Shown here: one piece after another, positions 1-64,000 of the stretch
Layout: each line of letters starts with the position of its first letter
Position numbering within the stretch: position 1 is the stretch's first letter
Assembly (NCBI GenBank): GCA_030655755.1
Contig: JAUSOQ010000043.1
Location: 124,001-188,000, forward strand
Length of the DNA: 64,000 nucleotides
From: Coriobacteriia bacterium
GTDB lineage: Bacteria > Actinomycetota > Coriobacteriia > Anaerosomatales > Anaerosomataceae
Direction of reading: 5' to 3'
Notes under the pieces: model-generated
What the model was told of the DNA's origin: nothing
Database searches by the model: none
Seen by the model: only the letters and a program-made list of their open reading frames with translations
Program-made: the position numbers and the translations under genes

Positions 1-377
1 TCAAGCTTCTTGAACGTGTGAACGTCGTGGCCGAGACGAAGGGTGTCGTGCAGCGTGTGCTGCTCCAGGTCAACGTTTCCGGCGAGGGCTCGAAACATGG
101 GTTCGAACCTGATGATGTCGAAGAGGCGTTGCGGGCTGCGACCACGATGAACGGCGTGCAGGTGTGTGGACTCATGACGATCGCCCCGTTCGCCCGTGCC
201 GAATCGGTGCGTTGGGTCTTCCGTAGTCTTGCAGAACTCTTTGCGACATTGAACGCGATGCGGTTCAATGGAAGCGAGTTGCACGAGCTCTCGATGGGTA
301 TGACCAATGACTTCCCGATCGCCATCGAAGAAGGTGCGACGATTATCCGGGTCGGCACCGCCGTTTTCGGCCGCTGA
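1..377 (+). CDS. yggS: YggS/PROSC-family PLP-binding protein, 3' part
   Basis: This is the C-terminal part of a pyridoxal-phosphate homeostasis protein; the 5' part lies before the window. The reading frame is open from base 3 to a TGA at 375-377. Visible family signatures are VNVSGEGSKHGF, GLMTIAP near the middle, and the C-terminal SMGMTNDFPIAIEEGAT followed by IRVGTAVFG, which forms the phosphate-binding end of the alanine-racemase-like barrel. The family buffers PLP and has no known catalytic turnover. It sits just upstream of sepF, the usual position in Gram-positive division clusters. The identification is firm; only length and start are unknown. Confidence 0.93.
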   Translation, partial: KLLERVNVVAETKGVVQRVLLQVNVSGEGSKHGFEPDDVEEALRAATTMNGVQVCGLMTIAPFARAESVRWVFRSLAELFATLNAMRFNGSELHELSMGMTNDFPIAIEEGATIIRVGTAVFGR

Positions 378-408
378 ACCGCATACACTCCCGAACAAGG
401 AGACGACC

Positions 409-924
409 GTGAGCTTGTGGGACTCCATCAAGGCTCGGCTCGGACTCGGTGACGAGTACGAAGACGACTACTACGACGAGGGCGACGAAGGAGCCGATGG
501 CTACGAGTCGGCCCCGGCGTGCCGTAACCCTTACGAGGGTGGAGACACGACGGTCAGGCGTCTTAACCGTGAGCCCGATCTCAACCGTGCGCGCGATACA
601 GGTCGTTCGATGGTGGCTCCCGGACCTGGCATGCAGGCTGTGCCGCAGGTCAGGATGCAGATCGTTGAGCCGCGCACATATGGCGAAGCGCAGGCGATCG
701 CCGACAAGTTCAAGCTCGGCGTACCCGTCATCATGAATCTGACGATGACCGATCCCGACCTTTCGCGACGCCTCATCGATTTCGCTTCAGGTCTGACCTA
801 CGGCCTCAACGGCGGTCTCCAGAAGGTGTCTGAGAAGGTCTTCATGCTCACGCCCGCCAACGTCGACGTCACGGAACAGCGCCGCGTGTTACGCGAGAAA
901 GGCCTGTTCGATCTCGGCACGTAA
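409..924 (+). CDS. sepF: Cell division protein SepF
   Basis: SepF is a membrane-associated FtsZ anchor that aligns the Z-ring. The product is 171 aa. It has an N-terminal amphipathic helix (MSLWDSIKARLGLGDEYEDD), an acidic, Tyr-rich linker of about 60 residues, and a C-terminal DUF552/SepF domain (about residues 80-165) with ADKFKLGVPVIMNLT and a terminal RRVLREKGLFDLGT. I chose the GTG at 409 because AAGGAG lies 7 nt upstream and the helix begins there; a longer in-frame start at 307 would overlap yggS and lacks family resemblance. It lies between yggS and proC/yggT/divIVA, the standard division-cluster order. Confidence 0.95.
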   Translation: MSLWDSIKARLGLGDEYEDDYYDEGDEGADGYESAPACRNPYEGGDTTVRRLNREPDLNRARDTGRSMVAPGPGMQAVPQVRMQIVEPRTYGEAQAIADKFKLGVPVIMNLTMTDPDLSRRLIDFASGLTYGLNGGLQKVSEKVFMLTPANVDVTEQRRVLREKGLFDLGT

Positions 925-942
925 TCCCACGAGGGGAGCATC

Positions 943-1752
943 ATGGCAGACACCCCGCGCATAGCCGTCATAGGCGGCGGCCGCATGGGCGAGGCGATCG
1001 TCGCCGGGCTTGTCTCGGCAGGCGCAGCGAGTGCGGGCGACATCACCGTTGTCGAACCTGACTCCTTGCGGCATGCGGTCTTCACTGCGCACGGTGTTGC
1101 GTGTGTCACGGATGGTCACGGTGCGGTTGAGAGCGCCGATATCGTGATATTCGCGGTCAAGCCGCAGATCATCGATGCCGTCGTCGCGCACGTTGCAGAG
1201 GATGTGCCCGCCGAGGCCATCGTGGTGAGTATCGTCGCCGGGATGAGTTGCGCGCGGCTCGAGTCACTGCTGCCTGCCGGAACCGCGGTCGTTCGCGTCA
1301 TGCCTAATACGCCCGCCATGGTGGGCGAGGGTATGAGCGTGCTCTCCGGCGGCACGGAGACGACGACCGGGCAACTTGAGACCGTGCGCGTGCTTTTCGA
1401 GGCGCTTGGCAAGGCCATCGTGCTCGACGAGCGCCATCAGGATGCGGCGACAGCGATCTCGGGCAGCGGGCCCGCGTACGTCGCGCTCTTCATCGATGCG
1501 CTCGCCCGCGCGGGTGTGCGGCAGGGCCTCTCGCGCGATGTCGCACAGCTGCTTGCGTCGCAGACCCTACGGGGGACCGTCGAGCTGCTGGAGCGTACGG
1601 GAAAGCACCCGGAGGAACTCGTCGACGCGGTCAGTAGTCCGGGCGGCACGACGATCGCAGCGATCGAAGCACTCGAAGCAGGCGGATTGCGCGCGAGCGT
1701 CTCGGCGGCTGTCGCCGCGGCGGTCAAGCGCTCGAAGGAACTGGGGTCTTAG
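943..1752 (+). CDS. proC: Pyrroline-5-carboxylate reductase
   Basis: It catalyses NAD(P)H-dependent reduction of 1-pyrroline-5-carboxylate to L-proline, the last step of proline synthesis, in the cytoplasm. The 269-aa length is normal for the family. The N-terminal Rossmann motif is IAVIGGGRMGEAIVAGL. RVMPNTPAMVGEGM in the middle and the C-terminal signature (GSGPAYVALFIDALARAG, then VSSPGGTTIAAIEALE) define the substrate and dimerisation domain. The ATG at 943 follows a GAGGGG ribosome site. It is encoded between sepF and yggT, where P5C reductase genes often occur in Gram-positive division clusters. Confidence 0.96.
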   Translation: MADTPRIAVIGGGRMGEAIVAGLVSAGAASAGDITVVEPDSLRHAVFTAHGVACVTDGHGAVESADIVIFAVKPQIIDAVVAHVAEDVPAEAIVVSIVAGMSCARLESLLPAGTAVVRVMPNTPAMVGEGMSVLSGGTETTTGQLETVRVLFEALGKAIVLDERHQDAATAISGSGPAYVALFIDALARAGVRQGLSRDVAQLLASQTLRGTVELLERTGKHPEELVDAVSSPGGTTIAAIEALEAGGLRASVSAAVAAAVKRSKELGS

Positions 1753-1755
1753 TAA

Positions 1756-2028
1756 ATGTCACTCGCAAGTATCGTCAGTCAAGTCATCTCGTTTTACGGG
1801 ATCCTCATCTTCGTGTACGTCATCATGTCGTGGTTCCGCCCCAGCGGTGTCTTCTTGGATCTCTACCGTGTGCTGGGCACTCTCTGCGAGCCCTACGTCG
1901 GCATCTTCAGACGTATCGTGCCTGTCGTCGGTGGCGGGATCGACTTCTCCCCGATGGTGGCCTTGCTCGTACTACAGTTACTCGTGCAGCCGCTATTGGT
2001 TACAATCCTTAGGACGCTAGGTCTATAA
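1756..2028 (+). CDS. YggT family membrane protein
   Basis: The product is a 90-aa inner-membrane protein with two hydrophobic segments (about residues 6-26 and 65-87) separated by a loop containing the family's DLYRVLGTLCEPYVGIFRRIVP and the SPMVALLVL motif. YggT proteins are conserved in division clusters; in some bacteria they are linked to osmotic adaptation and cofactor handling in plastids, but no reaction is established. The gene begins 3 bp after the proC stop and precedes divIVA, so it is probably co-transcribed with sepF-proC-divIVA. Confidence 0.9.
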   Translation: MSLASIVSQVISFYGILIFVYVIMSWFRPSGVFLDLYRVLGTLCEPYVGIFRRIVPVVGGGIDFSPMVALLVLQLLVQPLLVTILRTLGL

Positions 2029-2050
2029 CGGTCAGGAAGGACCGATTGGA

Positions 2051-2845
2051 ATGAAGCTCACTCCGCTCGACATCCACCACAAGGAGTTCAGCCACTCACT
2101 GCGCGGCTACAACGAGACAGAAGTCGATGAGTTCCTCGACCAAGTAGCCGATGAGCTCGAGCGGCTCTTCAAAGAGAACATCGATCTCAACGAGAAGCTC
2201 GATGCGTCTGACGAGAAGATCCGCGGTTACCAGGACATGGAGCGTACGCTCCACAACACGCTGGTGAGCGCGCAGAAGTCCGCTGAGGACATCGTGGTCA
2301 ACGCAGAGCATGAAGCTGCCGTGGTTCTCAAAGACGCCGAGGTCAAAGCCAAAGAGGTCATCCACAACGCGCTGCACCAGAAGCAGAAGGCCACAAGCGA
2401 CCTCATACGGATCAAGCAGGCCGAGGAGGAGTTCCGCACCAAGTTCAAGAGCCTGCTCGACCAGCATCTTCGCGACGTAGGCGAGATTTCGCTGCCGGAG
2501 GATGTGCAGCTGATGACTGGCCGGGCCGGCGATGAGGTCGTCAGCGACGTCGAGATCACGACGCCCGAGCCTCAGCCCGAACTCGATCGCAGGAGCTATG
2601 CGGAAGTGTTGGCTCCCGAGGTCGAGGCTGCCCCTGCGCCTGAACCCGTGCTGCCGCTTCGCGAGGACACGCAGCCGATCGAGCCGCCTGAGTCCGGGTT
2701 TGTGACCGGTATCCAGCTCGGTGAGGTAGTCGAGCCCGATCTGGGTCCGGAAGAGCCCATCTTCGAGGATCCCACCGAGTTCAAGTTGGAGTTCGGGTCT
2801 CTCGGCGAGCGCGATGATGATCTGGATATCGAGGAGATCGACTAG
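2051..2845 (+). CDS. divIVA: DivIVA domain protein
   Basis: This is a curvature-sensing coiled-coil scaffold of the cell pole and division site. The 264-aa product has the N-terminal DivIVA membrane-binding module (KLTPLDIHHKEFSHSLRGY, then NETEVDEFLDQVADELERL). A long coiled coil follows from about residue 40 to 150, and then an acidic Pro/Glu-rich tail of about 110 residues that lacks recognisable domains. AGGAAGG stands upstream of the ATG. In Actinobacteria the homologue (Wag31) directs polar growth; whether this rod or coccoid relative uses it so is not shown here. Confidence 0.94.
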   Translation: MKLTPLDIHHKEFSHSLRGYNETEVDEFLDQVADELERLFKENIDLNEKLDASDEKIRGYQDMERTLHNTLVSAQKSAEDIVVNAEHEAAVVLKDAEVKAKEVIHNALHQKQKATSDLIRIKQAEEEFRTKFKSLLDQHLRDVGEISLPEDVQLMTGRAGDEVVSDVEITTPEPQPELDRRSYAEVLAPEVEAAPAPEPVLPLREDTQPIEPPESGFVTGIQLGEVVEPDLGPEEPIFEDPTEFKLEFGSLGERDDDLDIEEID

Positions 2846-2850
2846 CGTCG

Positions 2851-3120
2851 ATGTCCGTTCGCATGACACTACACGTCACCCCCAAGTCAGGCCGAGATGA
2901 GATAGTCGGCTGGCGAGGGGGTGAGCTGTTTGTGCGGGTGACCGCGCCGCCGGAGGACGGCAAGGCGAACGCTGCCGTTTGCAAGTTGGTGGCGAAGCGA
3001 CTCGGCGTACCCAAGAGCGCGGTACGAGTCGTGCGTGGCGATACGTCACGGCACAAGATGCTTGAGATCGACGGTATCGCTGAGGAAGAGTTTGTCGAAG
3101 CTTTTGGAGAACAGCGATGA
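2851..3120 (+). CDS. DUF167/YggU family protein
   Basis: An 89-aa cytoplasmic protein of the DUF167 family, with the hallmark VTPKSGRDEIVGW, LFVRVTAPPEDGKANAAVCK and RVVRGDTSRHKMLEI. Its biochemical role is not established, although it regularly lies beside yggS/yggT/divIVA genes as it does here. It starts 5 bp after the divIVA stop and its TGA overlaps the ATG of the next gene (ATGA), which implies translational coupling. Confidence 0.9.
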   Translation: MSVRMTLHVTPKSGRDEIVGWRGGELFVRVTAPPEDGKANAAVCKLVAKRLGVPKSAVRVVRGDTSRHKMLEIDGIAEEEFVEAFGEQR

Positions 3121-3707
3121 ATCCGCGGTTCATGCGGGAGTTAGGTCGGCGGTTCGCCGTAGGCGGGCGACTGCCCGATCCGGCAGACGTCTGCATGTGG
3201 GTGGACGTGCCTGTTGCGCGGAATCGCAGGTTCGTAGTGGCTGCGGTGATCTTTGGCGCACCATGGCTGCTGGCGTTGGTGATCGGGAGCGGGGTGTTTC
3301 TTGTCGCAGCGCCGGTTCGGCCGTTCTTGATACGCGTGATGGCATGGCTGGTGGCGGTGTTGCTGCTGATCTTCATCCATGTCCTTGCCGCGATGGCGGT
3401 CTGGGGTGCGTTCTACCAGGCGGCGGGTACGGAGACGTTCGTGATCGATGACACGTATGTGCAAGTGCTGCGAACAGCGCTTGGCATCACGCTACCGGCG
3501 CGGGTCGGCCGGTTCGGAGTCGGGCATGCCACTGTGCTACCCGAGTGGCACAAGCGATCGCCACAACCCAAGATCGAGGTGAAGACGGCCAAGGGAGCGG
3601 TCCGCTTCGGCGCGGGTATCTCACGCATTGAGGCGCAGGTGATCGCCGATCGGGTGAACGCATTCTTCTCGGCGGAAGAGAACGAGCGCGTTGACCTGTG
3701 CTTGTGA
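3117..3707 (+). CDS. Two-TM membrane protein of unknown function
   Basis: I do not recognise this 196-aa protein. It has a basic N-terminus, two adjacent strongly hydrophobic segments (about residues 40-65 and 72-98) and a C-terminal cytosolic-looking domain of about 90 residues. That domain begins GTETFVIDDTYVQVLRT and could be PH-like, as in other small membrane proteins with a beta-rich tail; this is a guess from the pattern only. The start ATG overlaps the DUF167 stop, so it belongs to the same transcript as divIVA. It is followed by the ileS T-box leader. Confidence 0.7.
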   Translation: MNPRFMRELGRRFAVGGRLPDPADVCMWVDVPVARNRRFVVAAVIFGAPWLLALVIGSGVFLVAAPVRPFLIRVMAWLVAVLLLIFIHVLAAMAVWGAFYQAAGTETFVIDDTYVQVLRTALGITLPARVGRFGVGHATVLPEWHKRSPQPKIEVKTAKGAVRFGAGISRIEAQVIADRVNAFFSAEENERVDLCL

Positions 3708-3759
3708 CCTGCGGTAGTATCGCTGCCGAGCGCGACCTCGTGTCGTGTGATGGACAACG

Positions 3760-4016
3760 AGGCGTTGATGAGGACGAGTAGGCGCGCCACCACCTTAAGA
3801 AGCGAGCGGGGACAGTGAGAGCCCGCGCGAGGCAGGATGCGACCGAATATCACCTCAGAGCTCCGACCCGAAAGGCGAGTAGCCGAGTAGGCGTCGGCGG
3901 GGGTTCCCGTTACAGGACGACCGAGTGGCGAGCGGGGAGACCCGCGCAAGCTGGGTGGTACCGCGGAGTGCAGACGCGCTTCGTCCCAGGCAGGGACGAG
4001 CGTGTTTTCTTTTTTT
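3760..4016 (+). promoter_or_regulatory. T-box leader controlling ileS
   Basis: The 340 bases between the membrane-protein gene and ileS hold a T-box riboswitch. The conserved T-box sequence AAGCTGGGTGGTACCGCGGA is at 3948-3967. Upstream, a stem-I-like region contains GATGAGGACGAGTAGG (about 3768-3783), and an ATC triplet at 3849-3851 is in the expected position for an isoleucine specifier codon. A terminator hairpin (CGCTTCGTCCC at 3977-3987 with GGGACGAGCG at 3993-4002) is followed by a T-tract at 4004-4016, so regulation by uncharged tRNA-Ile is probably transcriptional. The exact 5' end of the leader is an estimate. Confidence 0.9.
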
Positions 4017-4051
4017 CGGCCCATAGAGGAACGATGAGAGGACCAAAGACC

Positions 4052-6871
<2,820 letters not shown>

Positions 6872-6881
6872 CGAACCCGGT

Positions 6882-6918
6882 CACCTGCCCGCCCGACGTG
6901 TTTCCGGACGGGCAGGTG
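6882..6918 (+). repeat. Inverted repeat after ileS
   Basis: A 10-bp perfect inverted repeat (CACCTGCCCG at 6882-6891, CGGGCAGGTG at 6909-6918) starts 10 bases after the ileS stop. It lacks a T-tract and is followed directly by TATAAT at 6920-6925, so it may be part of a stem near a promoter or an mRNA 3' structure. Confidence 0.55.
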
Positions 6919-6942
6919 GTATAATCCCTTCAAGACCCTTGA

Positions 6943-6964
6943 CGCCCCGCATGGGGCGCTTTTT
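6943..6964 (+). terminator. Rho-independent terminator between ileS and traR-like gene
   Basis: CGCCCC at 6943-6948 pairs with GGGGCG at 6953-6958 across a GCAT loop, followed by CTTTTT. This is a standard intrinsic terminator for ileS transcripts. A TATAAT box at 6920-6925 lies just before it, so a short attenuated leader for the downstream gene is also possible. Confidence 0.75.
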
Positions 6965-6997
6965 AGATATCGCCTTCGAATCGAGGGAGGCTTGGCA

Positions 6998-7363
6998 ATG
7001 GACAACAAGAGGCTTGGCGCACTGAAGACGCGGCTCGAAGACGAGCGCGTGCGGTTGGTCGCTGAGATAGAGGAGTACGAACGGGACGGCCAGGAGGCTT
7101 TATCGGACGTGTCGGGCGAGAACAACTACCGTGACCACATGGCCGACCAGGGTTCTGCGACCTTTGCTCGCGAACTCGGTATGTCGCTGGAGGACAACGC
7201 CCGCGAGACGTTGGCGCAGGTGGACGGCGCGCTGGGACGGGTCGCGAGCGGCGAGTACGGGACGTGCAAACGCTGTGGCGCGAAGATCCCTGTCGAACGA
7301 CTCGAGGCTGTTCCGTGGGCCGATCTGTGCATAGCCTGCAAAGAGCGGGAGGAGAGCAGGTAG
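6998..7363 (+). CDS. TraR/DksA-type C4 zinc finger protein
   Basis: The 121-aa protein has an N-terminal coiled-coil helix pair (about residues 5-80) and a C-terminal four-cysteine zinc finger, CKRCGAKIPVERL ending in CIAC (about residues 90-115), as in DksA/TraR/YteA proteins that can enter the RNA polymerase secondary channel. The acidic residues at the coiled-coil tip typical of DksA are not clearly conserved, so a ppGpp-cofactor role is not assured. ATG 6998 has GGGAGG 8 nt upstream. It is followed with overlap by lspA, a common pairing in Gram-positive genomes. Confidence 0.88.
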   Translation: MDNKRLGALKTRLEDERVRLVAEIEEYERDGQEALSDVSGENNYRDHMADQGSATFARELGMSLEDNARETLAQVDGALGRVASGEYGTCKRCGAKIPVERLEAVPWADLCIACKEREESR

Positions 7364-7899
7364 TGTACCGCCGCGCCGGACTGGCGTTCGCGGCGACGGT
7401 GATCGTGGTGCTCGCGTTAGACCAAGCGTCGAAGGCCTATGTGCGGGCCAACATGGTGCTCGGTCGCTCGATACCTGTCGTCTCTGACGTGTTCAGTCTC
7501 ACTCACATCAACAACAAGGGCGCGGCCTTCGGGCTGCTACCCGGCCAGCTGGGCTTCTTCATCGCTGTCGCACTCGTCGTGCTCGGCGCCATTGGGCTGA
7601 TCTGGTGGCGTGTGCATCCGCGGCGTTGGTTCGCCGTGCACGGACTCGGGCTGATCGCTGCCGGTGCGCTCGGCAATCTCATCGATAGGGTCGCCGCAGG
7701 TCAGGTCACGGACTTCTTCGAGATCCACGGATGGCCGGTCTTCAATGTGGCCGACGCCGCGCTCGACGTCGGTGTCGCCATCCTCATCGTCTGGTTGCTC
7801 TTCTCGAAAGAGGCAGACAGGGCCTTTAAGGGTGCAGTGGTGGAGGACTCGACTATTGATGCAGAGGCGTGGGAACAAGCGGGAGAGGACGCCTCGTGA
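7363..7899 (+). CDS. lspA: Lipoprotein signal peptidase II
   Basis: This inner-membrane aspartyl protease cleaves the signal peptide of prolipoproteins after lipidation. The 178-aa product shows four hydrophobic segments and the family motifs DQASKAYV near the N-terminus, NNKGAAFGLL, GALGNLIDRV and FNVADAALDVG; the Asp residues of the last two form the catalytic pair. The GTG start overlaps the last base of the upstream TAG, indicating coupling. The C-terminus carries an extra acidic tail of about 30 residues. Several lipoproteins in this window (lipobox proteins near 34.1, 40.7 and 43.7 kb) would be its substrates. Confidence 0.95.
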   Translation: MYRRAGLAFAATVIVVLALDQASKAYVRANMVLGRSIPVVSDVFSLTHINNKGAAFGLLPGQLGFFIAVALVVLGAIGLIWWRVHPRRWFAVHGLGLIAAGALGNLIDRVAAGQVTDFFEIHGWPVFNVADAALDVGVAILIVWLLFSKEADRAFKGAVVEDSTIDAEAWEQAGEDAS

Positions 7900-8900
7900 G
7901 CGATATGTATGAGCACCTGGTGTCCGCCGAGGAGGCCGGGCAGCGACTCGACAAGCTGCTCGGGGAGTTCGAGTTCCTGCCGAGTCGCTCTATGGCGGCG
8001 AAACTCATCGAGAAGGGTTGCGTGCACGTGGACGGCGACCCCGCTTCCAAACGGCACGCTGTCCGAGCCGGCGAGCAGATCGAGGTGTTCATGCCACGAC
8101 GTGAGCCGAGCACGCTTATCCCGGAACAGATACCGCTCGACATCCGCTACGAGGACAGCCACCTCATCGTGTTATCGAAGCCCGATGACATGGTCGTGCA
8201 TCCCGCTCACGGTCATTGGACAGGCACACTGGTGCATGCGTTGCTCGCGCACAGCAAGGACCTGGGCACGCTTGCGGGGGAAGAACGCCCGGGTATCGTG
8301 CACCGTCTCGACAAGGACACGACCGGCCTGATGATGGTAGCCAAAGACGATGCGACGCAGGCTGCTCTTTCCGAGGCGATCAAGATACGTGCGATCGACC
8401 GCCGCTACGTGACGCTTGTACACGGTTACATCACTCCGGACTCAGGGATCGTGGACGCTCCTCTTGGCAGGCATCCCAAGGACAGGATGCGGATGGCCGT
8501 CACGGACGGGCCGTCGAGCAAGCAGGCCGTGACCACGTTTCGCGTGCTGGAGCGCTACATGGCGGGTGTCCGCGACGACGGTTACACGCTCGTGGAGTGC
8601 AAGCTCTACACGGGCCGCACGCACCAGATCCGCGTGCACATGGCCTACATCGATCATCCGGTGGTGGGCGACCAGATGTACGGGCGCAATCACCCTAAGG
8701 CCGACCTTGGCCTGACACGGCAGTTCCTGCACTCATACAAGCTCGAACTCACACACCCCATCACAGGAGAGCAGATATCGTTGCGTGACCCACTCCCTGA
8801 AGATCTGGCGAGCCGATTGAGAGCTCTTGAGCCCGAGTCGATGGGCCGCACAGAAGCGGGCGAGGAAGTCCTTCCGGTCGTTTTGCCGCCGAGCAGCTAG
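7896..8900 (+). CDS. rluD: RluD-type 23S rRNA pseudouridine synthase
   Basis: The 334-aa enzyme would isomerise uridines in 23S rRNA. An S4 RNA-binding domain (about residues 8-75, with RLDKLLGEFEFLPSRS) precedes the RluA/RluD catalytic domain. The active-site Asp lies in HRLDKDTTGLMMVAK, and GRTHQIRVHM further on is a conserved family motif. The GTG start overlaps the lspA stop by 4 bp (GTGA). RluD versus RluA/RluC specificity is inferred from the S4 domain and from the lspA-rluD neighbourhood. Confidence 0.92.
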   Translation: MSDMYEHLVSAEEAGQRLDKLLGEFEFLPSRSMAAKLIEKGCVHVDGDPASKRHAVRAGEQIEVFMPRREPSTLIPEQIPLDIRYEDSHLIVLSKPDDMVVHPAHGHWTGTLVHALLAHSKDLGTLAGEERPGIVHRLDKDTTGLMMVAKDDATQAALSEAIKIRAIDRRYVTLVHGYITPDSGIVDAPLGRHPKDRMRMAVTDGPSSKQAVTTFRVLERYMAGVRDDGYTLVECKLYTGRTHQIRVHMAYIDHPVVGDQMYGRNHPKADLGLTRQFLHSYKLELTHPITGEQISLRDPLPEDLASRLRALEPESMGRTEAGEEVLPVVLPPSS

Positions 8901-9116
8901 ACCGCCCTCCCAAGATTGCATCGAGGCTAGGGTGGATGTGTAGGTCTTTCAGTCAGTCTCTTGACATGGGGGGGGGTTCAGTGGTCACGCTCGATTGCCG
9001 ATATTGTCGGGTAACGCCGTCATTGCAGGGCTGAGTCGATGTCGGCGTCGATCCTTATCGTTCACCGCGACGTGTGCGACTGTAACGTTGGCAGGCGCGG
9101 CAGAAGAGGAGATCTC

Positions 9117-11621
9117 ATGAGGGTGCTTGTCGTCGACGATGATCCCTCGGGACGCTATCTGGTCAAATCCATCGTCGTCTCACGTGGTCACGAGGCACTG
9201 GAAGCGGGCGACGGCGAAGAGGCACTTCGCGTGGCGCACGAGAAACGGCCAGACATCGTTATCACCGATATCCTCATGCCTACAATGGACGGCTATCAGC
9301 TGTGCCGAGCTTGGAAGAGCGACCCTGAACTCGCCGCGGTGCCGCTCGTGTTCTACACCGCCTCATACACCGACCCCGCTGACGAACGCTTCGCGACGAG
9401 CCTTGGTGCCGACGGCTTCTGGCGCAAGCCGACCGATCCTGACGTCTTGCTCGCTGCGATCGAGGAGTTGGTGGGCATCAGCGACGAAGGTGCCACACGT
9501 CAACCGCAGATGACCGACGAGACCGAGATATTGCAGGAGTACAGTTCGCGACTTGTGAACAAGCTTGAAGAGAAGGCGGCAAGTCTGGAGAAAGCGAACT
9601 CCGAACTCCGTCGCGCGATGGAGATCCTTGGCGAAGAAGTGGCCATAAAAGCAGGTCTCATCGCTGAACTGAACGCCGACGTGCTCGAACGCAAACGCGT
9701 AGAGGGCGAACTCCGCAACGAGCGCGACTTCACCAGGCAGGTCATCGAGTACTCAGACGTGTTCGTCGCGGTCCTTGATCCACAGTTGAAGGTGATCATC
9801 TTCAGCCATGGAGCTGAACGGGTCACGGGTTACTCGGCAGACGAGGTCGTCGGCAAGGGCTACGCTGAGCTGTTCATTCCACCGGAAGAGCGTGAGCAAC
9901 GCCTGGAACGTGTGAAGAAGATGGCGGTTTCGGGTGTGGAAGCCCAACACTACGAGGCGTCGCTTCTGGCGAAATCCGGCAAGCGCGTGCTCCTGCAGTT
10001 CTCGACGAGCGTGACCCGTGACGCCGATGAGGTCGTTGCGTATCATATCTTCGCGATCGACGTGACCGCTCGTTGTCTTACCGAGAGCGTGGACCACATC
10101 GGCAACGTGATGGACCGGGCCCTACTCACCCCCAAGACGCGTGGCGAGATCATACGGCTGGTCTGTGATGAGTCGGCCGAACGGTTCGGACTCCCTGTCG
10201 TCTTTGTCGGGACGAAGCGCGACGATGGCACGGTCACCTATGAAACGAGTGAAAACGGAAGGCAGTACCTGGCGGTCGAACCAGTGTGCTGGGACACTCC
10301 TGAGGTCATCTACCCCTCAGCTCAGGCCATCATTAGCGGGAAGAGTGTGTTCCGCGAGGTCGGGGATGAAGAAGGTGATATCTGGGCAAAGCACTCGGTC
10401 TCACATGGTCTCACCAGCGCGTTCGCTGTGCCGCTCGTGGTGGACGGAGAGGTCACCGGAGCCATGGTCTTTTGCGCGAGCGATCGACTTCTGTTGGACG
10501 ATGATATGCGCTCGATGCTTGAACGGCTGGCCGGGCGCGTCGCGGTCTCTCTCACGGTTCTTGAGGGGCGCGACCGTATCCAGCTCCAGTCAGCGGCGCT
10601 CGAGTCTGCAGCCGACGGCATCGCCATCACCGATGCAGAGCAGCGGATACAGTGGGTGAACCCGGCCTTCAGCGAGCTGAGCGGTTACAGCGCCGACGAA
10701 GCGGTCGGCATGAGTATGCGTGCGATGAGTCCCGATGATGAGACCTACGATCGGCTCTGTTCCCTTATGGACTCGGCACACAAAGGGGCGCCGGAACATC
10801 TGGATGCCGTTGGCGTACGCAAGGGAGGTTCGCGTTTCTTCGAGACGGTCTCGGTCACGACGGTCGCGAACAGTGATCCGGGTGTGGAGCGCTTCGTATG
10901 GCTCGTGCAAGACGTCACCGAACGCTTACAGCTCGAGCAGTTGAAGTCGAGCTTTGTGGCGACGGTCTCTCATGAGCTGCGCACACCACTCACGAGCATC
11001 ATAGGTTTCACCGATCTGCTCGTGCATATGGAGGTAGAGCAACTCTCACAGCGCGGTCCCGAGCTGTTGCGCAAAGTGCGTGGTCACTCGGTCCACATGA
11101 AACAGCTTGTGGAAGAGCTGCTCGAGGTCTCCATGATGCAGTCCGAGGGCCTGCGGCTGCTCAAACGGCCCAATGACCTTGAGCAGGTCGTGCGCGTGCA
11201 TGCGGATACAGTGGAGCGTACACCGGAGCATCGCTTGTCAATCGATGTGACTGACGATCTACCCATGTGTGTCTGTGATGCCGAGAGGCTCGGGCGAGCG
11301 GTCGCCAACCTCGTCTCGAACGCAGTCAAGTACTCGCCCGACGGCGGACCTGTCGATGTCAGCGTTCGCAAGCAGGGCGATGAAGCGGTGATCTCGGTAT
11401 CGGATCGCGGCGTCGGCCTTGCACCGGAGGACGTGCCGCGACTGTTCGACAGGTTCACGCAAGGTGACATGTCATCGACGCGCTCTTTCGGCGGTATCGG
11501 GCTGGGCCTGTTCGTCGCCGATCAGATCGTGAAGGCACACGGAGGACGCATCGACGTGGAGAGTCGACTCGGGGAAGGCAGTACCTTTACGATCCGTATC
11601 CCGTTCGCAGGCGTGGAGTGA
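9117..11621 (+). CDS. Sensor histidine kinase with N-terminal receiver, PAS, GAF and PAS domains
   Basis: An 834-aa soluble kinase with no membrane segment. A receiver domain with phospho-acceptor D51 (ITDILMP) covers about residues 1-120. A coiled coil at about 135-200 leads to a PAS domain (about 205-325), a GAF-like domain (about 340-480), and a second PAS domain (about 485-605). HisKA contains VATVSHELRTPLTSIIGF, and HATPase_c has NLVSNAVKYSPDGG and GIGLGLFVADQIV. The ATG at 9117 follows AGAGGAGAT. It probably senses a cytoplasmic redox or small-molecule cue and is itself phosphorylated; the signal is unknown. The OmpR-type regulator downstream is a possible partner, though that gene has its own kinase. 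Confidence 0.9.
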   Translation: MRVLVVDDDPSGRYLVKSIVVSRGHEALEAGDGEEALRVAHEKRPDIVITDILMPTMDGYQLCRAWKSDPELAAVPLVFYTASYTDPADERFATSLGADGFWRKPTDPDVLLAAIEELVGISDEGATRQPQMTDETEILQEYSSRLVNKLEEKAASLEKANSELRRAMEILGEEVAIKAGLIAELNADVLERKRVEGELRNERDFTRQVIEYSDVFVAVLDPQLKVIIFSHGAERVTGYSADEVVGKGYAELFIPPEEREQRLERVKKMAVSGVEAQHYEASLLAKSGKRVLLQFSTSVTRDADEVVAYHIFAIDVTARCLTESVDHIGNVMDRALLTPKTRGEIIRLVCDESAERFGLPVVFVGTKRDDGTVTYETSENGRQYLAVEPVCWDTPEVIYPSAQAIISGKSVFREVGDEEGDIWAKHSVSHGLTSAFAVPLVVDGEVTGAMVFCASDRLLLDDDMRSMLERLAGRVAVSLTVLEGRDRIQLQSAALESAADGIAITDAEQRIQWVNPAFSELSGYSADEAVGMSMRAMSPDDETYDRLCSLMDSAHKGAPEHLDAVGVRKGGSRFFETVSVTTVANSDPGVERFVWLVQDVTERLQLEQLKSSFVATVSHELRTPLTSIIGFTDLLVHMEVEQLSQRGPELLRKVRGHSVHMKQLVEELLEVSMMQSEGLRLLKRPNDLEQVVRVHADTVERTPEHRLSIDVTDDLPMCVCDAERLGRAVANLVSNAVKYSPDGGPVDVSVRKQGDEAVISVSDRGVGLAPEDVPRLFDRFTQGDMSSTRSFGGIGLGLFVADQIVKAHGGRIDVESRLGEGSTFTIRIPFAGVE

Positions 11622-11720
11622 GCACACAAGACCTCCACAATCCGTTCGCGTGAGCCACATGGCCGTATGATGTAGTGGGGGCGTGAACGATTCCGGCATG
11701 CGAAGGGCTTGGTCGAAGAG

Positions 11721-12428
11721 GTGGACAGCACACGCAGAGTACTTCTGGTCGAGGACGAACGTCAGACACGCGATGTCGTCGAGGCATATCTGGAACGCGA
11801 CGGGCTGTGGGTCACGGCGATCGGTGACGGGCTGAAGGCCTTCGAAGCGTTCGGTGCCTCGCGCTATGATCTCGTCGTCTTGGACCTTAACCTGCCAGGG
11901 ATGTCCGGTGAGGAGGTCTGTCGTCGGGTTCGGGACCACTCGGATGTGCCGATCATCATGCTGACCGCCAAGGGCACCGAGGAGGAGCGCATCGCCGGTC
12001 TTGACCTCGGAGCCGACGATTACCTCGTAAAGCCGTTCAGTCCACGTGAACTCGCCGCTCGTGTACGAGCGCTGCTGCGCCGCGCGCGCGCTGAGAGCGA
12101 GCCACAACGCTCGCGCGTCTCCTTCGGCACCCTTGAGATGGACCTTGCCGGTCATCGCGTGTGGCTCGACGGCGAAGAGCTCGTTCTCACCGCCAGCGAG
12201 TACAAACTGCTTGCCACGTTGTCGCGGTTCCCGGGGCGGGTGTACTCACGCATGGAACTCGTGGAGAAGGTGCTGGGCTACGACTTCGAGGGCTATGAAC
12301 GCGCCATCGACTCACATGTGAAGAACCTTCGTGCGAAGCTGGACGATGATCCTCGCGAACCGCGCTTCATCCACACGGTCTTCGGTGTGGGCTATCGTTT
12401 CGATGCGCCGACAGACGGAGAGGAGTAG
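11721..12428 (+). CDS. OmpR/PhoB-family response regulator
   Basis: A two-component transcription factor of 235 aa. It has a receiver domain with phospho-Asp D55 in VVLDLNLPGMSG, switch residues IIMLTAKG and KPFSPREL, and a C-terminal winged-helix trans_reg_C domain ending FIHTVFGVGYRFDAP. Start choice is uncertain: GTG 11721 begins at the domain edge but its purine tract (AAGAGG) touches the codon, and TTG 11709 is an alternative. The kinase gene begins 1 bp after its stop, so the two form an operon of the BaeRS/CpxRA style. The target genes cannot be inferred. Confidence 0.92.
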   Translation: MDSTRRVLLVEDERQTRDVVEAYLERDGLWVTAIGDGLKAFEAFGASRYDLVVLDLNLPGMSGEEVCRRVRDHSDVPIIMLTAKGTEEERIAGLDLGADDYLVKPFSPRELAARVRALLRRARAESEPQRSRVSFGTLEMDLAGHRVWLDGEELVLTASEYKLLATLSRFPGRVYSRMELVEKVLGYDFEGYERAIDSHVKNLRAKLDDDPREPRFIHTVFGVGYRFDAPTDGEE

Positions 12429-12429
12429 G

Positions 12430-13809
12430 GTGTCGCGCAGCACGATCGGTTTCCGTCTCGGCATTGCGTTCGCTGCGGTCGCGGCCTTCACCGCGGTGCT
12501 CGCCGCAGCCATCGTTGGTGTGAGTTGGCAGCGTTCTTTCGAGTCTTATGTCCGTGAACGTTTGCAAGAGCGTGCGAATGCTACTGCTTCAATCATCGCA
12601 GACCAGTACCGCATGTCGGGTGATTGGACACACGTAGGGATCCCGGACTCGCTGTACTACCTGCTCGCGGATCTGAACGTCCAGGTCCTTGATGCCGAGG
12701 GTGAGCTGGTCGGCTATGTGCGAAAGCCCGGCGAAGAGCCGAACCAGGACGTCCAGCGGATCACGATCGGTGAGGTCTCGGCCACCGCACCCATCATCGT
12801 CGATGACGAGAGCGTGGGTGAGGTCCGGGTGGCCTCGACTGCGCCGAGCGGGCTGCTGACCGAGCGGGATCTGCGCTTTCGCGCGGCCACGTTCCGTGGG
12901 CTCGGGCTTGCGGCCGTACTTGCCGTGGTCGCTGCGAGTATCGCAGGTGCGCTCTACGCGCGTTCTATCGTGCGTCCCATCAATGCAGTGACCCGTGTCG
13001 CGGTTCGACTACGCTCGGGTGAGAACGAGGCGCGGACCGGTATGGCGGGCACGGACGCCATCAGCCAGCTCGGCAGTACGCTCGATGCGATGGCGGATGC
13101 GGTCGCTGCTGAGCGCACGTTCGAGCGGCAGCTGACCGCTGACGTCGCACATGAGTTGCGCACGCCGTTGCAGGCCATCCAGGCGACCGTCGAGGCGATG
13201 CAGGACGGCGTGATGCCGGTTGACGAGGAACGTCTCGGTATCCTGCATGACGAGACCGTCCGGCTCGGTCGCCTGACCGGTTCGATCCTCGAACTCTCGC
13301 GACTCGAGACGGGTTCTGCATATTTCGAGATGCGTCCTATCGACCTTGCCGAGCCGGTCGAGCAGGCCGTGGAGGGTTCGCGTGCGCTTATGGAGTCGCT
13401 CGGCCTCGGGTTTGAGACCGTCATCCAACGGGGGCCGGTCGTCGTCGGCGACAGGGACCGTCTCACGCAGGCGGTCGGTAACCTGCTCTCCAATGCGGCG
13501 CGCTACACGCCTGAGGGCGGTACCGTGCGTGTGGATGTGCGTGCCGAGGGTCCCGAAGCGCTGCTGGTCGTGAGTGACACCGGTATCGGGATGACCGAGG
13601 AGGAGTACGCTCGGGCTTTTGCGCGCTTCTGGCGCGCTGATCGCGCCCGCACCCGCGCGAGTGGCGGGCTTGGTATCGGCCTCGCGGTCGTCAAGGAGAT
13701 AGTCGAGCGTCACGGCGGTCGCGTGGACATCGTTTCGGCCGAAGGGGAGGGCACCACCGTCACCATCACCCTGCCGCTCGCCGATGACCGTCCGCGCGTG
13801 GTTGTCTGA
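12430..13809 (+). CDS. Membrane sensor histidine kinase (HAMP-HisKA-HATPase)
   Basis: A 459-aa kinase with a first transmembrane segment (about residues 9-31), an extracytoplasmic sensor of about 110 residues, a second transmembrane segment (about 155-180), a HAMP linker starting RSIVRPINAVT, HisKA with LTADVAHELRTPLQAIQ, and HATPase_c with NLLSNAARYTPEGG and GGLGIGLAVVKEIV. The GTG at 12430 follows GGAGAGGAG-like sequence in the end of the regulator gene. It is the cognate kinase of the preceding regulator. The overall layout resembles BaeS; the stimulus is unknown. Confidence 0.92.
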   Translation: MSRSTIGFRLGIAFAAVAAFTAVLAAAIVGVSWQRSFESYVRERLQERANATASIIADQYRMSGDWTHVGIPDSLYYLLADLNVQVLDAEGELVGYVRKPGEEPNQDVQRITIGEVSATAPIIVDDESVGEVRVASTAPSGLLTERDLRFRAATFRGLGLAAVLAVVAASIAGALYARSIVRPINAVTRVAVRLRSGENEARTGMAGTDAISQLGSTLDAMADAVAAERTFERQLTADVAHELRTPLQAIQATVEAMQDGVMPVDEERLGILHDETVRLGRLTGSILELSRLETGSAYFEMRPIDLAEPVEQAVEGSRALMESLGLGFETVIQRGPVVVGDRDRLTQAVGNLLSNAARYTPEGGTVRVDVRAEGPEALLVVSDTGIGMTEEEYARAFARFWRADRARTRASGGLGIGLAVVKEIVERHGGRVDIVSAEGEGTTVTITLPLADDRPRVVV

Positions 13810-13849
13810 ACGACGACGACCTGGTATCTTCGCACAAGACCTTTAATAC

Positions 13850-14559
<710 letters not shown>

Positions 14560-15495
14560 ATGCTTTCGTGCAAGCACATCATGACGATGGACGACCTCAC
14601 GCCCGATGACATCATCGCGATCCTGGATACCGCTGACTCGTTCAAGGAAGTCAACGAGCGTCGCATCAAAAAGCTGCCGACCCTGCGTGGTCGGACGATC
14701 GTGAACCTGTTCCTGGAGCCGAGTACGCGCACGCGCACCAGCTTCGAGATCGCCGCCAAGCGCCTGTCGGCCGACGGCATCAACTTCGCCGCCTCGGCGT
14801 CGGCCACGGTCAAAGGTGAGTCGCTGCGCGACACTGCTGCGACGCTGTCAGCGATGGCATGCGATCTTGTCGTCGTACGTCACAAGTACGCTGGCGCGCC
14901 GCAGATGCTGGCCGAGTGTATGGACGCGCACATCGTCAACGGTGGCGACGGTATCCACCAGCACCCGACCCAGGCGTTGCTCGACCTGTTCACGATGCGC
15001 GAGAAGCTCGGCCGCCTTGAGGGTTTGACCGTAGGCATCGTCGGCGACATCTGCCACAGCCGTGTCGCCGGCTCGCTGGTGCCGGCGCTCCGAAAGGTGG
15101 GAGCACGACCGATCATCATCGGTCCGCCCACGCTCATGCCCGCGCGTCCCGATATCATGGGCGCCGATGTCGCGTACTCGCTGGATGAAGTCCTGCCCCA
15201 GCTCGATGTCGCCTACATGTTGAGGGTCCAGTTCGAGCGAGCCGCGCGGATGCCGTTCCCGTCCAATCGCGAGTACGCCAGGTTCTACGGGATGAATGCG
15301 ACACGCCTCGCCTCGGCCAGACCCGAGATGATCGTCATGCACCCCGGTCCCATGAACCGCGGCGTTGAGATCTCCTCCGAGGTTGCCGATTCGCCGCGAT
15401 CGCACGTGCTTGACCAGGTGAATGCCGGAGTCGCAGTACGCATGGCCGTGATGTACCTACTGTTGGGAGGTGCCGACAGTGGCGCTGCTGCTTAA
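14560..15495 (+). CDS. pyrB: Aspartate carbamoyltransferase catalytic subunit
   Basis: It condenses carbamoyl phosphate with aspartate to N-carbamoyl-aspartate, the committed step of UMP synthesis. The 311-aa product shows the carbamoyl phosphate loop LEPSTRTRTSFEIAAKRL, the HPTQALLDLFT motif and the aspartate-binding HPGPMNRGVEI. No pyrI regulatory gene is adjacent, as is usual outside enterobacteria. The gene abuts pyrR and overlaps pyrC. Confidence 0.97.
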   Translation: MLSCKHIMTMDDLTPDDIIAILDTADSFKEVNERRIKKLPTLRGRTIVNLFLEPSTRTRTSFEIAAKRLSADGINFAASASATVKGESLRDTAATLSAMACDLVVVRHKYAGAPQMLAECMDAHIVNGGDGIHQHPTQALLDLFTMREKLGRLEGLTVGIVGDICHSRVAGSLVPALRKVGARPIIIGPPTLMPARPDIMGADVAYSLDEVLPQLDVAYMLRVQFERAARMPFPSNREYARFYGMNATRLASARPEMIVMHPGPMNRGVEISSEVADSPRSHVLDQVNAGVAVRMAVMYLLLGGADSGAAA

Positions 15496-16768
15496 GGGAG
15501 GCCGGGTCGTCGACCCGGCAGTCGGACTCGACGCTGTCTGCGACGTGCTGATCCGCGATGGTGTCATCGTCGAGATCGGTAGTGATCTTACGATGGCCAA
15601 GGGCGAGACCGTCGACTGCGCCGAGAAGATCGTACTGCCCGGTCTGGTGGATGCGCACACGCACCTGCGCGAGCCGGGTCGCGAGGATAAGGAGACGATC
15701 GCCTCGGGTACGCGCGCCGCAGCGCACGGTGGCTTCACTGCCGTCTGTGCGATGGCGAACACGGACCCGGTCTGCGATACCGGGTCGAAGGTACGCTTCG
15801 TGGTCGAGCGAGCCGAAGAGACCGGTGTCGTTCGCGTGTACCCGATCGGTGCGGTGACCAAAGGCCAGTCAGGTGAGGGGCTTGCCGAGATCGGCGACAT
15901 GCTGGCCGAGGGCGCCGTTGCGTTCTCCGACGACGGTCACCCCGTCGCCTCGGCAGGCATGACACGCGTGGCGATGGAGTACCTCAAGGGCTTTGGCGCG
16001 ACGCTCATCTCACATGCCGAGGAAGAGTCGCTTTCCGGTGACGGCGTCGTGAACGAGGGCGTCGTATCCACTCGTATGGGACTGCCTGGTCAGCCTGCCG
16101 CCGCCGAGGAGGTCATGGTCGCTCGCGATATCCGACTGGCCGAACTCACCGGATGCCGGTTGCACCTCGCGCATCTCTCGACCGCAGGCTCGGTAGCGCT
16201 CGTGCGTGCGGCCAAGGAGCGTGGGCTTTCGGTGACGTGCGAGGTCACGCCACATCACCTCTTCTTGGATGAGGATGCGCTGCTCAGCTACGACACGAAC
16301 CTGAAGATGAACCCGCCGTTGCGTACTGCCGAGGACCGAGCGGCGCTCGTCGAAGCGCTACGGGACGGTACGGTCGACTGCATCGCCACCGATCACGCCC
16401 CGCACGCGCCACACGAGAAGGAACTGGAGTTCGAGCTGGCTCCCTTCGGGACGACGGGACTGGAGACCGCTCTCTCTCTGGTGAACACGCACCTTGTGGC
16501 CACCGAGAAGCTCACCTGGGCCGATGTGGCGCGCCTCATGGCACACGGCCCGCGTGCGGCGCTCGGACTGCCGGTGGTCACGCTGGAGGCCGGGTCTGTC
16601 GCGGACATCACCATCGTGGATCCCGAGGCTCGCGTCGAGGTCACCCGCGACTGGTTCTACTCAAAATCACGCAACTCGGCGTTCCTCGGCCACAGACTGC
16701 TCGGCAAGGCGAGTGACGTGCTGATCGGCGGGTACTTCGCCCTCCGTAACGGAAAGGTGGTCGAGTGA
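15479..16768 (+). CDS. pyrC: Dihydroorotase
   Basis: A type I dihydroorotase of 429 aa that cyclises N-carbamoyl-aspartate to dihydroorotate. Metal ligands are visible in [31 protein letters not shown] and the catalytic [13 protein letters not shown]. The GTG at 15479 was chosen because GGGAGG stands about 8 nt upstream inside pyrB; a GTG at 15470 is too close to that site. The overlap with pyrB is 17 bp and with carA 4 bp, so expression is tightly coupled. Confidence 0.96.
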
Positions 16769-18024
16769 CCGGCAAGCGACGCGCACTGCTCGCGCTCGAG
16801 GACGGGACGCTCTTTTCGGGCATCAGTTGCGGTGTTCCCGGCGAGACGACGGGCGAGGCCGTCTTCAACACCTCGCTCGTGGGCTACCAGGAGGTCTTCA
16901 CCGACCCGAGCTATGCGGGTCAGATCGTCACGATGACGATGCCGCACATCGGCAACTACGGTGTGAACGGGGCCGACATGGAGTCGCGCGGTGTGTTCGC
17001 GGCCGGTTTCGTCGTGCGCGAGCTGTCGTCGATGGCATCGAACTGGCGTGCCGAGGAGACCTTGCGCGAGTTCTTCGAGCGTCACGCCGTGGTCGCCATC
17101 GAGGGCGTCGACACCCGTCGCCTCACGCGCCACATCCGCGATCAAGGCGCGATGCGTGCCGTGCTCTCCACCGAGGACCTGGACCCGGCATCGCTCGTCG
17201 CGAAGGCTCAGGCGGCCCCCGGACTCGTGGGACGCGATCTTGTGGCCGAGGTGGCCGTCACCGAACGCTACACCTGGGGCGATGAGATGCCGCCCGACTG
17301 CGAACTCCCGGTCGACACCGGCGTGCTGAGTGCTACACCGCGCTATCGCGTCGTTGCATACGACTCGGGCGTGAAGTACAACATCTTACGCCGAATGGCC
17401 GAGCATGACTGCGAGGTCATCGTCGTACCACCCACAACGAGTGCTGAAGAGGTGCTTGTCCTGGAGCCCGATGGCATCTTCCTGGCCAACGGACCCGGCG
17501 ATCCCGCTGCGGTCGACTACCTGTATCGCACGCTGCGAGAGCTTCTCGGCGTCAAACCGGTGTTCGGCATCTGCCTGGGACACCAGATGCTCTCGCTGGC
17601 GCTGGGTGCTGACACCTATAAGCTCAAGTACGGTCACCGTGGCGGTAATCAGCCGGTAAAAAACCTCCTTACCGGCCGGGTGGAGATCACGAGTCAGAAC
17701 CACGGGTTCTGCGTCGACTTCGCCTCGATCGGGCCGCTCGTGCCTGAGCTGTGTGGTGAGCTCACGCTGGATCCGGCCGATCTGGGCGCCTGGGTGCGTG
17801 CGGGGGTGGCGCCGGTAGTGCGATCGGAGCGCTTCGGTCCGGTGCAGCTCACCCACGTGAACCTGAACGACATGACGGTGGAAGGTGTGCGGCCGCTGGA
17901 GATACCGGCGTTCTCGGTGCAGTACCATCCCGAGGCGGCTCCGGGGCCACATGATGCGCGGTACCTGTTCGGTTCGTTCACGCGGCTCATGGACGGCCAC
18001 CAGGACATCTTCGGCGAGGGGTAG
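16765..18024 (+). CDS. carA: Carbamoyl phosphate synthase small subunit
   Basis: The glutaminase subunit (419 aa) releases ammonia from glutamine for CarB. The N-terminal CPSase_sm domain contains [18 protein letters not shown], and the class I amidotransferase domain has the catalytic Cys in [15 protein letters not shown] with the His-Glu pair in [13 protein letters not shown] region between them is slightly longer than in E. coli. The GTG start overlaps the pyrC stop, and carB follows after 5 bp. Confidence 0.97.
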
Positions 18025-18029
18025 GGGCA

Positions 18030-21241
<3,212 letters not shown>

Positions 21242-21245
<4 letters not shown>

Positions 21246-22066
21246 CCTGCGGCAGCGACGGCGGACTCGAGCGCATGCTGCTGGAGCGCGTGACGGTGCT
21301 CGGCAACGAGCGCGTCACCGAGGGCGTCGGGCTCGTGGTGCTTGAGGCGCCCCGTGTCGCTCGAGGCGTGCGCCCCGGACAGTTCGTGCATCTGCGTATC
21401 GCCGAGGGGCGCGACTTCATCCTGCGTCGTCCGTTCTCGGTGCACCGCGCGAGCGGCGAGCGACTCGAGATCCTCTATCAGGTGCTCGGCGTGGGTACGC
21501 GAGCGCTGTCTCTGGCCGAGCGTGGTGAGGAGATGGATCTGATCGGTCCTCTCGGCCACGGTTGGGAGATGCCCGACACGCTTTCACATGCATTGCTCGT
21601 GTGTGGCGGGCTGGGCTCGGCGCCGATGGGAATGCTTGCGATCGAGCTTGCCGAGAAAGGCGTGGCCGTGACCGTTGCACAGGGGGCGTCGACCGCCGGG
21701 CGGCTCGTCGCCCGCGAGCTCTTCGCCGACGTGGCGCGTCGCCACGAGATCGCCACCGACGACGGCTCGGCGGGTGAGCGCGGGTTCGTGACCGCGCTCG
21801 TCGAGCCGCTGGTCGCACAGGACCGGCCAGACATCGTCTACGTCTGCGGCCCGGAACCGATGGAGCGCATCGTGGCCGCGCAGGCGGCGACCGCGGGCGT
21901 GCCATGTCAGGTGTCGCTGGAACGTCTCATGGGTTGTGGCATCGGCGCGTGCCTTTCATGCGTGGTGAGCACCGTGCACGGGCAGAAACGTGCATGCGTT
22001 GACGGCCCCGTCTTCAACGCTGAAGAGGTGCTCTGGGCCAGCGCCGAGATACCCCCGAAGTATTAG
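21242..22066 (+). CDS. pyrK: Dihydroorotate dehydrogenase electron transfer subunit
   Basis: PyrK carries FAD and a [2Fe-2S] cluster and passes electrons from PyrD to NAD. The 274-aa product has a FAD-binding domain ([10 protein letters not shown], then [13 protein letters not shown]), an NAD-binding domain ([16 protein letters not shown], then VYVCGPEPM), and a C-terminal cluster motif CGIGACLSC with a fourth Cys in [10 protein letters not shown]. Adjacent pyrD of class 1B confirms the pairing. The start GTG overlaps the carB stop by 4 bp. Confidence 0.96.
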
Positions 22067-22073
22067 GAGGAAC

Positions 22074-22994
22074 GTGAACCATACCGTCGACATGAGGGTG
22101 AGGCTCGGGTCGCTCGAGCTGCGTAACCCGGTCGTGACCGCCTCAGGCACGTTCGCCTCGGGTCGTGAGTACGCCGGGTTCGTGGAGTTGGAGCGACTCG
22201 GAGCGATCGTCACAAAGGGCGTCTCACTGCACCCGTGGGCAGGCAACGCCAGCCCACGTATCGCCGAGACCGCGAGCGGCATGCTCAACTCCATCGGCCT
22301 CCAGAACCCGGGCGTGGAGGCGTTTTGCGCCAGCGACCTCGTGTGGCTCGCCACGCGTGACGTGCCCGTCATCGTGAACATAAGCGGTCACAGCGTGGCC
22401 GAGTATGTCGCGGTGGCCGAGCGTCTTGAAGCCGAAGCCGTTGTGAGCGCGCTCGAGGTGAACATCTCCTGCCCCAACGTGGATGAAGGCGGTATGGCGT
22501 TCGGGACGAGTCGCTCGGCTGCTGCCGAGGTCACCCGCGCGGTCCGCTCGGCCACACGCAAGCCTCTCATCGTCAAGCTGACCCCCAACGTCACCGACAT
22601 CACTGAGATCGCGCGTGCGGTGGAGGCCGAAGGGGCGGACGGTGTCTCGCTCATCAACACGCTGCTGGGCATGGCGATCGACACCGACACGTTCCACCCC
22701 AAGCTTGCGCGGGCAGTAGGCGGTCTGTCGGGTCCTGCGGTCAAGCCTGTCGCCGTGCGTATGGTGTGGCAGGTGGCCTCGGCGGTCAGCATCCCGGTCA
22801 TCGGCATGGGTGGTATCGCGACGGCCGAGGACGCTGTCGAGTTCATGCTTGCCGGCGCGACTGCGGTCGCCGTGGGTACCGCCAACTTCGTTGATCCCAC
22901 AGCGACCATGCGCATCACAGAAGGACTCGAAGCGTTCTGTCTCAAGCGGGGGATCGGGCGTGTGGCCGAGCTCACCGGCGCCGTGAGGCTCTGA
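22074..22994 (+). CDS. pyrD: Dihydroorotate dehydrogenase, class 1B catalytic subunit
   Basis: It oxidises dihydroorotate to orotate using FMN, with electrons leaving through PyrK. The 306-aa product has [18 protein letters not shown] at the N-terminus, the active-site Cys in [11 protein letters not shown], and the FMN phosphate site [20 protein letters not shown]. The GTG at 22074 follows TTAGGAGGAAC. The NAD-linked 1B type fits an anaerobe. Confidence 0.96.
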
Positions 22995-23035
22995 GAAGTG
23001 GGAGTGTGAAGACCGTTCCTGACCGAAAGGACATC

Positions 23036-23737
23036 ATGCGCGATTCGATCATCGTCGCCCTCGACCTGCCCGACGGCGAAGCCGCTCTCGAGGTGGCCCG
23101 TTCCCTCAAGGGACACGTGACCTGGGTCAAGGTGGGCATGACGCTCTTTTATGCCGCAGGCCCCGGCATCGTGCGAGAGCTGCGTGCTCTCGGCTTCAAG
23201 GTGTTCGTCGACCTTAAGTTGCACGACATCCCGCACCAGGTGGAAGGTGCGTGCAGGATGCTCGTGCGCCAGGGCGCCGATCTGTTCACGGTGCACGCAG
23301 CGGGCGGTCGGGCGATGCTGGAGGCGGCGGTATCGGCGACCGCCAAAGCTGCCGAGAAGTTCCGCGTCCCGTGCCCGCAGATCGTCGCGGTCACCGTGCT
23401 TACAAGCCTTGACGACGCGGCGCTCGCGGAGATCGGGTGCGAGCGAACATCAGCCGAGCAGGTGCGTGCGCTTGCGATGCTTGCCGCCGAGACCGGCGTC
23501 GACGGTGTCGTCTGTTCGCCACAGGAGGCGGCAGAGATGCGCGCATTGCTCGGGCCCGACGCACTCGTCGTCACGCCGGGCGTACGTCCCGTGTGGGCCG
23601 AAGCGGGCGATCAGGCGCGTGTCGCGACGCCTGCCGAAGCGCTCGAGGCGGGTGCGAGTCACCTGGTCATCGGTCGTCCCATCACCGGTGCAAAGAACCC
23701 GGCAGCCGCCGTCAAACGCATCATCGAGGGGGAGTAG
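23036..23737 (+). CDS. pyrF: Orotidine 5'-phosphate decarboxylase
   Basis: It decarboxylates OMP to UMP, the final step of the pathway. The 233-aa barrel has IVALDLPDGEAAL, the catalytic Lys/Asp network in FVDLKLHDIPHQVEG, and the phosphate-binding TPGVRP and VIGRPITGAKNP. ATG 23036 follows AAAGGAC. It is the last-but-one gene of the operon and pyrE starts 2 bp after its stop. Confidence 0.96.
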   Translation: MRDSIIVALDLPDGEAALEVARSLKGHVTWVKVGMTLFYAAGPGIVRELRALGFKVFVDLKLHDIPHQVEGACRMLVRQGADLFTVHAAGGRAMLEAAVSATAKAAEKFRVPCPQIVAVTVLTSLDDAALAEIGCERTSAEQVRALAMLAAETGVDGVVCSPQEAAEMRALLGPDALVVTPGVRPVWAEAGDQARVATPAEALEAGASHLVIGRPITGAKNPAAAVKRIIEGE

Positions 23738-23739
23738 CG

Positions 23740-24321
23740 ATGGTATCCATGACCGAGGCCGAGGTCTTGCAGGCGCTCAAAGAAGCGAAGGCGATACTGT
23801 CGGGTCACTTCCAGCTCACGAGTGGTCGGCACTCCGACACCTACGTGCAGTGCGCGCGCGTTCTCGAGGACCCGGCGCTCACGACACGCCTTGCACAGGC
23901 GATGGTCGCTAAACTCGGTGAACGGCAGTTCGACCTGGTAGCTGCGCCGGCGGTGGGCGGGATCATCATCGGCTTCGCTGTCGCACAGGCACTCGGGGTC
24001 AAGTTCATCTTCAGCGAGCGTCAGGAAGGCGTCATGGTGTTGCGCCGGGCGTTCGAAGTGCCTGTTGGTGCTCGCGTCCTCGTGGTAGAAGACGTGGTCA
24101 CGACGGGTGGAAGTGTGGCCGAGGTCATCTCGCTCATACGCGAGGCGGGCGGAGAGGCGGTTGCGGTCACGTCACTCATCGACCGTGGGGGAGCCAAGAA
24201 GTTCGACGTGGAACTCGTGTCTCTCCTTCGACTCGAGGTCGAGTCCTGGGAGCCGGGATCGTGTGGCCTTTGTGCGGCGAACGTACCTCTCTACTCGCCG
24301 GGAAGTCGCCGACTTTCCTGA
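23740..24321 (+). CDS. pyrE: Orotate phosphoribosyltransferase
   Basis: It joins orotate and PRPP to give OMP. The 193-aa product has FQLTSGRHSDTYVQC and the PRPP loop VLVVEDVVTTGGSVAEV. The C-terminus carries a Cys-rich stretch (EPGSCGLCAANVPLYSPG) typical of the longer bacterial PyrE forms. It closes the nine-gene pyr operon; no clear terminator was seen before mihF. Confidence 0.95.
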   Translation: MVSMTEAEVLQALKEAKAILSGHFQLTSGRHSDTYVQCARVLEDPALTTRLAQAMVAKLGERQFDLVAAPAVGGIIIGFAVAQALGVKFIFSERQEGVMVLRRAFEVPVGARVLVVEDVVTTGGSVAEVISLIREAGGEAVAVTSLIDRGGAKKFDVELVSLLRLEVESWEPGSCGLCAANVPLYSPGSRRLS

Positions 24322-24443
24322 TGAGGGTTGGCATCACCGCAGGTCAAGGGTAACATCTAACTCGTTGTTCGCATTGCCGGGTCATCGGCACGACGCCATG
24401 GGCCCGTTGGGATATGCATGGGAACGAAGAACGAGGAGGAATC

Positions 24444-24752
24444 ATGGCTCTGCCCAATCTTTCCGAGGCCGACCGTAAGGCTGCGCTCAAGAAGGCTGCT
24501 GAAGCTCGTCAGAAGCGTGCTGAGCTTCGCCAGAAGATCAAGAGCGGCAAGACGTCCTTCGTCGAGGTCATGAAGGCCTCCGACGATCCGATCGTCGCAC
24601 GTATGAAGGTGTCGGCGCTGCTCGAGAGCCTGCCCGGCTTCGGCAAGGCCAAGGCCGCCAAGATCATGGAAGAACTCAAGATCTCTGAGAGTCGTCGCGT
24701 GCAGGGTCTCGGTGCCCGTCAGCGCGAGATGCTCATGGCGCGGCTCGGTTAG
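24444..24752 (+). CDS. mihF: Integration host factor, actinobacterial type (mIHF)
   Basis: A 102-aa nucleoid protein found only in Actinobacteria. It has an N-terminal helix rich in Lys/Glu and a ribosomal S13-like H2TH module (SLPGFGKAKAAKIMEEL, then RVQGLGARQREMLMARL) that binds DNA. ATG 24444 follows CGAGGAGGAATC. Its location just before gmk and rpoZ is the conserved actinobacterial order and is the best single lineage marker in this window. Confidence 0.95.
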   Translation: MALPNLSEADRKAALKKAAEARQKRAELRQKIKSGKTSFVEVMKASDDPIVARMKVSALLESLPGFGKAKAAKIMEELKISESRRVQGLGARQREMLMARLG

Positions 24753-24757
24753 CACCG

Positions 24758-25339
24758 GTGGAGCAAACCGACCCCGTATGGATGCATCGCGGTAACTTGA
24801 TCATCATCTCCGGTCCTTCAGGGGCCGGTAAAGGAACCCTGGTCGACCGACTGGTCGCCAGGGTCCCTGAGCTTTGGGAGTCTGTCTCGGCCACAACGCG
24901 CGCGCCGCGACCCGGTGAGACCGAGGGTGAGGACTACTTCTTCCTCACTGCGGATGAGTTCGCTCGCCGTATAGAGACCGGCGACTTCCTTGAGTGGGCA
25001 GAGGTTCACGGCAACCGCTATGGGACGCTTCGCACCGCAGTCGAGGCCAAGATGGCCGAGGGCCGCGATGTCATCTTGGAGATCGATCCGCAGGGCGCGC
25101 TGCAAGTGAAGGCTCTCATGCCGGAGGCGGTGCTCGTGTTCATCGTGGCGCCGTCCATGGATGAACTGGAGCGACGCATCCGTGGTCGCGGCGCCGAGAC
25201 TGACGATCAGGTAAGGGTGCGCCTGGCCACGGCTGTGCATGAGCTCGAACTTGTGGGAAACTACAACTTCGTGGTAGAAAACGATGATGTTGCCCGGGCC
25301 ACTGACGAGCTCGTGCGTATCATCGAATCCCTGGCTTAA
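24758..25339 (+). CDS. gmk: Guanylate kinase
   Basis: It phosphorylates GMP to GDP. The 193-aa protein has the P-loop SGPSGAGKGTLVDRL, the GMP-binding SVSATTRAPRPGETEG and EDYFFLTADEF, and the lid region RRIRGRGAETDDQVRVRL. Two starts are possible (GTG 24758 and ATG 24782); the former lies 6 bp after mihF. Its position with rpoZ links nucleotide pools and RNA polymerase assembly in one transcript. Confidence 0.95.
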   Translation: MEQTDPVWMHRGNLIIISGPSGAGKGTLVDRLVARVPELWESVSATTRAPRPGETEGEDYFFLTADEFARRIETGDFLEWAEVHGNRYGTLRTAVEAKMAEGRDVILEIDPQGALQVKALMPEAVLVFIVAPSMDELERRIRGRGAETDDQVRVRLATAVHELELVGNYNFVVENDDVARATDELVRIIESLA

Positions 25340-25357
25340 GATAAAGGACGATGCCTG

Positions 25358-25606
25358 ATGGTTATCAAGCCCCCGATCGACCTACTGCTTTCCAAGGTCG
25401 ACTCCAAGTACACGCTCTGCATCGTGTCGTCGCGCCGTGCGCGCCAGATCAACGACATGATCCATGGTGTGCGTGACCAGGCGCTGCTCACCATGCAGGC
25501 GCCGCAGATCGCGCAGATCACGAGCACCAAGCCGCTGACGCTTGCGATGGACGAGATCGCCGCCGGCGATATCGGCTACGAGCGCGTCAAGGAGAGCTAC
25601 AAGTAG
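25358..25606 (+). CDS. rpoZ: RNA polymerase omega subunit
   Basis: The 82-aa omega subunit supports folding and assembly of the beta' subunit. The diagnostic segments are KPPIDLLLSKVDSKYTL, the SSRRARQIND helix and a C-terminal ALTLAMDEIAAGDIGYE-like motif (here KPLTLAMDEIAAGDIGYE). It follows gmk after 18 bp, as in many bacteria. Confidence 0.94.
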   Translation: MVIKPPIDLLLSKVDSKYTLCIVSSRRARQINDMIHGVRDQALLTMQAPQIAQITSTKPLTLAMDEIAAGDIGYERVKESYK

Positions 25607-25689
25607 TAGTACTCGCAGAAGACCGCAACACGCGTGGTGCCCCGTCGCCGTACACTGGCTGCGGGGTATCCGTTTCATGAGGGGTGAGC

Positions 25690-26898
25690 ATGTTCGAGCG
25701 TGCAGTGCTGGTGCACTACCACGAGATCGGCCTCAAGGGTAAGAACCGCGGGGTCTTCGAGCGACGACTGGCCGACAACATCGCCTTCGTGTTGGGTGAC
25801 CTCACCGATGCCGCTGTGCAGCGTGTGGCAAGTCGCGTGATGGTCCGTGTGAGCGATATCCACAAGCTCGAGGAGATCATCGAGTGCGTCTCACGTGTGC
25901 CGGGCGTGAGCTACCTTGCCGACGTGCTCGTCACCGGTCGCGATCCCCACGACATGGAGCGTGCGGCGTTGCTGGCGACCCGGCAGTTCCCACAGGCGCG
26001 CACGTTCGCCATGGAGTGTCGTCGCTCGGCCACCGACTACACCGAGCGCAGCCTGGAGATGAATCGCCGCCTGGGAGCCTACGTGGTTGCCGAGACGGGC
26101 CTCGGCGTGAATCTGGACGCGCCTGACGTGCGTGTCCGGGTGGAGGTCGTGCAGGGCGAGGTGTACACGTTCTCGCGTCGCATCCAAGGTCCGGGCGGGC
26201 TCCCCACCGGCGTCTCCGGCACGATCGTCGCGCTGCTCTCGGCAGGCATCGACTCACCGGTAGCGGCGTGGCGCCTCGCAAGACGCGGCGCCGTCATCGT
26301 GGGCGTGCACTTCTCTGGCAGACCGCAGACCGATGCGGCCTCCGAGCACCATGCGGACGATATCGCCCGTGTGCTCGCGCGTACCGGCGGCATGGCGCGT
26401 CTGTATGTGGTGCCCTTCGGCGACCTGCAGCGCGAGATCTCGCTTGCCGCGCCACCTGACCTGCGCATACTCCTCTATCGCCGACTCATGATCCGCGTGG
26501 CCGAGAAGATCGCGGCCGTCGAACGCGCCGGTGCGCTCGCGACCGGCGAGAGCCTGGGACAGGTCGCGTCACAGACGCTGGAGAACATCGCGGCCGTGGA
26601 CGCAGCGGCGACGATGCCCATGCTGCGTCCGCTCATCGGCGATGACAAGAACGACATCATCGCCATCGCACGCGAGATCGGCACCTTCGAACTGTCGACA
26701 CAGCCGCACACTGACTGCTGCACACTGTTCATGCCGCGCACGCCCGAGACGCACGCGACCGTCCGTCAGGTGGAGGCGGGGGAGGCCGAGCTCGACTTGG
26801 AGCGCATGGTCGCCGACGCTATCGAGGGCCTCAGCTGGACAGACTATGCGTGTGCGTCCTACAAGCCGCCCAAGCGGTGGCCGAAGGCCGAGGGGTAG
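25690..26898 (+). CDS. thiI: tRNA 4-thiouridine sulfurtransferase ThiI
   Basis: It adenylates U8 of tRNA and transfers sulfur, and may supply sulfur for thiamine thiazole. The 402-aa product has a THUMP domain (about residues 60-170), the PP-loop LLSAGIDSPVAAWRLARRG, and the DCCTLFMPRTPETHA segment with the catalytic Cys of the loop. There is no C-terminal rhodanese domain, so sulfur must come from a partner such as a cysteine desulfurase; none is visible in the window. ATG 25690 is 6 bp inside a possible GTG start at 25684. Confidence 0.92.
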   Translation: MFERAVLVHYHEIGLKGKNRGVFERRLADNIAFVLGDLTDAAVQRVASRVMVRVSDIHKLEEIIECVSRVPGVSYLADVLVTGRDPHDMERAALLATRQFPQARTFAMECRRSATDYTERSLEMNRRLGAYVVAETGLGVNLDAPDVRVRVEVVQGEVYTFSRRIQGPGGLPTGVSGTIVALLSAGIDSPVAAWRLARRGAVIVGVHFSGRPQTDAASEHHADDIARVLARTGGMARLYVVPFGDLQREISLAAPPDLRILLYRRLMIRVAEKIAAVERAGALATGESLGQVASQTLENIAAVDAAATMPMLRPLIGDDKNDIIAIAREIGTFELSTQPHTDCCTLFMPRTPETHATVRQVEAGEAELDLERMVADAIEGLSWTDYACASYKPPKRWPKAEG

Positions 26899-26949
26899 AT
26901 CGCTCGAACGAGTGGCGTTTGCTGAAGGCGTTCCACGCTCGCATAGACG

Positions 26950-26969
26950 CGATGTATACTCATACATCG
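26950..26969 (+). promoter_or_regulatory. Palindromic operator overlapping the VapBC promoter
   Basis: CGATGTAT and ATACATCG flank ACTC as a perfect 8+4+8 inverted repeat. It contains a TATACT -10 box at 26955-26960, 57 bases upstream of the ribbon-helix-helix gene. A site of this kind over the -10 box is what autorepression by a VapB-like antitoxin would use. Confidence 0.65.
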
Positions 26970-27016
26970 CACTTGGTACGATCGTGTTCCGCTCCTGGTA
27001 AGGCGGTGATGCCATC

Positions 27017-27289
27017 ATGGCTCGCATGGTGCGCAAGCAGATGTACATAGAACCCCGGCAGGACGAACGTCTGAAGCAGCATGCGCTCTCGCTCGGTAAG
27101 ACCGAGGCGGAGATCATGCGTGAGGCTCTGGATCGATACTTCGCGGGTACAGACGATGCCGTTCGTGACGAGGCGTGGTCGAAGCTTATGGAGATGGCTG
27201 CACGCCGGCGTGCCGATGTGACGATCACCGGAAAGCGGACGTGGACTCGTGATGAGATCCATGAGAGGAAGCCCGGCCGTGGCTGGTAG
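27017..27289 (+). CDS. Ribbon-helix-helix antitoxin-like protein
   Basis: A 90-aa DNA-binding protein of the ribbon-helix-helix fold. The N-terminal MVRKQMYIEPRQDERLKQHA and TEAEIMREALDRYF form the strand and two helices (about residues 4-45). The basic C-terminal tail would wrap the toxin. The following PIN-domain gene starts inside its last codons, which is the normal antitoxin-toxin order. It should repress its own promoter through the palindrome at 26950-26969. Confidence 0.85.
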   Translation: MARMVRKQMYIEPRQDERLKQHALSLGKTEAEIMREALDRYFAGTDDAVRDEAWSKLMEMAARRRADVTITGKRTWTRDEIHERKPGRGW

Positions 27290-27731
27290 CGTCCTGATCG
27301 ATACCAATGTCGTGGTCTACCTCGTGGATGCGCGTGATGTTGCCAAGTGTGAGCGAGCCAATGCCGTGCTTGGTGTGCTTGAGGGGTGCCGCGAGGGAGT
27401 CGTCTCACAGCAGGTGTTGTCCGAGTGTGCGCGCGTCGTCACAGAGAGATTGCCGGAGCCCCTAAGTGTGGATGATGCGTGCGATCTGGTGTCTCGGGTC
27501 GCTATCCTCTTCCCGGCGATGCCCGTCACGACCGCCGTTGTGATCCGGGCGATCGACATCAGACAACGACTGAAGCTCTCATACTGGGATGCGCAGATCA
27601 TCGCGACGGCCGTCGAGCACGGGATGACGCACATCCTCTCGGAAGACTTCGGCGATCATGCCGTGTATGAGGGTGTCGCCGTGGTGAACCCCTTCGCGCC
27701 CGACTTCGACCTCGCCTCGCTGGTCGGCTAG
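27279..27731 (+). CDS. PIN-domain ribonuclease toxin (VapC-like)
   Basis: A 150-aa PIN-domain protein with the acidic residues of a Mg-dependent RNase: LIDTNVVVYLVD at the N-terminus, a central Glu in QQVLSECARVV, and SYWDAQIIATA with SEDFGDH at the C-terminus. It overlaps the antitoxin gene by 11 bp. GTG 27279 was chosen because GAGAGGA lies about 9 nt upstream; ATG 27261 is possible. The target RNA is unknown; VapC relatives cleave tRNAs or 23S rRNA. Confidence 0.87.
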   Translation: MAGSVLIDTNVVVYLVDARDVAKCERANAVLGVLEGCREGVVSQQVLSECARVVTERLPEPLSVDDACDLVSRVAILFPAMPVTTAVVIRAIDIRQRLKLSYWDAQIIATAVEHGMTHILSEDFGDHAVYEGVAVVNPFAPDFDLASLVG

Positions 27732-27740
27732 TATCACCTC

Positions 27741-28937
27741 ATGCGCATCCTCGTACTTGAGCCCTACTACGGCGGGTCGCACCGGGCGGTCCTCGACGGG
27801 CTGCTGACGCGGCTCGGCTACGAGCATGACCTGCTGACCTTGCCTGCTCGCAAGTGGAAGTGGCGGATGCGCGGCGCGGCCATCAACATGGCCGACGAAG
27901 CGCGACGCCTCCACGAGGCCGGGGCGCGCTGGGACCTCATCTACGCTTCCACGTTCATCAATCTCGCTGAGTTCCGCGGGCTTGCTGGTGCCGCTCTCGC
28001 TGGCGTGCCGGCGATCGTCTACTTTCACGAGAACCAACTCGTCTACCCCGTGCGCCATGAAGCCGAGTGGGACTACCAGTTCCCGCTCACTAACATCACC
28101 TCGGCGCTCTCGGCTGAGCGCTGCCTGTTCAACACGCGCTGGAACCTCGAGCGCTTCTGCGAGGAGATCCCAGGCTTCATCAAGGCGTTTCCCGACCATC
28201 ACCCCAGAGGCATCGCCGAGCGAATCACCGCAAAGTCGCAGGTGCTTGCGCCGCCGTTCGACCCGGAGCTGTTCGACTCCGCGCCCGGGACGCGCGGCGA
28301 GAGGGTGCGCATCGTGTGGCCGCACCGCTGGGAGCACGACAAGGATCCGGAGACGTTCTTCTCGGCGGTGGAGACGCTGGCGCGCGAAGGACTGGACTTC
28401 GAGGTGGCGGTGGCGGGGCAGAGCTTCCGCGAGACCGAGGCTTTGATGGCCGAGGCTGCGAGCGTGCTTGGTGACCGGCTCGTGCACCTGGGCGAGCCCG
28501 AGGGTCGCGACGCGTACGCGCGACTGCTCGCAAGCGCGGACGTTGCGGTCTCCACGGCCGTGAACGAGTTCTTCGGCCTTGCGATGATCGAGGCGTGCTA
28601 CGCGGGCTGCTACCCGCTCGTGCCCGACGCTCTGGCGTACCTGGAGCTGTATCCCGCGGAGTTCCGCTACGACGGTGAGGAGCAGCTCGTGGCACGGTTG
28701 CGCGGCCTGATCGAGCACCGACCGGAACCGGGGCAGGGGAGGGTACTCGCCGAGCCGTTCACCTTCGACGCGCTTACGCCTGAGTACGCGCGCGTGTTCG
28801 AAGAGGTTGCAGGGCACGTGGAGACAGAGGACCTGCGCTCGACGCCGGGCGCGGTCGAGCAGATACGCGATGCCGAGGCCGAGATAGGGGCTGGCGACTA
28901 CCTGATCGCCGATGAGCTGCGCCGGCGCCATCCCTAG
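27741..28937 (+). CDS. tRNA-queuosine alpha-mannosyltransferase-like glycosyltransferase (DUF3524)
   Basis: The 398-aa protein has the N-terminal DUF3524 domain seen in vertebrate GTDC1/QTMAN, which adds mannose to queuosine in tRNA-Asp. Close features are RILVLEPYYGGSHRAV, LPARKWKWRMRG, YFHENQLVYPV and PDHHP (residues 1-155). A GT-B nucleotide-sugar domain follows, with VWPHRWEHDKDPE and the acceptor-sugar motif NEFFGLAMIEACYAGCYPLV near residue 275. The bacterial homologues have the same layout, but the acceptor has not been proved here. It starts 10 bp after the PIN gene and ends 122 bp before the PadR gene. Confidence 0.85.
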   Translation: MRILVLEPYYGGSHRAVLDGLLTRLGYEHDLLTLPARKWKWRMRGAAINMADEARRLHEAGARWDLIYASTFINLAEFRGLAGAALAGVPAIVYFHENQLVYPVRHEAEWDYQFPLTNITSALSAERCLFNTRWNLERFCEEIPGFIKAFPDHHPRGIAERITAKSQVLAPPFDPELFDSAPGTRGERVRIVWPHRWEHDKDPETFFSAVETLAREGLDFEVAVAGQSFRETEALMAEAASVLGDRLVHLGEPEGRDAYARLLASADVAVSTAVNEFFGLAMIEACYAGCYPLVPDALAYLELYPAEFRYDGEEQLVARLRGLIEHRPEPGQGRVLAEPFTFDALTPEYARVFEEVAGHVETEDLRSTPGAVEQIRDAEAEIGAGDYLIADELRRRHP

Positions 28938-28975
28938 AACTCCACGCTATCCCATGCCCCACGAATCCCATTCCG

Positions 28976-29013
28976 GTACCTTGCACGACATGGTAGCGTG
29001 TGGTACAAGGTAC
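28976..29013 (+). promoter_or_regulatory. PadR-type operator and promoter
   Basis: GTACCTTG (28976-28983) and CAAGGTAC (29006-29013) form an inverted repeat with a 22-bp spacer. The left arm covers a possible -35 (TTGCAC, 28981-28986) and the right arm a possible -10 (TACAAG, 29004-29009), spaced 17 bp. The position, 47 bp before a PadR gene, suggests autorepression. Confidence 0.6.
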
Positions 29014-29059
29014 ATGGCACCGCACGAATGCCATCGTGCGACGAGGAAGTGGGAGAGCC

Positions 29060-29404
29060 ATGAGTCCGGTAAGCGAGACACGGATATCGCAGTTCAGGAA
29101 GGGCGTCGTCGAGTTGGCCATCCTGGCGCTGCTCGACTCGGGCGAGCTCTACGGCGTGGAGATAGTCGACACGCTCGGCAAGGACCCGGCGCTGGCCATC
29201 TCGGCAGGTACGGTCTATCCGCTGCTGAGCCGCCTGAAGAAGGGCGGGTTGATAGACTCGGTGTGGCGTGAGTCGCCGGTCGGTCCGCCGCGGAAGTACT
29301 ACCAGCTCACCAAGCGCGGGGAAACCGAACTCGAGATGATGGCCGTCGAGTGGACGGGCGTTTCAGAGAGTATCCACCGACTGCTGGAGGCACATAGGTC
29401 ATGA
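29060..29404 (+). CDS. PadR-family transcriptional regulator
   Basis: A 114-aa winged-helix repressor. The family pattern is clear: FRKGVVELAILALLDSGELYGVE, then ISAGTVYPLLSRLKKGGLI and PPRKYYQLTKRGETELEMM. ATG 29060 follows GTGGGAGAGCC. Its gene overlaps the next one by 4 bp and heads a five-gene run that includes an ABC transporter, a common arrangement in which PadR releases repression when a drug or membrane stress agent binds. Confidence 0.92.
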   Translation: MSPVSETRISQFRKGVVELAILALLDSGELYGVEIVDTLGKDPALAISAGTVYPLLSRLKKGGLIDSVWRESPVGPPRKYYQLTKRGETELEMMAVEWTGVSESIHRLLEAHRS

Positions 29405-30312
29405 GCGAGACGGAACTCAGCCCACAGGCACGCGCACTCGTCGAGGAGTACCTCACTTCGGTACGCGACGCACTCCGTGGCACTGACCTGCCGCGCAGTG
29501 AGATCCTCGTGGATCTTCGGACCCACATCGAGGAGGCGGCCGCGCACACCGACGGCTCGGTGGACGCAGTGCGCTCTATCATCGACGAGCTCGGCCCTGC
29601 CGAGCAGTACCGCGAGACTGCGGAGGACACCGCTGAGGGCGCAACACACACCGGTAGACGAGTCCTGGGTATGCCGTATGACTTCACGCCGCCGTCGACC
29701 GCGAAGTTCGCCGCGCGCTGGTGGAACCCCGCCGATCCGCGCATCCTCATGCCGAAGGTATGGGGTGTCGGCTGGACGATCAACTTTGGCGCCATCGCGG
29801 TCAAGCTCGGGATCATGCGTCCCGACGACGAGGATGCCATGCCGTTCGGCAACGTGCCCGACCGTGTGCTCGTGCTCGCGATGCTGGTGCCGACCGTCAT
29901 TGCGGCTGCAGGCGTCATCGCCGTTGCGCTGGCATGGCGGACTCTGCCAGCCGAGGTCCCCACGCACTGGGGTATCGGCGGACAGCCCGACCAGTGGGGC
30001 GACAAGCTTTCAGCTTTCGGCTTCTTGCTACTGATGGGCGCGGGGCCGGTGCTGCTCGGCTGGTTGCGGGGGTTCCGCCGCGGTACCTCCAGGGCGGTGC
30101 GCGCGTTCTGGGCTGCCGGCACCGTGATGTTCTCGACGCTCGGCAGCGGGCTTGTCGGTGTGACGATCCACAGCGCGAACGATGCGTCGTCCGAGTGGTT
30201 GATCTGGATGATCATCATCGGCGCATTGGTGCTGATGTTCGCGATGCTGGTCGGAATGTCGAGGCTGGGGCTTGCCGCCGAATGGCGTGACGCGCCCAAG
30301 CTCCGTAAGTGA
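29401..30312 (+). CDS. HAAS/DUF1700-type and DUF1648-type membrane protein
   Basis: A 303-aa protein. Residues 1-75 resemble the HAAS/DUF1700 helical domain (LVEEYLTSVRDALRG, then IDELGPAEQYRETAED), usually fused to PadR-linked membrane proteins. A stretch at about 155-195 resembles DUF1648 (WRTLPAEVPTHWGIGGQPDQW). Four hydrophobic segments are visible between about 160 and 295. It overlaps padR by 4 bp and the next gene by 4 bp. Function is unknown; context suggests membrane stress or export. Confidence 0.75.
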   Translation: MSETELSPQARALVEEYLTSVRDALRGTDLPRSEILVDLRTHIEEAAAHTDGSVDAVRSIIDELGPAEQYRETAEDTAEGATHTGRRVLGMPYDFTPPSTAKFAARWWNPADPRILMPKVWGVGWTINFGAIAVKLGIMRPDDEDAMPFGNVPDRVLVLAMLVPTVIAAAGVIAVALAWRTLPAEVPTHWGIGGQPDQWGDKLSAFGFLLLMGAGPVLLGWLRGFRRGTSRAVRAFWAAGTVMFSTLGSGLVGVTIHSANDASSEWLIWMIIIGALVLMFAMLVGMSRLGLAAEWRDAPKLRK

Positions 30313-30323
30313 TAAGGGAGGAT

Positions 30324-30674
30324 ATGAAGATGAACGATTTCTCGACGGTGTTCGACGAGCTGGCGGCACTGCCGACTGCCGTGAAGATCGCACTTGGCGT
30401 GTTGTACCTGGTGCAGATCGGTCTAGAGGTGTACGCGCTCATCAACCTCTGGAAGACACCGGTGGAGCGCATCCAGTTGGGCAAGAAGTGGGTCTGGGTA
30501 CTGCTCATCCTGTTCGTGAACATGGTCGGCGCGATTATCTACCTGGTTGCGGGCAAGAAACCTGTGGCGGCGGTCGATCCTGCCCGTCAAGTCACAGCGG
30601 AGGAGCCGGGTGCCAATCGTGCGGATCGTGCCGCAGCCGCTGCGGATCTCCTGTACGGTCCCAAGGAGGGCTAG
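30324..30674 (+). CDS. PLDc_N-type small membrane protein
   Basis: The 116-aa product has two transmembrane segments, LGVLYLVQIGLEVYALINLW and WVWVLLILFVNMVGAIIYL, in the PLDc_N pattern that often stands alone beside ABC-2 transporters. The tail of about 40 residues is charged and Ala-rich. GGGAGG is 4 nt from ATG 30324 and 10 nt from ATG 30330, so either start may be used. Its role with the ABC pair downstream is not known. Confidence 0.8.
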   Translation: MKMNDFSTVFDELAALPTAVKIALGVLYLVQIGLEVYALINLWKTPVERIQLGKKWVWVLLILFVNMVGAIIYLVAGKKPVAAVDPARQVTAEEPGANRADRAAAAADLLYGPKEG

Positions 30675-30676
30675 TC

Positions 30677-31615
30677 ATGACAGACGCGGCGATGCCGGCG
30701 ATCGAGATCGCGGGCCTCACGAAGGTCTATGGCAAGACGCGTGCGCTCGACGGAGTGGACCTCATCGTACCGCAGGGCTCGGTGTTCGGCTTCCTCGGCC
30801 CCAACGGCGCCGGTAAGACGACGACGCTGCGGGTCCTTACCGGACTGGCTGCGCCGACGTCGGGTACGGCGCACATACTCGGCCATGATGTGACGAGTGC
30901 TGATAACGACGTGCGAGCCGACATCGGCTTTTTGCCCGACGTTCCGGGCTTCTACCCCTGGATGACCGCGCCCGAGTACCTGCGCTTCGCGGGTGGGTTG
31001 TTCGGGCTCGCGGGCGAAACGCTCGAGGCACGCGTGGAGGCGCTCCTCGGCCTTGCCGGCCTTACCGGCGTCAAGCAGAAGGTGGGCGGCTACTCGCGTG
31101 GCATGAAGCAGCGCCTCGGTGTCGCGCAGGCGCTCATCAATTCGCCCAAGATCCTCATGCTCGACGAACCCACCTCGGCGCTCGACCCGATCGGGCGTAA
31201 AGAGGTGTTGGACATGCTGTCCGCGTTGGCTGGTCGCACGACGGTGTTCTTCAGCACGCACATCCTTTCCGACGTTGAGCGCGTCTGCGACACGGTCGCG
31301 ATCCTGCACAAAGGCTCCGTGGTCACGCAGGCACCCATCAACGAGCTCAAGGAGCGCTACGGCGCGCAGAAGCTTATGCTGGAAGTCACCGCTCAGACCG
31401 ACGCGCTGGCGGCGCTCTTCGCTGCTGCGCCTTGGTGCTCTGCTGTAGAGCACACGAACGGCCGTGCACTTACGCTCACGGTCAGCGACATCGAGGCCGC
31501 GCGCGTCGCGGTGCCTGCCGTTGTGGCGGCGCGTGGCCTCGGTCTTATCCGGCTCGAAGCGGGCGAGGTCAGCTTAGAAGAGGTCTTCGTGGACCTGGTG
31601 GGAGGTGAGCAGTGA
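30677..31615 (+). CDS. ABC transporter ATP-binding protein
   Basis: A 312-aa ATPase of the ABC-2 (drug/lipid export) class. Walker A is GPNGAGKTTTLRVLTG, the signature is GGYSRGMKQRLGVAQAL, and Walker B is LMLDEPTSALDP. A C-terminal extension of about 85 residues resembles that of drug or Cu-processing exporters (DUF4162-like). AAGGAGG stands 7 nt before ATG 30677. The permease gene overlaps its stop. Confidence 0.93.
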   Translation: MTDAAMPAIEIAGLTKVYGKTRALDGVDLIVPQGSVFGFLGPNGAGKTTTLRVLTGLAAPTSGTAHILGHDVTSADNDVRADIGFLPDVPGFYPWMTAPEYLRFAGGLFGLAGETLEARVEALLGLAGLTGVKQKVGGYSRGMKQRLGVAQALINSPKILMLDEPTSALDPIGRKEVLDMLSALAGRTTVFFSTHILSDVERVCDTVAILHKGSVVTQAPINELKERYGAQKLMLEVTAQTDALAALFAAAPWCSAVEHTNGRALTLTVSDIEAARVAVPAVVAARGLGLIRLEAGEVSLEEVFVDLVGGEQ

Positions 31616-32379
31616 TGGGTGGCTTCTGGACGTTTCTGCGCAAGGAGTTCCGCGAGATCTTCAAGACGTGGCGCATCTGGGTGCTTCCTGGCATCGTGCT
31701 GTTCTTCGCACTCAGCGGCCCGCCGCTTGCCAAGCTCACTCCTGAGCTCATCAAGACGCTGACCACACAGCAGCCCGGCCTCATTATCCAGCTGCCTGAA
31801 CCCACGTACATGGATGCGTATCTTGAGTGGATATCGAACCTTTCGCAGATCGTGCTCTTCGCCGCGATCATCATCTTCGGCGGCATGATTTCCGGAGAGA
31901 AGAAATCCGGCACGGCGACCCTTGTGCTGACCAAGCCACTCAGCCGGACGTCCTTCGTGTTGGCCAAGTTCATCTCGAACCTGGTATTGCTGGTCGTTAC
32001 GGTTGCGCTGGGCACGGCGGTGACCTGGGGTGTGACGCTTGCGACCTTCGGTGATGCGCCGCTACAGCAACTGCTGGTGAGCACCGGCCTGTTCCTTCTT
32101 CTCGGCATACTGTTCCTCGGCGTGATGACACTGTTCTCCTCGATGGTGGACTCGCAGGCTGGCGCGGCCGGACTGGGGATCCTCGTCATGGTGGTCCTGT
32201 CACTGCTCGCCATGTGGGGACCGGCGCTGGACTACAGCCCGGCGGGGATGATGTCGGCGTCGCTGTCCTATCTTGCCGATAAGGAACCGTTGTTGCTGTG
32301 GCCGTCACTTACTGCCGTCGCGACGGCGCTGCTGGCGCTGGCCGGAGGGGCATTCGCGTTCAACCGGCGCGAACTGTAA
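31615..32379 (+). CDS. ABC-2 type permease
   Basis: A 254-aa membrane protein with six hydrophobic segments. The N-terminal FLRKEFREIFKTWRIWVLPG and the central SGEKKSGTATLVLTKPLSRTSFV are typical of NosY/ABC-2 permeases. It starts in TGATG overlap with the ATPase. With that gene it forms an exporter whose substrate is unknown; PadR control suggests a toxic or membrane-active compound. Confidence 0.9.
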   Translation: MGGFWTFLRKEFREIFKTWRIWVLPGIVLFFALSGPPLAKLTPELIKTLTTQQPGLIIQLPEPTYMDAYLEWISNLSQIVLFAAIIIFGGMISGEKKSGTATLVLTKPLSRTSFVLAKFISNLVLLVVTVALGTAVTWGVTLATFGDAPLQQLLVSTGLFLLLGILFLGVMTLFSSMVDSQAGAAGLGILVMVVLSLLAMWGPALDYSPAGMMSASLSYLADKEPLLLWPSLTAVATALLALAGGAFAFNRREL

Positions 32380-32392
32380 CGCACAGCGATCC

Positions 32393-32434
32393 GGACGCAA
32401 GAAGGGCCCGCCATGGCGGGCCCTTCTTGCGTCC
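32393..32434. terminator. Bidirectional terminator between convergent genes
   Basis: GGACGCAAGAAGGGCCCGCC (32393-32412) and its exact complement (32415-32434) are separated by only AT, a 20-bp perfect stem. It lies between the ABC permease and the convergent DJ-1-like gene. The central GC block with A-rich and T-rich flanks works as a terminator in both directions. Confidence 0.85.
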
Positions 32435-32459
32435 CATCGGGTAGCAGCTCAGATGGGTC

Positions 32460-32987
32460 TTACGGGAGGCCGAGCACGTCTGCGATGGTCATGCCGAAGT
32501 CGCGGGCCGCAGCGGGACCGTTGCCAGTGATGATGGCGCCATCCACTTCCACAGGCGCGCCCGTCCAGACGGCGCCGTGCTCGCGGAGGTCGTCTTCCTG
32601 ACTGGAGAATGCGGTTGCATTGATGCGTTCGAGCAGCCCGGCGTGAGCGAGGATCGAGGGGGCGATGCAGATGGCGGCCACGACCTTGTCGTTCTCGTGC
32701 ATCGTGCGGGCGAGACGGTGGGCGTCAAGATCGTCGAAGTAGATCTGCGCGCCAGCCCCGCCCACGAACACGATGGCGGCGTAGGCGGACGGGTCCGCCT
32801 CGGCCAGCGCGACTTCTGCGCGCACCATCATGCCGAGCTTGCCACGGCACGGGCCTGGGGCGATGCTCGCGGTCACGACGTTCGCGCCTCGGCCCTGCAG
32901 TACTTCGCGCGGGTACTCGTACTCCTCGTCGCGGAACTGGTCGGGGGCGATGACCATCAATACCGTCTTCACGCGGGGCTCCTTCAT
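32460..32987 (-). CDS. DJ-1/PfpI family protein
   Basis: The 175-aa protein has the class I amidotransferase-like fold of DJ-1/PfpI. The nucleophile elbow is AAICIAPSILAHAGLL (Cys about residue 107). MIAPDQFRDEEYEYP at the N-terminus holds the conserved acidic residue, and VFVGGAGAQIYFDD and VEVDGAIITGNGPAAARDF follow. Members act as glyoxalase, deglycase-like or protease-like enzymes or as redox sensors; the specific activity cannot be assigned. It is transcribed alone against the ABC cluster. Confidence 0.88.
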   Translation of the reverse strand: MKEPRVKTVLMVIAPDQFRDEEYEYPREVLQGRGANVVTASIAPGPCRGKLGMMVRAEVALAEADPSAYAAIVFVGGAGAQIYFDDLDAHRLARTMHENDKVVAAICIAPSILAHAGLLERINATAFSSQEDDLREHGAVWTGAPVEVDGAIITGNGPAAARDFGMTIADVLGLP

Positions 32988-33074
32988 GAGGCGATGAGTG
33001 GCTCAGCCCACTATATACCCGCAGGTCGACAGAGGTACGGACACGTTATGCTGCTCGACCATGTCACTGTACCG

Positions 33075-34184
33075 CTAGCTCTGCAAGAACCGGTAGACCG
33101 ACGGGCGGTCGTCGAGGTGGTCGTAGATGTAGGTGCGCGCATTGACGGCATCGTTGTAGGTTTCAGCAAGTGCATTGCGCTCGGCGGCTTTAGCGTTGTA
33201 GGCGTCCGCGGCGTGGTTGTACTCGGGCACCAGTGCGTTGTAGCGTGCAGTGTCACCGGCTGCCGTGTAGGCGTCCAACTGCGACTTGAGAGAGGACGCC
33301 CGGTCTTCCAGCACAGAGAGCTCGCTATCGGCGGTCTTGACGAGTTCCCCCAGCTCGACGCCTTGCTGCTGAAGTTGGGCATCGCGTTCGACGATGAACG
33401 CGACCTGGTCTCCGGCGGCGAACGTGGTCGTGCCACCATCGATGCGGAAGACGCGCGGATCGCTGACGAGCGCGATGCCCCCGCCCAGGCCGGTGGGCAC
33501 CATGCCGATGAAACCGGGCGCGGTGGTCTCGGCGAACGCGTAGCCTGTGCCGGCGTAGTCGTTGACGTCGCTTCTGATGCCGAGCGACACGTGTTGCTCG
33601 GCCTCGAAGAGCATGACCGCCACATCGTAGTCCTCACGCGACAGCAAGCCTGCGAGCAGGAGTGTCTTATCGTCGCAGTCGCCTGACTGCTCGACGAACG
33701 TCTCGATCGGGAACTTGGGCGAGAGGTCGACCGGGTCGGTGCGGTACTCGATCGACTGCACGAACACCGTCATGAGTTCGGCGTAGCGGTCGCTGTCGAG
33801 GCCGTTGGCGGTCTTGATGGCGCGCAGCTGGCCGAGGAGCGCTTCGTAGAAGGCGTCCTGATGCGGCTCGTTCACGAAGGCGGGGTAGTAGTCCTCGATC
33901 CAGTCGTTCTCTCGTGCATTGCCGAAGCGCGTGACGCTCTTCTCGGCGGCGTCGGCGCCTGCATAGACGCTGCCGTCCACGCTGACGGTGATCGTCTGTT
34001 GCTTCCCTTCGAAGGTGAAGCTGTAGCTGACGGTGCGATCTGCGGTCACCATCTCATCCGGCACGATCTTGGGGTAGACGACGCCGGACGGAAGGCTGAT
34101 GGTGGCGCCTCCGCTCGTAAGCGTGCATGCCGAGACCGCCGTGAGCGCGGCGATGATGGCGAGTATGGCAAGTGTCCGACGCAT
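33075..34184 (-). CDS. Lipoprotein with transglutaminase-like fold
   Basis: A 369-aa exported lipoprotein. The signal peptide ends in a lipobox (TAVSAC, Cys about 20). The middle has a papain/transglutaminase-like Cys-His pair in VEQSGDCDDKTLLLAGLLS and EAEQHVSLGI (about residues 190-230). The C-terminal 100 residues form an Ala/Asn-rich coiled coil. It could be a cell-surface protease or a peptidoglycan-linked enzyme; no substrate can be named. It is divergent from the 34.3-kb gene. Confidence 0.72.
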   Translation of the reverse strand: MRRTLAILAIIAALTAVSACTLTSGGATISLPSGVVYPKIVPDEMVTADRTVSYSFTFEGKQQTITVSVDGSVYAGADAAEKSVTRFGNARENDWIEDYYPAFVNEPHQDAFYEALLGQLRAIKTANGLDSDRYAELMTVFVQSIEYRTDPVDLSPKFPIETFVEQSGDCDDKTLLLAGLLSREDYDVAVMLFEAEQHVSLGIRSDVNDYAGTGYAFAETTAPGFIGMVPTGLGGGIALVSDPRVFRIDGGTTTFAAGDQVAFIVERDAQLQQQGVELGELVKTADSELSVLEDRASSLKSQLDAYTAAGDTARYNALVPEYNHAADAYNAKAAERNALAETYNDAVNARTYIYDHLDDRPSVYRFLQS

Positions 34185-34314
34185 AAGTCCTCCATGAGCG
34201 GCTGCGATACATCAAGCAACCCTGATGCCGAGGATAGCGGAAGCGAGAACGGCGTGTGAGGAGGCTTCCTGCTCGGGTAAGGTAGAACGGTCGGGTCTAC
34301 ACACGGAGGTCGCC

Positions 34315-35556
34315 ATGTCTGCTCACTTCGGGTTCGTGACGGTCGTTCCGCCGTTCGTCGGCGCGCAGCAGGAGGAGAGCGTGGTGGCCGAGTACGCTGC
34401 GGCGCTCGTCGCGCACGGCGGAGAGCGCGTTCTTCCCCGGGACCTCGGCGGTCCGGCGCCGCTCTTCTACCTGGTGGCCACCGGCGGTACCGAGCGTGTG
34501 GTCCTCGACCTGCGGGCCAAGCGTGCGCAGAGCGCGCCCAGCGAGTCGGTCGTGCTGATCGCGCACCCGGGCAACAACTCACTCCCAGCGGCGCTCGAAG
34601 TGCTGGCACGGCTGCAGCAGGACGGCGAACACGGTCGCATTCTCTACCTGTGCGGGCCGAAGGACGACGAGGGCTTCGCGCGCATCACGCAGGCCGCCGA
34701 GGACCTCTCCGTGCAGCGCGCGCTTCGCGCTTCGCGGATCGGGCTGATAGGAGACCCGTCTGATTGGCTCGTGGCGAGCTCACCTGCGCCCGATGTCGTG
34801 CGCGACACATGGGGTCCCGATGTCATCTCCATTCCCATGGAGGAGCTCACCACCCGTTTGGCCGCGATAGGCGAGGGCGATGTCGCCGAGGCGGTCGCGT
34901 CGCTTACCGGTAACGCCACGGGTGTCGTTGAGCCGTCTACCGCCGAGCTCACCGACGTCGCACGCGTGCACGCGGCGTTGCGTGCGCTTGTGGACGCATA
35001 CGAGCTCGACGCACTCACGGTGCGCTGCTTCGACCTGGTGCTCAATCTTGAGACGACCGGCTGCTTCGGTCTGGCCGAGCTCACCGACGAGGGTTTCATC
35101 GCAGGGTGCGAAGGTGACCTGGTGAGCACCGTCGGCCTGCTGTGGGTCTACGCGCTTCTCGGCAAGATACCGTGGATGGCGAATCCGGCTCGTCTCGATG
35201 AGAGCGAGAACACGCTGTGGTTGGCGCACTGTACCGTGCCGCGCACGATGGTGGAGAGCTACCGGCTGCGCAGCCACTTCGAGTCCGGTCTTGGCGTGGG
35301 CATCCAGGGCGAGCTGCCGCTCGGTCCCGTGACGCTGCTGCGCATCGGCGGCACCCGCATGAAGCGCCTGTGGCTGGCCGAGGGTGAGATCGAGCGCACC
35401 GGCGACGCCGAGAACCTGTGCCGCACGCAGGCCGAGGTGCGGCTGAGTAGCGGACACGTGAGCGAGCTGCTGCATGCGCCGCTCGGAAACCACCTGGTTC
35501 TCGTACCGGGTCACCACGCCGACAGGCTACGGGCGTGGTGGGAGATGTTCGTGTAG
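34315..35556 (+). CDS. L-fucose/L-arabinose isomerase-fold protein
   Basis: A 413-aa cytoplasmic protein. The start is ATG 34315, 7 nt after ACGGAGG. The N-terminal GFVTVVPPFVGAQQEE and the C-terminal GTRMKRLWLAEGEIERTG with GNHLVLVPGHHADRLR resemble fucose isomerase-like proteins, with a central TVRCFDLVLNLETTGCF. Whether it isomerises a sugar is unclear; no sugar genes surround it. Its stop is only 3 bp from that of the convergent korB. Confidence 0.6.
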   Translation: MSAHFGFVTVVPPFVGAQQEESVVAEYAAALVAHGGERVLPRDLGGPAPLFYLVATGGTERVVLDLRAKRAQSAPSESVVLIAHPGNNSLPAALEVLARLQQDGEHGRILYLCGPKDDEGFARITQAAEDLSVQRALRASRIGLIGDPSDWLVASSPAPDVVRDTWGPDVISIPMEELTTRLAAIGEGDVAEAVASLTGNATGVVEPSTAELTDVARVHAALRALVDAYELDALTVRCFDLVLNLETTGCFGLAELTDEGFIAGCEGDLVSTVGLLWVYALLGKIPWMANPARLDESENTLWLAHCTVPRTMVESYRLRSHFESGLGVGIQGELPLGPVTLLRIGGTRMKRLWLAEGEIERTGDAENLCRTQAEVRLSSGHVSELLHAPLGNHLVLVPGHHADRLRAWWEMFV

Positions 35557-35559
35557 TCC

Positions 35560-36450
35560 CTACCCGGCGTACGCTTCCAGCGTCTTGGAGATGTCACGGG
35601 GACTGTCGGCAAGCTTGTGAAGCGGCGCCGTAAGCTGCGGTAGGTCGTCTTGGTAGGTCGCCATTCCTTCTTCGCGGTAGAAGACGCCGATGGGCACCTT
35701 GCACTCGTCGGGCGCGCACGTGAGTTCGTGGAACGTCTTCATCGATGTCTCGAACGCCATCGTGCGGTCGGTGGGGTCGTAGCCCTCGAGCTCCTCGAGC
35801 TTGTAGACGCGGTCGCGGAACCACTTGAAGGTGTTGATCTTGTTCCACGTCACGCATGGCTGGAAGACGTCGACCACAGCGAAGCCCTCGTGCTGGATAG
35901 CGGCCCTGTAGAGTTCTTTGAGATGTGGGATGTCGCCCGCGAAGCCACGCGCGACGAAGGTGGCGCCCTGCGCGACCGCGACGCCCACCGGGTTCACCGG
36001 CTCCTCGATCACACCGCCGGGAGTACTCGGTGTCTTCATGAACTGGTCGCTCGTGGGGGAGGCCTGGCCGGTGGTGAGGCCGTAGATCTGGTTGTTGTGG
36101 AAGATGGCGGTCATGTCGATGTTGCGGCGCACCGAGTGGATGAAGTGGTTCCCGCCGATGCCATAGCCATCACCGTCACCCATCTCCACGATGACCTTCA
36201 AATCAGGGTTGGAAAGTGCGATACCGGTGGCCAGCGGCAGAGCGCGTCCGTGGAGGCCGTGGAAGCCCTGACAGCGCAGGAAGTCGGCGCCGTTGCCGTG
36301 GCAGCCGATGCCCCACACCATCGCGAAGTCCGTCCAGGGGAGCTCAAGCTCCTCGAGGGTCTCTTTGAGCGCGCGCCACATCGCGTGGTTACCGCAGCCG
36401 GGGCACCAGGTGGGCGTGAGTGCAGTCTCGAAGTCGGCTACCTTAGGCAT
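35560..36450 (-). CDS. korB: 2-oxoacid:ferredoxin oxidoreductase beta subunit
   Basis: The 296-aa thiamine-pyrophosphate subunit of a CoA-acylating 2-oxoacid:ferredoxin oxidoreductase. TWCPGCGNHAMWRALKE holds the first cluster Cys residues, and GDGDGYGIGGNHFIHSVRR with NNQIYGLTTGQ the TPP-Mg site. ATG 36450 was chosen over longer starts because PKVADFETALTPTWCPGCG is the family N-terminus. It overlaps korA by 8 bp. It most resembles 2-oxoglutarate (Kor) enzymes, though pyruvate or branched-chain substrates are not excluded. Confidence 0.9.
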   Translation of the reverse strand: MPKVADFETALTPTWCPGCGNHAMWRALKETLEELELPWTDFAMVWGIGCHGNGADFLRCQGFHGLHGRALPLATGIALSNPDLKVIVEMGDGDGYGIGGNHFIHSVRRNIDMTAIFHNNQIYGLTTGQASPTSDQFMKTPSTPGGVIEEPVNPVGVAVAQGATFVARGFAGDIPHLKELYRAAIQHEGFAVVDVFQPCVTWNKINTFKWFRDRVYKLEELEGYDPTDRTMAFETSMKTFHELTCAPDECKVPIGVFYREEGMATYQDDLPQLTAPLHKLADSPRDISKTLEAYAG

Positions 36451-38236
36451 CTGCGAGCACCTCCTTGATCCCCGCGACGATGCGTTCGGGCGTGAACTGT
36501 CTGCCGTCGTAGCGGTGTAGCGAGTGATCGACATCCAGCAGACACTGCTCGCGCACGAGTCCCTGGAGCTGGCCGGTGAAGTTGCCCTCGACGATCATCG
36601 TGCGTTTCGCATCGCCGATGAAGTCGGCCACCTCCATGGCGGGGAAGGGCCACATCGTCACGATCTGCATGATCGCGACGGGCACGCCCTCCTCGGCAAG
36701 CCACATCGCAGCCTCGCGGATCGGGCCTACCGTCGAGCCCCAGCACAGCACCGCGATGTCGGCATCTGCGGGCGCTACCCCGAAGTAGTTGGGGCCGGGT
36801 ACGAGTGTGCGTGCGAGGTCGAGCTTGTGCATGCGCTTCTCGTTCTGCGCGATGCGCGTTTCGGCGGACTCACCAGGCTGGCCGTAGCCGTACTCGTCGT
36901 GCTCGTAGGAGTTGCCGAGCTGCAGTGCGCCCTTTACGCCGGGCACCGCGCGTAGCGACACGCCGTCGTCGGTGACCTTGTAGCGCAGGTACTCGCCGTT
37001 CTCGCCAAGTGCCTCGGGGTGCTGGGCCACATCGCCCTCGGTCACGAGCTTGCCGCGATCGACGGTGACCGCGTCGAGGTCGAACACGGGTACCGAACGC
37101 CTATTGTCGGAAAGGTAGCTGTCGCCGAGGATGACGACCGGCGTCTGGAGCTGGTCGGCGAGGTTGAACGCCTTCCACGTGAGTTCGAAGGACTCAGCCT
37201 GATCACCGGGCGCCAGTACGACTCGAGGGAACTCACCCTGGGCGGCGTGGATGACGTAGCGGAGGTCGGACTGCTCGGTCCAGGTGGGCATGCCGGTCGC
37301 GGGTCCGGGTCGCGTGATGACGCCGACGACGACGGCAGACTCGCTCACGCCAGCCATACCGAACGCCTCGTTCATGAGCGCGAAGCCGCCGCCCGAAGTG
37401 GCGCACATTGCACGCGTTCCGGTGAACGCAGCGCCGACGGCCATGTTCATCGCCGCGAGCTCGTCCTCGGTGTGCTTGATGACGACACCGTGGTCGCGTT
37501 CGTGCTTCGCCATGAAGTGCAGTATCGAGGATGCCGGCGTCATGGGGTATGCGGCATAGAAGCCGACACCTGCCGCGAGTGCACCCAACCCGATGGCCTC
37601 ATTACCGTCGATCAGCAGCTGTTTCGGCGCGTTCTTGATCCCGCGGGGCTTTAGCCAGAAGTCGGGGACGTTCTTGGACACGTAGTGGTAGCCGAGCGCA
37701 GCGGCGATGATATTGCTCTCGGCCACCTCGGGCGCCTTGTGCGCGAACTGTACGCGCAAAGACTCGGCCAGCCCTTCGAGGGGGAAGTGCACGAGGGCGA
37801 GCACGGCGCCGAGCGCCACCGTGTTGCGCATGATAGCGCCGCCTGCCTGGCGGGCGAACTCCTCTAACGGCACGGGCACCGGGCGGATCTTGCCCGACGG
37901 CAGCCAGCCTGCGGGAGAGACCTCTTTGGGATCGAAGATGACCGCTCCGCCTTCGACGAGCTCGTCCAGGTGCAGGTCCACGGTCTCGCGGTTGAGTGCT
38001 ATGAGCACGTCGACATCCTCGACGTGGCTGAAGATAGGGTTCTGGCTGACCCTGAGGAAGTAGTCGTTGTGGCCACCCCGGATGAGTGAGGGGTACTCGG
38101 TGAGGTCGGCGATATCAAGGCCTGCTTCGAGAAACACGCGAGCGAGTGTCTGACCAGCAGCCTTGATGCCGAATCCCGCTTCGCCACCGATCTTCACGCG
38201 CAGTTCCCGCCCCCGGCGGTCGCTTACTTCCGGCAT
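36443..38236 (-). CDS. korA: 2-oxoacid:ferredoxin oxidoreductase alpha (gamma-alpha fused) subunit
   Basis: The 597-aa protein begins with a gamma domain (about residues 10-195, KIGGEAGFGIKAAGQTLARV). It continues with the PFOR N-terminal pyrimidine-binding domain (IDGNEAIGLGALAAGVGFYAAYP-type, about 210-400) and a transketolase C-terminal-like domain to 597. The enzyme links 2-oxoacid oxidation to ferredoxin reduction and supports an anaerobic metabolism. It is transcribed before korB on the minus strand, and divergent from coaBC. Confidence 0.9.
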   Translation of the reverse strand: MPEVSDRRGRELRVKIGGEAGFGIKAAGQTLARVFLEAGLDIADLTEYPSLIRGGHNDYFLRVSQNPIFSHVEDVDVLIALNRETVDLHLDELVEGGAVIFDPKEVSPAGWLPSGKIRPVPVPLEEFARQAGGAIMRNTVALGAVLALVHFPLEGLAESLRVQFAHKAPEVAESNIIAAALGYHYVSKNVPDFWLKPRGIKNAPKQLLIDGNEAIGLGALAAGVGFYAAYPMTPASSILHFMAKHERDHGVVIKHTEDELAAMNMAVGAAFTGTRAMCATSGGGFALMNEAFGMAGVSESAVVVGVITRPGPATGMPTWTEQSDLRYVIHAAQGEFPRVVLAPGDQAESFELTWKAFNLADQLQTPVVILGDSYLSDNRRSVPVFDLDAVTVDRGKLVTEGDVAQHPEALGENGEYLRYKVTDDGVSLRAVPGVKGALQLGNSYEHDEYGYGQPGESAETRIAQNEKRMHKLDLARTLVPGPNYFGVAPADADIAVLCWGSTVGPIREAAMWLAEEGVPVAIMQIVTMWPFPAMEVADFIGDAKRTMIVEGNFTGQLQGLVREQCLLDVDHSLHRYDGRQFTPERIVAGIKEVLADA

Positions 38237-38360
38237 AGGTCTCCTCCTCGGTCAGTGCGTCTACTCTCGCTACGGTACCTAATCCTCGCACGTCGCGCCC
38301 ACTGATGCACGCGACACCGGCCACGCGAGGGTGTAATCTTGTGTGCCTGAAGGAGGTCTC

Positions 38361-39566
38361 ATGGCACGCGGGAAACCAACCATCCTTGTCGGTATCACCG
38401 GCGGCATCGGCGCGTACAAGAGCTGTGAGCTCGTGCGCCTGCTGCAAAAACGTGGATTCCGCGTGAAGGTCGTCATGACCGAGGCGGCGACGCGCTTCGT
38501 CACCCCGCTTACCTTCCGCACACTCACGGGTGAGCCCGTTGCGGTGTCGCTTTGGGCCGATGAGCCGGAGAGCAAGGTGCACCACATCTCTCTGGCCGAG
38601 GAAGCCGACGTGATGGCGATCGTGCCGTGCACGGCCAACGTCATGGCGAAGCTCGCGCAGGGCCGTGCCGATGACATGCTCACCACCACCGCGCTCGCAA
38701 CCGAAGCGCCGCTGGTGATCGCACCCGCCATGAACACGCACATGTGGCGCAAGGAGACGACGCGTCGCAACGTCGAGGTACTTCGTGCGCGCGGCGCAGT
38801 GTTCGTCGAGCCTGGCACGGGCGAGCTTGCCTGTGGCGATGTGGGGGAGGGCCGACTCGCCGACGTGAGGATCATCGCTAACGCAATCGAGACCGAGGCA
38901 CTCCGTTCGCGCGATCTCGTGGGCGTGCACGTGCTCGTGACTGCGGGCGGCACGCAGGAGCCCATCGATCCCGTTCGTTTCATCGGCAACCACTCCTCGG
39001 GCAAGACCGGCTTCGCCATCGCCGAAGAGGCTGCCCGCCGTGGCGCGCGCGTCTCGCTCATCACGGGTCCCGTTTCGTTGCCCGACCCGTTCAACTGCGA
39101 AGTGGTGCGCGTGCAGACTGCGTTGCAGATGCGCGCCGCGGTGCTCGCGCGCTTCGACACGACCGACGTTGTCGTGATGTCGGCTGCCGTTGCCGATTTT
39201 CGTCCCGCGGCGATGTCCGCCGACAAGATCAAGAAGGGTGACGCACCCGAGGCCATCGAACTCGAGCGCAACCCTGACATCCTCGCTGAACTCGGCGAAC
39301 GCGGTTCTGGCGTGCTGCTCGTCGGCTTCGCTGCCGAGACGAACGAGGTTGTCACCAACGCTCAGGCGAAGCTTGAGGCCAAGCGCGTCGATCTGATCGT
39401 CGCGAACGACGTGTCCGACCCGTCAATGGGCTTCGGTACCGAGCACAACAAGGTGTACTACGTGACGGCGGACGGGGTGGACGAGACACCCGTTCTCGGC
39501 AAGCGAACCATCGCACGAGACCTCCTCGATAGGGTGGCCGCGTTGCTGCAATCTCGGAAGGGATGA
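38361..39566 (+). CDS. coaBC: Bifunctional phosphopantothenoylcysteine decarboxylase/synthetase
   Basis: The 401-aa CoaBC makes 4'-phosphopantetheine for CoA. The N-terminal flavin decarboxylase domain has ILVGITGGIGAYKSCELVR, the active-site PAMNTHMW, and a conserved Cys in ELACGDVGEGRL. The C-terminal synthetase has VLVTAGGTQEPIDPVRFIGN and ADFRPAAMSADKIKK. AAGGAGG lies 5 nt before ATG 38361. A TGTAATCT -10-like element is upstream. Its stop overlaps the DUF190 gene. Confidence 0.96.
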   Translation: MARGKPTILVGITGGIGAYKSCELVRLLQKRGFRVKVVMTEAATRFVTPLTFRTLTGEPVAVSLWADEPESKVHHISLAEEADVMAIVPCTANVMAKLAQGRADDMLTTTALATEAPLVIAPAMNTHMWRKETTRRNVEVLRARGAVFVEPGTGELACGDVGEGRLADVRIIANAIETEALRSRDLVGVHVLVTAGGTQEPIDPVRFIGNHSSGKTGFAIAEEAARRGARVSLITGPVSLPDPFNCEVVRVQTALQMRAAVLARFDTTDVVVMSAAVADFRPAAMSADKIKKGDAPEAIELERNPDILAELGERGSGVLLVGFAAETNEVVTNAQAKLEAKRVDLIVANDVSDPSMGFGTEHNKVYYVTADGVDETPVLGKRTIARDLLDRVAALLQSRKG

Positions 39567-39925
39567 GACCCATGACGCCCCCCATCACACTCGACGGGCA
39601 TGCCAAGCGTCTTTCGGCGTACGTCAGCGAGAACGAGAGGTACGAGGGCAAGCCGCTTTACACCGCACTCGTGGATCAGGCGCGCAAGGCAGGCTGTGCC
39701 GGCGCGACCGTGCTACGCGGAATCGAGGGGTTTGGTGCGACGAGTGTCATCCACGCCGAACATCTGCTCCGCATGTCCTCTGACCTGCCGGTCGTTGTCG
39801 AGGTGATTGACATCGAGTCACGCATCACGGCGCTCAGTGAGGTCTTCCTGGCGATGGTGGGAGACGGCCTCATCACCATTGAAGACGTCGATGTCGTCAT
39901 CTACCGGGGCGGCCGCAAGGCGTAG
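39563..39925 (+). CDS. DUF190 family protein
   Basis: A 120-aa cytoplasmic protein of DUF190, with AKRLSAYVSENERYEGKPLY, GATVLRGIEGFGATSVIHA and LPVVVEVIDIESRI. The fold is PII-like; many members lie next to the fluoride channel gene crcB, but none is seen here. ATG overlaps the coaBC stop (ATGA). It is the last backbone gene before the island boundary. Confidence 0.88.
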   Translation: MRPMTPPITLDGHAKRLSAYVSENERYEGKPLYTALVDQARKAGCAGATVLRGIEGFGATSVIHAEHLLRMSSDLPVVVEVIDIESRITALSEVFLAMVGDGLITIEDVDVVIYRGGRKA

Positions 39926-40058
39926 TCGTTCCACAGCATCTCCACATTGCCAACTGATACGCATCCGGTAATCATGCGCAAGATGGTGCGCTGATGCGGC
40001 TTGAACCCCTGGGCACAGAGCCGTAGTATGGTTACTCGCTGCCAAGCAGGCAGTACGT
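39926..40058. other. Intergenic region left of the tRNA fragment
   Basis: No gene is supported here. The last 16 bases (GCAGGCAGTACG, 40047-40058) resemble those just before the intact tRNA-Pro gene (GCAGGCAGAACG, 55427-55438), so the duplicated region reaches a little upstream of the tRNA. Confidence 0.5.
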
Positions 40059-40101
40059 CGGGCTGTAGCGCAGTTTGGTAGCGCACTTGACTGGGGGTCA
40101 A
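40059..40101 (+). repeat. Truncated copy of tRNA-Pro(GGG), 5' half
   Basis: These 43 bases match the first 43 bases of the intact tRNA-Pro gene at 55443-55485 with one mismatch (A at 40067 for G). They include the acceptor 5' strand, the D-arm and the anticodon loop and stop within the 3' side of the anticodon stem, so no functional tRNA can form. It marks the left edge of the chelatase island and is probably an attachment or recombination site. Confidence 0.85.
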
Positions 40102-40162
40102 CAGTCGTCCAGACGGGAACGCCCTGGTAGATGAGGAAAGCGACTCATCTGCCAGGACTGTC
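40101..40162. repeat. Nested inverted repeat at the island's left edge
   Basis: ACAGTC (40101-40106) pairs with GACTGT (40157-40162) outside a 13-bp stem. In that stem CCTGGTAGATGAG (40123-40135) pairs with CTCATCTGCCAGG (40144-40156), with one G-T pair, across an 8-base loop. It begins exactly where tRNA similarity ends. No T-tract follows, so it is unlikely to be a terminator. Confidence 0.65.
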
Positions 40163-40320
40163 ATGTGGCTGATTCCGAGATGTTTGCCGAGCAGTCTTGA
40201 CGACCAGTGCGTCACGCCCAGACGCTCGGGTGGGGGCGAGAGCGTGACCGCCAGGATGTCCTCACGGGTGGATGCGGGCAGTCGCGGGGGCACTGCACCA
40301 CCCGTGCCGGAAAGGGCTTC
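40155..40320 (-). pseudogene. IS630-family transposase remnant
   Basis: On the minus strand an IS630-type helix-turn-helix segment is readable: PPRLPASTREDILAVTL, then LGVTHWSSRLLGKHLGISH. It ends abruptly after HMTV, where the palindrome begins, and its catalytic DDE part is absent. A weaker continuation (GFKPHQRT near 40000) beyond the tRNA fragment may be the other side of a split copy. It is a relic, not a working transposase. Confidence 0.7.
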
Positions 40321-40633
40321 GCTCGAACGCGTCGCCACAGCACCTCGGCATCGTGCTCCGGCACCGTGAGGACACTCGTGTGAGTCCACGGCCCCTTGCC
40401 CCAGACCACACGAAACCCGTCAAGATACTCCGGTCACACAACACTGGTCCTCGGTTGCCGTGCGTCGTCGAGTAACACGCATTGACAACACGTGCTACCG
40501 AGACTAGCATTGCCGAGGGCGTGGCACGAGTGGTCAATTCGTAGCACGCTGTGTCAGGGCGGAGGCGCTTCGGGCTCGCTCGCTGGTGCTGGATGCTTGT
40601 ACACGCCGACCGTTGCAGCGGGGAGTTCCCCTG
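40321..40633 (+). promoter_or_regulatory. Leader of the chelatase operon, with a sigma-70-like promoter
   Basis: TTGACA (40482-40487) and TAGCAT (40505-40510) are spaced 17 bp, a good vegetative promoter about 125 bp before the first gene. CGTGCTAC (40491-40498) in its spacer is repeated inverted as GTAGCACG (40541-40548), so the two could bind a regulator or fold in RNA. The mRNA leader of about 115 nt shows no B12 box or other riboswitch that I recognise. The rest, 40321-40480, holds only decayed DNA. Confidence 0.6.
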
Positions 40634-41719
40634 ATGAGTAGCAGGAGATGGGTGCAGGTCGCCTCGGAATGGGTTCGGTCCAGACAAGGTCGATCATGTT
40701 ACCAGGGGCTGGAGCCTCGCCGCGTGTGTGGAGGCATGTGGCTGCTGCTGGCCATCACAGTGAGTGTGAGTGCACTGGGTGGGTGTACACCCGATCGCTT
40801 TCAAGGGGTCGTAGACGACGCAGGCAGAAGGGTTGAGATACCGAGTGCTCCACAGCGAATCATTGCGTTGGACTCATCATCCATCGAGATACTGTTTGGG
40901 CTGGGTCTGGGTGACAGGGTCGTGGGCCGCCCGGAGCACCTCGAGTTCCCGCCCGAGGCTCTCAAGGTTGCCGACGTCGGCGACATCAACAACCCCGACA
41001 TCGAGAAGATGGTCGGGCTCAAACCCGATTTCGTCATGATCACAAGCTCAGAGGGCTTCCGGGACTGGGTTCCTCAGGCGGAAGAATCCGGTCTGAAAGT
41101 CCTGACCTTCGACTACCCGTCCGATCTTCATGAGGTCTTCGAGCATATCAAGCAAGTCGGGAAGATGGTCGGCTCGGGTGACGCTGCTGTTACGCTCGCG
41201 AGCGATCTTCAGCACCAAGCCGATGTGGTTGCGAGTCGCGTTGAGGGCCTGTCCGAAGGCGAGAAGCCGCGAGTTCTTGTCATCACCTACTTCGGAGCCA
41301 AGCTCGGTACGTACGGCGACAGATCTCGCGAAGGAGATCTCGTGAGGCTGACCGGCGGACGAAAAGTGCTCGCCGACAGACTACCCGCCTCCGAGGGGAA
41401 GTCCGCCTATTTCGGTTACGTCAGTCCTGAAGCGGTGGTCGAACAGAACCCGCAGGTCGTTGTCGTCCTGTATTCGAAGCAGGGCGAAGACGACAAGAAA
41501 GCGGCTACCGCGGCAATCAAGCAAGTCCTGAGCACGGCGGGCTGGGGGGAGCTGGACGCAGTCAAGAATCGGCACATCTATGCGATCGACCAGCAGCTAA
41601 CGTGGGCCAATCCTCGAATCGTGCAGGGACTCGAGGCATTCTCGAGCGTCATACAGAAGACCGACAGGGTAAGGACGACGAACCACAATGAGCAAACGTC
41701 GGGGAGCCCAAGACCGTGA
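40634..41719 (+). CDS. BtuF/FecB-type periplasmic-binding lipoprotein
   Basis: A 361-aa binding protein for a metal-chelate or corrinoid importer. A hydrophobic segment LLLAITVSVSALGGC (lipobox Cys about residue 51) is followed by a class III two-lobed fold: DDAGRRVEIPSAPQRIIALD, SSIEILFGLGLGDRVVG, and NPQVVVVLYSK. The long basic N-region before the hydrophobic stretch is unusual, and GTG 40724 or ATG 40736 may be the true start. It resembles the second binding protein at 44.9 kb. It overlaps the permease by 4 bp (GTGA). The ligand could be corrinoid, heme or a siderophore. Confidence 0.85.
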   Translation: MSSRRWVQVASEWVRSRQGRSCYQGLEPRRVCGGMWLLLAITVSVSALGGCTPDRFQGVVDDAGRRVEIPSAPQRIIALDSSSIEILFGLGLGDRVVGRPEHLEFPPEALKVADVGDINNPDIEKMVGLKPDFVMITSSEGFRDWVPQAEESGLKVLTFDYPSDLHEVFEHIKQVGKMVGSGDAAVTLASDLQHQADVVASRVEGLSEGEKPRVLVITYFGAKLGTYGDRSREGDLVRLTGGRKVLADRLPASEGKSAYFGYVSPEAVVEQNPQVVVVLYSKQGEDDKKAATAAIKQVLSTAGWGELDAVKNRHIYAIDQQLTWANPRIVQGLEAFSSVIQKTDRVRTTNHNEQTSGSPRP

Positions 41720-42852
41720 GTAGGACCGGTTCGCGAGGCACCGACACTGGGTGCTCCTCACAATCCACCGAGGCGGAGGTCATCCGCACGGCCGAGCCGC
41801 GAACCAGATCCGCGACCGTGCGCTGGCTTGGGGCTGTTGCCATCATCGCGTTACCAGCGATCATGATCCCGGCCATCATGGTCGGCCCGATGAGGATTCC
41901 CGTTGCGACAGTCATCGAGATCCTGCTCGGCCACCTGCCGTTCGTGAAGTCGTTGGTCACGCCCTCTTGGAGTGTCGAGCAAGAGATCGTGGTCATGAGT
42001 CTGCGATTGCCGAGGGTGCTGCTGGCCTTCCTAGTGGGCGGGAGTCTTGCCGTGGTTGGAGCCGCGATGCAGGGTCTGTTTCGAAACCCGTTGGCTGAAC
42101 CCTACACCCTCGGAATATCTGCCGGCGCCCTTTGTGGCGTTGCACTCGCGATGGTAGCGGGTGTCGGGGTGGGAGTCTTCGGGTACTTCACGATACAGGG
42201 GATGGCCTTCGCTGGTGCCATGGGGGCGATTCTGGTCGTCTACTCCATCGCGAGAACCGGCAGCAAGGTCCGCTCAGAGACTTTGCTCTTGGCGGGCATC
42301 GCTGTCGGTTTCTTGCTGCAGGCGGTCGTCTCCTTCCTGAAGTACATGGCCCCTGCCGAGGTCACGAAGGACCTTGTTGTCTGGATCATGGGCTCGTTCT
42401 CGGCAGCAGGGTGGACCGATCTGAAGATCATGGCATTGCCGGCCATTCTGGGGGCTGGGGGGGTCATGTTGTTCTCCAAGGAGCTGAACGCCTTGTACTT
42501 CGGTGAGGAAGCCGCGGCTCACCTCGGGATCGAGATACAACTGGTCAAGCTGGCAATCCTGGTCCTGAGCGCCATCGCGACTGCGGCGAGTGTTGCGGTC
42601 AGCGGGATCATCGGTTTCGTCGGTTTGGTCGTACCCCACCTGCTCAGGATGGTTCTCGGGGCTGACCACAGGATCTTGCTCCCAGCCTGCGCCTTGGCGG
42701 GTGGCCTGTATCTCGTCGTCATAGACGCAGTGATTCGCGTGATCACGAATCCAATCGAAATGCCCATCGGCATTATCACTTCGCTCGTGGGATGCCCCTA
42801 CTTCATCTACCTGCTTAGAAAGAAGAAGACTTTCAGCTGGTGGGGTGAGTAG
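41716..42852 (+). CDS. FecCD/BtuC-type ABC permease
   Basis: A 378-aa permease with about ten membrane segments. Family motifs are LRLPRVLLAFLVGGSLAVVG, AAMQGLFRNPLAEPYTLGIS, and SGIIGFVGLVVPHLLRM, the last contacting the ATPase. The 35-residue N-terminal extension is hydrophilic. It belongs to the vitamin B12, heme or ferric-siderophore import class. It sits between its binding protein and ATPase with overlapping codons, so the three are co-translated. Confidence 0.93.
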   Translation: MSRTGSRGTDTGCSSQSTEAEVIRTAEPRTRSATVRWLGAVAIIALPAIMIPAIMVGPMRIPVATVIEILLGHLPFVKSLVTPSWSVEQEIVVMSLRLPRVLLAFLVGGSLAVVGAAMQGLFRNPLAEPYTLGISAGALCGVALAMVAGVGVGVFGYFTIQGMAFAGAMGAILVVYSIARTGSKVRSETLLLAGIAVGFLLQAVVSFLKYMAPAEVTKDLVVWIMGSFSAAGWTDLKIMALPAILGAGGVMLFSKELNALYFGEEAAAHLGIEIQLVKLAILVLSAIATAASVAVSGIIGFVGLVVPHLLRMVLGADHRILLPACALAGGLYLVVIDAVIRVITNPIEMPIGIITSLVGCPYFIYLLRKKKTFSWWGE

Positions 42853-42854
42853 TG

Positions 42855-43655
42855 ATGCTTGAAGCACAGGACGTTGAGATCGGCTACGAATCGCGGCCCG
42901 TCATACACCACGCCTCCTTCAGGCTGCATGAAGGCGAGATCAGCGGGGTGATCGGACCCAACGGAACTGGGAAGACAACCCTGCTCAAAGCGCTCAGCGC
43001 GGTTCTTCGTATCTCTGCTGGAAAGGTGGTCTGCGGGGCTGGGGCCGAGCGTCGCGACTTGCACTGCATGAGCAGAAAGGAGGTGGCTAGGCTCGTCGGC
43101 GTAGTGCCGCAGCTCGCCGAATATGGAGGCGCCTTCAAGGTTGCCGACGTCGTGCTCATGGGCCGCTATCCGCACCTCAATGGCCTCTTCTCCTTCGAGA
43201 CTCCGGCAGACATGAAGATTTGCGAGGCGTCCATGGAACTCGTGGGCGTCGGCCACCTTCACGATCGCTACATGGGTGAACTCAGTGGTGGCGAAAGGCA
43301 GCTGGTGGCCCTTTCGAGAGCACTCGCTCAGGAGACGAAGATCCTCCTGCTTGACGAACCGACGGCTCATCTCGATCCGAAGTATCAGATGACGGTCCTG
43401 GCTCTCTTGCGGAAGCTGACCAGGGACAGGCGGCTTACCACCGTCGTCGTTCTTCACGATCTCAACTTGGCGGCCCGTTTCTGCGACCGGCTACTTCTCT
43501 TGAATCGAGGATGGGTTCATGCCGTCGGCACCACGTCAGAAGTTCTGACACCCGAGAACATCGCTGATGTCTTCGAGGTCGATGCGGACGTGGCTGAGAG
43601 CTCGGATGGGTATCCGCATGTCCTGGTCAAGGGAGTCACGAATCGGTATGTCTAG
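42855..43655 (+). CDS. FecE/BtuD-type ABC ATPase
   Basis: A 266-aa ATPase. Walker A is GPNGTGKTTLLKALSAVL, the Q-loop region has GVVPQLAEYGG, the signature is GELSGGERQLVALSRALAQE, and Walker B is ILLLDEPTAHLDPKYQ. It ends with the typical LTPENIADVFEVDADV segment of the iron/B12 subgroup. It energises the permease upstream. Thirty-two bp separate its stop from the next gene, which has its own AGGAGG. Confidence 0.93.
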   Translation: MLEAQDVEIGYESRPVIHHASFRLHEGEISGVIGPNGTGKTTLLKALSAVLRISAGKVVCGAGAERRDLHCMSRKEVARLVGVVPQLAEYGGAFKVADVVLMGRYPHLNGLFSFETPADMKICEASMELVGVGHLHDRYMGELSGGERQLVALSRALAQETKILLLDEPTAHLDPKYQMTVLALLRKLTRDRRLTTVVVLHDLNLAARFCDRLLLLNRGWVHAVGTTSEVLTPENIADVFEVDADVAESSDGYPHVLVKGVTNRYV

Positions 43656-43687
43656 CAGTAGGTTTGACTGAGATAGGAGGATAGGGG

Positions 43688-44887
43688 ATGTCTAGTCGGA
43701 TGAGAGCAAGGCGGACCACGTTGGCGCTGTTCCTTGTCGGTGTGGTGGCGGTTTTCGCGGCCTCGGGCTGCGCAGGTTTAAGTGCCAGCACCAGCAAGGA
43801 ACCGGTCCAGCCGACCATTGAGCTGGTTCTTCCTGATGACTATGTGGAGGCCAACAACCTGGCCAGAGGTGCCGTCACCTCTGAGAAGATCACGAACGGG
43901 GCCGTCACCTCTGGGCAGATCGCGAACGGTGCCGTCACCTCTGAGAAGATCGCGAACGGGGCCGTCACCTCTTCGATGATAGATACCGGGGCCGTCACCT
44001 CTTCGATGATAGATACCGGGGCCGTCACCTCTGGGCAGATCGCGAACGGGGCCGTCACCTCTGGGCAGATCGCGAACGGGGCCGTCACCTCTGGGAAGAT
44101 TTTGAACCGGGCAATAACGAGGTTCGCGATTGCGATAGGCACGATTAGCACGGAGAACATTGCGAACGGTGCCATCACGACCGGCGAGATCCTGGACAAG
44201 ACGATTCGCCCCAATGACATTGCTGACGGTGCCGTAACGAGTGCCAAGATCCAGAAGGGCACGATTGGCACGGAGCACATTGCGAACGGTGCTATCACGA
44301 GCGCAAAGATCAAGGCGTGCACGATTGTCGCGGAAGACATCGCCGCCGGTGCCATCACCAATATGGAGATTGCCGAGGGGACGATCCAGACGGCGAACCT
44401 CGCAGACTACATCATCACACACGAGAAGATCGGTCCCAATGCCGTGAACTCCTATCAGATCCTCGACGGCACGATACAGACCACGGACATCGGCGCGGGT
44501 ATGGTCTGGACTATCAACCTAGACGACGCGGCCGTCACGAACGCCAAGCTGGCAACAGGTGCTGTGGCGACCAAGAACATCCAGAATGGAGCGATCACGC
44601 AGGACCTGTTGGCTTCCAGCATACCCGTCTCGTACACAGGGACGGCGAAGCTGTCGACCAGCGCGCGCGGCACCACCTCAGCGGCAATCAACTTCTCAGC
44701 CGCCAAGTTCACGTCCACCCCGATGATCATCGTTTCCCTAGGCGGCGTCAGTGATGAAAGCGCCGACATCGTGAACGTCCAAGGAATGGCAACGAGCAAT
44801 ACCGTCGGCCAGGTGGGGCTCAAGGTCATGACGGCCGGCGGGGTCGATTCGAACGCAACAGTCAACTGGGTAGCCGTCGGCCGCTAG
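43688..44887 (+). CDS. Decapeptide-repeat lipoprotein with H-type-lectin-like C-terminus
   Basis: A 399-aa predicted surface lipoprotein. A signal peptide ends at a lipobox (FAASGC, Cys about residue 27). From about residue 58 to 312 the chain is a run of 10-residue repeats of the form GAVTSxxIAN, about 25 in all, the first eight nearly identical. The last 85 residues (INFSAAKFTSTPMIIVSLGG, then ATVNWVAVGR) resemble the H-type lectin domain of discoidins, fibre tips and agglutinins. The repeats should form a beta-helical or trimeric stalk. Being inside the uptake operon, it may display a binding head; carbohydrate binding is untested. Confidence 0.78.
   Translation: MSSRMRARRTTLALFLVGVVAVFAASGCAGLSASTSKEPVQPTIELVLPDDYVEANNLARGAVTSEKITNGAVTSGQIANGAVTSEKIANGAVTSSMIDTGAVTSSMIDTGAVTSGQIANGAVTSGQIANGAVTSGKILNRAITRFAIAIGTISTENIANGAITTGEILDKTIRPNDIADGAVTSAKIQKGTIGTEHIANGAITSAKIKACTIVAEDIAAGAITNMEIAEGTIQTANLADYIITHEKIGPNAVNSYQILDGTIQTTDIGAGMVWTINLDDAAVTNAKLATGAVATKNIQNGAITQDLLASSIPVSYTGTAKLSTSARGTTSAAINFSAAKFTSTPMIIVSLGGVSDESADIVNVQGMATSNTVGQVGLKVMTAGGVDSNATVNWVAVGR
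43871..44110 (+). repeat. 30-bp tandem repeats (8 units)
   Basis: Eight head-to-tail units of 30 bp, each beginning GCCGTCACCTCT, encode the first decapeptides of the lipoprotein. Adjacent units are identical in two places (43961/43991 and 44021/44051). More diverged units continue to about 44620. Copy number may vary by slippage. Confidence 0.9.
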
Positions 44888-44938
44888 TTGCCAACACGGG
44901 GCATGTTGACACGGCCTCAACCGAAGGAGGTATTGTTC

Positions 44939-46174
44939 ATGCTTTGGTCAATGCTTACAGGAAGAAGGAAATCAGTTGCGCTCTGGTTGGCGGCTGGCAC
45001 AGCCGTGCTGGCGGTCGGGATTCTCGCCTACAGCAACGGGGCGAAGGGCGATTCCGCGAGCGAGGCGATCGCCCAGCGTGTCGTCTTCGCCGCCAAGAAT
45101 GGCGGATCACTGGACGCGTCTGGGAACGCTGATGCGTCTGGGAGCGCTGATGCGTCTGGGAACGCTGATGCGTCTGGGAACGCTGATGCGTCTGGGAACG
45201 CTGATGCGTCTGGGAGCGGAAGCGGTTCGAAGCAGGGTGCCGGGAGCTGGAACAATGTAGCGGCACCGGCCGGGAGCAGCGGCTCGTCTTCAGGGAAGTC
45301 CGGTGGCGCGGCCTCGACAACGAGGGTCATCACTGACGGCTCCGGAAGGGTCGTCGAGATTCCCGTCAAGCCCCAACGGATGATCTGCATGGACACCGCG
45401 TCCACTGAGATACTGTTCGCTTGCGGGCTTGGGGACAAAGTAGTAGGCAGGGCCGACAACCTCTCGTATCCCCCCGAAGCACTCAGTCTCCCGGGCCTTG
45501 GCTCAATGGGCACTCCGAGTCTCGAGAAGATGGTCGCGCTCAAGCCGGACTTGGTCGCTATCTCAGGCGGGGCGATCTTTCGTCGCTGGGTTCCGGAGGC
45601 CGAAAGAATCGGTCTCACGGTGCTCTCCTACGACTACCCGCTCACCATAGAGGGCATTTTCGACATGATCGAACGAGTCGGTGACATGGGTGGCGCCCCT
45701 GACAGGGCGCGTGCCATAGTAGCCAGTATTCGGACGGACATGGACAAGATCACTAGCGTCACCAAAAGGTTGTCGGTCGACAAGAAGCCAACCGTAGGGA
45801 TCGTCTACTTCGGCGCAAGCAAGATGTACACCTGGGGGGATGAGTCCCGCGAAGGTGACCTCTTGCGAGTCGCTGGCGGCAGAAACGTCTTCCCGGGCTC
45901 CACGGCGATGGGTGCAATGAGTCCGGAGTCGATGGTTGCGCAGAACCCCGACATCATCATCGGACTCTTCACGTTGGGCACCAGGACCGAGAGCCAAGCG
46001 GAGGCCGAAACCGTGCAGCAGATCAAGAATCAATCAAGTTGGCAGACCCTCAAGGCTGTGACCAACGATAGGGTCTATGCGATCCATTGGCAGCAGTGCT
46101 GGGCCGGTCCTCGGATAAAGCTGGGTCTGCAGTCATTCTTCAGGGCGATACACCCGGAGTTTGCCGGCAGTTAG
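44939..46174 (+). CDS. Second BtuF/FecB-type binding protein with a repeat linker
   Basis: A 411-aa exported protein. An N-terminal hydrophobic segment (VALWLAAGTAVLAVGILAYS) serves as signal or membrane anchor; no lipobox Cys is seen. A linker of about 50 residues contains six-residue ASGNAD repeats and SGSGS. The binding fold follows: TDGSGRVVEIPVKPQRMICM, STEILFACGLGDKVVG, GDESREGDLLRVAGG and AQNPDIIIGL. It shares the WGDESREGDLLR-like region with the first binding protein. ATG 44939 has AAGGAGG 8 nt upstream. The two may present different ligands to one permease, or act in relay through the wall. Confidence 0.85.
   Translation: MLWSMLTGRRKSVALWLAAGTAVLAVGILAYSNGAKGDSASEAIAQRVVFAAKNGGSLDASGNADASGSADASGNADASGNADASGNADASGSGSGSKQGAGSWNNVAAPAGSSGSSSGKSGGAASTTRVITDGSGRVVEIPVKPQRMICMDTASTEILFACGLGDKVVGRADNLSYPPEALSLPGLGSMGTPSLEKMVALKPDLVAISGGAIFRRWVPEAERIGLTVLSYDYPLTIEGIFDMIERVGDMGGAPDRARAIVASIRTDMDKITSVTKRLSVDKKPTVGIVYFGASKMYTWGDESREGDLLRVAGGRNVFPGSTAMGAMSPESMVAQNPDIIIGLFTLGTRTESQAEAETVQQIKNQSSWQTLKAVTNDRVYAIHWQQCWAGPRIKLGLQSFFRAIHPEFAGS
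45116..45218 (+). repeat. 18-bp tandem repeats (about 5.7 units)
   Basis: Units of GCGTCTGGGAACGCTGAT (one variant with AGC for AAC) repeat in frame from 45116 to 45205 with a partial sixth. They encode the ASGNAD linker of the second binding protein. Linker length may vary between strains. Confidence 0.9.
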
Positions 46175-46206
46175 CGATGAGCCGGAGGGTTGCCCGGCAG
46201 TAGGGG

Positions 46207-48591
46207 GTGCGTATTTTGAGGATTGCGTGCATAGTCTGGGGCTCTCAGATGCCCCTGATGATACGTGCTGCGAAGCGAATCGGCGAGATCGAGTTCTCCA
46301 TATTCTCGTCCAAGATCTTGGGGCGACAACCGGAGATGGTCGATGATGCGTTGGCGGCTATCGAAGGGGCCGACCTGGTCTTGCTGTATCGCTCGAGTGA
46401 GCCGGTCTGGGATCGGATTGAAGCCAAGGTGAGGGAGGTTGGCAAGAAGAAGCCCATCGTCTCTCTTGGGTCCGATCCGAGTTTTTGGCTTCTATCCACC
46501 GTTGAGTCCTCTGTGGTCGAGACATGCAGCGTCTATCTCACCCACGGAGGAGAGGAGAACCATGTCCAGCTGTTCAACTTCCTGGCCAGCGAGGTCTTGA
46601 AGACTGATTGTCGTTACTTGCCACCGAAACCAGAGCCCTGGGAGGGGATCTGGCACCCTCGAGCCGGCCTGCACTTTGAGCGGACCGAGGACTACCTGGC
46701 CTGGTACCAACCGAAATCGGCTCCGTTCGTGGGCTTGCTCGCAAGCCGCTCGGCCTGGCTGTCGGGAGACCTCAGCGTCGAAACAACCCTGATCGAAGAA
46801 CTGGAACGCAAGGGCCTCAATGTGATACCGGCGTTCTGCTATGCGCTGAGCGATGAGAGTCTGGGCACGAGCTCCATGGCCCGTGTCGTCGAGGACTTCT
46901 TCATCGTTGACGGTGAACCCCGGATTGACGCGCTCGTCAAGTTGGTCTTCTTCTTTCTTGACTCGGCTAGGGGAGCTTCCGGGGAGCAAGACGGCACCCT
47001 ACCTGGCGTGGGACTGCTCAAGCGTATGAACATTCCGATTTTCGAGCCCGTGACCTCCTACTATCGCACGGTCGAGGACTGGGCGGATGACGGGCAGGGC
47101 CTCTCGTCCGAGGTTGGATGGTCGATTGCGATGCCCGAGTTCGAGGGAGTGATTGAACCCCTCATCATCGGCGGCCTGAGAAAGGATCTCGATGAGGAAA
47201 CGGGCGCGCAAGTCGACACGAGGGTGCCGATAGGAGACCGATGCGCCAAGGTTGCCGCTCGTATCAGCAAGTGGTTGGCGCTGCGCAACAAGCCCGTCGA
47301 AGAGCGCAAGATAGCCTTCATTCTGCACAACAACCCGTGCGCCAGCGTGGAGGCGACCGTCGGCGCGGGGGCGCATCTCGACACCCTCGAAAGCGTATCG
47401 CGCATTCTTCACCAGATGAAGAACGCGGGGTATCGGGTCGATCCACCCGCGGACGGCAAAGCACTCATCGAGATGATCATGGAGAAGAAGGCTATCTCGG
47501 AGTTTCGCTGGACGCCCGTGGAGGAGATCGTTGCGAGAGGTGGAGCGCTTGCCTGCGTCGATGTCGACCGCTACAAAGAGTGGTTCGAACAGCTGGGTCC
47601 TGGCGTGAGAGAGAGGATCTGCGAAGCTTGGGGCGATCCCCCGGGCGAGTTGAAAGACGGGGTTCCTCCAGCCATGGTGCATGAGGGCCGCATCGTAGTC
47701 ACCGGCATAGAGCTGGGAAGCGCCGTCGTCTGCGTGCAACCGAAACGTGGATGTGCGGGCGCCCGCTGCGACGGTCAAGTCTGCAAGATCCTTCACGATC
47801 CGGACGTGCCCCCTCCACATCAGTATCTTGCGACCTATCGCTATCTGGAGGACGAGTTCGGCGCGGACGCAATAGTGCATGTGGGAACCCACGGGAATCT
47901 TGAGTTCCTGCCTGGGAAGAGTGTCGGTCTTTCCGCAGACTGCTGTCCCGACATCAACATCGGGACCCTGCCGCACCTCTACGTATACAACGCGGACAAT
48001 CCGCCCGAAGGGACGATAGCCAAGAGAAGGAGCTATGCGACGCTCGTCGATCACATGCAAACGGTCCTGGTCGAGGGCGGGCTCTACGAGAAGCTGACGG
48101 AACTCGACGAGGCCCTCGCCGAGTATGAGAAGACGCGCACCTCCGATCCAGGACGGGCTCACGTACTGCAGCACCTGATTCTGGAGGGCTTGGAGGAGGC
48201 CGATCTTCTCTCGACGCTCGGACCTGTCGAGGGACTTCCTTTCGACGAGGTGGTGAGGCGTGCTCACGACGCCCTCTCCCTCATTCGGACCACTCAGATC
48301 CAAGACGGGATGCATATCTTCGGCGACCCTCCAAAGGGAGACCGGCTCGCGGACATGATTGCGTCGATCATGCGCTACGACGACGGAGAGAAGCTCTCTC
48401 TGAGAGGCGTTGTGTTGGAGCTCATGGGGATCGATCTGGCATACGCGCTCGAGCATCAGGGCGAAGTGCACCCCGGATTCCGTATCAGTTACGGACGAAT
48501 TCTGGAGCAGAGCCAAGACCACGCGAAGGCCTTCGTGAAGGAATTCTTGGGGCTTCCGGGGGTCGAACAAGACTCAGCGATGTTGGGGTGA
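46207..48591 (+). CDS. CobN/BchH-like chelatase large subunit, N-terminal part
   Basis: A 794-aa protein equal to the first 60% of a CobN/ChlH subunit, the porphyrin- or corrin-binding part of a metal chelatase. Features are the Cys-rich PKRGCAGARCDGQVCKI (about residue 512), VHVGTHGNLEFLPGKSVGLS (about 557) and NADNPPEGTIAKRRSYATL. It is closest in style to archaeal/clostridial CobN-like proteins. TTG 46216 with GGGGG 8 nt upstream is an alternative to GTG 46207. The stop is in TGATG overlap with the C-terminal part. Substrate and direction (insertion or removal) are not decided by sequence. Confidence 0.86.
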   Translation: MRILRIACIVWGSQMPLMIRAAKRIGEIEFSIFSSKILGRQPEMVDDALAAIEGADLVLLYRSSEPVWDRIEAKVREVGKKKPIVSLGSDPSFWLLSTVESSVVETCSVYLTHGGEENHVQLFNFLASEVLKTDCRYLPPKPEPWEGIWHPRAGLHFERTEDYLAWYQPKSAPFVGLLASRSAWLSGDLSVETTLIEELERKGLNVIPAFCYALSDESLGTSSMARVVEDFFIVDGEPRIDALVKLVFFFLDSARGASGEQDGTLPGVGLLKRMNIPIFEPVTSYYRTVEDWADDGQGLSSEVGWSIAMPEFEGVIEPLIIGGLRKDLDEETGAQVDTRVPIGDRCAKVAARISKWLALRNKPVEERKIAFILHNNPCASVEATVGAGAHLDTLESVSRILHQMKNAGYRVDPPADGKALIEMIMEKKAISEFRWTPVEEIVARGGALACVDVDRYKEWFEQLGPGVRERICEAWGDPPGELKDGVPPAMVHEGRIVVTGIELGSAVVCVQPKRGCAGARCDGQVCKILHDPDVPPPHQYLATYRYLEDEFGADAIVHVGTHGNLEFLPGKSVGLSADCCPDINIGTLPHLYVYNADNPPEGTIAKRRSYATLVDHMQTVLVEGGLYEKLTELDEALAEYEKTRTSDPGRAHVLQHLILEGLEEADLLSTLGPVEGLPFDEVVRRAHDALSLIRTTQIQDGMHIFGDPPKGDRLADMIASIMRYDDGEKLSLRGVVLELMGIDLAYALEHQGEVHPGFRISYGRILEQSQDHAKAFVKEFLGLPGVEQDSAMLG

Positions 48592-50168
48592 TGAAGGTGT
48601 CTGATGACCTCATGGTTCAGCAGGATGCAAGTGACCGTCTGGAAGAGAGCGCGCGCAAGGTGCTGGGAGAGCGGCTGCTCCATCGCGGCGCGATCTCCAA
48701 ACTCCATGATCTTCGGGCTCGGGTGCTTGACTTAGCGCGTCGTGTCGATGAGTCGGATGAGATTGGCGCTCTGCTGAATGGCTTCTCCGGCGGTTATGTC
48801 GAGAGCGGTCCGTCCGGTCTCATAACGCGCGGGCGTGATGATGTGTTGCCAACAGGGAGGAACTTCTACTCCTTGGATCCCCAGCGTGTGCCAACGAAGG
48901 CGGCCTGGCGGGTCGGGCAGAGACTGGCCGAGGCCGTGATCGCCAAACATCTGGACGAGGAAGGGCGCTATCCGGAGAACGTCGCCATTTATTGGATGTG
49001 TACGGACATCATGTGGGCAGATGGCGAGGGTATGTCCCAGATATTCGCTCTCCTCGGAGTGGAACCCACTTGGAAACCGAACGGTCGATTGCAGGGATTC
49101 CAGATCACGCCTTCTTCCGACTTGGGGCGTCCACGAATCGACGTGACGATTAGGGTTTCCGGAATCACCAGAGACAACTTCCAAGTTTGCATGGACGTTG
49201 TTGACGACGCTGTCCAGGCGGTCGCTGCTCTGGATGAGTCGCCTGAGGACAACTACGTTCGCAAGCACGTGTTCGAGAGATTGCTGCCTAGCGGGGGCGG
49301 TAATCCCTCCGACGCGGATCTGAGAAGAGCGGCGCGGCGCATCTTCTGCGCCAAGCCGGGGGTCTATCAGGCGGGAGTCCAGCTTGCGGTCTATGCCTCC
49401 GCCTGGAAGGAAGAGAAGGATCTCGCTGAGATCTTCATCAAGTGGAATGGCTATGCGTACGGACGTGGCGTCTGGGGCGAGGAGTCCTTCCTCGAGCTTG
49501 CCCAGAGCCTGCAAAGCGTGGACGTCACCTTCAATAAGGTCGTCACCGACGAGTCCGACCTCTTCGCCTGCTGCTGCCACTTTGGCACTCATGGTGGGCT
49601 GACTGCAGCCGCACGCCACTTCTCAGGCAAAGAGGTGAAAGGCTACTACGGTGACACGAGGGATCCGCAGCATGTCGAGATGAGGGACCTTGCGGACGAG
49701 ATCCGCCGGATTGCCAGAACCAAGCTGCTTAATCCGAAATGGATCGAGGGGATGAAGCGGCACGGCTACAAGGGCGCGGGCGATATCAGTAAGCGAATCG
49801 GTCGAGTCTACGGATATGCGGCTTCGACCCGTGAGGTCGACGACTGGATCTTCGATGACATCGCGAGGACTTTCGTGGTCGATCAGGAGAACAGGGAGTT
49901 CTTCGAAGAGAACAATCCGTGGGCGATGGAGGAGATCGCCCGGAGGTTGCTCGAGGCGAACGAGAGGGGTCTGTGGGATGCCGATCCCGACGTGCTTGAC
50001 GAACTGAGGAGCCGGTACCTGGAGATCGAAGGCTGGATCGAGGATCGCATCGACGGGATAGAAGGCGACTTCCAAGGCGGCGCGGTTGACGTCATACAGC
50101 TCGAGGACGACATCGAGGGTTGGGGACAGCAGATGGCGGCCATCAGGGAGGCGCTGGATGCCGAGTGA
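48591..50168 (+). CDS. CobN-like chelatase large subunit, C-terminal part
   Basis: A 525-aa protein with the C-terminal CobN region: GPSGLITRGRDDVLPTGRNF, PENVAIYWMCTDIMWADGEG, the glycine-rich HFGTHGGLTAAARHF and GYKGAGDISKRIGRVYGYAA. An unusual Cys triplet CCC precedes HFGTHGG. It begins in TGATG overlap with the first part, in a different frame, and has its own 30-residue start that fits no CobN, so this appears a true split gene rather than a frameshift error. It overlaps the ABC ATPase gene by 11 bp. Confidence 0.86.
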   Translation: MKVSDDLMVQQDASDRLEESARKVLGERLLHRGAISKLHDLRARVLDLARRVDESDEIGALLNGFSGGYVESGPSGLITRGRDDVLPTGRNFYSLDPQRVPTKAAWRVGQRLAEAVIAKHLDEEGRYPENVAIYWMCTDIMWADGEGMSQIFALLGVEPTWKPNGRLQGFQITPSSDLGRPRIDVTIRVSGITRDNFQVCMDVVDDAVQAVAALDESPEDNYVRKHVFERLLPSGGGNPSDADLRRAARRIFCAKPGVYQAGVQLAVYASAWKEEKDLAEIFIKWNGYAYGRGVWGEESFLELAQSLQSVDVTFNKVVTDESDLFACCCHFGTHGGLTAAARHFSGKEVKGYYGDTRDPQHVEMRDLADEIRRIARTKLLNPKWIEGMKRHGYKGAGDISKRIGRVYGYAASTREVDDWIFDDIARTFVVDQENREFFEENNPWAMEEIARRLLEANERGLWDADPDVLDELRSRYLEIEGWIEDRIDGIEGDFQGGAVDVIQLEDDIEGWGQQMAAIREALDAE

Positions 50169-51174
50169 TGGCCTAGCCGTCCAAGTCACCAGTCTGACCA
50201 GGAGATTCAACGACCTGGTGGCGGTCGACAGCGTGAGCTTCGACATTGCAGCCGGGGAGATATTTGGGCTCCTGGGCCCGAACGGTGCTGGCAAGACGAC
50301 CACGGTTCTCATGCTCACAAGCCTTCTGAGGCCGACCTCCGGAGAGGCCTTCGTGGCCGGCATGGATGTCGTCCGACGTCCGAAGGAGGTAAGGCGGAAG
50401 ATCAGCTACGTTCCCCAGGGGATGGCGGTCGACTACGCACTCACTGGTCGCGACAACTTGGACTACTACGCGTCGCTCTTTCGGATTCGGGGTCGAGAGA
50501 AGGTAGCCCGAATCGACCAGGTCGTCGAGCTCCTTGGCCTCGAGAGTGTGGTCGATCAGAGGGTGCAATTCTTTTCCGGAGGGATGAGGCGAAGACTCGA
50601 GCTTGCTCAGGCCGTGCTCACCAAACCAACGGTTCTCTTTCTGGATGAGCCGACCTTGGGCTTGGACGTCGCTGCTCGCCGTCGGCTGTGGGAACTGATC
50701 GGAAACATGACCAGCGACGGTATCGCGTGCCTGTTGACGACTCACTACATGGAAGAGGCTGAGGCGCTTTGCAATCGTGTCGCCTTCATCTCGCAGGGCA
50801 AGATCGTGCGATGCGGCGCTCCAAGCGATCTCGTTGCTGAGATTGGGGGGGAGGCGATTCAGATCGACCTCTGCCGCCCCTTGCTCTCAGACAGCGTCAT
50901 GAGGGACATCGCGCAGATCGCTGATGTGAGCGTAGAAGGCCTGCAGCTGACGCTCGTTGCCAGCGGCGGAAGGCGCGCCTTGCCGAGAATCGTCGCAATC
51001 CTGCATTCGCACGGTGTCGAGGTCGAAAGCATTTCCATCAAGAGACCCAGACTCGAAGACGTGTACTTGGAGTGCGTCGACGATGTGGAGTGCGTCGACG
51101 ATGGTTCGCAGGAGCTTGTGAGCGCCTCAGAAGGGGCGGAGATACGGCGGATGGCCAGAAGGAGCATGGGATGA
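50158..51174 (+). CDS. ABC-2 exporter ATP-binding protein (DrrA-like)
   Basis: A 338-aa ATPase of the drug-export (DrrA) subfamily. Walker A is GPNGAGKTTTVLMLTS, the signature FFSGGMRRRLELAQAV, and Walker B VLFLDEPTLGLDV. The C-terminal extension ends in Asp/Glu-rich sequence with a short repeat (ECVDDVECVDD). The start ATG 50158 lies within the end of the chelatase gene. Its insertion between chelatase and its ATPases suggests the pathway exports a product or a toxic intermediate, or loads something into the wall. Confidence 0.88.
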   Translation: MPSDGLAVQVTSLTRRFNDLVAVDSVSFDIAAGEIFGLLGPNGAGKTTTVLMLTSLLRPTSGEAFVAGMDVVRRPKEVRRKISYVPQGMAVDYALTGRDNLDYYASLFRIRGREKVARIDQVVELLGLESVVDQRVQFFSGGMRRRLELAQAVLTKPTVLFLDEPTLGLDVAARRRLWELIGNMTSDGIACLLTTHYMEEAEALCNRVAFISQGKIVRCGAPSDLVAEIGGEAIQIDLCRPLLSDSVMRDIAQIADVSVEGLQLTLVASGGRRALPRIVAILHSHGVEVESISIKRPRLEDVYLECVDDVECVDDGSQELVSASEGAEIRRMARRSMG

Positions 51175-51920
51175 TTGCCGCGATCGATGTCGTGAGACAT
51201 GTCTGGCGCAGGGATAGGACCATCCAATTCAAGAACAAGATAGGCCTGGTGGCGGCGATCGTCACACCTGTGGCCTGGCTGGCGGTTATGGGCTCTCTGC
51301 CCATACACATGGAGGGGATGCGCTATCTCGACTATGTGGCACCAGCGATTGTGGTGATGTCCGTGCTGTTCCCTTGTCTGCAAGGAGGCTTGCTGACTGC
51401 TTCGGACAGACAGCTGGGCCATCTCAAGAAGGCATTCGCCACGCCGGCGCCAAGGTACTTGATGGCCATTGGTAAGACGCTGGCCGCAAGCACCAAGGCG
51501 TTCGCCCAGTTCGGGGCTGTCCTGTTGACCGCGGTTCTGCTTGGCGTGAGGTTCAGCGGGGGACTCACGGGCTTCTTGTTGATCTTCGTCTACACGATGT
51601 TCATCGCGCTGGGTCTTTCGGCGTTGTCCGTGTCGATCGCGTTCATGGTGGGAGACATGCACGCCTTTGGCTCGACCATGAGCCTGATCAGCCTCCCTCT
51701 CTTCATGGGAAGTTCGGCCCTTATGCCGATTGATAAGATGCCCAGCTGGCTGGCCTCATTCGCCAAGGTCAATCCGCTCACGTACATAATCGGGGCAACT
51801 CGGGACATCATGCTTTGGGGGAACACCTCCAGTGCTGTCTGGGGGATTTGCCTGGCGTCTGTCTTCCTGGCTGCAGCAATGACCCTCTGTGCGTACCTGT
51901 TCGAGAGGGACTACAATTGA
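51171..51920 (+). CDS. ABC-2 type permease (DrrB-like)
   Basis: A 249-aa membrane protein with six hydrophobic segments, typical of DrrB/NodJ permeases. Segments include VVRHVWRRDRTIQFKNKIG at the N-terminus, YLDYVAPAIVVMSVLFPCLQG, and NPLTYIIGATRDIML near the C-terminus. It overlaps the ATPase by 4 bp (ATGA) and the next gene by 4 bp (TTGA). Together they form an exporter or lipid-type transporter in the chelatase operon. Substrate unknown. Confidence 0.86.
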   Translation: MIAAIDVVRHVWRRDRTIQFKNKIGLVAAIVTPVAWLAVMGSLPIHMEGMRYLDYVAPAIVVMSVLFPCLQGGLLTASDRQLGHLKKAFATPAPRYLMAIGKTLAASTKAFAQFGAVLLTAVLLGVRFSGGLTGFLLIFVYTMFIALGLSALSVSIAFMVGDMHAFGSTMSLISLPLFMGSSALMPIDKMPSWLASFAKVNPLTYIIGATRDIMLWGNTSSAVWGICLASVFLAAAMTLCAYLFERDYN

Positions 51921-53995
51921 GCGAATTCGCAAACTCCCACGCGCATGCCGAGTTCGGCTCGGTGTATCCCTTTGCAGCCATTGTCGATCAGGAGTTGATG
52001 AAGAAGGCCCTGATCCTCAATGCGATCGACCCCAAGATCGGGGGCGTTCTGATCAAGGGAGACAAGGGAACCGCCAAGTCCACGGCCGTGAGGGCTCTCG
52101 CGGCCCTTCTTCCAGAGATCGACGTGATCGATGGTTGCGAGTACGGCTGCGACCCTGCCGATCATGCGAGCAAGTGTCGCCAGTGCGCGGAAGGCGTGGG
52201 ACCGACTGGACGCGCGACTGTGAGCCGGAGAAGGGTGAGGCTGGTCAACCTGCCTCTCAATGCAACGGAGGACAAGGTCATTGGAAGCATTGACCTTGAG
52301 CGCGCCATCAAGGAGGGCGTGAAGCGCTTCGAGCCGGGCCTTCTCGCCCTTGCCCACAGGGGCGTCATCTACATCGACGAGGTCAATCTCCTAAACGACC
52401 ACATCGTTGATGTTCTTCTGGATGTCGCATCCACTGGGGTCAACCGGGTCGAGCGCGAGACGATTTCTTTCGCGCATCCGGCAGAGATCGTCTTGGTGGG
52501 GTCGATGAATCCCGAGGAAGGGGAGTTGAGGCCGCAGCTTCTTGACCGCTTCGGCCTGTGTGTACAAGTCGAAGGCCTCTCCGATCCTGCCGACCGGGTC
52601 GAACTCATCAGGCGACGCGAGGCGCACGACGTGCAGCCCGCGAGTTTCGCCGAGAGATGGGAGAGGGACCAGACCGCGCTGAGGGAGAGGATCGTCGGCG
52701 CCCGGCAGAGGGCCGTCAGGGTCTTGATGACCGATGAGTCCGTCAAGCTGATCGCCGCCATCTGTCTGGAGAACTCGGTGAGCGGCCACAGGGCCGATGT
52801 CGTCATCGAGCGCACCGCCAGAGCGATCGCCGCCTGGGAAGGCCGAACCCGAGTGGCCACCGATGACATCTTGCTGGCGGCCGAACTGGCGTTGCCTCAT
52901 CGGCGGCGGGCTTCTGTCCCGTCTGAACCGCCGCCTCCGCAGCAGCAGCACGAGCATGAGCATCAGCACGATGACGAGGACCAACAGCACGAACGGGACG
53001 AAGAGATGAACAGCGATACGGACTCGCGCGAGCAGACGCCAGCTCGTTCTGGCCAAGACCGCCCGGACCAGAGCGAGACAGAGCAGTCGCCAGATCCGCA
53101 AGACTCGCAGGGCGAGACGGGTCCTTCCGGCAGCTCGATGCGGGACGAGGTCTTCTCGGTGGGAGAGCCGTACCGGGTGCGAAGAATCGCCCCCAAGGAG
53201 AAGAAGACACTTCGCCGGGGCTCAGGTCGAAGGAGCAGGGCGAAGACGGCCTCGAAGTCGGGCCGATACGTCAAGGCCGTCCAGAGGAGGGACAGCCGGG
53301 ACGTTGCGATCGATTCTACGCTGCGGGCGGCCGCGCCCTACCAGCTCGGCAGGAGAGCTAAGGCGCTCGAGAGGGAGCTCGCTGTTGTTGTCGAGGCCGC
53401 CGACATCCGTGACAAGGTCAGAGAGAAGCGGGTGGGCAATCTCCTCATCTTCATTGTCGATGCGAGCGGCTCAATGGGAGCGCAACGCAGGATGATTGAG
53501 ACGAAAGCCGCGATCCTCTCTCTTCTCATCGATGCGTATCAGAAAAGGGACAGGGTGGGAATGGTGGTCTTTAGGGGCGATTCCGCCGAACTCCTCCTCC
53601 CGCCCACCAACAGTGTGGAGCTGGCGCGGAAGAAGTTGGAAGAGATGCCTGTTGGCGGGAAGACCCCGCTGTCATGTGGGTTGGCAAGGGCCTATGAGGT
53701 AGCCAAAGCGCACTTGCGGAAGGACCCCGACACTCCGCCGCTCTTGATCCTCATCACGGACGGAAGAGCGAATGTCAGCATGAGTGACATCAGGCCTCTT
53801 GAGGAAGCTCGAAAGGTCGCGATCGCCATCGAGGAGGAGGAACGCATCAAGACTCTGGTGATTGACACCGAGAAGGACGGGTTGATCAGGCTCGGTATGG
53901 CTGCGGAAATCGCCCGTGTACTTGGTGGTCAATACGCCAAGGTTGAAGAGCTTAGAGCTGAGGGCATTGTGGGTGCAGTCATGAGTGCCCTCTAG
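51917..53995 (+). CDS. Chelatase AAA+ ATPase fused to VWA domain (ChlI-ChlD type)
   Basis: A 692-aa motor subunit. An N-terminal AAA+ domain has Walker [18 protein letters not shown] (about residue 48) and Walker B VIYIDEVNLLNDHIVDVLLD. It has a four-Cys insert, CEYGCDPADHASKCRQC (about 73-89). A highly charged His/Gln/Asp/Glu-rich linker (about 332-415) could bind metal. The C-terminal VWA domain carries the MIDAS motif DASGSMGAQRRM (about 514). The TTG start overlaps the permease stop. By family rules this complex powers metal insertion by the CobN-like pair. Confidence 0.88.
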   Translation: MSEFANSHAHAEFGSVYPFAAIVDQELMKKALILNAIDPKIGGVLIKGDKGTAKSTAVRALAALLPEIDVIDGCEYGCDPADHASKCRQCAEGVGPTGRATVSRRRVRLVNLPLNATEDKVIGSIDLERAIKEGVKRFEPGLLALAHRGVIYIDEVNLLNDHIVDVLLDVASTGVNRVERETISFAHPAEIVLVGSMNPEEGELRPQLLDRFGLCVQVEGLSDPADRVELIRRREAHDVQPASFAERWERDQTALRERIVGARQRAVRVLMTDESVKLIAAICLENSVSGHRADVVIERTARAIAAWEGRTRVATDDILLAAELALPHRRRASVPSEPPPPQQQHEHEHQHDDEDQQHERDEEMNSDTDSREQTPARSGQDRPDQSETEQSPDPQDSQGETGPSGSSMRDEVFSVGEPYRVRRIAPKEKKTLRRGSGRRSRAKTASKSGRYVKAVQRRDSRDVAIDSTLRAAAPYQLGRRAKALERELAVVVEAADIRDKVREKRVGNLLIFIVDASGSMGAQRRMIETKAAILSLLIDAYQKRDRVGMVVFRGDSAELLLPPTNSVELARKKLEEMPVGGKTPLSCGLARAYEVAKAHLRKDPDTPPLLILITDGRANVSMSDIRPLEEARKVAIAIEEEERIKTLVIDTEKDGLIRLGMAAEIARVLGGQYAKVEELRAEGIVGAVMSAL

Positions 53996-54065
53996 CGGGG
54001 GGCTTGATTGCAGGTCGTGAATCGAAAGGCGTTGACGAGCTGAACACGAATTGAAGGGCAAACGA

Positions 54066-55103
54066 ATGTCATATCACAACCGAGTGACCTACCCTTTCAC
54101 GGCGATCGTTGGTCAGGAGAAGATGAGAAAGGCCCTGATTCTGAACGCGATCAACCCGAGGATAGGTGGCGTTCTGATCAGAGGCGAAAAGGGAACCGCG
54201 AAGTCTACCGCAGCCAGGGCCCTAGCGGACCTCCTTCCGGAAATCGAGGTAGTCGAGGGGTGTGTCTACGGCTGCGACCCAGCTGACATGAACGGCATGT
54301 GCGAGGAATGCAAGGAGAAGATTGCAGCCGGCTCGCAGCTGGCTTCGACTTTCAGGAAGACGCGCGTGGTCGATCTGCCAGTTAGCGCCACTGAAGATCG
54401 TGTGGTTGGGACACTCGATATCGAGCACGCGATAACAAAGGGAGAGAAGAGGTTCGAACGAGGAATCCTAGCTGAGGCGCACAGGGGCATCCTCTACGTC
54501 GACGAGGTGAATCTGCTCGACGACAGTCTCGCTGACTTGATGCTCGACACTGCGGCGATGGGCGTCAACGTGGTGGAAAGGGAGGGCGTTTCCCACTGGC
54601 ACCCCGCTCGATTCATGCTTGTGGGTACGATGAATCCCGAAGAAGGCGAGCTGCGACCGCAGCTTCTGGATCGCTTTGGCCTCTGTGTCGAAATCGAAGG
54701 CATAGCTGATGCCGATCTCAGGGTGGAAGTGATCAAGCGGCGCTCGCGATACGAGGCTGATCCAGCCGCGTTCGCCACCGAATGGGAAGAGGCCCAAGAG
54801 GCGGAACGAGGGCGAATCCTATCAGCTGCGCGGATGCTGAGTGACGTTGAGATCCCTGATGAGATGCTGCAGCTGGTCGCAACGATAGCGATAAGGACAG
54901 GGGTTCAAGGTCATCGGGCGGACATTGTCATGACGAAGACGTCCAGAACGCTCGCGGCGTACCATGGGCGCGCCGCTGTCTCAAAGGACGACGTGAGGGA
55001 AGCGGCGGATCTCACGCTGCTTCACCGCACGAGAAGGAAGCCCTTTGAGGAGATGGGCCTAGATCGCCTGCAACTCGACAAGGCCATGTCTGAAGCGTCC
55101 TAG
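54066..55103 (+). CDS. Chelatase AAA+ ATPase (ChlI type)
   Basis: A 345-aa AAA+ subunit. [20 protein letters not shown] opens the domain, Walker A is [17 protein letters not shown], Walker [20 protein letters not shown], and the same four-Cys motif [17 protein letters not shown] is present (about 65-81). It is close to the N-terminal half of the fused ChlI-ChlD gene, so the two are paralogues. ATG 54066 was chosen; it is 70 bp after the previous stop. It would form the hexamer that partners the fused ATPase. It is the last gene of the island. Confidence 0.88.
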
Positions 55104-55442
55104 AGCCCGTGTCGGTCTGACTCCCTGGACGCCACGGCCGGTGCTGTGGTTTCCTGACTGTCTGTCCGTTTCGAGATCCTTCGTTATGCCGAGTGCTTCC
55201 ACGACTGTGCAGGTGGCACTTGTCGCTGGGCGACATGTCTCCAGCCGAGGTCGAGCGGAGACTGGAGTAGGGTTGGCTCTTGGCCGCCGTGTCATGGTCC
55301 TAAGGTATCAACGAGAACGGGGCAACTCCATCGTCAGGGGATGGACACGAAGGTTGTACCGCCCCTATACTTCCCCAGGCGGCAGGAAACGCTGGCTGAT
55401 TCCCCAGCAGCCAACAGCGTTTCCGCAGGCAGAACGTATCAT
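55104..55442. other. Non-coding right end of island 1 with an inverted repeat
   Basis: No credible gene is seen in these 339 bases on either strand. A stem GGAAACGCTG (55385-55394) with CAGCGTTTCC (55415-55424) encloses a GCTG-rich loop, 18 bp before the tRNA-Pro gene. The 12 bases that follow (GCAGGCAGAACG) recur left of the tRNA fragment near 40.05 kb. The stem may be a terminator of the chelatase operon or part of an attachment site. Confidence 0.55.
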
Positions 55443-57004
<1,562 letters not shown>

Positions 57005-57008
<4 letters not shown>

Positions 57009-57469
57009 TTCTTGTCGTCCCTCGGTGCGAGGATCTGGATGTCTCCCGGCAGTTTGTCGTAGATGGAATCGTAGTAGCGTGTCGCGAAGGCGATGACTTC
57101 CTGCGCCTCTTTCTCACTCACCAGTCCCGGCTGCTCGTAGATCGTCGTGTTGCGCTTCTTCCGGAGTTTCTGCAAGCGCTTGATCATCGCGGAATCCTCG
57201 GGAAAAGCCTCTTCCATGAAACGGAAGGTGTTGTAGTGCTTGCCTTCACCCCGCGGGCGATAGCCCTGCGAGTGCATGTAAGCGATCGAGAGCTGCAGGA
57301 TGGCGTTGTAGGCGATGGCGAACGCCCAGTCCAGATCGGTCATCGTGAGCGCTTGGGCGGTGCGTGTGTCGCGCTTGGCCACGTCCAAGAGCCCTGCGAT
57401 CTCTCGCGGAGTCACTTCGACGCGCTCGACGGCGCGTTTCCTAAGAAGTTCTTCGAAGCTCATCTTCAT
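57005..57469 (-). CDS. HEPN-domain protein (toxin-like partner)
   Basis: A 154-aa helical protein of the HEPN family. The RKKRNTTIYE segment (R106 to Y111) is the place of the R-x4-6-H RNase motif, here with Tyr and no His, as in some HEPN/MNT modules. Other features are DLDWAFAIAYNAILQLSIAY and HYNTFRFMEEAF. It follows the nucleotidyltransferase gene with a 29-bp overlap and is followed by the recombinase with ATGA overlap. In known HEPN/MNT pairs the HEPN is the toxin and is AMPylated by the MNT partner. Confidence 0.82.
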
Positions 57470-58022
57470 CTCCTATGAGGAAGATCTTCGAACCGGCAAG
57501 GATGTCGGTTACGAAGGCTTGTTTGATCTTCACTCTGCCGTCCCACTCTTCCCGCGTGTAGACGGTCGGGTTGATTTCGCGGCCAATCGCCCTTTCTGCC
57601 GAGTCGACCGCTTCGTTCAAGACGTCCAACTCGACGTCGCCGATGACAAGGAGATCAACATCTGATCTCATGTCCTCGAGGTTCTTGGCGACCGATCCGT
57701 AGATGAGGGCTACTTCGACCGGACCGATATCGTCGAGCGATTCGCGCAAGAAGTCGGCAAGGCCCACCGTCTTGAAGACGATGCTCTTGAGCTCGGGGTA
57801 GATCGGGAACGCCTTGTTGGCTTGGAAGTAGCGAGTGTTCGACTCTCGCGTGCTAGTGACGAATCCGATGCCCGCGAGCTTTTTGAGTTCAGACTGCACG
57901 AGCGAAGAAGAGAGGCCCAACTCTCGGATGAGCTGGGTTTGGTAGAAGCGCTCGTCCGGATGGGTCACGAAGAGCGTCAACAGGGCCAACCGGGCCTTGG
58001 ATGTAATTAGGGTTGAAAGCAT
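57441..58022 (-). CDS. MNT-type nucleotidyltransferase with N-terminal winged helix (antitoxin-like)
   Basis: A 193-aa protein. An N-terminal winged helix (about residues 5-75, RFYQTQLIRELGLSSSLVQ) precedes a minimal nucleotidyltransferase with G109-S110 and D121-x-D123 in LIYGSVAKNLEDMRSDVDLL. MNT antitoxins neutralise HEPN toxins by transferring AMP to them. The DNA-binding fusion would add autoregulation. A symmetrical operator-like repeat (58024-58065) lies immediately in front of the start. Confidence 0.85.
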   Translation of the reverse strand: MLSTLITSKARLALLTLFVTHPDERFYQTQLIRELGLSSSLVQSELKKLAGIGFVTSTRESNTRYFQANKAFPIYPELKSIVFKTVGLADFLRESLDDIGPVEVALIYGSVAKNLEDMRSDVDLLVIGDVELDVLNEAVDSAERAIGREINPTVYTREEWDGRVKIKQAFVTDILAGSKIFLIGDEDELRRTS

Positions 58023-58023
58023 A

Positions 58024-58065
58024 GTTACCTCATTTCCGGCATAATCATGCCGATTTCATGGTAAC
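58024..58065 (-). promoter_or_regulatory. Symmetrical operator in front of the MNT-HEPN pair
   Basis: GTTACC (58024-58029) and GGTAAC (58060-58065) flank GGCAT (58038-58042) and ATGCC (58047-58051), a nested inverted repeat of 42 bp. A minus-strand -10 (TACCAT, 58058-58063) lies in its right arm and a -35 (TTGACA, 58082-58087) 18 bp away. Binding here would block transcription of the MNT gene. Confidence 0.65.
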
Positions 58066-58073
58066 TCAAGGAC

Positions 58074-58562
58074 TCAGACATTGTCAACTGTTTCGTGGTC
58101 CTGACCTGCACCTTTACGCTCTGCACCGTAGGCCGCAAGGCCTCTGATCTGGAGTCTGAAGAGCATGAACTCATCGGTTGTCCCGAAGTCGTGCGCCAGA
58201 TCGGGGAGGGCCCGGCTAGCTTGAAGCTTCTTAGTCAGCTCGATTTCCGGGATGAGCAGCCACGCTGCGAAGACGTTGGCCTGCTTCTCGTGGTAGTTGC
58301 CGAAGGAGTACGTGTTGTTCTCAAGGGTCAGATGGTTTCCCGAGTGCATCAGATGGTGCCCGATTGCGTGAGCGATGAGCTCTCGCTTGACTGCGCGGGG
58401 GAGGTCGCGTCTGACCACGATGGCATCCCCGAAGTAGACCTCTGAAAGTCGCCCGACGAGTTCTTCTTCCAAGACTATTAATCCAAGTTCGCCGGCGATC
58501 CTTTCAAGGTCAGTGCCGTGCTTAAGATAGATCCCCTCCGCCGCTTGTATCGCTTTTCTCAT
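58074..58562 (-). CDS. ImmA/IrrE-like protein with an altered HExxH motif
   Basis: A 162-aa protein of the ImmA/IrrE (COG2856) fold. The zinc site is AHAIGHHLMHSGNH; H65 and H69 are kept but position 66 is Ala where active metallopeptidases have Glu. A downstream ligand region NYHEKQANVFAAWLLIPE is present. It may therefore bind metal or its partner without cleaving. It overlaps the XRE regulator by 41 bp. In mobile elements such pairs control excision by cleaving the repressor. Confidence 0.8.
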   Translation of the reverse strand: MRKAIQAAEGIYLKHGTDLERIAGELGLIVLEEELVGRLSEVYFGDAIVVRRDLPRAVKRELIAHAIGHHLMHSGNHLTLENNTYSFGNYHEKQANVFAAWLLIPEIELTKKLQASRALPDLAHDFGTTDEFMLFRLQIRGLAAYGAERKGAGQDHETVDNV

Positions 58563-58908
58563 GTCGCCTCTTCTGCCCGCGAGCGCGGATGACCGCCTCG
58601 TAGGCTCGGATGACAGACTGCTTTTCCTCTGTCGTCATATGTGGGATCTCTTTGAACATCATCGTGAAGGCAGGGTCGTCAAGTCCGAGTGATTCGAGCT
58701 TGGCCTCGAGAAGCAAGTCGTTCATCTCTTGTTTAGTGGCTCCCAGGGCGCGGGCGAGACCTTCAAGCTTCTCAGGAGCCGGGATGAACTTCCCGATCTC
58801 GACGTCTGAGACGTAGCTTGAGGACTCGTAGCCCAAGGTCTTGGCGACCTGGGCCTGCGTCAGCCCCTGTTGGAGCCTTAGTTGTTTGATCTTCTTGCCG
58901 AATGACAT
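58522..58908 (-). CDS. XRE-family transcriptional regulator
   Basis: A 128-aa regulator. Its N-terminal helix-turn-helix has KKIKQLRLQQGLTQAQVAKT and YVSDVEIGKFIPAPEKLEGL. The C-terminal half is helical and ends RRHEKSDTSGGGDLS. ATG 58908 was chosen because the domain starts there. It is read with the ImmA-like gene and away from the 59.1-kb gene. Three similar palindromes around its promoter and the divergent one are its probable operators. Confidence 0.87.
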   Translation of the reverse strand: MSFGKKIKQLRLQQGLTQAQVAKTLGYESSSYVSDVEIGKFIPAPEKLEGLARALGATKQEMNDLLLEAKLESLGLDDPAFTMMFKEIPHMTTEEKQSVIRAYEAVIRARGQKRRHEKSDTSGGGDLS

Positions 58909-58919
58909 TGGCTGTCCCT

Positions 58920-59124
58920 CACGTATTATTACAGAACTAATGGCAATTGTAGTACCATGAAACATACCTTGTCAAGGACATTATAGCCGCTACCTGTGGA
59001 TAACTATCCACTTGACAATATCCGTAAGATTACGGTATCATGACAACTGGACTGGAGCCAGGCCGCGATCCCGCCGCCGAAGCTCCTTCTTCTTGGCCTA
59101 TCGACTCCGTAATAATACGGAGTC
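58920..59124. promoter_or_regulatory. Divergent promoter region with three CCGTAATAATACGG-like sites
   Basis: Three sites share one pattern: CACGTATTATTACAG (58920-58934), CCGTAAGATTACGG (59022-59035) and CTCCGTAATAATACGGAG (inside 59103-59124, a 9-bp perfect arm pair around ATAA). The middle one fills the spacer of a plus-strand promoter (TTGACA 59012-59017, TATCAT 59036-59041). The first lies downstream of a minus-strand promoter (TTGACA 58970-58975, TACAAT 58946-58951). The set suggests XRE binding that controls both directions. Confidence 0.7.
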
Positions 59125-59144
59125 AGGCCCTTCGGAGGCAAGTC

Positions 59145-59507
59145 ATGTTCGAGGTTTCCGCACAACACACAAGGAGGGATGACCTCGAGGCCAGTATGTC
59201 GAAGCTGGTCTCGGCCTTCCTTGCTGTGGCGGAAGATCTGGTTGCCGAAGAGCGTGGCGTGGGCGAGAGGATGTCGTGCATGTCTACTGCAGCGGTTCCT
59301 GCGGCAGACGTTGCATCACGGAGCGATACCCGAGGAACACGGGCAATCGACCGCGAGCGTCGCCTGATCCAGTCGAATGGAAGCACCGTCACAGAACCGG
59401 TGCCCGGAACCCTTGCAACAAGGTCGGCATTGCCCCTGGTTGCCAGGGACAAGGGGCCACGACAAGGGGTGCGGATCCGTGAAGAGAGGGGTGCAGAAAA
59501 GGGTTAG
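59145..59507 (+). CDS. Small protein of unknown function in island 2
   Basis: I do not recognise this 120-aa protein. ATG 59145 was chosen because CGGAGG stands 7 nt upstream and the promoter with its XRE-like site lies before it; a start at 59040 would overlap the promoter. The first 40 residues (HTRRDDLEASMSKLVSAFLA, then VAEDLVAEERG) could be helical; the rest is rich in Ala, Arg and Thr and has no motif. It may be an element-specific regulator or a decayed gene. Its stop lies in the arm of an inverted repeat. Confidence 0.45.
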   Translation: MFEVSAQHTRRDDLEASMSKLVSAFLAVAEDLVAEERGVGERMSCMSTAAVPAADVASRSDTRGTRAIDRERRLIQSNGSTVTEPVPGTLATRSALPLVARDKGPRQGVRIREERGAEKG

Positions 59508-59725
59508 GGGTGGAGATTCCAGGCGTGAATCTGCCTCTTTGAGGCAGCGCGTCGTCTGGGCTCGATGCAAGGACCGGCTGTCCCTCACATCGAACCCCGA
59601 CTTCCCGCCCTTTGGTTGCACTTCGCCCTTCCGGGCTCACCCCTCGCGGGCTCGGGGCAAAGCGCGGGAAGTCGGGCTTATCGCCCGACGACGCGAAGGA
59701 ATCTCCGGAAAGCCCTAACCCTTTT
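59497..59725. repeat. Nested inverted repeats in a non-coding segment
   Basis: Two pairs are nested. Outer: AAAAGGGTTAGGG (59497-59509) with CCCTAACCCTTTT (59713-59725). Inner: CCCGACTTCCCGC (59596-59608) with GCGGGAAGTCGGG (59664-59676). The 272 bases between the small gene and the replication-relaxation gene (59508-59779) show no credible reading frame. A replication or transfer origin is one explanation, paired terminators or transposon relic another. Confidence 0.7.
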
Positions 59726-59779
59726 CCCGACGCGGGGACGGAGACGAGGGTGACGAGAAGAGAGGAAGGAGCAGAAGCC

Positions 59780-60391
59780 ATGAGTCGAACACCACGGAAC
59801 AAGCGAGTCCTCGGGTATCCGCGGATGATTCTGCAGGAGCGCGATCGAGCGATCGTGATCGGGGTCTATGAGAACCGATTCCTGAAACGCGAGCAGATCG
59901 AGCGGCTCTTCTTCGCGACAACGTCGGCGTGCAACCAGCGCCTCGCCAAACTCTATCAGCACCGGCTGCTCGACCGGCTCTACCTTCCCGTGGATATCGG
60001 TTCGAGTCAGGCCGTCTACGCGATCGACCGGCTCGGGGCAGAACTGGTGGCCGGCCACCACGAAGTACCGGTCGCCCGGATCAACTGGCGACGGAAGCAT
60101 AACCGGGTGGAGTACTTCTTCCTCGAGCACACCGTGGGGGTCGCCGAGGTTAACGTCGCCATGCAGCTCGCGTTGCGCGAGCGTGACGACGTCCGGCTGC
60201 TGACGTGGAAGCGCGAAGCCTTCATCCATAGAGAGAAGGTGGCAGACCCTGAGGAGTGGGACCGGAAGCTCTCCCTGATCCCCGATGCCTTCTTCGGTCT
60301 TGAGGGGCTGGCTGGTCGCTCCCCAAAACCTTACGCGCTCACTATTTTGCCGCGAATCTCGCCGCAAGGCGTAGCCTTTCGGTATGCTTAA
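59780..60391 (+). pseudogene. Replication-relaxation family protein, C-terminally truncated
   Basis: A 203-aa protein whose N-terminal winged helix (LQERDRAIVIGVYENRFLKR, then RLFFATTSACNQRLAKLY) and middle match the replication-relaxation family of mobile elements. The match ends at SLIPDAFFGLEG; the last 25 residues are unrelated, so the gene appears cut near 60310 and its frame continues into foreign DNA. The ATG at 59780 follows GGAAGGAGCAG. It probably marks the broken right end of island 2. No copy of the tRNA 3' end was found beside it. Confidence 0.72.
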
Positions 60392-60427
60392 GGTCACGTC
60401 AGTCTGTTATACCTTCTGGGGGATGTC

Positions 60428-61372
60428 ATGACCGAGGTCTCGGTCCGGTGGCTACAGGACGGTGCGCTCCGCACCGGGAATCTGGACGACCTCGGCAGCA
60501 TCGGCGATTCGGCCGTCTGGATCGATATCTTAGATGCCGACCAAGTCACCCTTGAGGCTGTCTCGGCGTGGTCACCTCTTCATCCTCTTGCCATGGAGGA
60601 CTGTCTTCACTTCCCGCAGAGGCCCAAGCTCGACGTCTACGAGGACTCGACGTTCCTCATCTGGCTGATGCCCGAGTTGCCAAACGGGGCGGGCATCGTC
60701 TCGCGCGAGCTCGACGTGTTCCTCGGCAGGGAACACCTGATCACGGTGCATTCGGAAACCCTGACCGCTGTGGACAAGGTCGCAGCCCATGCCGCGGAGT
60801 ATCTGGAGCGAGGCGCTGAGTGGACTTTGCACGGCATCTTAGATCTTGCCGTGGACGGTATGTTCCCACTGGTGGACGATCTTGCCGACACCTTAGAGGG
60901 TCTCGAGGACGCCATGCTGTTGGACGCGAGGACCGAGTCCCTCGAGCAGCTTTACGGAGCGAAGCGTGCGCTGGTGCAAATACACAAGGTGGTCGGGCCG
61001 GAGCGCGATGCGATCCGTGGTCTCGCGCGACTGGAGGCGTTCGTCGCCCCGGAGGCCTACATGTACTTCCAGGATGTGGGCGATCATCTGGCCCGCGTGG
61101 CGGACTCTGTCGACACGTACCGTGAGGTCGCCTCGGGTACGATGGATATCTACCTGTCGTCGGTGAGCAACCGGATGAATCTCATCATGAAGCAGCTCAC
61201 CGTGATCGCCACGATCTTTATGCCGCTCACGCTCATTTCGGGCATATATGGGATGAACTTCCGTTACATGCCTGAGCTGGAGTGGCGCTTCGGCTACTTC
61301 GGTGTGCTCGGTGGCATGCTGCTGATCATGCTGTGGATGTTGTGGTTCTTCAAGAGGAGGAAATGGTGGTAG
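60428..61372 (+). CDS. corA: CorA-type magnesium transport protein
   Basis: A 314-aa CorA-family channel. The N-terminal cytoplasmic domain is followed by a long stalk helix. The membrane end has IATIFMPLTLISGIYGMNF, whose GMN sequence is the selectivity signature, and a second hydrophobic helix with a basic tail (FKRRKWW). It moves Mg2+ or Co2+ and some members Zn2+; cobalt uptake would be of interest beside a chelatase. ATG 60428 follows GGGGGATGTC. It overlaps pgsA by 10 bp. Confidence 0.93.
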   Translation: MTEVSVRWLQDGALRTGNLDDLGSIGDSAVWIDILDADQVTLEAVSAWSPLHPLAMEDCLHFPQRPKLDVYEDSTFLIWLMPELPNGAGIVSRELDVFLGREHLITVHSETLTAVDKVAAHAAEYLERGAEWTLHGILDLAVDGMFPLVDDLADTLEGLEDAMLLDARTESLEQLYGAKRALVQIHKVVGPERDAIRGLARLEAFVAPEAYMYFQDVGDHLARVADSVDTYREVASGTMDIYLSSVSNRMNLIMKQLTVIATIFMPLTLISGIYGMNFRYMPELEWRFGYFGVLGGMLLIMLWMLWFFKRRKWW

Positions 61373-61965
61373 AGGCAAGCCGCGAACCCGACGCATCCGG
61401 CGAGGTCGTGCACGGTAATGTCTACTCGGTAGCGAATCTCATCACCGTATTGAGGCTGGTGCTCGTGCCGTTCTTCTTCGCGGCACTCGTGTCTGACTCA
61501 CCTCGCTCGTATACGATCGCGGTGTTTCTGTACGCGATCGCCGCTTCGACGGACTGGGTTGATGGCTATATCGCTCGGCGCACGCATACGGTCACTCAGC
61601 TGGGGAAGATCATCGACCCGCTGGTGGACCGCCTGTTGCTGGCATCCGGCGTTGTCGGCCTTTATCTGGTGGGCAAGCTCCCGCTGTGGATACCTGTCGC
61701 CCTGGTCCTGCGAGACGTGTACCTGCTGTATGGCAGCTACGTTCTCGAGCGGAATGGCACTATCTTGCCGGTCACCTACATCGGGAAGGTCACGACTGCC
61801 CTCTTGATGGCCGGCTTCACGCTTCTGATCGCTTCAGGGATCTACCCCGTGCTCGAGTGTGCCGGGGACTGGTTCGTCTACGTCGGCATGGTGTTGTCGG
61901 CAACGACGGCGATCATTTACACGGGGCAAGCGCACCGTGCGCTCAAGAAAGTGCGGGCACAGTAG
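61363..61965 (+). CDS. pgsA: CDP-diacylglycerol-glycerol-3-phosphate 3-phosphatidyltransferase
   Basis: It makes phosphatidylglycerol phosphate in the membrane. The 200-aa protein has the CDP-alcohol phosphotransferase motif [20 protein letters not shown] ending LVD, i.e. DG-x2-AR-x8-G-x3-D-x3-D. Several membrane segments surround it. ATG 61363 with AGGAGGAA was chosen. Assignment to PgsA rather than another CDP-alcohol transferase rests on the N-terminal [15 protein letters not shown] pattern. Confidence 0.88.
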
Positions 61966-61982
61966 GGGGAAGGGGTCATCGG

Positions 61983-64000
61983 GTGAAAGCAGTCATCATG
62001 GCGGGCGGTGAGGGGACCCGTCTTAGGCCACTCACGAGCATGCGTCCTAAGCCGATGGTACCCATCGTCAACCAGCCGGTCATGGAGCACATCCTCGGTC
62101 TAGTCAAGCACCACGGCATGGATGAGGTAGTCGCAACACTCATGTTCATGCCGCAGGTGATCGAGGACTATTTCGGAGATGGCGAAGAGTGGGACGTGAA
62201 TATCTCGTACGCGATAGAGGAGACCCCTCTCGGCACCGCAGGCTCTGTGAAGAACGCCGAGGAAGCCCTTACCGAACCGTTCCTGGTGATCTCCGGCGAC
62301 GCTCTCACAGATATAGATCTCAGAAAGGTCATCGAGTTCCATGACTCCCATGATGGGCCGGTGACGATCGCGCTCAAGCGGGTGCCGGATCCACTCGAGT
62401 TCGGTGTTGTCATCACCGATGAGGCCGGTCGCATCACGCGTTTTTTAGAGAAGCCCTCGTGGGGGCAGGTATTCAGCGACACCATCAACACGGGTATCTA
62501 TGTACTTGACCCGATGATCTTCGACCATATCCCTGCCGACGAGCCCTATGACTTCTCGAGTCAGCTCTTCCCGGACCTGATGAAGAAGGGGTTCCCGCTC
62601 TACGGCTGTGTTGTGGATGGCTACTGGTGTGACGTGGGGAGTCTCGACTCTTACCGGCAAGTACATCGCGATATCCTTGACGACAAGACGATGATCTACG
62701 TCCCGGGCGCCAAGGCGCGCAACAGCGTGTGGGTCGGGAAAGGGGCAGATGTAGATCCGGGTGCCCATATCGGCAACAAGGTCGTGATCGGTGTGAACAC
62801 CAAGGTGCGCAGGGGCGCCGTACTGGGCGACTACACCGTCATCGGCGACAACTGTCTTATCGATTACGATGCCGATCTTCAGCACTCCATCGTTTGGAGC
62901 GACTCCTTCATCGGTGCCGGTTCTGAGCTTAAAGGCACGGTCGTGTGTCGTCGTGCGGACATCAGGGCGCGAGCACGGCTCCAACCAGGGTCGACCATCG
63001 GCGATGAGACGATGGTCGGGCACGGTGCGGTAGTCGGCAATGGCGTTCAGGTCTATCCCTACAAGCGGATCGAAGACGGTGCGACGGTCACATCCTCGCT
63101 GATATGGGAGAACACTGCGGTTCGCTCGCTGTTCGGCACCGACGGGGTTTCCGGTCTTGTCAACATCGATATCACGCCTGAGCTGGCGTTGCGTGTCGCA
63201 CAGGCTTTCGGTAGCATCCTGCCCAACAAAGCACATGTCGTCGTCTCGCGCGACTCGACTCGCGCGGCTCGCATGATAAAGCGTTCGCTTGTGGCGGGGC
63301 TGAACTCCGCGGGGATCAACGTGCGCGATCTGCGTGTCGCTTCTCCGGGTATCACACGTTTCACCACCCGGGACACGCGATGTCTGGGAGGCGTGCATGT
63401 GGCGGCTTCTCCAGATGATCCTCAGTCGCTCGAGATCAACTTCTACGACTGCGACGGCATCGAACTGCCGTCATGGGTCGAGAAGAAGGTCGAGCGTTTG
63501 TATTTCCGGCAGGAGTTTCGCAGGTCGTTCTTCGATGAGGTGGGGGAGATCATGTACCCACCGCGTGCCCTGGAGTACTACACGGCGGGACTCAACGAGG
63601 CCCTGCTGGAAAACGGGCCGATATGCCGGAAGTGCACGGTCGTCGCCGACATGGGACTGTCTCCGGCCTCGTTCGTACTTCCCATAGCGGGTGTGTCATG
63701 GGATGTGGAACTTATAGCGCTTCGGCCGTTCATCGACAGCGAGAAGACCCGCGTGACGGCGGTCGAACGTGACGCACAGTTGGAGCAGCTTGTGCGCTCG
63801 GTCGATGTCTTCCAGGCCGATTTCGGCATATCGATCGATGCGAATGCAGAGCGTGTCACATTCGTCACACCGCAAGGGCGTGTTCTGGACTACGACACCG
63901 CTTTGCACGCGATGGTCGCGCTGTGGTGTGAGACCAGCAAGACGGGGGCCGGGATCGCGGTGCCGCTTACCGCCTCTCGTGTCGTGGAACGCATAGCGGG
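61983..64000 (+). CDS. Mannose-1-phosphate guanylyltransferase / phosphomannomutase fusion, 5' part
   Basis: The gene runs off the window, with at least 672 codons. An N-terminal nucleotidyltransferase (about residues 1-230) has [20 protein letters not shown] and [17 protein letters not shown] left-handed beta-helix follows (about 245-370), and a phosphohexomutase-like region begins around 380 with [11 protein letters not shown]. The usual mutase active-site serine loop and DGDxDR metal loop are not seen in their places ([20 protein letters not shown]), so the mutase half may be inactive or structural. GTG 61983 follows GGGGGAAGGGG. It probably supplies GDP-mannose for envelope sugars. Confidence 0.85.

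What the first reader, a model, noticed from the sequence alone, without database searches (positions are those of the whole stretch)
59497..60391. Structured non-coding segment before a truncated replication-relaxation gene
Two nested inverted-repeat pairs (13 bp each) in a 272-bp gene-free region just upstream of a replication-type gene are what an origin of replication or transfer could look like. The downstream gene has lost its C-terminus, suggesting that element 2 was cut here and no longer replicates.
Basis: inference. Interest (0 to 1): 0.5.

Follow-up and report, generated by a model that had tools for sequence, protein, structure and literature searches.

The report
Folded DNA transfer site, crippled element
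The segment is a conserved, strongly folding stretch of DNA that sits beside a relaxase-type (DNA-nicking) gene in a family of tRNA-inserted mobile elements, most likely the site where such elements start moving to another cell; the copy in this genome keeps the site but has lost the presumed working half of that gene.

Summary
In detail: window 59496-59726 is a nested set of inverted repeats in a 272-bp gap, folding better than 200 of 200 shuffles, before a Replic_Relax (PF13814) gene whose homology stops after PDAFFG. It is not isolated. A covariance model found 27 copies in 14 genomes of the phylum; 14 of 27 core pairs changed on both sides, reached by 0 of 500 shuffles. In 13 of those genomes searched with an intact relative, all 16 matches (12 genomes) lie just downstream of a copy; ten copies lack the gene within their locus. 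22 of 27 copies have an XRE gene nearby; where read, a serine recombinase usually overlaps a tRNA gene. 13-bp-spaced repeats precede 20 of 26 copies. The relatives' protein is modelled as winged helix plus a domain resembling restriction and nicking endonucleases, weakly, as expected of MOBC relaxases. Best reading: an origin of transfer (oriT) of a mobilizable element, here crippled. Rivals: structured RNA, single-strand origin. G.T/A.C symmetry leans to DNA, not significantly (p 0.098). Nicking was not tested.

The parts
55443..55519 (+). tRNA-Pro(GGG); left end of the element
   Evidence: the serine recombinase gene overlaps it, as in relatives
55482..57008 (-). large serine recombinase (integrase)
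   Evidence: Resolvase, Recombinase, Zn_ribbon_recom
57005..57469 (-). HEPN-like protein (weak match), cargo
   Evidence: PF05168 E 0.0011, below its cut-off
57441..58022 (-). nucleotidyltransferase (NTP_transf_2), cargo
58074..58562 (-). Peptidase_M78 (ImmA/IrrE-like)
58522..58908 (-). XRE-type helix-turn-helix regulator
   Evidence: homologue in the locus of 22 of 27 copies, a 23rd (L082) in a larger stretch
59012..59041 (+). promoter-like TTGACA-18-TATCAT, 11 of 12; would read through small ORF, structure and relaxase gene
   Evidence: consensus match only
59145..59507 (+). small ORF with a KLVxAFLxxAEE-type segment near its N-terminus; possible accessory protein
   Evidence: no Pfam match
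59448..59456 (+). direct repeat copy 1 (GACAAGGGG)
59461..59469 (+). direct repeat copy 2, 13 bp on
59496..59509 (+). outer arm P1, 5' side
59512..59520 (+). arm P1b, 5' side
59531..59547 (+). small hairpin CTGCCTC/GAGGCAG
59550..59561 (+). arm P2, 5' side
59562..59593 (+). hairpin P3 (ends TCGATG / CATCGA)
59595..59614 (+). arm P4, 5' side
59658..59677 (+). arm P4, 3' side
59671..59689 (+). alternative local hairpin H, GTCGGGC-TTATC-GCCCGAC
   Evidence: one pair with T-A/G-C change
59683..59693 (+). arm P2, 3' side
59698..59706 (+). arm P1b, 3' side
59713..59726 (+). outer arm P1, 3' side
59780..60391 (+). Replic_Relax (MOBC-type relaxase) gene, 3' part lost: keeps the N-terminal part and PD, lacks the later conserved E, D, T, K, Y
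60300..60370 (.). zone that holds the broken right junction; the corA leader follows
   Evidence: approximate, by reading against L090

Best explanation
The segment is the cis-acting transfer origin (oriT) of an integrative mobilizable element. The relaxase-type protein (winged helix plus restriction-endonuclease-like domain) would bind the 13-bp-spaced repeats upstream and nick in or by the large branched hairpin, which forms when the DNA is single-stranded or supercoiled; one strand would then be handed to a VirD4-type coupling protein and a helper's pore. Copies that keep recombinase, regulator and folded site but no relaxase gene would be moved in trans by full elements. Shown: conserved structure, repeats, gene order, sequence families, loss of the gene's later part here. 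Inferred: binding, nicking, transfer, trans use.
For: Structure kept by compensatory change: 14 of 27 pairs, 0 of 500 shuffles (the copies are related, so cells are not independent events). In 13 genomes that have a copy, a search with an intact relative gave 16 matches in 12 genomes, all next to a copy. Ten copies have no such gene in their locus; in nine of them 2.9-7.1 kb downstream hold none: as for a site rather than a leader. Six of the seven genomes with gene-less copies also hold a gene-bearing one. 13-bp repeats in 20 of 26 loci. Conserved P, D, E, D, T, K, Y in the protein and a C-terminal model whose highest rows are BstEII, Nt.BspD6I and Cdn1, Z 8.8-8.0. PF13814 is classed as MobC relaxase in IMEs, some with VirD4 (PMC5357655 and PMC5704250, passages); MOBC relaxases are called PD-(D/E)XK-related, and TraX binds 5 direct repeats about 70-120 bp from nic (PMC12857230, passages). 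A VirD4-like gene lies 7.7 kb beyond the relaxase gene in L037.
Against: No nic site, nicking or transfer was tested. Gene-less and gene-bearing copies of one genome are not more alike than expected, in repeats (p 0.13) or core (p 0.90). All nine f41 genomes with a copy hold a gene-bearing one, so the co-residence above says little. 13 of 16 other PF13814 loci show no such structure upstream, among them L003 and L004, the nearest relatives in the window's order, so it is not a general mark of this relaxase family. G236 has a gene-less copy and no relative of the gene at E 0.001. Right ends of elements were not found, so that the VirD4-like gene belongs to the element is inferred. The fold match is weak: Foldseek gave no E under 0.001, and Z 8.8 is little above the 7-8 typical of unmatched models (note).
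Confidence: 0.57

Rival explanations
1. A structured RNA: either a leader in the mRNA of small ORF and relaxase gene that controls its expression, or a separate RNA.
For: Covarying, very stable fold on the sense strand just before a start codon; a promoter-like site upstream would read through it. L035 and L016 have a terminator-like hairpin after it (by reading). With plain RNAalifold the sense strand shows more G.T than A.C (42:10).
Against: Ten copies have no such gene behind them in their locus. Folded without G.U, G.T and A.C departure types are equal, 19:18, against 15:5 in RNase P RNA of genomes of the same families, Fisher p 0.098; plain RNAalifold also favours G.T on the antisense strand of RNase P (104:14), so its 42:10 says little. 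No Rfam match.
Confidence: 0.22
2. An origin for replication of the excised element: single-strand (lagging-strand) origin or double-strand origin.
For: Large imperfect hairpins are typical of single-strand origins (recalled); such an origin is reported for the conjugative element ICEBs1 (PMC4595007, search listing and start of abstract). It would also explain copies without the relaxase gene.
Against: The neighbouring gene is of the MOBC relaxase family, and the repeats look like a protein-bound site. None of nine genes of L036-L038 given to Pfam matched a replication initiator other than Replic_Relax.
Confidence: 0.14
3. Ends of an insertion sequence or a MITE-like repeat.
For: One copy (L052) has neither a recognised XRE gene nor a recombinase-like ORF in 10 kb.
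Against: No gene between the arms; one place in the window's genome at DNA level; 22 of 27 copies keep the XRE gene; no real match in plasmids, phages or viral contigs.
Confidence: 0.03

Closest known systems
MOBC relaxase / oriT systems (TraX of pAD1, MobC of CloDF13; PF13814 IMEs of streptococci)
   Same: PF13814 protein with PD...E.D...K-type conserved residues and a weakly matched nuclease-like fold; repeats at a distance from a structured site; VirD4-like gene in reach in L037
   Different: Here the site is a roughly 230-bp branched hairpin with 13-bp-spaced, element-specific repeats; the integrase is a serine recombinase overlapping tRNA genes; nic site unknown
IMEs without relaxase that carry an oriT (MGIs mobilized by SXT-type ICEs; PMC5704250, passages)
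   Same: Recombinase plus regulator plus candidate site, no relaxase gene recognised
   Different: Helper relaxase and transfer not shown; likeness to co-resident elements not significant
Single-strand origins (e.g. ICEBs1 Sso1; PMC4595007, listing only)
   Same: Non-coding origin in a conjugative-type element; large hairpins (recalled)
   Different: No known sso motif was tested here; repeats and neighbouring relaxase are not part of an sso

Membership tests
MOBC relaxase (PF13814) | profile match | tested here: met
   E 1e-22 for the truncated window gene; for two intact relatives
MOBC relaxase (PF13814) | PD-(D/E)XK-type residues | tested here: met
   met in relatives: P166 D167 invariant, E184 D186 T189 K198 Y202 nearly so in 28 rows; the window copy keeps only P and D. 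Catalytic role inferred
MOBC relaxase (PF13814) | restriction-endonuclease-like fold | tested here: inconclusive
   relative's C-terminal 175 aa, pLDDT 87; highest VIA rows BstEII Z 8.8, Cdn1 8.6, Nt.BspD6I 8.4, but unrelated chains reach 6.0 and Foldseek has no E under 0.001. Supportive, not decisive
oriT | nicked by relaxase and mobilizable in cis | not testable with these tools
   needs experiment
oriT of MOBC type | direct repeats as bind site at a distance from nic | tested here: inconclusive
   repeats found in 20 of 26 loci; binding and nic unknown
Integrative mobilizable element | own integrase and tRNA attachment site | tested here: met
   serine recombinase overlapping tRNA-Pro; right end not found
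Integrative mobilizable element | moved by a helper conjugative element | not testable with these tools
   needs experiment
Rfam RNA family | match to a covariance model | tested here: not met
   (55000-64000, E up to 5): only the tRNA and a chance hit elsewhere
Insertion sequence ends | inverted arms flank a transposase gene | tested here: not met
   203 bp between the outer arms, with no recognised gene

The most novel reading that the evidence does not exclude
A new class of transfer origin: a branched, covarying single-stranded DNA fold read by a restriction-endonuclease-type relaxase, with element-specific repeats as address tags, shared by full elements and by satellite elements that carry only recombinase, regulator and this site.
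Probability: 0.3. Interest if true: 0.68.

Novelty: new variant of a known kind. Interest (0 to 1): 0.5.

Why it matters
Few MOBC origins are characterised (recalled; one prototype is named in the passages). A covarying DNA fold with 27 natural copies, with and without the relaxase gene, gives a ready set for testing how such relaxases find their site and whether relaxase-less elements hitch-hike.

Tried and rejected
Searches that found nothing of use: plasmids, window segment; phages, window core and a relative's segment; plasmids with a relative's segment, one short irrelevant match; viral contigs by protein and by pattern, five hits that on reading are chance. Plasmids by protein gave four distant relatives at 24.8-26.8% identity, two covering at least 80% of the query; their upstream regions were not examined. 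Genome contigs by protein gave one distant relative, L005. The second model found only two weak hits (E 0.027 and 0.13, both on the opposite strand of the loci as held) in 37 other loci, L005 among them.

Tests against my reading: likeness of co-resident copies, repeats p 0.13, core p 0.90; structure upstream absent in 13 of 16 other PF13814 loci, the three exceptions being L005, L025 and L028 (30 shuffles per window, and one in-gene window reached z -4.8, so these z values are noisy). The strand test by plain RNAalifold was set aside because it gave excess G.T on both strands of RNase P; with G.U switched off the copies give 5 G.T and 8 A.C cells, RNase P 13 and 4. In one search the local hairpin H has one pair with changes on both sides, a number that 389 of 500 shuffles reach (its five changed cells are reached by none). 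The shuffles keep single-base content only, and the loci are related.

Rows left out: L060 (internal duplication) and A5; one search used 24 of 27 copies (L060, L069, L070 out); A5 holds 21 of 27 (L060, L063, L065, L068, L069, L070 out); one search used 26 (L069 out, contig edge). RNase P: L104 (contig edge), L118 and L119 (below Rfam's cut-off) not used. Opposite-strand echoes of the model (19 of 46 matches) are not counted as copies.

Absences in structure lists: no relaxase is named among the rows shown; this excludes nothing. Paper searches for a described structured site of this kind; no listing showed one, but I saw only passages of six papers, and the library lacks most subscription journals.

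Full report
What is there. The window holds a small mobile element that starts at a tRNA-Pro gene (55443-55519), overlapped by a large serine recombinase gene (55482-57008, minus strand). Then come a HEPN-like and a nucleotidyltransferase gene, an M78 peptidase and an XRE regulator, all on the minus strand. On the plus strand follow a small ORF, a 272-bp gap with nested inverted repeats, and a Replic_Relax gene that ends at 60391. The host-type gene corA starts at 60428.

The structure is real. The fold is beyond all 200 shuffles with RNA and with DNA energies. No Rfam family matches.

Relatives. A protein search found the gene in 3 of 149 related genomes, the own one included, and the Pfam family in 51 of 296 genomes of the phylum. 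Five of those loci (L016, L020, L021, L024, L035) have XRE gene, folded segment and Replic_Relax gene in the window's order (the last under the names L050, L048, L047, L060, L049). A covariance model of six segments from five genomes, the window's included, found 8 of 396 genomes in the phylum and 9 of 199 in the class of G211, three genomes being in both lists: 14 genomes and 27 copies, the window included. Within the window's order only this genome has it, 1 of 69, which suggests horizontal arrival (inference).

Covariation. On 21 copies, 97.0% of cells pair, and 14 of 27 pairs have changes on both sides in 62 cells, against means of 6.9 pairs and 17.2 cells in shuffles, 0 of 500 reaching the observed values; sliding the partners drops pairing to 28-42%. 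A competing local hairpin (GTCTGGC/GCCAGAC, in the window GTCGGGC/GCCCGAC) pairs in 98.4% of cells and keeps one pair through a T-A to G-C change in five copies. The two folds share strands, so the segment could switch between them (inference).

DNA or RNA. Selection on RNA tolerates G.U more than A.C. Within three groups of copies, 24 in all, folded without G.U, there are 19 G.T and 18 A.C departure types; RNase P RNA of 13 genomes of the same families gives 15 and 5. Fisher p is 0.098. On the model's own structure, 26 distinct copies give 802 Watson-Crick cells, 6 G.T, 10 A.C and 14 other. With plain RNAalifold the sense strand gives 42 G.T and 10 A.C, but that method favours G.T on either strand folded. 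All this leans to DNA and is not proof.

Repeats. Upstream of the core, 20 of 26 loci have an 8-nt word repeated at exactly 13 bp with at most one mismatch; the next best distances, 12 and 10, have 10 and 9, and shuffles average 0.97 with a maximum of 6. In most loci the best pair lies 86-108 bp before the core; in L050, L056, L072, L074 and L075 the best pair was 160-165 bp before it. The word differs between elements, and inverted copies often lie further upstream. In the window it is GACAAGGGG at 59448 and 59461.

With and without the gene. Of 27 copies, 17 are followed by the gene and 10 are not; in nine of the ten, 2.9-7.1 kb downstream were searched without finding it. In seven of these nine, an XRE gene and a recombinase-like ORF lie upstream, and the ORF overlaps a tRNA-Pro (six) or tRNA-Met (one) gene (in L125 the recombinase is in two ORFs; recombinases of relatives were named by reading). 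L052 stands alone, and L057 is at a contig end. Of five gene-bearing stretches, three recombinase ORFs overlap a tRNA (L037, L039, L040), one a predicted tmRNA (L038), and L036 shows none. In 13 genomes chosen because they have a copy, a search with an intact relative found 16 genes in 12 genomes, and each lies directly behind a copy; more distant PF13814 genes would escape that search. A small ORF with a KLVxAFLxxAEE-type motif precedes the structure in 13 of 17 gene-bearing copies by pattern (L064's match was set aside as chance), and in L048 by reading. Among ten gene-less copies the pattern gave one match that looks like chance (L052), and L054 shows a similar ORF on reading. So the folded site outlives the gene, as expected of a site used in cis.

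The protein. The intact relative is predicted with pLDDT 87: a MarR-like winged helix (Z 9.0-10.6) and a C-terminal domain (pLDDT 87) whose highest structural rows are BstEII (Z 8.8, 4.0 A over 137), Cdn1 (8.6, 4.0 A over 136) and Nt.BspD6I (8.4, 4.0 A over 140). The list below them holds many more restriction enzymes and some unrelated chains. Nearly invariant residues are P166, D167, E184, D186, T189, K198, Y202. The window copy ends its homology after PDAFFG and lacks the later ones. PF13814 proteins are classed as MobC relaxases (PMC5357655, passage); MOBC relaxases are described as PD-(D/E)XK-related, with TraX binding direct repeats away from nic (PMC12857230, passages).

The break. Another genome of the family, G003, has the 3' half of a tRNA-Pro just upstream of corA (L094), as the right attachment site of an element at this place would look. 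The window has only one copy of that tRNA 3' sequence. With the lost 3' part of the gene, the simplest history is a deletion from within the relaxase gene to the corA leader, between about 60300 and 60370. This is inference from a few genomes. The 5' half of the same tRNA lies at 40058-40101, so more than one insertion or rearrangement has used this tRNA, and the history may be less simple.

Verdict. The finding is real and its origin idea is good. I file it as a candidate oriT of a MOBC-type mobilizable element, in a defective copy, with a structured RNA and a single-strand origin as rivals.

Noticed in passing
window 40058-40101: 5' half of tRNA-Pro (97.7% over 44 bases with 55442-55485), broken at the anticodon region; suggests that the stretch between it and 55442 is another insertion at the same tRNA.
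   Followed up: partly
window 55443-57008; L037, L039, L040, L120-L125, L128: Large serine recombinase genes overlap tRNA genes (Pro, Met, Val, Ile); to my knowledge an uncommon target choice for serine recombinases (recalled).
   Followed up: partly
window 58922-58935, 59021-59035, 59106-59121: Related inverted repeats (TCCGTAA...TTACGG type) around the divergent XRE/small-ORF promoters, probable XRE operators.
   Followed up: no
L024 (= L060), hairpin region: Part of the hairpin (about 80 bp) is tandemly duplicated in this copy (by reading).
   Followed up: no
L094 1120-1164 (oriented): 3' half of tRNA-Pro just upstream of corA in another genome of the family, likely attachment-site remnant.
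   Followed up: partly
L124 (oriented) 6508-8418: Arsenic-resistance-like genes (ArsR-like, arsenate-reductase-like, transporter) directly after a gene-less copy; named by reading, not by a search.
   Followed up: no
L130 (G525:C40), about 1618 and 13169: A gene-less and a gene-bearing copy in opposite orientation about 11.5 kb apart on one contig, both with GTTTC/GAAAC-type repeats.
   Followed up: partly
L005 1460-2017: A Zixiibacteriota contig has long inverted repeats (one with CCCGACTT) before its Replic_Relax gene, not matched by the model.
   Followed up: partly
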